Source: a virus. From it: DNA of 23,657 nucleotides. A program made the translations under genes and the position numbers. The notes beneath the pieces were generated by a model. The model did no database searches and was not told where the DNA came from. It saw only the letters and a program-made list of their open reading frames with translations. Numbering within the stretch: the first letter of the stretch is position 1; each line of letters starts with the position of its first letter. This document shows positions 1 to 23,657 of this stretch, piece after piece. Location: the IMG/VR virus record IMGVR_UViG_3300031857_001415, positions 1 through 23,657 of that record. The stretch is one strand, 5' to 3'.

Positions 1-288
1 CAATATCAAAACTTACCGATGTCACTTTATTCCAACTTTGTAGAAGATGTAATAAATCATAAGGCGGTATATCCTGTTGTAGATAATATAGAGGACTTAA
101 TAACTAAAGCATTTTTTTCACAGAGAGGGTCTAAATCAGCAGTAGTATATCCGATAAAAAAAGGTTCGGAATTTATTGCGATTGTAGGTTTTGAATGGAC
201 CCATAAGCCAGAGAAATTAGATAATATATTTTCTAAAATTGAGGCAGACGTAAAATCTATGGGAGACACCCTTTCTAAATTATTATAG
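1..288 (+). CDS. C-terminal part of an unrecognised protein, possibly GAF-like (5' partial)
   Basis: The reading frame is open from the first base of the window. The first ATG, at 19, has no purine-rich ribosome binding site in front of it, so this is more likely the tail of a longer gene than a complete 89-residue protein. The visible part alternates short hydrophobic strands (VVYPI, FIAIVGFEW) with a C-terminal amphipathic helix ending KSMGDTLSKLL. That pattern resembles the second half of a small GAF-like sensor or ligand-binding fold, but this is only an impression. There is no membrane segment in the visible part. The stop lies 8 nt before the phoH start, so the two genes are probably co-transcribed. 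Function unknown. Confidence 0.6.
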   Translation, partial: QYQNLPMSLYSNFVEDVINHKAVYPVVDNIEDLITKAFFSQRGSKSAVVYPIKKGSEFIAIVGFEWTHKPEKLDNIFSKIEADVKSMGDTLSKLL

Positions 289-296
289 GAGCCATT

Positions 297-1046
297 ATGA
301 GTTCTGAATATAACGAGGAAACAGATAATAGAGAACATTTGTTGAGTGAAGAAGAAAGTTCAAGTCTAAATACATCAGGAATAAAAAAAGGAAGAAAAAC
401 CATAAAAAATAAAATACAGTTTCAATTAACATTGAACGAAGAACAAAAGAGAATAAAGGCAGATGCTCTTCGTGATGATATATCGGTCTTTGTTGGTAAA
501 GCCGGTTCCGGTAAAACATTATTAGCAACACAAATTGCTCTTGAATGTTTCTTTTACCGTGAAGTTGAAAAAATAATAATTACAAGACCAACTGTATCTA
601 ATGAAGATTTGGGTTTCCTTCCGGGAAATATAAAAGAAAAAATGGATCCTTGGTTGTCTCCAATACAGGCGAATATGTTTCAACTGTACCATAAGGAGAA
701 AATTGAAAAGTTAATGATGGAAGATAAAATAGAAATTGCTCCTATTTCATTTCTTCGTGGTAGAACATTTGTAAATGCCTGTGTTATCGTTGATGAATCA
801 CAGAATGTTACTAAAGCACAGATGGAAATGATATTGTCTCGTCTTGGTATTAACTCAAAGATGATGCTAACTGGCGATATATCCCAAATTGACTTAAAAC
901 AGAAAAAAGACTCTGGTCTACCATATTTATTCAATATGAAGGATAAAATAAATGGATTGGGGGTTTATGAATTAAAAACAAATCACCGTCATCCTATTGT
1001 TGATGATATATTAAAGTATTTTGAAGAAACAAAATCCGAGAAATAA
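297..1046 (+). CDS. phoH: PhoH-like P-loop ATPase
   Basis: A 249-residue protein of the PhoH family, cytoplasmic ATPases related to the N-terminal half of superfamily 1 helicases. They are common in phage genomes, where their role is not settled (RNA metabolism and phosphate response have been proposed). The Walker A motif GKAGSGKT is at residues 67-74, Walker B VIVDESQN at 163-170 and the helicase-like motif TGDISQID at 192-199. An arginine-containing NHRHPIV segment is near 229-235, where PhoH proteins keep a conserved Arg. The first 40 residues are charged, poorly conserved in character and probably disordered. An AGGA ribosome binding site at 287-290 supports the ATG at 297. The stop codon touches the ATG of the next gene, so the two are likely translationally coupled. 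All core motifs are intact. Confidence 0.95.
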   Translation: MSSEYNEETDNREHLLSEEESSSLNTSGIKKGRKTIKNKIQFQLTLNEEQKRIKADALRDDISVFVGKAGSGKTLLATQIALECFFYREVEKIIITRPTVSNEDLGFLPGNIKEKMDPWLSPIQANMFQLYHKEKIEKLMMEDKIEIAPISFLRGRTFVNACVIVDESQNVTKAQMEMILSRLGINSKMMLTGDISQIDLKQKKDSGLPYLFNMKDKINGLGVYELKTNHRHPIVDDILKYFEETKSEK

Positions 1047-2177
1047 ATGACCGAAATTCCTATTTGGCCTGGTAGTTCCAGTTTTACAACTGGAAGCACA
1101 CCGTTTGGAACATTTGATAGTGATTTAGAATTTCAAGTAGAAGCAGATTCTTTTGCTGATTGGTGTGCAAAAAGACTTGGTTATCCACTTGTTGATGTTG
1201 AATTGCAAGATGTAAACTTTTATACCTGTCTCGAAGAAGCTGTATATGAGTATTCATATCATGTCAATCAATTTAACATTCAACAAAATTTATTGAGTTT
1301 GATGGGTTCATCAACAAATTCTAATGTAACACAAAGAAACATATCTACCAATATGGGTGGTCTTGTACAATTAGCAACAGAATATGGTAGTGAAACTTTT
1401 ACCAATGGTAATGTTGCTTTTTATTCATCATCTATTGATATAAAAACAGGACAACAAAAATACAATTTAGATACATTGATTCGTAGTGTAAAAACTCCAA
1501 CAGGATCTATTGAGATAAAAAGAGTTCATCACTATTCTCCACCAGCATCTATTCGTTTTTATGATCCATACTTGGGTAATCAGGCAATGTTAGATACATT
1601 TGGATTTGGTGCATATTCTACTGGTGTATCATTCATGTTGATGCCTATGTATGCAGATTTACTTCGTGTTCAAGCGATAGAATTTAATGACATGATGCGT
1701 AAATCTGCATTTACATTTGAATTGATAAACAACGAACTTCGTATGTTTCCGGTTCCAACAAAGGATTTCAAACTATGGATTGAATATATTGTGAAAGAAG
1801 AAAGAAGCAATCCACTAAAATATCCAAACGGACAAGTTTCTGATATGTCAAATGCTCCTTATGATTTTATGACATATTCTCAAATAAATTCTGTTGGTAA
1901 AAGTTGGATATATTCATTTGGTCTTGCTTTAGCAAAAGAAATGTTGGGTTATATTCGTGGTAAATATGGTAGTATTCCGATACCAAATGGTGAAACAACA
2001 TTGAATGCATCGGATTTATTAAGTGCAGCCGGAACAGAAAAACAGACATTAGTAGATCAATTGAGAACAATGTTAGATACAATGACTCGTTCAAAATTAT
2101 TAGAGGCAAAGAGATTAGAAACTGAAGCATTGGCTGCAAGTCTTAATGGGACACCTTTAGCAATTTACATAGGATAA
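1047..2177 (+). CDS. Neck protein, T4 gp13-like (head-tail connector)
   Basis: A 376-residue structural protein. Residues about 34-90 contain the segment DSFADWCAKRLGYPLVDVEL followed by a helix-rich stretch of the type found at the start of gp13-like neck proteins of T4-like phages. In T4, gp13 binds the portal and, with gp14, closes the head after DNA packaging. The rest is mostly beta-rich, and the C-terminal 100 residues look helical. T4 gp13 is 309 residues, so this copy is longer. The ATG follows the phoH stop directly and only a weak GAG lies upstream, so translation probably depends on ribosomes finishing phoH. The gp14-like and gp15-like genes that follow support the assignment. I am sure it is a neck or connector protein and less sure of one-to-one equivalence with gp13. 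Confidence 0.72.
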   Translation: MTEIPIWPGSSSFTTGSTPFGTFDSDLEFQVEADSFADWCAKRLGYPLVDVELQDVNFYTCLEEAVYEYSYHVNQFNIQQNLLSLMGSSTNSNVTQRNISTNMGGLVQLATEYGSETFTNGNVAFYSSSIDIKTGQQKYNLDTLIRSVKTPTGSIEIKRVHHYSPPASIRFYDPYLGNQAMLDTFGFGAYSTGVSFMLMPMYADLLRVQAIEFNDMMRKSAFTFELINNELRMFPVPTKDFKLWIEYIVKEERSNPLKYPNGQVSDMSNAPYDFMTYSQINSVGKSWIYSFGLALAKEMLGYIRGKYGSIPIPNGETTLNASDLLSAAGTEKQTLVDQLRTMLDTMTRSKLLEAKRLETEALAASLNGTPLAIYIG

Positions 2178-2181
2178 TAAA

Positions 2182-2706
2182 ATGCCACTATTTCACGGAC
2201 AAAGAGATGCTGGTCTTGTTCATAAATTTAATATGGAACTGATAGCAGACATAATAGATACAGAAGTTGCTGTCTATAAACTTTCCATTGAAAATACAAA
2301 AACAAATCTGTATAACGAATCGGATAAAAAAGTATATCATAGTCCCGTTAAAATACCTGCATTGATAGATTATCAGGCACAGACATATGAAGGAACTGAA
2401 TTTGGTCAAGACTTCCAACAATCTGCTACTTTTGCTTTTATTAGAGAGTTTTTGAAAGATGTTGAAATTTTTATTGAAGTTGGTGATGTTATAGAATATA
2501 ACGGAGAATGGTGGGAAATAGATGGTGTTCAAGAAAATCAATTCTTTGGTGGAAAAAATCCTGACTATTCTTTTGCTACTGAAAGATGGGGTCACAATGT
2601 TTCCATAATAGCAACAACACACTTAACAAGACGTTCAAGAATACATATAGAAGAATTTAGACCAGCAATAACAACTGATCATAATGATATTCCGAGTAAC
2701 ATATAA
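2182..2706 (+). CDS. Neck / head-closure protein, T4 gp14-like
   Basis: A 174-residue protein resembling neck protein gp14 of T4-like phages, which with gp13 plugs the portal and offers a surface for tail attachment. The N-terminal part (residues about 16-65, FNMELIADIIDTEV then TNLYNES and PVKIPALID) and the later GDVIEYNGEWWEIDGVQENQ at 101-120 are the recognisable family features. The second is followed by a Gly-Lys-Asn-Pro turn at about 124-127. T4 gp14 is 256 residues, so this is a compact version closer in size to those of other T4-like phages. An AGGA box at 2171-2174 precedes the ATG. The stop overlaps the next start by one base (TAATG), implying coupled translation with the tail-completion protein. 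Confidence 0.8.
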   Translation: MPLFHGQRDAGLVHKFNMELIADIIDTEVAVYKLSIENTKTNLYNESDKKVYHSPVKIPALIDYQAQTYEGTEFGQDFQQSATFAFIREFLKDVEIFIEVGDVIEYNGEWWEIDGVQENQFFGGKNPDYSFATERWGHNVSIIATTHLTRRSRIHIEEFRPAITTDHNDIPSNI

Positions 2707-3770
2707 TGTTTAATTCTGCAAAATATAGAAAACCCCCAATAAGAAGAACTCGTGATTCTTTTATTGATGATGTCCGTTCAGAACAAAATCAAAGACAAGA
2801 TTTGGGTAAAGGAAGATCACTACAAACTCGTAGAGATAAAGATAAAACTCGTAGTGTTTCCATTACTCTTTATGATATAGATTTTTCTGTAAAGTCTTTT
2901 ATTGATCAAAAAATGATGCTTCGTGTAGAAGACAATGGTGAATCTATTGTAGTTCCTGTCATATATGCAAATTCTGAAAAGTGGGCATCAATACAAAAAG
3001 ATGGTTTCTTAAAAGACAAGAAAGGTAAAACGATAATACCATTGATAACATTCAGACGGTCTGCAGTTTCTATAAAGCCAGAAATGCGTAGAAACAAAGT
3101 TGCATCAACAAAACAACTTTATTATGTAATGCAACACAGATACAACAGAATGACACCATATGACAAATTTACCACTCAATATGAAAGAAAACCATCGTAT
3201 GAGTATTATTTAACCCCTATGCCTGATTTTGTTGATGTCACTTATGACTTTATAGTTTGGTGTGAATATCAAAATCAATTAAATCACATTCTTGAACAAT
3301 TTGTTCACTTTAATGGGCAGGCATTCGGTGATAAGAATTATTACAAATTCTCAACATATATGGATTCAATGGCCATCGAAGATAACAACACAACTGGTCA
3401 AGACCGCGTAGTTCGTTCTTCATTTCAATTAACAGTTCACGGTTATCTGATACCAAAAGATGTTGGTGCAGATACAACAACAAAACGAGTTATTAGTGCT
3501 AATAAAATTAGATTTGTTTCCGAAATGTTTGGTGACATTAACTCAATGATGAATCCTGATAATGTAAATTACTATGGAACTACCAATGATTTGAACTCCA
3601 GATTGAGAGGTGCAGGTCAAGCAAATGCAGATAGAGGTAGATTCGGAAATGGTAATGATGATGGATCCGATTCACTTGCTGAATTTAGACGCCGTGTTGC
3701 TCAAATGGTTGATATATCACTTTCTAGATCTGCAGATGTTTATACATTTGAAGTGGATGAAACTGATTAA
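2706..3770 (+). CDS. Tail completion / sheath stabiliser protein, T4 gp15-like
   Basis: A 354-residue homologue of T4 gp15 (272 residues), which forms a ring on top of the finished tail, stabilises the extended sheath and makes the tail side of the head-tail joint. The core runs from about residue 60 to 252. It includes the strand VVPVIYANSEKW (82-93), an MPDFVDVTYDFIVWCEYQNQ segment (172-191) and SSFQLTVHGYLIP (238-250), where T4 gp15 has EVNGWMYPP near its C-terminal third. The first 50 residues are very basic and the last about 70 are Gly/Asn-rich and probably flexible; both appear to be extensions relative to T4. The start overlaps the previous stop by one base. The position after gp13/gp14 matches T4 order. 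Confidence 0.85.
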   Translation: MFNSAKYRKPPIRRTRDSFIDDVRSEQNQRQDLGKGRSLQTRRDKDKTRSVSITLYDIDFSVKSFIDQKMMLRVEDNGESIVVPVIYANSEKWASIQKDGFLKDKKGKTIIPLITFRRSAVSIKPEMRRNKVASTKQLYYVMQHRYNRMTPYDKFTTQYERKPSYEYYLTPMPDFVDVTYDFIVWCEYQNQLNHILEQFVHFNGQAFGDKNYYKFSTYMDSMAIEDNNTTGQDRVVRSSFQLTVHGYLIPKDVGADTTTKRVISANKIRFVSEMFGDINSMMNPDNVNYYGTTNDLNSRLRGAGQANADRGRFGNGNDDGSDSLAEFRRRVAQMVDISLSRSADVYTFEVDETD

Positions 3771-3795
3771 AAACACATTTAGAGATTTTACAAAC

Positions 3796-3803
3796 ATATT
3801 TAT
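3796..3803 (+). promoter_or_regulatory. Candidate late promoter octamer ATATTTAT
   Basis: One of seven copies of ATATTTAT in the intergenic gaps of this window. It lies 36 nt before the ATG of the coiled-coil gene, with flanks AAAC and ATGAG. The promoter role is inferred from position alone. Confidence 0.5.
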
Positions 3804-3839
3804 ATGAGTTATATTTTACAATTTTAAGTGAGGTTTTAT

Positions 3840-4139
3840 ATGGCAGACAATGCTGAAAACACAGTTATTGAAAAAGAATTTGAACAGGATGATATTGATA
3901 CTGTCAAATCATTACAATCCGGATATGCAAGAACTACTGCACAAATTGGACAAGTGGAAATTGAATTACATCTTTTGAACAAAAGATTGGAACAAATGAA
4001 AAATTTAAGAGAACGCTTGTTTAACGAATATACCGAGTTACAAACAAAAGAAAGTGACTTGGTAAAAACACTAAATGAAAAATATGGCGATGGTGTTTTA
4101 GATTTGGATTCTGGTAAATTTATTGCATCTAAATCATAA
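3840..4139 (+). CDS. Small coiled-coil protein, function unknown
   Basis: A 99-residue, highly charged protein. Residues about 30-80 form a predicted coiled coil with heptad-spaced Ile/Leu (QIGQVEIELHLLNKRLEQMK and beyond), followed by a short tail KYGDGVLDLDSGKF. There is no membrane segment and no cysteine. The ATG at 3840 is preferred because GTGAGG at 3828-3833 makes a good ribosome binding site for it; a GTG at 3828 would add four residues but would use up that site. In T4 the terminase genes 16 and 17 sit between gene 15 and the sheath gene, and this small protein is all that lies there here. A role as a small oligomerising assembly factor, or even a reduced small terminase, can be imagined but nothing in the sequence proves it. 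Confidence 0.85.
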   Translation: MADNAENTVIEKEFEQDDIDTVKSLQSGYARTTAQIGQVEIELHLLNKRLEQMKNLRERLFNEYTELQTKESDLVKTLNEKYGDGVLDLDSGKFIASKS

Positions 4140-4157
4140 TTTTGATTTTTTTGCTTT

Positions 4158-4165
4158 ATATTTAT
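4158..4165 (+). promoter_or_regulatory. Candidate late promoter octamer ATATTTAT
   Basis: Second copy of the intergenic octamer, 42 nt before the GTG start of the sheath gene. Its 3' flank ATGAAG is close to that of the copy at 3796. Sheath protein is needed in many copies per virion, so a dedicated promoter would make sense. Confidence 0.5.
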
Positions 4166-4207
4166 ATGAAGAATTTGATTCATTCTATAATTTTATGGAG
4201 ATAATAA

Positions 4208-6646
4208 GTGGCTAATGAAAGAATTGTAAGTCCTGGAGTGTTTACCAATGAAATGGATCTATCGTTCCTCCCACAAGGAATCGGTAACATTGGTGCGGCT
4301 CTCGTTGGACCAACGCTTAAAGGACCGGCTTTTGTGCCTACATTGGTGAATAGTTTTAGTGATTTTATCACTCATTTCGGTAATACATATGAACAATCAT
4401 ACTTACCATACACAGCAAAAAACTATCTTAATAATGCAGGTAGTGCAACAATAGTTCGTGTTCTTGGATCCGGTGGTTACTCTCTTAAGCATCCGGTTGC
4501 AATAGTTGCTACTGGTTCTTGGGGTAAATCACTTATTTCGTTTTTACATCCAACATTTGTTGTAACAAATTCAGATTCAACATCTTTATTTGAATCAACA
4601 ACCGTATCTGCAAACAATAGTGGTAGCTTTGTTATCACTTTGTCAGGATCATTCACAACAGACCAATCTGCATTTACAAATGCTATCGATCAGAATGGAA
4701 CTGCATTTAGTTCATCAATAAATCCAGAATCTACTGCATATATTGGCGATTTGTATGGCTACAATCCTTATGGAACAAACGCCGTTTACAACTATGTAAA
4801 CTTTAAGAAACAGGCATCCGCTTCACTTGCTTTAGATGCTGCAACAAAAATTATGATTGAAACTGGCTCTGCTGGTTCTCCTTGGGATTTTACAACCGAT
4901 TATTTGGCTGCATCTACTCCTTGGATAACATCACAAAAAATTGGTGATAGAACAACAGATTTGTTTAAGTTCCATACTATTTCTCATGGTATTCATTCTA
5001 ACTATGAAGTAAAAGTTGGTATTGCAAACATTCGTCCTGCTGGAACAATCGCTGGTTCAGAATATGGTGATTTTGATGTTGTTGTTAGATTTGTTGATCA
5101 ATCTAAACTTCCACAAACACCATTCACATCCGAAGATGAAGATTTGCGTCCAAACGTAATTGAATCATTTAAGTGTAACCTTGATCCAAATTCACCAAAA
5201 TTTATTTCAAGAGTTATTGGTGATAGATTCATAACAATTACCGATGAAGGTAAAGTTGTTGTTAATGGTGACTATTCTAACAAATCAAAATATGTTCGAG
5301 TTGAAACAACAGAAGCCGTTACTAACGGTGGTGTATCTCCTAATCTCGTTCCTTTTGGATTCCGTGCTTTACATTCACCAATTCCAAAACAATTTACTCA
5401 ACCAGCTGCTGCTACATATGTTGCAGACCAAACAGCCGGTGGTGCATATAACAGACGAGTATATTGGGGATTCAGCTATGACTTTACAAATACTGATAAC
5501 TTTAATTACTTGCGTCCACTTCCTATAACAGATAATGTTACAACTGGAAGTAATGTAGATTTCTATTTGGGTGATTATCAACAAAATCCTGGTGCAAGTT
5601 TCCCATCAAGTGCTGTTGCTTACAGTTCATCCATTGATTTGACTACAAATACTGCACTTGATTCTCGTAAATTTATTGTGCCACTTCAAGGTGGATTTGA
5701 TGGTCATAAACCAAATCTTCAAAAGAAATTGGGAACATACATTGAAGCTGGAAATACACAAGGATTCGATATATCAAACTCTAATGCAGATGGATATACT
5801 TCTTACAAGAAGGCAGTTGATACCATTTCAAATGCAGATGAATTTGATATTAACATGATAGTAACACCCGGTGTTCTTCACTCATTACATTCTGCTATAA
5901 CAAACTATACAAAAGATATGTGTGAGGATCGTGGTGATGCTTTCTATGTAATGGATTCTGTTGGTATAAATGATAATATCTCAACTGCTGTTGCAACAAC
6001 AGAAGGATTTGACAGTAACTATGCGGCTACTTATTATCCTTGGGTTAAGATTCTTGATTTCGATAGAAACAAACCAATTTGGGTTCCCCCATCTGTTGTT
6101 CTTCCTGGCGTAATTGCATTCAATGACCGTGTTGCTGCAGAATGGTTTGCTCCTGCTGGTTTGAATCGTGGTGGTTTGACAGAGGTAGTTGAAGTTAAAT
6201 CTCGTTTGACTCATGCTGAACGTGATACACTTTATGAGGCACGAATCAATCCTATCGCAGTGTTCCCATCAACAGGCGTTTGTGTCTGGGGTCAAAAAAC
6301 ATTGCAAGGTCGTCCATCTGCTCTTGACCGTATCAATGTTCGCCGTCTCTTGATTGCTGCTAAGAAGTTTATTGCTTCTTCCACAAGATACCTTGTGTTT
6401 GAACAAAACACTTCACAGACACGCTCAAGATTCTTGAACATTGTAACACCATACTTGGAATCAATTCAACAACGTCAAGGTTTGTATGCTTTCCGTGTTA
6501 TCATGGATGAAAGTAATAACACACCTGATATTATTGACCGCAACATCTTATACGGCCAGTTGTTCTTACAACCAGCCAAAACAGCTGAATTTGTCATACT
6601 TGACTTTAACATTCAGTCTACTGGTGCTGCTTTCCCTGGTGCTTAA
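4208..6646 (+). CDS. Tail sheath protein, T4 gp18-like
   Basis: An 812-residue contractile sheath subunit. The N terminus has the sheath signature IVSPGVFTNEMD, then a segment about ALVGPTLKGPAFVPTLV, as in gp18. The C-terminal third carries the conserved core: RINPIAVFPSTGVCVWGQKT near residue 680, then RPSALDRINVRRL, and the last strands YGQLFLQPAKTAEFVILDFN, which form the handshake between neighbouring subunits in known sheaths. T4 gp18 is 659 residues; the extra 150 or so probably enlarge the surface-exposed middle domains. The start is a GTG with GGAG at 4197-4200, and an in-frame TAA immediately before it (4205-4207) rules out an earlier start. A strong terminator follows the stop. Confidence 0.95.
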   Translation: MANERIVSPGVFTNEMDLSFLPQGIGNIGAALVGPTLKGPAFVPTLVNSFSDFITHFGNTYEQSYLPYTAKNYLNNAGSATIVRVLGSGGYSLKHPVAIVATGSWGKSLISFLHPTFVVTNSDSTSLFESTTVSANNSGSFVITLSGSFTTDQSAFTNAIDQNGTAFSSSINPESTAYIGDLYGYNPYGTNAVYNYVNFKKQASASLALDAATKIMIETGSAGSPWDFTTDYLAASTPWITSQKIGDRTTDLFKFHTISHGIHSNYEVKVGIANIRPAGTIAGSEYGDFDVVVRFVDQSKLPQTPFTSEDEDLRPNVIESFKCNLDPNSPKFISRVIGDRFITITDEGKVVVNGDYSNKSKYVRVETTEAVTNGGVSPNLVPFGFRALHSPIPKQFTQPAAATYVADQTAGGAYNRRVYWGFSYDFTNTDNFNYLRPLPITDNVTTGSNVDFYLGDYQQNPGASFPSSAVAYSSSIDLTTNTALDSRKFIVPLQGGFDGHKPNLQKKLGTYIEAGNTQGFDISNSNADGYTSYKKAVDTISNADEFDINMIVTPGVLHSLHSAITNYTKDMCEDRGDAFYVMDSVGINDNISTAVATTEGFDSNYAATYYPWVKILDFDRNKPIWVPPSVVLPGVIAFNDRVAAEWFAPAGLNRGGLTEVVEVKSRLTHAERDTLYEARINPIAVFPSTGVCVWGQKTLQGRPSALDRINVRRLLIAAKKFIASSTRYLVFEQNTSQTRSRFLNIVTPYLESIQQRQGLYAFRVIMDESNNTPDIIDRNILYGQLFLQPAKTAEFVILDFNIQSTGAAFPGA

Positions 6647-6655
6647 TTGATATAA

Positions 6656-6690
6656 ATGGGGGGTTGAAATACACTCCCCATATTTTTTTC
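6656..6690 (+). terminator. Rho-independent terminator after the sheath gene
   Basis: The arms 6656-6664 (ATGGGGGGT) and 6673-6681 (ACTCCCCAT) pair over 9 bp with one G-U and an 8-nt loop. They are followed by ATTTTTTTC. The hairpin starts 10 nt after the sheath stop codon. It should limit read-through into the tube gene, which has its own octamer downstream. Confidence 0.88.
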
Positions 6691-6698
6691 AAAGTTGT

Positions 6699-6706
6699 AT
6701 ATTTAT
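6699..6706 (+). promoter_or_regulatory. Candidate late promoter octamer ATATTTAT
   Basis: Third copy of the intergenic octamer, between the sheath terminator and the tube gene, 31 nt before the tube ATG. Lying just after a strong terminator, this gap is where a fresh promoter would be expected. Confidence 0.55.
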
Positions 6707-6737
6707 CTAGGAAGATATTTTTAATTTGGAGATATAA

Positions 6738-7226
6738 ATGGCTGAATTACTCGATCCCAATGAAATTTTTTTCACACCGTTTGAGCCAAAATTACAGAAT
6801 CGCTTTATCATGTATATTGAAGGCGTTCCTGCATATTTGGTAAAAGGTGCTGGTAGACCAAACATCAGTTTCAATCCAATCACACTTGACCACATCAACG
6901 TCAAACGTAAAGTAAAGGGAAAGGGTGAATGGCAAGATATTACAATCAAATTGTATGATCCTATCGTGCCTTCCGCTGCTCAGGCAACAATGGAATGGGT
7001 GCGTCTTTCACACGAATCTGTAACAGGTCGTGACGGTTATTCTGACTTCTATAAGAAAGACATAACACTTCATGTTCTCGGTCCTGTTGGTGATAAAGTT
7101 GAAGAATGGACACTTAAAGGTGCTTTCATTACTGCAACAACATTCGGTGAAATGGATTGGGCAAACGATGCTTTTGTTGAGATTTCTCTCACACTTGCAT
7201 ATGATTATGCTATCCTCCAATACTAA
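6738..7226 (+). CDS. Tail tube protein, T4 gp19-like
   Basis: A 162-residue tube subunit, the same size class as T4 gp19 (163 residues). Stacked hexamers of this protein make the inner tail channel. Visible family features are the opening PFEPKLQNRFIMYIEGVPAY (residues 14-33), the segment about GAGRPNISFNPITLDHINVK (37-56), the strand pair QDITIKLYDPI, and the C-terminal strands WTLKGAFITATTFGEMDWAN and FVEISLTLAYDYAILQY. The ATG is supported by GGAG at 6728-6731. It is flanked by hairpins on both sides with its own octamer upstream, so it is probably transcribed as a one-gene unit, which suits a protein needed in high copy number. Confidence 0.95.
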   Translation: MAELLDPNEIFFTPFEPKLQNRFIMYIEGVPAYLVKGAGRPNISFNPITLDHINVKRKVKGKGEWQDITIKLYDPIVPSAAQATMEWVRLSHESVTGRDGYSDFYKKDITLHVLGPVGDKVEEWTLKGAFITATTFGEMDWANDAFVEISLTLAYDYAILQY

Positions 7227-7265
7227 TACAAATTGTATTATCATATTGAAATTGAAATGAAATAC

Positions 7266-7292
7266 GGGTATACTGATTTTCTCGGTATACCC
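7266..7292 (+). terminator. Hairpin, probable weak terminator after the tube gene
   Basis: GGGTATAC (7266-7273) pairs perfectly with GTATACCC (7285-7292). The stem can extend inward by three more pairs, one of them G-U, around a TTTTC loop. What follows is ATATTTATTTGTG, not a clean T run, so termination may be partial. The ATATTTAT octamer begins on the base after the stem. Confidence 0.6.
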
Positions 7293-7300
7293 ATATTTAT
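7293..7300 (+). promoter_or_regulatory. Candidate late promoter octamer ATATTTAT
   Basis: Fourth copy of the intergenic octamer, directly following the hairpin arm and 50 nt before the ATG of the tail-assembly chaperone gene. This is the longest spacing of the seven. Confidence 0.5.
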
Positions 7301-7350
7301 TTGTGTATATTAAAACGTTTTATTACAAATTATGTTATAGGATTTAAGTT

Positions 7351-8217
7351 ATGACAAAAATTCCAACCGGCTATAATATAGCCAATGAAGAAGCCGTTTC
7401 AGATGCCGATATTAAGGCACAACTTTTAGCTGAACACAAGCAAACTAATGTTAAAAAATCAAATTTTCCAACGGAAATTATTCCTTTGCCTTCAAAAGGT
7501 CTCTTGTATCCAGAAGGACATCCCCTTGCCGAAGGTGTTATTGAAATGAAATATATGACTGCTCGTGAAGAAGATATATTAACTTCACAAAACCTTATTA
7601 AACAAGGTGTAGTATTAGACAAATTGTTTGAGTCTTTGATTGTTACCCCTATCAATTACAACGACTTGTATGTTGGTGACAAAAATGCAATCATGGTTGC
7701 TGCTAGAATTTTGGGATATGGAAAAGATTATACAGTTCAAATTGATGATCCTTTTTCACCCGGCAATAAACAAACTGTTACAATAGATTTAACTCAAATT
7801 GAGCACAAGGAGGTCGATTATTCGCCATTTGAGAACAGAGCAACCGAATTTGATTTTGAACTTCCACTATCTAAAAGAAATATAACGTTTAGACTTATGA
7901 CACATGGTTTGGAAAGACAGATTCAATCAGAGATAAAATCAATGAATAAATCAGTTATTAAGTCTGGAATTGATAGGGATTTAACAACAAGACTCAAACA
8001 TATTATTACATCGGTTGATGGTGAAAATGGTAGAGTTGCTATAAATAATTTTGTTGATAATGAATTGTTTGCAGCGGATTCGAGAGCATTAAGGTCTTAT
8101 ATCAAAGAAATCTCACCTGATTTGGATCTATCATTCACCTTTATTTCAGATATTACTGGTGAGGTTAAGGAGATAGATATACCCATAGAGGTATCATTTT
8201 TTTGGCCTGGCACCTGA
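7351..8217 (+). CDS. Baseplate / tail assembly chaperone, T4 gp26-type
   Basis: A 288-residue protein. Residues about 43-125 match the T4-like baseplate-assembly family typified by gp26: IIPLPSKGLLYPEG, EGVIEMKYMTAREEDILTSQ, then the DKLFESLI and MVAARILGYGKDY segments. The C-terminal half is mixed alpha/beta and the protein ends FFWPGT. The start is the ATG at 7351 with ATAGGA at 7337-7342. The gene sits directly before the tape-measure gene and ends on a run of seven T, after which a second frame continues for 79 codons without a start of its own. This is the arrangement of the frameshifted tail-assembly chaperone pairs (lambda G/GT, P2 E/E') that coat the tape measure during tail assembly. 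The unshifted product described here would be the major form. Confidence 0.8.
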   Translation: MTKIPTGYNIANEEAVSDADIKAQLLAEHKQTNVKKSNFPTEIIPLPSKGLLYPEGHPLAEGVIEMKYMTAREEDILTSQNLIKQGVVLDKLFESLIVTPINYNDLYVGDKNAIMVAARILGYGKDYTVQIDDPFSPGNKQTVTIDLTQIEHKEVDYSPFENRATEFDFELPLSKRNITFRLMTHGLERQIQSEIKSMNKSVIKSGIDRDLTTRLKHIITSVDGENGRVAINNFVDNELFAADSRALRSYIKEISPDLDLSFTFISDITGEVKEIDIPIEVSFFWPGT

Positions 8218-8440
8218 TTATAGATTAGGTTTACATGAAGAAATCTTTTCTTTATGTTATTATGGCAAAGGTGGTTTTACTTGGGATGAAGTATACGGTC
8301 TTCCAGTTCATTTGAGACGATTCTATATCAATCAAGTTAAAAAGGCAATGGAAGAAAAGAATAAGGCAGAACACGCTGAAGTATCTAAACATAAAGTGAG
8401 TATGCCTACATTTTCAAAACCATCAACACCTAGACGATAA
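8189..8440 (+). CDS. Frameshift extension of the tail assembly chaperone (T-domain analogue)
   Basis: This frame is +1 relative to the upstream gene. It is open from 8189, overlaps the last 29 bases of that gene and ends with TAA at 8438-8440. From the T run onward it encodes 79 residues with protein-like character: GLHEEIFSLCYYGKGGFTWD, then EVYGLPVHLRRFYINQVKKA, then a charged helix and a Pro/Ser-rich end. It has no ATG or GTG before the well-formed part and no ribosome binding site, so it is best read as a fusion to the chaperone. A +1 slip at TTTTTTTGG would give about 362 residues and a -2 slip about 363. A -1 slip meets a TAG at 8226. The alternative is a one-base error or mutation in the T run splitting a single gene. 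Confidence 0.72.
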   Translation, partial: RYHFFGLAPDYRLGLHEEIFSLCYYGKGGFTWDEVYGLPVHLRRFYINQVKKAMEEKNKAEHAEVSKHKVSMPTFSKPSTPRR

Positions 8441-8444
8441 TTTT

Positions 8445-8486
8445 GCGGTTTACATATTTATAGGATATGTAGACCGTTTTTATTTT
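8445..8486 (+). terminator. Rho-independent terminator before the tape-measure gene
   Basis: Arms 8445-8457 (GCGGTTTACATAT) and 8465-8477 (ATATGTAGACCGT) pair over 13 bp with two G-U pairs and a 7-nt loop. They are followed by TTTTATTTT. The hairpin begins 5 nt after the stop of the frameshift extension, which supports that stop being the true end of a translated gene. The ATATTTAT octamer lies inside this structure. Confidence 0.85.
8454..8461 (+). promoter_or_regulatory. Candidate late promoter octamer ATATTTAT (inside terminator hairpin)
   Basis: Fifth copy of the octamer, covering the top of the left arm and the loop of the terminator, 45 nt before the GTG of the tape-measure gene. If it is a promoter, a transcript starting just downstream would lack the left arm and so would not be stopped by the hairpin. 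Confidence 0.5.
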
Positions 8487-8506
8487 ATTAGTATTTGTAG
8501 AAAAAC

Positions 8507-11500
8507 GTGGCATCAAAAGAAGACGTAAAACTTGCCTCTGAACTAAAAGATTTAACTGAAACACGAATTGAATTAGAAAAACAAATCGTTGAACAGAAAA
8601 TCAAAATGGGATCGGAGGATAAAAAATCAATAGAAAATATCAAGAAACTTGTATCATTAGAAGCACTTCGTATGGATTCCATAGAGAAGGAAGAAGAAGT
8701 GCGCAAAAAAATTCAAGACATAGAAAAGGATTCTGAAAAACGATTAAAAGAATTTGAAAAATATGAAAAAGAATCTGTAAAAAATATAAAAGAACAAAAC
8801 AAGGGTGAAGACGAATTAAACAAAAAGGCAAAAAAGAAAAAAGAAAATGCAGAACAGGTAAAAAGATATTCAGAGGATCAAAGAAATATAACAGTAGAAC
8901 TAAACTCTCACATGGGTGTGTTGAATGATAAAGCAAAAGGTCATGCTGCTGCTTTATTAAAAACAGCAGGTGTAAATGATACAATAGCAGAATCATATAC
9001 AACAATATCAACACAAATTGCTAAGGGTTATGCCGGTAGTCAAAACTTTATGTCAGTCGTGGATCAGACGCGGGACATAACCAGTGATGTCTCTAAATTA
9101 TATGCCGAATCTATTGATCAAACTGGTCAAATAGAAAAAGGTTCTGCAAAAATAGTAGATACCGATAAAGCACGTCAAGACATTGCATTAAAACGTTTTC
9201 AAATTGAAAGTGGACAATTAGGATTAAGTGCATCAGAACAAGCAATGACAATGAAAATTCTTCGTCAAGATGAAGAAAGACTGAATGCAATAGACGAACA
9301 AAACAAATACATAGAGAAACAAAACTCAAAAATGGGTATGATAAATGATATAGGAAGTAAGTTGGGAACTTCTATGTCATCTTGGGTTACTAAACTTCCT
9401 GGTGGTGAACAAATTTCAAAAATTCTTGGAATTGATAAAACCGCCGATAAAATGAACAAATCATTCACATCTGCAATTCAAAACGGTCTTCAAGGTAATT
9501 TCAAAACTGCATTTGCAGATGGTATGAAAGGTCTTGGTAGTATGGTTGCAATGGCACCAAAACTTGTTGCTGGATTGGGATTGGGTGCATTAGCTGGTGG
9601 TTTTGGTTTGTTGGCAAAAGGAGCAAAGGGGATATTCAATGTATTGATGGAAGTTGATGGTGCTATTGCTCAAATGGGTAAAGACTTCTCAATGAGTAAA
9701 AAAGAAGCTGGTCAGTTGTATCAACAAACTGTTAAAATGTCTCAGGAATTGAAAATAACCGGAATCAATTCAAAAGAGATTGCAGAGGGTATTCAAGTTG
9801 CAAGTGATGCGTTTAACGGTATAGATGTTGCTTCACAAATAATGTCGGGCAATAAAGAATTAGAAGGTTTCGTTAAACAGGCAGCTGTTTTGACAAAACA
9901 ATTTGGGTTATCTGGTGCGGAAGTTGCTAGAATAAAAGATATAGCAACTATTACCGGAACATCAATGGATAAACTTGTAAAAGAATCCGTTGATATGGGT
10001 AAAGGGGTTATGAATGCTAAAGAGAGTATGAAAGTCCTTGCCGGTATTCCAAAAGAAGTTGCTGTTGGATTTAAGGGTGCATCAAAAGAACTTGTTGCTG
10101 CTGCTCAAAAGGCAAAATTATTAGGAACAGATCTTAAGAAGATAAAAGATATTGGTAGGGGAATGTTGGATTTGGAATCATCTCTGACTGCAGAATTTGA
10201 AGCACAGGCAATAACCGGTAAGAATATGAATCTTGATGCTGCAAGAAGATTTGCAATGGAGGGTAATATATTCGGATTACAGGAAGAATTGCTAAATAAA
10301 GCTGGATCACTTGAAGATTTCACCAATATGAATGTTATTCAACAAGAGGCATTTGCTAAGGCGATGGGTATGTCTGTTGAAGAAATGACAGATATGCTTA
10401 CTAATGCAGAAAAACTTTCAAAGGCAGGTATTGATTCAGATTATGCAGAAAAATTGAGTAATATGCAATCTGCCGCCGAACTTGAAAAAGAAATGGCAAA
10501 TGCAAAGAATCAAGAACAAAAAGATTACATTGCTCAACTTGCTGCAGAAAAACGTTCTGCTAGTTTGAAAGAATCTATGGCAGATGCTGTTGAAAAATTA
10601 AAACAAAAATTTGCTCCTGTAATAGATGCAATAGTTCAGATGGTTAGTGGTTTAGAACAAGGAAATGACGGTGTATCTGTATTTCAAAAGATGTTAGATG
10701 GTATAGATATGAATGCCATTGCGGCTGGTATAAAAGAAGCTTTACCAAAAGTAATGGAAGCTGTTCAAGGTTTGATTAAAAATCTTCCAAAGATTATAGA
10801 AATGGTAGGAGGGTTGATAAGTAAATTCAGCGGAATTGCCGGAGCTGCTGGTGGATTCCTTGATATATTGGGACCTAGCACCGCCGGTTTGGGTGTAATG
10901 GCATTAAAAGTTGCCGGTCCTGGTGGTATAGCCGCTGGTTTCAAAGTTGCAAGTAAAGGTGCAATGGGATTATTCGATATGATAAAAGGTCCACTTGGTG
11001 ATAGTGTGGGCAAACTTGCAGGAGGGGTATCCGGTAAATTAGGTGATGCTTTTGGAAAAGTTACAGAAAAGGCAGGTGCCCTTGGATCCAAAATGAAAGA
11101 TATGGCCGCAAGTAAAGCGGGTGATATGTCAGGCGCCGGTGGTGGTAAGAAGGCAAAAATGCCAAAGGCAAAAGCCGGAAAAGGTGGCGGTGGAATGATG
11201 GATGGTATAGCGGATTTTGTCAATAAAGTGGATATGAAAAAAATGTTAATGGGTGCTGCTGCATTACTTGTTCTCGCGGCTGCTTTATTTGTAACTGCTA
11301 AGGCATTACAAGAATTTGCTAAAGTTGAATGGAGTGCAATGGCAAAAGGAGCCGTTGCTCTTCTTGGTCTTGCTGGTATTGCCATGTTATTAGGAACTGC
11401 ATCCGTTCCTATGTTAATTGGAGCCGGTGCTATTTTAGTTCTCGGTGCTGCATTGATGGTTGCCGCTGTTGGTTTGAAAATAATGGGTGAAATTAAATGG

Positions 11501-12673
11501 GATAACTTCAAAGGAATTGCTGGTGCATTAGTTGAACTTGCTGGTGGATTTGTTGTATTAGGGGCTGCCGCTCCTTTCATAATAATCGGTTCTATGGCTA
11601 TGATTGCAATGGGTGCAGCTGCTGCTGTTTTTGGTGGTGGGTTATACCTTATTGCAAAATCACTTGCTGAATTTCAGAAGATTGGTGACTTCGGAAAGGT
11701 TGGGGACAACTTGGCTGCCGGTATGGAGGCATTAGGTTCCGTTTCAGAAAAGGTTGATATAGGAAAACTTGAAGATTCATTTGAGGAATTAAACGATGCA
11801 CTTGAAGAATTAGATTTTGAAAAACTAGCAGCTTTTGGTCAATTAGGAAACTCTGCTCTAAAAGGTGCCGGAGATAATCTCGTTGGTGGTATAAATTCTT
11901 TGATGGGTATAAATCAGGGAATAAATTGGAGTGGGCTTGAAGATACATTTGAAGGTTTGGAAGATTCTCTTGACGAATTAGATTTAGAAGGAATACAGGC
12001 ATTTGCTAAATTGGGTGAAGAAGGTATAAAAAAAGCCGGTGAAAATCTTATGGCTGGGTTAAATTCATTTCAAGGAATTGATCCAAAGGCGGCAGTTGCT
12101 GCTATCGCTCCACTGGAAGATGTTTTTAGTGCCCTCGAAGATGCATTTGATGAATTAGATTACGAAGAACTGGATGCATTTGGTAAGGTTGATTTTACTA
12201 AAATGGCCGCAAATACAACTGGTTTATCACAGTTTGCACATGCACTTGGTAATATCGGCAGTATGTCTGGAATTGATAAGTTGGAAGAACAATTTGAAAA
12301 ACTATCAGATGCAATAGACGGTTTAGACATTGATAAGTTAAACGAACTATCAAATATAAAGCCGGATGCAATGGGCAATTTAGGAAAATTACAGGCAGTA
12401 TTTCAACCGTCACAAAAAATAGAATCGCCTGCCGGTGGTGCAGCAGCCGGTGGTGCAGGTGGTGCCGCTGGTGCAGGTGGTGCAGCTGCTGGTGGTGCAG
12501 GTGGAAGTGGTGGTGTTGAAGCGAAATTAGATCAACTAATTGGATTATTCAGTTCTATTGCAAATCAACCTACTGTAATAAAATTTGGTGATAAATTTGT
12601 AGAAGAAATACGAAATACTATAAACATAAAGAAAACATATAACATTGAAGATAATTTCGGTAGAACGGCATAA
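8507..12673 (+). CDS. Tail tape-measure protein
   Basis: A 1388-residue protein that should run through the tail tube and set its length. At about 0.15 nm per residue this predicts a tail near 200 nm. In order: a charged coiled-coil N terminus (residues about 1-130), a long helical region, a hydrophobic Gly/Ala patch near 350-375 and a long helical middle. A set of very hydrophobic segments follows between about 912 and 1055 (such as AAALLVLAAALFVTAKAL). Then come four repeats (1088-1290), a Gly/Ala low-complexity linker (1309-1336) and a C-terminal FGDKFVEEIRNTINIKKTYN. Its place after the chaperone pair fits. The GTG start is the first possible after an in-frame TAG at 8498, with only a weak ribosome binding site. 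T4 gp29 is 590 residues, so this one is much longer. Confidence 0.88.
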   Translation: MASKEDVKLASELKDLTETRIELEKQIVEQKIKMGSEDKKSIENIKKLVSLEALRMDSIEKEEEVRKKIQDIEKDSEKRLKEFEKYEKESVKNIKEQNKGEDELNKKAKKKKENAEQVKRYSEDQRNITVELNSHMGVLNDKAKGHAAALLKTAGVNDTIAESYTTISTQIAKGYAGSQNFMSVVDQTRDITSDVSKLYAESIDQTGQIEKGSAKIVDTDKARQDIALKRFQIESGQLGLSASEQAMTMKILRQDEERLNAIDEQNKYIEKQNSKMGMINDIGSKLGTSMSSWVTKLPGGEQISKILGIDKTADKMNKSFTSAIQNGLQGNFKTAFADGMKGLGSMVAMAPKLVAGLGLGALAGGFGLLAKGAKGIFNVLMEVDGAIAQMGKDFSMSKKEAGQLYQQTVKMSQELKITGINSKEIAEGIQVASDAFNGIDVASQIMSGNKELEGFVKQAAVLTKQFGLSGAEVARIKDIATITGTSMDKLVKESVDMGKGVMNAKESMKVLAGIPKEVAVGFKGASKELVAAAQKAKLLGTDLKKIKDIGRGMLDLESSLTAEFEAQAITGKNMNLDAARRFAMEGNIFGLQEELLNKAGSLEDFTNMNVIQQEAFAKAMGMSVEEMTDMLTNAEKLSKAGIDSDYAEKLSNMQSAAELEKEMANAKNQEQKDYIAQLAAEKRSASLKESMADAVEKLKQKFAPVIDAIVQMVSGLEQGNDGVSVFQKMLDGIDMNAIAAGIKEALPKVMEAVQGLIKNLPKIIEMVGGLISKFSGIAGAAGGFLDILGPSTAGLGVMALKVAGPGGIAAGFKVASKGAMGLFDMIKGPLGDSVGKLAGGVSGKLGDAFGKVTEKAGALGSKMKDMAASKAGDMSGAGGGKKAKMPKAKAGKGGGGMMDGIADFVNKVDMKKMLMGAAALLVLAAALFVTAKALQEFAKVEWSAMAKGAVALLGLAGIAMLLGTASVPMLIGAGAILVLGAALMVAAVGLKIMGEIKWDNFKGIAGALVELAGGFVVLGAAAPFIIIGSMAMIAMGAAAAVFGGGLYLIAKSLAEFQKIGDFGKVGDNLAAGMEALGSVSEKVDIGKLEDSFEELNDALEELDFEKLAAFGQLGNSALKGAGDNLVGGINSLMGINQGINWSGLEDTFEGLEDSLDELDLEGIQAFAKLGEEGIKKAGENLMAGLNSFQGIDPKAAVAAIAPLEDVFSALEDAFDELDYEELDAFGKVDFTKMAANTTGLSQFAHALGNIGSMSGIDKLEEQFEKLSDAIDGLDIDKLNELSNIKPDAMGNLGKLQAVFQPSQKIESPAGGAAAGGAGGAAGAGGAAAGGAGGSGGVEAKLDQLIGLFSSIANQPTVIKFGDKFVEEIRNTINIKKTYNIEDNFGRTA
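11768..12370 (+). repeat. Four acidic repeats in the tape-measure protein
   Basis: Four imperfect units begin at residues 1088, 1144, 1203 and 1259 (spacing 56-59 residues). Each starts with an acidic helix of the type LEDSFEELNDALEELDFEKL, followed in the first three by AFGQLG-like or AFAKLG-like text. The last unit is the most diverged. Tape-measure proteins often carry periodic helical segments. Confidence 0.75.
12431..12516 (+). repeat. Gly/Ala low-complexity stretch in the tape-measure gene
   Basis: GGTGCA/GGTGCC/GCT-type codon repeats encode an almost pure Gly/Ala linker at residues about 1309-1336. It separates the four acidic repeats from the C-terminal segment. Such triplet runs tend to vary in length between relatives. 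Confidence 0.85.
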
Positions 12674-12689
12674 TAAAAATCGAAATAAG

Positions 12690-12697
12690 ATATTTAT
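12690..12697 (+). promoter_or_regulatory. Candidate late promoter octamer ATATTTAT
   Basis: Sixth copy of the intergenic octamer, 26 nt before the ATG of the giant repeat gene. This is the shortest spacing of the seven. It is followed by TGATG. The gap is only 50 nt and has no convincing terminator. Confidence 0.5.
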
Positions 12698-12723
12698 TGA
12701 TGTATTAACAGGATGTGTAAAAG

Positions 12724-15700
12724 ATGTCATTGGTAGACTTAAAATCTGATTTATCAAAATATAGAAGTGAGGTTTCAAAGGAGGGCAAAAGCACTCCAGA
12801 TGCTTCATCTGCTACCAATGATAAAAACTTTGCAACACAACAACCAATTACAGATGGTTTATACAAAGATGTACCTACTATACAAAAACCAAAAGTTGTT
12901 AGTCTTACAAGTCAATTATCCAACACCAAACTTGATGAAATAAAACAACCAAAGAAATCGGATGTTAGTAAAAGATTAGGAACAACCGAACTTGATAACA
13001 TAAAAAAGCCGGTAAAAACATCATTAGAAAGTAAGTTAGATTCTACTAAACTTGATGATATAGTTATACCATCGGATAAAAGAATTGGTTTGGAAGATAG
13101 ATTGGCCTCAACTAAACTTGATGATATAGTTCAACTTCCAATAGAAAGTCTTTTGATAAACTCTGTATCAGAATTTTCTCCAACGGTTTCCGAAAATAGA
13201 ACGGCAATCGCTGGTGGAGTTGGTTTAGATCAAATTGAATCAAAGTTTTCAAATATAAAGCAAACAAGATTTTCTAGTAGATTAACCGAATCTGATACTG
13301 AAATATCAAGAACTACTCTAGGTGAAAACAATAACAATTCAAACGTTGATATAAATAGACAACCACTTTCTTTTGAAAGAGATGGAACTAGTCCTGATAT
13401 AAATGTTAATCAAAACGATGCAACAGATAATATAACAGATCCAAAAACTGTGATAAACAGAATACCACAGAGTTTTAACAGAGAGGATCAGGCGGTTGCT
13501 ATAAATAAAAGTATATTGTCTCCTATTGGCAATATAACAAACCCATTGATAACAATAACAAGACCACCACAGTTTTTCGATAGAACTGAAAATTCAATAG
13601 AAATATCAAAGAACGTAAATGATGCATCTGATAACATAACAATACCAGATATAGAACCTTTGTTACGCCCTTTATCTTTTGATAGACAAGAACAGGTTCC
13701 AAATATAATCACAGAAACTATACAAGAAGGTATAGTTGTAAATCCAAACATAAATGTTTTGAGAGTAGAACAGGGATCTATTCACACAGGCGATGCAAGT
13801 GAATTTAATATAGATGGTTCACCAATTCGTTTCGTTGGAACTTCCGAATTAGAAAGAATGATTGAAACTGACGATAAGGGTCCAATACGATATGAAGGTC
13901 AAACTATACACGATGTTGATAATAGTCAATTAAATCTTTTGGGTATAACACCAACATTTCCTGCAGGAAGACACGAGAATCCATCGGATTCACTATATTC
14001 AGTTTTAGGTTTACAAGAAGTTAATTTCTTCTCAAATCAATTTGCATTAGGATTTAACCAAAGACAACAATTAGGTGATACAAAGTATGTAGGATTTTCA
14101 CAATATGTTTGGACAGGTGGATCTGATAAGGGTCCATTCACGAATTATTTTTCTGATACAAATTCATTTGGATTCCAAATACGAGTTAATGCCGAAGAAA
14201 CTGCTTACCAACCAAATACATCACAATTTGATTTTGCAAAAATAACTGGTGTGAATTATTTTGATGGTAATAATAATAACACTATTGGTGGATTTAGTGT
14301 ATTCACACCACATCAAATAACAGAGTATAAAACAGAATCTTCATTTTTAGGATGGCAGGGTAATAGAGTTGGTGCTCCACAAGTAAATTTCTTTGATATA
14401 GAACTTGGTCATACAAAAAGAGGATTCAATAAATTTGCAGAACTAGGTGAGTCTGATTACATAGAAGGATCTTCTATATTTGATTATGACGGAAATAAAC
14501 AACAGGCACCATCTGTCAATTATTTCGATTTAACAAATGCATCTACAACAATGGGATTCCATAATTTTGCAGCATTTCAAGATTCAAAATACATTTTGGA
14601 TGCTTCAAATTATGCATGGAAAGGTGTTTCTCTAACTGATTCTCCAGAAACTAATTATTTTGATATATTCAAAAATGTTACAACTGCAGGATTCCATAGA
14701 TTTGCACAAAAATTAGAAACAAAATATATTAGAGATGCATCGGAATTTGTTTGGTCAGGAGCCAGAGGAGATGCTCCAACTATAAATTATTTTGATTTGG
14801 TAACAACTCTAAACTCAACAGATGGATTTCATTCATTTGCTGGGTTATATGATACAAAATATATTACAGATTCATCCAGATTTACATGGATTGGCACTCG
14901 TGACGATGCACCATTTGTAAATTACTTGGATATACCAACAAGAAATGTTACTTCTGGATTTGATATATTTGTTCCATTTTTAGAATCAAAGTATAAAAAT
15001 GATTCTTCTTATTATACATGGAATGTAAATAGACAAGATGCTCCCGTTGTAAATTATTTTGATTTAGAGAGTCAATCAACAACAACCGGTTTTCATAAAT
15101 TCTCCGGTATGTTTGATACTAAATACATAAAGGATTCATCTCAATTTGATTTTGATGGTAATAAACAAAATGCACCTGCTGTCAATTATTTTGATTTACT
15201 CGGTAGATTTACAACTGCAGGATTCCATACATTTCCTATCTTCAAAGAATCAAAGTACATCAAAGATTCATCCGAATTTGATTGGGATGGTGCAAGAGTA
15301 AATGCTCCTGCTATAAACTATTTCGATTTGCAGGGAACACACACTACTGCTGGATTCTATTCATTTGCACAAGAATATGATTCAAAGTATGTGAAAGAAT
15401 CTTCGAGGTTTGATTGGGACGGTAATAGGTCATCCGCACCTGCTGTTAATTATTTTGATTTGCCCGGTAAATTTACAACAGAAGGTTTTCATATACTTGC
15501 TCCATTTAAGCAAACTAGATATATTCACGAATCATCTGAATTTGATTGGGATGGTCTTCGTGCAAATTCACCAGAAGTTAATTATTTTGACTTTACAGGA
15601 AAGGTAACAACTGCTGGTTTTCATAGACTTGCTGAAACATATGATTCAAAGTATGTTGAAGAATCATCTATCTTCGATTGGGATGGTAGTCGTGATGAAT

Positions 15701-18700
15701 CTCCGCAAGTAAATTACTTTGATTTGCGTAGTAAATTTACAACAATAGGTTTCCATAGACTTGCCGAGTTATATGATAGTAAGTATGTTAAGGATTCATC
15801 GGAATTTACATTTGCTGGTAAGTTTCCAAAAGCAGGAACAGATTATTTTGATAAAGAAAAATTAAATCAAACCGGATTTACTCTGAATATACAACCAAAG
15901 GGATCAAGTAAACCTGCTGGAACAGAGTATTTCCATGAGAGTTCATTCTATACATTCAAAGGTGGAAGACCTGGAGAACCAGTCGAATCGGTAATTGATT
16001 TCTTTCAAAATACAAATCAGACCGGTTTCACGATGGACATTAAACGAAACGAAGGTTTGCCCGAAACAGAATATGCTACCGAGTCTTCTATATTTGTTTT
16101 TCAAGGTGGTAGACCTGGCTTACAAAGTTTCTTTCCTGACGATAACCAAACTGGTTTCACTTTGGATATTATGGCAAAGGGTAGTAGTAGACCTGGAACA
16201 GAGTATGATACCAATTCTTCTGATTATGGATTCAAAGCCGATAGAAGACCACCACTACTAAATTATTTTCCAGATGATAACCAAACTGGTTTCACTTTGG
16301 ATATTATGCCAAAGGGGGCTGGTAATCCTGAAACAGAATATGTAAATGAATCTTCAAGATTCGGTTTTATAGGTTTAAGACCAAACGGTGTTAATTATTT
16401 TCCTGATGATAACCAAACTGGTTTTACAATAGATATAATGCGTAAAGGTAGTGGTAGACCACAAACCGAATACACTGCAGAAACATCTCAATTTGATTGG
16501 AATGGATCAAGATTAAGTGCACCGAGTAATAATTATTTTGGTTTGTATAGAACGCCGATTGGAAAGGAATATATTGATGTTCAACAAAAAAATAACACTA
16601 CACAGGCAGGCAGAGGATTTCAAACATTCTATACAGATAAAACTGTAACTAATTATGCTCCAGGATATTCTATATTATCAACTGAAAGTGGAACTAATAA
16701 AGTTCTTTCTTTGGATAAGCCAGTAACAAATTTCTTTGGGTTTACACCATCACAGAGAGCTGGATTTTTACCACAAATGACATTGAACGATGGAACACTT
16801 TATCCGATAATAAATCCAGAACTTACTTACAATTTAGATCAAAGTGGAAGACTTGCTATTCAAACAAGAAGATCTTCTGCTGGAATCAATACAGTTAATG
16901 GCGAAGAATTTGCTCCATTATCTTTGGGAAAAAGACCTTGGGTTCAACAAGGAACTCTTGCTTCATTAGAAAATCAAGTTCCAAATATCATAACAAAAGC
17001 TGCTGCTGGTTCTTACATAAACAAATATGAAAGAACTATGAAAGATACACCAGATGGTAGTTACCTTGCATCTTATGGTATACGCCAAGGACAGATTGCA
17101 AAACAATACCAAGAATACAGAGGAACACCTTTACAATTTAATCCAGAATTAGATTCTACTCCATTTATACTAAGGGGTATTCAAATAAAAGGTAAAACTG
17201 TAAATGAAAGATGGGGACAAAATTCTGATGCAGGAAATGTTGTTTTTGGCAGAGGTGGTGGATATTCAGATCAATTTGCTGCAATTAACATTGCAGATAG
17301 AGAAAGAATAGAAAAATGGTTAGAAACACCAAAAGGAATAGCTTGGACATTGTTACAAGAAGAATTGTATAAAAATAATCCATTGGTTGATAGCATAACC
17401 GCAATAGAATCTGATTCAAATTCTGCTCAAATTTCTAAAACTCGAATATACAATAAGACATCCTTATTGAACGCAATAGAGGACAATTTGCTTAGAGGAA
17501 GAACTTTGAGAATACGCCACGGCGAAGATGGAGAAAATCCAGAAAATTCTGATAGGTACGAATCAGTAGTTTTAAGAATGAATCCAAGTAATGACGATAA
17601 ACAGAATGTTATGAATTTTCCCAGAACAGTTGCTGGAAACGCATCAACTTTATATTCGGATTCAATTCGATCAGCACAAAATACAAAAAACATATATTCT
17701 TTCTACAAATACAATAGATTGATAGCATTGATGTCTGAATTATTACCGTCATCATTTGCACCGTTAAATTCTAAAACTGCATCATCAATTCGTAATGCAG
17801 CCGGTAGCTCTACACTTAAAATATCGCGCTTATCCGGATTGGGTGGACCAAATTCCGGAACTGATCCATCTGGAGTTACTGAAATAAGAAGGGCATCACA
17901 TCCATTTATGAAGGTATACAATACATCTGGTGTTTTACCCGAAACATATCCATCAACTGCAAAAAGAGATACTTGGTTTGGACAAAAAACAAAAGTTGGT
18001 GCAGATGGACCAACCGAAGATGGAACGGATTACACATATTCCGGAAGAATGAAACAACAAAAATCTTTAGCAGACGGCCAAACATTTGATGGTTTGATAA
18101 CTGCACTTTCTTATTTATTGAGTGGATCAAAATTTGAAAATAATACACAAGAATATCCGAAAGAAGGCAACGGAAATCCTGATAACTCTGCATATATTCA
18201 ACCAAATGTTTACAAGATAATAAGTGCTAGGGATCCATTTAATCCAAAATATCCATCGTATGATGATAGATTGCGAGCAAATGCAGTATTTGATTCTGAT
18301 AACATACCAAATTCAACACCAAATGGAACAGAGCCAATATATCTAAAACCCCCATCTGGCGAAGATCAACAAACTGCACCTATTAAACAATATAGTGCCG
18401 TTTCTTACAATAAACTAAAAAAAATTCAACGCGGTGATGCTAATAGATTGAGAGATTACAATGACTTCCGTGCAGATATTGAAGGTGAAACATATAAAAA
18501 GTTTTCAACTGATCCCGCGATTGCTGACTATAAAAAGAATAATCTTGATAATAGATTCGGATTTGGTAAACAAGGAAAACCTGGAACAAAAAGAGACAAT
18601 CCTGCACGAAACAATATAGTGTATACCAAAGAAGGAGCAGTATTAAAACAAGGAACTGATTATGAATTTAGAGGGGATAGGATAAACATAATAGATTTTA

Positions 18701-19773
18701 AGACTTCAAATAAAGTAAACAATTTAAGTGAAGTTGAAGATTTTGCATATGAACGCGGTAAATACAAAAGACCTGGTTTAGAAGAAGGTGAAGACTTAAT
18801 AACATTTTATTTCAGTAGTGTTAATCTTATGCCAACTAAACAGTATCCAGTTGAAACAATAGTTTTTAGGGCATCGTTTGACAGTATAACCGATAATCAT
18901 AAACCAAGTTGGAGTCCTGTTCAATATATGGGTAGAGGGGATCCATCATATGTATTCGGATCATATGAGAGAGATACGAGTTTTGGATTCACAGTTCATA
19001 TAGGATCTCGTGATGAAATGGCAGCAACATGGAGAAAACTAAACGCACTTGCATCATGGACAACTCCAGATTATAGATCTGGCCGTATGCGTGCACCATT
19101 GTGCCGTCTGAACATAGGTCATTTGTTTAGAAAAACTCCTGGATTCATAAATTCACTAACATATACATTTGATAATGCAGGTGGAACTTGGGAAACTGCA
19201 AAATTAAAAGAAGATAGAAATTATGGTGATTCAGAATCAAAACCAGGCGTATTACAGTTGCCCAAAACAATTCAGGTTGCAGTTGGGTTTACAATTATCG
19301 GTAATTATCGTCCAGAAAGAAATGGTGTGATGTATTCACTATATGATGATGCAGGTGATGGATTGGCTCCTGCTATTGCATCAAATGGTGCTCTTGTAAA
19401 TTATTTCAGAATTGATGATGTGACATCTGCTAATAACAAAGATGCTGAAAAATACTTGTTAGAGGATCCACCAGGAAATCTTGAATCATATGATAAAACA
19501 AATACTGATGACGAAACAAAGGCATTAGGAGATGCTGCATTGACACAAATGTATGGAAAAGTGCCATTTACAGAAAAGAAAGATGCAGATGGAAATGTTA
19601 CTTATGAATCAACTGATCCAAAATTTGGATCAATTGATACAAAAGCAGAAGAAGAAAAAGCTGCAGCTGGAGCTGATAAAGCTGCTACCGATCTTCAAAA
19701 AGAGCAGGAAGAAAAAGCGGCAAGAGATAAAATTGCAGAATCTGGTGGTAATCCATCTCCCGGTCCACCATAA
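12724..19773 (+). CDS. Giant repeat-containing virion protein, probable baseplate component
   Basis: A 2349-residue protein, the largest gene in the window. In order: four short repeats (residues 61-139), four PLSFERD-type repeats (210-340), about 19 tandem units of about 44 residues (453-1275), then a non-repetitive region. This last includes IEKWLETPKGIAWTLLQEEL near 1523-1542, a pattern I associate with large phage baseplate-type proteins. A domain at about 2028-2152 has NHKPSWSPVQYMGRGDPSYV, then SFGFTVHIGS and SLTYTFDNAGGTWE; it resembles tail-tube-like or baseplate domains. The tail is charged and Ala-rich. There is no signal peptide or membrane segment. The ATG has AGGA at 12710-12713. 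Its place between tape measure and gp53-like gene argues for the baseplate; a fibre-like role is the main alternative. The name is inference. Confidence 0.72.
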   Translation: MSLVDLKSDLSKYRSEVSKEGKSTPDASSATNDKNFATQQPITDGLYKDVPTIQKPKVVSLTSQLSNTKLDEIKQPKKSDVSKRLGTTELDNIKKPVKTSLESKLDSTKLDDIVIPSDKRIGLEDRLASTKLDDIVQLPIESLLINSVSEFSPTVSENRTAIAGGVGLDQIESKFSNIKQTRFSSRLTESDTEISRTTLGENNNNSNVDINRQPLSFERDGTSPDINVNQNDATDNITDPKTVINRIPQSFNREDQAVAINKSILSPIGNITNPLITITRPPQFFDRTENSIEISKNVNDASDNITIPDIEPLLRPLSFDRQEQVPNIITETIQEGIVVNPNINVLRVEQGSIHTGDASEFNIDGSPIRFVGTSELERMIETDDKGPIRYEGQTIHDVDNSQLNLLGITPTFPAGRHENPSDSLYSVLGLQEVNFFSNQFALGFNQRQQLGDTKYVGFSQYVWTGGSDKGPFTNYFSDTNSFGFQIRVNAEETAYQPNTSQFDFAKITGVNYFDGNNNNTIGGFSVFTPHQITEYKTESSFLGWQGNRVGAPQVNFFDIELGHTKRGFNKFAELGESDYIEGSSIFDYDGNKQQAPSVNYFDLTNASTTMGFHNFAAFQDSKYILDASNYAWKGVSLTDSPETNYFDIFKNVTTAGFHRFAQKLETKYIRDASEFVWSGARGDAPTINYFDLVTTLNSTDGFHSFAGLYDTKYITDSSRFTWIGTRDDAPFVNYLDIPTRNVTSGFDIFVPFLESKYKNDSSYYTWNVNRQDAPVVNYFDLESQSTTTGFHKFSGMFDTKYIKDSSQFDFDGNKQNAPAVNYFDLLGRFTTAGFHTFPIFKESKYIKDSSEFDWDGARVNAPAINYFDLQGTHTTAGFYSFAQEYDSKYVKESSRFDWDGNRSSAPAVNYFDLPGKFTTEGFHILAPFKQTRYIHESSEFDWDGLRANSPEVNYFDFTGKVTTAGFHRLAETYDSKYVEESSIFDWDGSRDESPQVNYFDLRSKFTTIGFHRLAELYDSKYVKDSSEFTFAGKFPKAGTDYFDKEKLNQTGFTLNIQPKGSSKPAGTEYFHESSFYTFKGGRPGEPVESVIDFFQNTNQTGFTMDIKRNEGLPETEYATESSIFVFQGGRPGLQSFFPDDNQTGFTLDIMAKGSSRPGTEYDTNSSDYGFKADRRPPLLNYFPDDNQTGFTLDIMPKGAGNPETEYVNESSRFGFIGLRPNGVNYFPDDNQTGFTIDIMRKGSGRPQTEYTAETSQFDWNGSRLSAPSNNYFGLYRTPIGKEYIDVQQKNNTTQAGRGFQTFYTDKTVTNYAPGYSILSTESGTNKVLSLDKPVTNFFGFTPSQRAGFLPQMTLNDGTLYPIINPELTYNLDQSGRLAIQTRRSSAGINTVNGEEFAPLSLGKRPWVQQGTLASLENQVPNIITKAAAGSYINKYERTMKDTPDGSYLASYGIRQGQIAKQYQEYRGTPLQFNPELDSTPFILRGIQIKGKTVNERWGQNSDAGNVVFGRGGGYSDQFAAINIADRERIEKWLETPKGIAWTLLQEELYKNNPLVDSITAIESDSNSAQISKTRIYNKTSLLNAIEDNLLRGRTLRIRHGEDGENPENSDRYESVVLRMNPSNDDKQNVMNFPRTVAGNASTLYSDSIRSAQNTKNIYSFYKYNRLIALMSELLPSSFAPLNSKTASSIRNAAGSSTLKISRLSGLGGPNSGTDPSGVTEIRRASHPFMKVYNTSGVLPETYPSTAKRDTWFGQKTKVGADGPTEDGTDYTYSGRMKQQKSLADGQTFDGLITALSYLLSGSKFENNTQEYPKEGNGNPDNSAYIQPNVYKIISARDPFNPKYPSYDDRLRANAVFDSDNIPNSTPNGTEPIYLKPPSGEDQQTAPIKQYSAVSYNKLKKIQRGDANRLRDYNDFRADIEGETYKKFSTDPAIADYKKNNLDNRFGFGKQGKPGTKRDNPARNNIVYTKEGAVLKQGTDYEFRGDRINIIDFKTSNKVNNLSEVEDFAYERGKYKRPGLEEGEDLITFYFSSVNLMPTKQYPVETIVFRASFDSITDNHKPSWSPVQYMGRGDPSYVFGSYERDTSFGFTVHIGSRDEMAATWRKLNALASWTTPDYRSGRMRAPLCRLNIGHLFRKTPGFINSLTYTFDNAGGTWETAKLKEDRNYGDSESKPGVLQLPKTIQVAVGFTIIGNYRPERNGVMYSLYDDAGDGLAPAIASNGALVNYFRIDDVTSANNKDAEKYLLEDPPGNLESYDKTNTDDETKALGDAALTQMYGKVPFTEKKDADGNVTYESTDPKFGSIDTKAEEEKAAAGADKAATDLQKEQEEKAARDKIAESGGNPSPGPP
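12904..13137 (+). repeat. Four short N-terminal repeats in the giant protein
   Basis: Four units of about 20-25 residues. Each has the form of L-x-x-(R/K/Q)-L followed by STKLDDI or a variant (NTKLDEI, TTELDNI, STKLDDI twice) and a Pro. They lie at residues about 61-139, in a region likely to be disordered or to act as repeated short binding motifs. Confidence 0.8.
13351..13740 (+). repeat. Four PLSFERD-type repeats in the giant protein
   Basis: A second repeat family at residues about 210-340. The units contain INRQPLSFERD, INRIPQSFNRE, ITRPPQFFDRT and LLRPLSFDRQ, each followed within about 10 residues by an Ile/Asn-rich strand and NIT-like text. Unit length is roughly 35-40 residues. It differs from both flanking repeat families. 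Confidence 0.75.
14080..16545 (+). repeat. About 19 tandem 44-residue repeats in the giant protein
   Basis: Units start at a Ser/Thr-x-Tyr and read like SKYIKDSSEFDWDG, then a short R-containing loop with AP, then NYFDL, then TTAGFH plus FA. I count 19 starts between residues 453 and 1248. Units 1-3 are irregular and units 4-13 are the classical form. Units 14-18 change the second half to a DDNQTGFTLDI type, and unit 19 returns to FDWNG but breaks off into unique sequence. The strict aromatic and Gly positions suggest a repeated beta structure. Confidence 0.93.
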
Positions 19774-19802
19774 TTGTAATATATTAAAAAATATGATATT
19801 AC

Positions 19803-19810
19803 ATATTTAT
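19803..19810 (+). promoter_or_regulatory. Candidate late promoter octamer ATATTTAT
   Basis: Seventh copy of the intergenic octamer, 32 nt before the ATG of the gp53-like gene. It directly follows an AT-rich inverted repeat (19776-19802). It would drive the gp53-like, hub-like and 313-residue genes, which have no large gaps between them. Confidence 0.5.
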
Positions 19811-19842
19811 TGATATACAAATTAGTTTTAATAGGAAATTAT

Positions 19843-20178
19843 ATGCCAAATAGATATGACCAATCCAACATAATAACTGGTGTAAAAAAATACAATTCAG
19901 ATGGAACAGAAAGAAAAGTTTCGAGACTTTCATCTGTTTTTTATCCGGATTTTTCTCAAAACCAAGACGTTTACATCGTTTCAAAAATGGGTGATAGACT
20001 GGATAATCTGGCATACGATTATTATGGGGATGTTTCATATTGGTATGTTATTGGTATTGTAAACAATCTTGGCAGAGGAACACTTGCCGTTAAACCTGGA
20101 ATAGTATTGAGAATACCTTACTATGATGATTTAACCGGTATTAGTGCATTGTTTCAACAATATAACTTTATGAGGTAA
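19843..20178 (+). CDS. Baseplate wedge protein, gp53/LysM-like
   Basis: A 111-residue protein. Residues about 42-92 have the LysM-like pattern of small baseplate proteins such as T4 gp53: DVYIVSKMGDRLDNLAYDYY, then GDVSYWYVIGIVNNL, then LAVKPGIVLRIP. In T4, gp53 joins neighbouring wedges around the hub. T4 gp53 is 196 residues, so this is a minimal version. The ATG at 19843 is chosen because TAGGA at 19832-19836 is correctly spaced. A TTG at 19810 would add 11 hydrophobic residues, overlap the octamer and lack a binding site. The stop is 2 nt before the hub-like gene, whose ribosome binding site lies within the end of this gene. Confidence 0.82.
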   Translation: MPNRYDQSNIITGVKKYNSDGTERKVSRLSSVFYPDFSQNQDVYIVSKMGDRLDNLAYDYYGDVSYWYVIGIVNNLGRGTLAVKPGIVLRIPYYDDLTGISALFQQYNFMR

Positions 20179-20180
20179 CT

Positions 20181-22274
20181 ATGGCTTGGAGTATAGGAGT
20201 AGACAATCCTTTTTTAAGATCTCCTGGTCCTGGAGCAGCAGAGACGGCTGCTCGTGGTGCATTTTATGGTGCAAAAATTAGAACAGGTGCTATTGCTGGT
20301 GGAAAAGCATCGTCTGAACCTAAACTATATTGGGTATATGGTAAAAAAACTTGGGCAAATTGTAATGGATTGGGATTTCCTCCTGGAAAATTGAATAACA
20401 CCACAACTGGATTACTTTCTTTATACAGTCCAAGGTCCAATCTTCCATTGATGCCAGTTTTAACAGGCGTTGATACTACAAACGAAGGTGCTATGGGTTC
20501 TGTAATTAAAGCAACTGTTAGTTTTACAATGTACCCGTCATTAACTGAAAGTGGAGTTGCGATAGAAAGAATACAAAGTTCTTTTTTCAAACCTGGTGCA
20601 AATGTTTCATGTAGATTTGGTTGGTCTGCATATGCCGCTGTTGCCTGTGCTTCTCAATTTGGATTTTCAGGAAAAGTGGTAAGTTTTAGTTGGTCGGTGA
20701 ACACCGATGTTTCAATTTCTGCTTCAACAAGTGTTATTGCTCCTGGTGCTATAGCAACCGGAGTTAGCACAAATATGCAAGCAGCTTCACCAGGTCAACC
20801 GTATGACGCAAAAAAGGGAGCAGATGGAACGGCAAAAGCTGCTGATGCAAATGTAAATGGTGGAGAAACTTCACCTGAAAGTCCACTTGATGCAAAACAA
20901 GTTCCAGTTCCTGCAGCAGATTTAGGAACTGCAATAGATAATGCTATGGCCGAGTTTAATCCAATTCAAAAAAGTGGATTGGGTGAAAATGGAAGTGGAA
21001 CTTCAAATGGAAATGGAAATGTAAATACTACTCCACCTGCCGGCAACAAAGAAGAAATTTATGGAATAGGTGCTTGGAAGGTTGAAGAAGGTGGTATTAG
21101 ACATAATTTGAGATTTTGTGCAGTTGGTATTCCTTGGATGCCCGAACCACCAGAAACCGATGAAGTAACTGCCGCTGATGAGGCATATGCGTCAGATGTT
21201 ACAGGTGGGGGAGAAGAAGAAGAAGTTACCGATGAAGAAAAAAAGAAACAGAAAGAACTCAAAGACATACAAGATAAAATAGATAAATTAAATTCCGGAA
21301 CAGCCGGTGAAAAACCAAAACCTATTGTTAAGAAATTTTGGTATGTTCAATTCGCTAGTATGGAGAATTATTTGAGTCCTTTATTAGGCGGTGCAACTAA
21401 TGGTGAAATAAAAAAAGTTGATATTGCTAACAAAACATCTGGTCATCCCGGAGCAGCCGGTTTCATTAGTGCATATCCAATGGAAGTTATATGGCCTGAT
21501 TCTAATTACGGAAGTGGTACGCCTGGTGTTAGTAAATCAATTAAGGATTCACCGATAGGAAGTATTTGGTTTAATACAGATTTTATGAAAGAAACTTGGA
21601 GAAAGTATTTCAACGAAACTAGTAACAAGACTTCACAGAAAAAACTTACACAATTTTTGAGTGAACTTGGAAAACGTGCAAATGAGGCAGCTGGTGATTT
21701 TTGGCAATTATCATGCACAGTTGTTGAAAAATTTAGTTCATGTGGTTCTATCGGCGGAAGAACATCAGTTTTGTCAGTAGAAGATTTCAGTTATTGTCCA
21801 AATGTTGGCGCATTTAATTTTAATGCAAGTTATGGTAGACCTATGTTAAAAAATGTTAGTGTTTCTTGTAAATCCAGTTCAACCATGGGTGCCGCTGTTA
21901 TGGCTGGTGGAAATGTTGATACTCCTGGTAAACGAGGTGTAACTTGGGGAGGCGGAGCAGGTGATTTTATCAAAAAATTAACAGACGCTGCTACAGAAAA
22001 TGGTATAAATACTGCATGGGGAGATGCAATGAAAGCTGTATTAAAATTAAAAAAGAAAGAAATGGCAAATCATCATTCAAAAACAAATATATTATTTCCA
22101 ATAGATTTTAGCGTATCAATAGATGGTTGTTCCGGATGGCAATTTAATGAAGCAGTTAATACAAATGTAAAACCACCAGGATATGGCGGTTCTAAATTTG
22201 CTATAAGTGGTATAAGTAATAAGATAGATGCATCAACATGGGAAACTTCTTTGACTGCAATGATGAGGGCTTAA
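20181..22274 (+). CDS. Probable baseplate hub-type virion protein
   Basis: A 697-residue protein. Residues about 88-151 include PLMPVLTGVDTTNEGAMGSV, a strand KATVSFTMYPSL and then FFKPGANVSCRFGWSAY. A pattern of 'shared strand, large PG turn, hydrophobic WGW-like strand' is what I associate with hub proteins at the base of contractile tails. This is followed by VSFSWSVNTDVSISASTSV, a Gly/Asn/Ser-rich linker (about 200-290) and a very acidic then Lys-rich coiled segment (about 326-383, with GGGEEEEVTDEEKKKQKE). A second folded half has many Cys and Gly. There is no membrane segment. GAGG at 20172-20175 supports the ATG. Its place after the gp53-like gene supports a hub or spike-linked role. 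No enzymatic motif (lysozyme or peptidase) was seen. Confidence 0.6.
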   Translation: MAWSIGVDNPFLRSPGPGAAETAARGAFYGAKIRTGAIAGGKASSEPKLYWVYGKKTWANCNGLGFPPGKLNNTTTGLLSLYSPRSNLPLMPVLTGVDTTNEGAMGSVIKATVSFTMYPSLTESGVAIERIQSSFFKPGANVSCRFGWSAYAAVACASQFGFSGKVVSFSWSVNTDVSISASTSVIAPGAIATGVSTNMQAASPGQPYDAKKGADGTAKAADANVNGGETSPESPLDAKQVPVPAADLGTAIDNAMAEFNPIQKSGLGENGSGTSNGNGNVNTTPPAGNKEEIYGIGAWKVEEGGIRHNLRFCAVGIPWMPEPPETDEVTAADEAYASDVTGGGEEEEVTDEEKKKQKELKDIQDKIDKLNSGTAGEKPKPIVKKFWYVQFASMENYLSPLLGGATNGEIKKVDIANKTSGHPGAAGFISAYPMEVIWPDSNYGSGTPGVSKSIKDSPIGSIWFNTDFMKETWRKYFNETSNKTSQKKLTQFLSELGKRANEAAGDFWQLSCTVVEKFSSCGSIGGRTSVLSVEDFSYCPNVGAFNFNASYGRPMLKNVSVSCKSSSTMGAAVMAGGNVDTPGKRGVTWGGGAGDFIKKLTDAATENGINTAWGDAMKAVLKLKKKEMANHHSKTNILFPIDFSVSIDGCSGWQFNEAVNTNVKPPGYGGSKFAISGISNKIDASTWETSLTAMMRA

Positions 22275-22278
22275 TGAA

Positions 22279-23220
22279 ATGAGTGTAGACATTAGAAAAA
22301 AAATGTATTATCCCGATGATCAAATTGTAAAAAATCTTTTTACAAACGGCGGGGAATTTTCTTTACTGCATGATTTTTCAGAATATGTTGGGTTTTATCA
22401 TAGATATACAACTGGAGAGGTTTTTACCGAACCAGAATGGAATCCATTAAAGTCTAAAAGACTTATTAGATTTAGAAGATTGGAAGAACAACAAAAAAGA
22501 TATTATGATATAAAATTATTCAATAAGCCATCGCCATCAAGACCAAATGTAAAACGGAAAAAAAGTAACAACACAGACGAGTATTTTCGATATTCTGCTC
22601 CTAGACCTGTTAAAAGAAAATTAACTCAAAAAGAAATAGATGATGGAAAAACATATAGATATTTCATTACAAAAAGAAATGAAAGAGAAAGGGTATTCTT
22701 TGAAATACCAACATCACAAGCAGAAACATATTTTAGTGATAATCGAGGTATAAATCAATTTTTATATGAGATGATAACTATACCATGGAAAGTTGATGGT
22801 CCAGAATATGACATTTATGAAAACGGTATATTGAAGATGCCAGGTGTTATTGATTCAAATTTGAGAATAATTGATAGGTATGCTCAGACATTTAGATTAT
22901 TGAAACAAACAGTTAGAAATCCAAGAGAATTGACTGTATATGAAAATGTTCCAACTATTAAACCGAAGGCAACTCAATATGTGGAACCAAAATCTACTTT
23001 GCAAAATAAATCAGTCTCACAATTACCTACATTTCTAGATGAGGATTCGCCAAAAGAACAAGAGTTAGTTCAATCTGTTAATCCTTTTGATGTTTCATAT
23101 GATAGAAAGATAGATGAACCACTTGTTGTATTTGAGGAATCTGATATTAAGGTTGAAATGCCACAACCACAAATTTTAGTTCAACCTAATGTTCCAGTTC
23201 AACCTCCGGATATGGATTAA
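22279..23220 (+). CDS. Virion structural protein of unknown role
   Basis: A 313-residue protein. Its N-terminal segment MYYPDDQIVKNLFTNGGEFS and EYVGFYHRYTTGEVFTEP (residues 9-52) looks like a conserved opening that I associate with structural genes next to baseplate hub genes in marine and Bacteroidota phages; this is from memory and needs a search. Residues about 60-125 are very basic, about 135-230 form a mixed alpha/beta part, and the last about 80 are Pro/Gln/Glu-rich and probably disordered. There is no signal peptide or membrane segment. The ATG follows the hub stop by 4 nt, with GAGGG at 22265-22269. Probably a baseplate or tail-tip component, co-translated with the hub-like protein. 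Confidence 0.65.
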   Translation: MSVDIRKKMYYPDDQIVKNLFTNGGEFSLLHDFSEYVGFYHRYTTGEVFTEPEWNPLKSKRLIRFRRLEEQQKRYYDIKLFNKPSPSRPNVKRKKSNNTDEYFRYSAPRPVKRKLTQKEIDDGKTYRYFITKRNERERVFFEIPTSQAETYFSDNRGINQFLYEMITIPWKVDGPEYDIYENGILKMPGVIDSNLRIIDRYAQTFRLLKQTVRNPRELTVYENVPTIKPKATQYVEPKSTLQNKSVSQLPTFLDEDSPKEQELVQSVNPFDVSYDRKIDEPLVVFEESDIKVEMPQPQILVQPNVPVQPPDMD

Positions 23221-23228
23221 AAATTTTA

Positions 23229-23260
23229 TTTTGAAATGAAGAAAAAATGTGTTATATTTG
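23229..23260 (+). promoter_or_regulatory. Bacteroidota-type housekeeping promoter
   Basis: TTTTG at 23229-23233 and TATATTTG at 23253-23260 are separated by 19 nt. This fits the published Bacteroidota primary-sigma consensus (TTTG near -33, TAnnTTTG near -7). It would start transcription a few bases after 23260, giving a leader of about 25 nt. It is the only intergenic gap of 50 nt or more here without the ATATTTAT octamer. Confidence 0.5.
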
Positions 23261-23291
23261 ATAATGTATATTATCAATAGTGGATTCTTTT

Positions 23292-23657
23292 ATGTTTCAA
23301 GACAAACCGTGTATTTGCGTTCCAATCACAAGTAATGCCAACAAACACCAATCAGAAGTTGCTATTGTAGGTCTTCATCTGACATTCGATAATAACGAAG
23401 AACGATATATCAATTTTACACATCCAGATGAAATTGATACTGATATAACCTTACAAGAAATAAAACTACATCCGAAATCACTTGTGTTCAACAAAAAAGT
23501 ATTGGTGAACAATGATTTCAATGATGGTTTTGATATAAACTCATACCTACATTATTATGCAACAACACCCATCAATCCACAAGAATTTTATCCAAAAGGT
23601 ATGGAATATCTTGCTAACAAGTTTTACAAGATAGAAGATTTAGGTCATGTCATTCCA
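23292..23657 (+). CDS. Unrecognised protein, N-terminal part (3' partial)
   Basis: The frame is open for 122 codons and runs off the window. The visible part starts MFQDKPCICVPIT and has alternating strands (SEVAIVGLHLTF, ERYINFTHPDEI), then a more acidic, Asn/Tyr-rich region with INSYLHYYATTPINPQEFYP and KGMEYLANKFYKIEDLGHVI. The pattern of strands followed by Tyr/Phe-rich helices could belong to a nuclease-like or polymerase-associated fold, but I do not recognise it and the key part may lie beyond the edge. A short GGA at 23282-23284 precedes the ATG; a GTG at 23280 would add four residues. Its own host-type promoter and the change in character suggest it belongs to a non-virion module. 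Confidence 0.7.
   Translation, partial: MFQDKPCICVPITSNANKHQSEVAIVGLHLTFDNNEERYINFTHPDEIDTDITLQEIKLHPKSLVFNKKVLVNNDFNDGFDINSYLHYYATTPINPQEFYPKGMEYLANKFYKIEDLGHVIP

Follow-up and report, generated by a model that had tools for sequence, protein, structure and literature searches.

A T4 gp26-type tail assembly chaperone gene probably yields two proteins by +1 frameshifting on a conserved UUU-Y site

The locus analyzed here raises the question of whether an open reading frame without its own start codon, which overlaps the end of a tail assembly chaperone (TAC) gene in another frame, is reached by programmed frameshifting and, if so, in which direction. The window under study comprises 23,657 nt of IMG/VR record IMGVR_UViG_3300031857_001415 and represents a genome fragment. 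Its TAC gene (7351-8217, plus strand) codes for a protein of 288 aa and ends in the zero frame with GTA TCA TTT TTT TGG CCT GGC ACC TGA. The stop codon (TGA, 8215-8217, plus strand) is located 6 codons past the start of the shift site TTT TTT TGG (8197-8205, plus strand), which consists of two tandem UUU-Y tetramers. A second frame, +1 (equivalent to -2) relative to the chaperone, is open from 8189 to a stop at 8438-8440 and provides a C-terminal extension of 78 codons plus stop (8204-8440, plus strand). Joining 7351-8203 to 8204-8440 results in a fusion of 362 aa with the junction ...EVSFFGLAPDYR.... The extension frame contains neither ATG, GTG nor TTG before approximately residue 53, and the -1 frame hits a TAG stop at 8226-8228. 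The chaperone gene is separated from the tape-measure gene by a rho-independent terminator (8445-8477, plus strand, fold z -5.9), and the GTG start of the latter gene (8507) is 66 nt away from the extension stop. Re-reading the window bore out what a preliminary description had recorded of this overlap, namely a T7 run at 8197-8203 within TTTTTTTGG at 8197-8205, an extension lacking a start codon, a -1 frame running into a stop at 8226, and a terminator (stem from 8445) directly past the extension and 66 nt of spacing to the tape-measure gene.

As in G/GT-type systems, the chaperone gene lies between the genes for the tail tube (6738-7226, plus strand, gp19 type; PF06841, E 1.2e-6), located directly upstream, and the tape measure protein (8507-12673, plus strand, 1388 aa; phrog_4372 tail length tape measure protein, E 2e-8), and the sheath gene is found upstream at 4208. 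This order of tube, chaperone and tape-measure genes is kept in immuto, SP-15 and LIS04. The window also codes for a 2349-aa protein (12724-19773) in which a unit of about 45 residues (type 'GFHxFAxxYDSKYVKDSSxFDWDGxRxxAPxVNYFDL') is repeated many times.

Both the sequence and the fold of the N-terminal part place ORF 7351-8217 among tail assembly chaperones of the T4 gp26 type. It matched PF12322 (T4_baseplate) with an E value of 2.2e-6, above the gathering score, and phrog_150 (baseplate hub) with 7e-10, the latter family being matched by all 56 fused relatives. The chaperone profile (A1) aligned with gp26 of T4 and its relatives at P 2.5e-5, and a wider profile (A9) at P 0.028. Structures of the chaperone part and the extension were predicted separately, and the chaperone model (pLDDT 86) resembled predicted T4-like baseplate hub assembly proteins with E values down to 1e-19. 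Searching solved structures by sequence yielded no relative for either the chaperone part or the extension.

The extension was modeled as a three-helix unit (pLDDT 83), and a fold search with this model gave no match below E 0.4. At the sequence level, the extension profile aligned with the gp51-like protein of phi-ST2 (P 1.4e-6, probability 90% by hhalign) and with the small gp51-like protein of Bellamy (P 2.7e-4), both of which belong to phrog_634 ('baseplate hub assembly catalyst'). The same family was the commonest PHROG among the extensions (9/41, each match being weak), and similarity to T4 gp51 itself was weak (P 0.014-0.023) and confined to the C terminus of gp51. Judging from its similarity to the small phrog_634 proteins, the extension resembles gp51-type proteins, and the fusion would therefore let a single gene provide the products for which T4 uses genes 26 and 51. 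The Pfam family matched by most extensions (alignment A11) was DUF6760 (PF20546), with weak matches in 15 of 56 (best E 0.0026); it is possibly the same chaperone domain as the extension.

Because TTTTTTTGG is expected 1.4 times in the shuffled window, the motif is insignificant by itself, and its conservation served as the test. Of the 80 IMG/VR relatives closest to the chaperone ORF, 77 were of sufficient length, and each of them carried an extension in the same relative frame, together with TTTTTTTGGCCT. An enlarged set provided 324 loci with a readable site, which are not phylogenetically independent and include 9 extensions cut by contig ends. In all 315 readable loci of this set, the extension was present at the same place in the +1 frame and open for at least 45 codons. 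Relatives with six T and a single continuous frame, which the preliminary description had named as evidence against a frameshift, were not found among these 315 loci. When used as single scan queries, loci L084 and L085 retrieved 0 and 1 relatives, respectively.

After clustering at 90% protein identity, 178 loci were left. Same-codon conservation, measured as codon identity between related loci sharing the amino acid, amounted to 0.99-1.00 at both codons of the site, at the codon after them and at the CCT, compared to approximately 0.3-0.9 upstream. Where the first site codon encoded Phe (175 cases), TTC was used only 3 times, versus a background of 23%. Over codons 9-47 of the extension, none of 174 loci showed a stop in the extension frame, whereas the other two frames were stopped in 156 and 174 of them. 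The differences over the same codons were distributed over the three codon positions as 5897/2907/14199, falling mostly on third positions, and a dN/dS of about 0.09 indicated purifying selection. In the relatives, the zero-frame stop is located 5, 6 or 8 codons past the start of the shift site. The locus thus shares with G/GT-type genes a conserved overlapping extension in another frame, and its slip site is likewise conserved and close to the zero-frame stop. The conservation of site and extension is far beyond chance, unlike the motif alone, and the conserved frames, site and extension strongly support the initial proposal of a programmed frameshift in the chaperone gene.

The direction of the shift was addressed by comparing the site variants, given here as codons a, b and c. 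The sequence TTT TTT TGG was present in 233 loci, TTT TTT TAC in 39 and TTT CTT TGG in 38, followed by TTT CTA TGG in 4, CTT TTT TGG in 3 and TTC TTT TGG in 2, and single loci contained TTT CTA TTC, TTT CTT TAC, TTT TTT TTC, TTC TTT TAC or TTC TTT CGT. If codon a is TTC, codon b is always TTT, and if codon b is CTA, codon a is always TTT, so one slippery codon is always kept. Each of the 324 loci, and SP-15, LIS04 and RM378 as well, contains either a UUU with a pyrimidine as the next base or a CUU-U. If the P-site tRNA moved forward on codon a or b, from UUU to UUY or from CUU to UUU, it could re-pair in 324/324. The CUU to UUU forward slip is of the release factor 2 type. In the immuto clade, the site reads TTTCTTTGG or TTTCTATGG, without any run above three. 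The two-frame layout was upheld in the relatives, but the T7 run first taken as the site is not required. A canonical -1 shift on X_XXY_YYZ does not fit either, as the -1 frame of the window stops at 8226 and the extension of the relatives lies in +1.

The preliminary description had offered either +1 or -2, which lead to the same frame. In a -2 shift as in phage Mu, the tRNA-Phe on the second UUU would move back by two bases and add one extra residue, and the predicted junction peptide of the window would be EIDIPIEVSFFFGLAPDYR instead of the EIDIPIEVSFFGLAPDYR expected after a +1 shift. Re-pairing after such a slip on codon b is possible on the T7 run and in 315 of the 324 loci, but fails in 9 loci representing 5 kinds of variants. 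The Phe anticodon would land on UCU in TTC TTT TGG, TTC TTT TAC and TTC TTT CGT, and the Leu anticodon on UUC in TTT CTA TGG and TTT CTA TTC, whereas a +1 slip re-pairs well in all of these. Since the tRNA could not re-pair at these variant sites of the relatives if it slipped by -2, and since one mechanism fits every locus, +1 is favored over -2 by this argument from pairing, and we regard the -2 shift as improbable. Different lineages might still use different slip modes.

Another reading takes the extension as a gene of its own that is initiated independently, which is how it is annotated in Mel-JY01 and how the small gp51-like cyanophage genes are annotated. Indeed, an ATG is present in the small Bellamy and phi-ST2 ORFs and, in some relatives, in the +1 frame upstream of the shift site. 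However, 136 of 237 loci lack ATG, GTG and TTG in the first 30 extension codons, and conservation begins exactly at the shift site rather than at a start codon, which makes a separate gene very unlikely. Slippage of the RNA polymerase on the T7 run, by which part of the mRNA would contain six U and a single frame, would suit the homopolymer run present in the window and most relatives. Yet the immuto clade with its TTTCTTTGG or TTTCTATGG sites shows no run above three, TTC TTT TGG contains a run of four, and a run longer than T7 occurs in one locus only (T8, L250). The kept feature is a tetramer allowing tRNA re-pairing, not a run length, and because the sites without a T run argue against slippage during transcription, we give this explanation hardly any weight. 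Finally, homopolymer runs are prone to sequencing or assembly errors, but an error or a broken gene is ruled out by conservation, since the layout is common to hundreds of contigs and to isolated phages and the extension is under purifying selection.

We also searched for elements that may stimulate the shift. RNA structure downstream of the site gave a mean z of -0.88 versus -0.38 in a control stretch, and a consensus fold of 19 relatives contained no pair in this region; a conserved downstream structure was therefore rejected as a stimulator. Shine-Dalgarno-like motifs at -20 to -6 were not enriched (5 seen vs. 7 expected), and no obvious limitation arises from the zero-frame A-site codon (UUU, CUU, CUA, UGG or UAC). 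A purine motif resembling a Shine-Dalgarno sequence, located at -34 to -24 from the shift codon, was present in 114 of 178 loci, compared to a mean of 32 in synonymous shuffles, but in only 29 of 66 loci after clustering at 70%, with a varying register; its distance from the site exceeds that at which Shine-Dalgarno sequences are known to act. The motif reads AAGGAG/GAGGAG, and in the window it is located at 8167-8172. We tentatively consider, while leaning somewhat against it, a wider scenario of widespread bacterial +1 frameshifting on tandem UUU-Y that needs no stop codon, rare codon or downstream structure. A purine-rich element about 25-30 nt upstream might assist it, and the direction would have switched between +1 and -1 within one chaperone family.

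Among isolated or deposited phages, the +1 extension was recovered in Mel-JY01, four immuto phages, SP-15, LIS04, GXN1, RM378 and LR756508; because isolated phages share the layout, it is not a sequencing error. The deposited records of an immuto phage (L083, 3716-3958), Mel-JY01 (L082, 3845-4081) and LIS04 (L348, 2229-2460) lack the extension, show a short unrelated ORF in its place or treat it as a separate gene. A further copy of the same chaperone with TTTTTTTGG and a +1 extension occurs in a deposited bacterial chromosome of 2.85 Mb (L257, CP070664.1, a MAG of candidate division WOR-3), representing a prophage, a phage tail-like element or a misassembly. A homologous extension is present in the -1 frame behind UUUUUUC or UUUUUU in Bellamy, phi-ST2, PAC2, RAS14, LR756511 and L168. 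In cyanophage Bellamy (L352, 2640-2869) and Vibrio phage phi-ST2 (L353, 2780-2989), small 'catalyst' genes lie in -1 right behind the UUUUUUC ending gp26. Because these genes are open without a stop from UUUUUUC onward, they may represent extensions reached by a -1 frameshift and not independent genes. In a tree of the N-terminal parts, the two T4-type genes group beside Bellamy and phi-ST2, and the +1 label requires three changes on the best tree, of which the starred branches force only one, with long branches making this unsure. The direction of the shift has probably changed at least once.

Taken together, it is highly probable that this one gene makes two tail assembly chaperones by a +1 slip on UUU-Y. 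Most ribosomes would read 7351-8217 up to the stop and release the 288-aa short form of gp26 type. A fraction would slip by +1 with the peptidyl-tRNA-Phe on a UUU before a pyrimidine (UUU-Y to UUY), using either the first or the second Phe codon of TTT TTT TGG, and would then read the +1 frame to 8440, resulting in the 362-aa fusion with a gp51-type C domain. If lambda gpG/gpGT and T4 gp26/gp51 are a guide, coating of the tape measure would fall to the short form and recruitment of the tube protein to the long form. We infer the slippage and its direction from the comparison of loci, whereas its efficiency, the ratio of the products and their functions as chaperones would be those expected from lambda.

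The lambda gpG/gpGT proteins (Xu, Hendrix and Duda 2004, reviewed in PMC5009743) are encoded at the same position between tube and tape-measure genes and likewise comprise a short form and a frameshifted long form with a slip near the zero-frame stop; the lambda shift is -1, whereas +1 is favored in the window, whose protein belongs to the T4 gp26 family. Phage Mu has its extension in the same relative frame and with the same role, but its -2 mode cannot re-pair at several variant sites of the family studied here. In T4, gp26 belongs to the same family as the N-terminal part and gp51 corresponds to the phrog_634 proteins matched by the extension, but two genes on opposite strands are used instead of one gene with a frameshift. 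Bellamy and phi-ST2 combine a homologous chaperone with a homologous small C domain, which follows U UUU UUC in -1, and the direction is therefore likely opposite to that of the window. For influenza A PA-X, +1 slippage on UUU_C was demonstrated by mass spectrometry, and a P-site tRNA-Phe slip from UUU to UUY was likewise proposed, with the single Phe tRNA pairing better with UUC than with UUU according to the authors (PMC3498833). However, PA-X stems from a eukaryotic virus and uses a single UUU_C with the rare CGU in the A site, whereas the sites described here are bacterial and mostly tandem UUU-Y. The tail chaperone of the haloarchaeal myovirus HSTV-2 was described as shifting 'very likely +1' (PMC5009743), and this virus with a contractile tail is likened to our case by direction alone.

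The G-T frameshift is regarded as conserved in long-tailed phages 'except T4' (PMC5009743), and some T4-like phages carry a short TAC gene and a long fused TAC gene without a frameshift, according to Vladimirov 2022 as cited in PMC10885494. Within the window, there is one gene with an overlapping extension instead of two TAC genes, and this gene would thus give both forms by itself; a second copy may lie elsewhere in the genome, beyond this fragment. Considering these short and long TAC genes (PMC10885494) and the gp51-like extension, a gp26-type upstream partner, which had at first seemed unusual, is not out of place. The event itself is of a known kind; new are the +1 direction, the T4-type TAC and the tandem UUU-Y site, although Vladimirov 2022 may already list some of these cases.

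The annotation of deposited genomes, including Mel-JY01, immuto and LIS04, in which the extension was missed, mis-called or split, is corrected by these results. The compact natural +1 site with its many variants offers a system for UUU-Y slippage in bacteria. A very common group of T4-like (water) phages appears to use a chaperone frameshift, although T4-type phages are the stated exception. Among the homologues, the same task is solved in three ways, by a +1 shift, a -1 shift or two genes, and because all three occur in one protein family, it becomes possible to trace within it how a recoding event was gained and lost.

Follow-up and report, generated by a model that had tools for sequence, protein, structure and literature searches.

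A giant predicted tail-tube initiator of a freshwater Far-T4-like myovirus carries repeat units whose number tracks tape measure protein length

The window, by which we mean the whole stretch of 23,657 nucleotides analysed here, is a 23.7-kb record of a freshwater virus of bacteria and contains a myovirus tail module with all features on the + strand. The genes run in the order PhoH, adaptor, three small genes, sheath, tube, baseplate-hub-type protein, tape measure protein (TMP), a giant gene referred to here as X, a gp53-like wedge, a 697-aa protein and more. Matches to PHROG families identified the tail sheath protein (4208..6646, 812 aa; E 8e-71), the tail tube protein (6738..7226; E 8e-28), the TMP (8507..12673, 1388 aa; E 2e-8) and, adjoining X, a small gp53-like (LysM-type) baseplate wedge protein (19810..20178; wedge subunit, E 7e-11). 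The PhoH-like gene (297-1046) lies within the structural module, and PhoH beside structural genes is a reported trait of freshwater Far-T4 phages (PMC4360716). The TMP of the window contains a repeat of ~56 residues (best autocorrelation at lag 56), with hydrophobic segments and Gly/Ala-rich linkers near its C-terminus. In the ORF list the wedge gene has a TTG start and 122 aa, against an ATG start and a length of 111 aa in most relatives; its annotated start may therefore be too early.

Gene X (12724..19773) starts with ATG and is one open, intact gene of 2349 codons. An earlier note on this DNA had placed the giant protein in the baseplate region, which proved right. The gene sits between the TMP gene and the LysM wedge gene, where a gp48/gp54-type tube initiator is expected. 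In T4, this place downstream of the tape measure gene (29) is taken by genes 48 and 54. The order TMP, X, LysM wedge and large ORF is common to the window, Mel-JY01 and Flavobacterium phage immuto. The note's remark on gene size also stands, the giant gene measuring 7050 bp and the six genes from adaptor (1047) to tube (7226) 6180 bp. In agreement with the note, we know of no such T4 baseplate protein, nor of any T4 protein with an arm like that of X.

The protein begins with a segment (residues 1-56, MSLVDLKSDLSKYRS...; 12724..12891) that is conserved among arm-bearing relatives and shows weaker likeness in sister lineages. This is followed by array A, with four units of 20 aa and a TKLDDI motif (residues ~57-138, 12892..13137; lag-20 z 4.7), array B, with four units of 34 aa, equal to eight half-units of ~17 aa (residues 200-336, 13321..13731; lag-34 z 8.3), and array C, with 19 units of ~44 aa (residues ~452-1288, 14077..16587), detected by self-comparison, a half-unit profile and shuffles. 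In a BLOSUM62 self-comparison of residues 441-1180, peaks were seen at lag 44 (mean 1.15) and lag 88 (0.65), the best other lag scoring -0.39, and for residues 452-1288 the lag-44 score was 26 sd over the mean of 500 shuffles. The description of a 2349-residue protein with about 19 tandem 44-residue units was thus confirmed by the intact reading frame and by the half-unit profile, which counted 19, and the motifs SSxFDWDG, NYFDL and TTxGFH follow in the order originally described; arrays A and B, which stand upstream of array C, and the conserved C-terminal domain had been missed. The 34-aa unit of array B consists of two unlike halves, and a lag/shuffle test on array B of the window protein itself gave no lag-17 signal. 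Between array C and the C-terminal core lies a region that is non-repetitive by sequence comparison (residues 1289-1929, 16588..18510), and an ILRGIQ...PKGxxW block within it is present in short-armed relatives too.

One search for relatives covered the best 80 of 560, and the window copy is L008 among the compared loci. Array B has seven rather than four units in L152, and in L133, L134, L137 and L138 tandem 16-residue units enlarge the B region; 16 aa was the shortest unit length found in X and the relatives examined. In one sublineage (L027, L030, L097, L160 and L168), later C units are interrupted between YFD and TTAGFH by inserts ~10-150 residues long, and several inserts have a common NRTTSE motif. 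In two close relatives (L005:10001-17491, on the same contig as L015, and L014:3899-11356), X ends in an intramolecular chaperone domain of the Peptidase_S74 family (PF13884; for L005, E 2.2e-14), which is absent from X of the other relatives and is otherwise found on trimeric fibres. The Microcystis phage Mel-JY01 (PP395634), on which a literature search found no papers, encodes a protein annotated 'hypothetical protein' (WWT39329) that is homologous to X over 93% length at 35% identity, in the same gene order, with 21 class C units and no recognisable A units or B anchor. Its 15 in-register C units (L009:15989-22756) are on average 67% identical, with 98% for the best pair, and this likeness suggests recent expansion or repeat homogenisation. 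An X relative in a 484-kb uncultured phage (L011:5807-10543) has a very acidic arm (VPEEDEVFDHEEENES-like) of 48-50 units of 16-17 aa, unrelated-looking and unlike any window unit. A search for relatives of L011 found none, a search for relatives of L206 returned only L206 itself, and a scan of bacterial and archaeal genomes found none.

The conserved C-terminal domain (residues ~2020-2200, 18781..19323) was delimited by relatives, predicted structure and PDB matches, and is the part common with the distant relatives Flavobacterium phage immuto, RM378 and LR756508. An AlphaFold model of residues 1930-2262, built from a 72-row alignment, had a mean pLDDT of 71.6, with a core of about 80-90. The best PDB matches of the model were baseplate tube proteins of the tube-type beta-barrel fold (144-148 residues, rmsd 3.2-3.9), namely those of P1 (9ay5_G, Z 10.6), PVC (6j0n_b, E 1.2e-6, Z 10.2) and T4 (5iv5_BE, Z 9.9) and the baseplate initiators of cyanophage A-1(L) (8kea, Z 9.5), with the AFP baseplate tube protein also among the matches; viral structure models that matched were annotated gp48 or tail tube cap. 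Searches of sequence families gave no Pfam match and a weak one to phrog_33716, of unknown function (E 0.04, residues 2120-2182). Residues 2028-2152, which the earlier note had marked for folding, fall inside this domain and have the predicted tube-initiator fold. As modelled, the C-terminal ~180 residues of X are a tail-tube-initiator domain, and the predicted fold together with the gene position argues that X is a tube initiator with a huge N-terminal arm, and not a skirt or fibre.

X would thus resemble T4 gp48/gp54, A-1(L) gp18 and the PVC/AFP tube proteins in its predicted C-terminal tube-type beta fold, and tube initiators in its position after the tape measure gene and beside the LysM wedge gene. 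Known initiators have about 220-370 residues (PDB target lengths; T4 masses, PMC3004832), to which X adds about 2000, including the three arrays. Immuto gp035 (716 aa) and a protein of Rhodothermus phage RM378 (458 aa) have the C-terminal domain and lack the 44-residue arm; RM378, with this short relative of X, is the Far-T4 reference. In phage immuto, a large baseplate protein after the LysM gene contains a VanY-type carboxypeptidase domain (L010:8910-11726).

Copy number was compared among relatives, as the earlier note had proposed, and was found to track TMP length. For 42 distinct relatives, TMP length equalled 732 + 21.2 (SE 0.6) x unit sum (r 0.984), and with separate classes TMP length was 709 + 19.5 (SE 2.0) A + 22.3 (1.5) B + 22.3 (1.3) C (R2 0.968, n=42). 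Units of 20, ~17 and 44 residues therefore have nearly equal weights, and the best weights on a coarse grid were 1:1:1. Array B was counted as half-units in all phages (region length divided by 17), which is a choice, as the B weight per 34 aa would be twice the others. Correlation with TMP length was lower for the number of residues in the arrays (r 0.906) and for the whole length of X (r 0.63, n=42 for both), as well as for C units alone (raw r 0.87-0.89). L027, L160 and L168 are still fitted by count, although their units hold inserts that reach ~100 aa. The 42 phages exclude the near-duplicates L034, L135 and L188 as well as L009, where no B anchor was found, and nine partial loci were left unused. 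Anchors were set by hand from sequence in L037, L029, L140, L160, L174, L178 and L181, and for L027, whose units are split by inserts, 20 C units were counted by eye instead of 18.

This rule replaced a simpler one. Among the first 30 relatives, TMP length correlated with C units (r 0.89, slope 27.1, SE 2.6) and with A + C (r 0.969). When the A + C rule was frozen and applied to 16 later phages, which included near-copies (L135 of L036, L188 of L027, and L140 of the earlier partial locus L042), r was 0.80 and RMSE 81, and 5 of the 16 (L133, L134, L137, L138 and L152, all with extra B-region units) were under-predicted by 99-158 aa. The A + C rule was dropped after these misses in favour of A + B + C, and the half-unit count for B was chosen at this stage. 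The A + B + C sum fitted on 28 phages predicted 14 later ones with r 0.991 and an RMSE of 13 aa against an sd of 96, in a test that is not fully blind since B was added after the misses were known.

Phylogenetically independent contrasts, on a tree built from 683 alignment columns of the last ~950 residues of X, gave a slope of 20.4 (1.2) and r 0.935 over 41 contrasts, with class slopes of 17.4 (2.4) for A, 22.8 (1.8) for B and 21.6 (1.7) for C. Removal of the four largest contrasts left r at 0.805. When count and array residues were placed in one contrast model, count retained its weight (21.5, SE 2.2) and residues had none (-0.04, SE 0.06). TMP length varies in many blocks, the single block with the best fit reaching r 0.79. 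That count outlasts residues, and that no lone TMP block accounts for the fit, indicate that total TMP length matches unit number and not unit size. No relation to TMP length was observed for the post-array length of X (contrasts r 0.20) or for the length of the downstream 600-850 aa ORF (n=27, r -0.27).

The count law holds within the clade with 44-residue units. In 28 distinct unit-less close relatives, the TMP is 550-677 aa long. These lengths are close to the intercept, as would be the case if no units were needed for a short base tail. In short-armed sister lineages, arm length did not correlate significantly with TMP length (n=10, r -0.52, p 0.12; the one locus of 11 in which the arm marker was not found, L221, was left out). 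L086 has no units and a TMP of 1009 aa, L083 has some units and a TMP of 828, and L098 and L099 have TMPs of 1186 and 1166 but X proteins of only 479 and 446 aa; L011, with its 48-50 units and a TMP of 1602, lies about 190 aa under the line. A universal law for all initiators was rejected, since the ten sister phages, L086, L098/L099 and L011 do not fit it.

The repeat units themselves were modelled as five consecutive C units (87-row alignment), giving a pLDDT of 43.6, a pTM of 0.17 and neither strand nor helix. Since the alignment includes register-shifted rows of the same repeats and AlphaFold is weak on repeats, this model is evidence against a rigid rod and not proof of disorder. The long beta-structured rods or skirts that had been suggested are not supported by it, and we rejected a beta-rod or skirt on this ground. 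That the units lie around the baseplate, as also suggested, does not agree with a unit number that tracks TMP length in relatives, which argues that the arm points along the tail; the further suggestion of many copies of a binding surface agrees with a unit that fits a repeated binding motif. Membership of a fibre family was disfavoured, neither Pfam nor PDB sequence searches having given a match to the repeats and the five-unit model being too poor for a fold search. Tape measure proteins (T4 gp29, TP901-1 TMP) scale in size with tail length, and X may do likewise, its unit count following TMP length. Unlike these long helical proteins that fill the tube, X stands beside a separate TMP gene, its units are predicted (at low confidence) to form neither helix nor strand, and it counts by unit, not by residue.

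We then compared units with tail rings. The rise of a T4 ring is about 40.6 A. For A-1(L), the ring matching the X domain is described as a hexameric tube initiator, on which 24 rings are stacked with a 36.2 A rise and in six helical starts (PMC10966104). In TP901-1, the loss of 347 TMP residues is reported to bring tail length down from 118 nm to 65 nm, or 1.53 A per residue, with about 127 TMP residues left at zero tail (PMC5099701), and the account of phiCbK agrees with 1.5 A per TMP residue (PMC3556154). At the TP901-1 rate one unit corresponds to ~32 A of tail, and B and C with their errors reach 30-38 A. If each TMP residue counts for 1.5 A, rings rise by 36.2 A as in A-1(L), and 127 aa are discounted as in TP901-1, rings minus units came to 21.6 (sd 0.81, n=42). 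This difference falls as N grows (r -0.60 for a rise of 36.2 A, and more strongly for 40.6 A), and the slope of 21.2 (SE 0.6) is under the 24-27 residues per ring, 10-20% below one ring. The short slope and the drift indicate that one unit per ring holds only nearly.

Our preferred reading, held with modest confidence, is that X is a tube initiator with six arms that extend along the tail at about one unit to one ring, as a length-matched brace or second ruler. Beyond what is established (the gene, its three arrays, the predicted initiator fold and the count-length relation), we infer the six copies, the docking partner, the one unit per ring and the function of the arm. In a Far-T4-like myovirus, X would initiate the tail tube, with its C-terminal domain forming a hexameric first ring on top of the baseplate hub. 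The N-terminal arm would be a mostly unfolded strand of short units (16-18, 20 or 44 residues), each a binding motif plus spacer, and six initiator subunits would supply six arms, one for each start of the six-start tube or sheath helix. Each arm unit could dock on a single ring, the tube or sheath offering an identical lattice, so that about one unit is added per ring added, unit count and TMP length co-evolve, and about 20 rings remain without a matching tandem unit. A fully extended 16-residue unit spans ~53-55 A, enough for the next ring; with this reach, units of 16 to 44 residues, even with ~100-aa inserts, would count alike. Near-identical units, such as those of Mel-JY01 (67% average), would suit a lattice of identical partners. 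The arm might lie in the lumen, between tube and sheath, or outside, and might act as a brace, an assembly check or a ruler for a long tail, whose length would be ~190 nm as judged from the TMP. More tentatively, it could be a second tail-length component, a strand on the initiator, anchored at the baseplate, that counts rings by interchangeable 16-44-residue units, so that two matched rulers, the TMP in the lumen and the arm on the tube or sheath, would set or check tail length.

The relation could also arise if the arm binds the TMP, as a built-in chaperone strand that coats it before tube growth with one unit per ~21 TMP residues. Chaperones that bind along the TMP exist, the X gene adjoins the TMP gene, and a slope expressed in TMP residues need not equal a ring. 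A complementary periodicity has been described in a chaperone (PMC5099701). We consider this unlikely, as the TMP has no clear ~21-residue period, its variable blocks differ among relatives while the units are homogeneous, which better suits an identical lattice, and long inserts within units would need room in the lumen. That the arm decorates the surface or resembles a fibre, with its anchor at the baseplate and folding back along the tail as A-1(L) fibres do, appears quite improbable. The variable inserts of one sublineage resemble exposed loops and the Peptidase_S74 ends of L005 (= L015) and L014 are typical of fibres, but no fibre fold or Pfam family was found, the units do not fold alone, and a free fibre needs no equal weight for 17-, 20- and 44-residue units.

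A purely historical origin, in which adjacent genes are inherited as cassettes and both lengths drift without physical matching, would be consistent with lengths common to related phages and with the lack of a relation in sister lineages. The contrasts (r 0.935, still 0.805 after removal of the four largest), the absence of any relation for the neighbouring post-array region and downstream ORF, and the position on one line of lineages that expand different unit classes make it very improbable.

The tube initiator is a known component; an arm whose unit number tracks the length of the tail ruler did not come up among the open-licence PMC papers listed for a second ruler, or for repeats tied to tail length. 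The tape measure protein is usually regarded as the sole determinant of tail length. In the present phages, TMP length spans a range of ~370 residues and is predicted to within ~15 by the unit number of a second protein, irrespective of unit length. If the arm is ring-matched, it would be a new structural element of contractile tails, would provide a digital, countable readout of ring number in sequence, and the relatives would form a natural mutant set for the fixing of tail length. A large family annotated as hypothetical in freshwater phages also gains a likely function, that of tube initiator.
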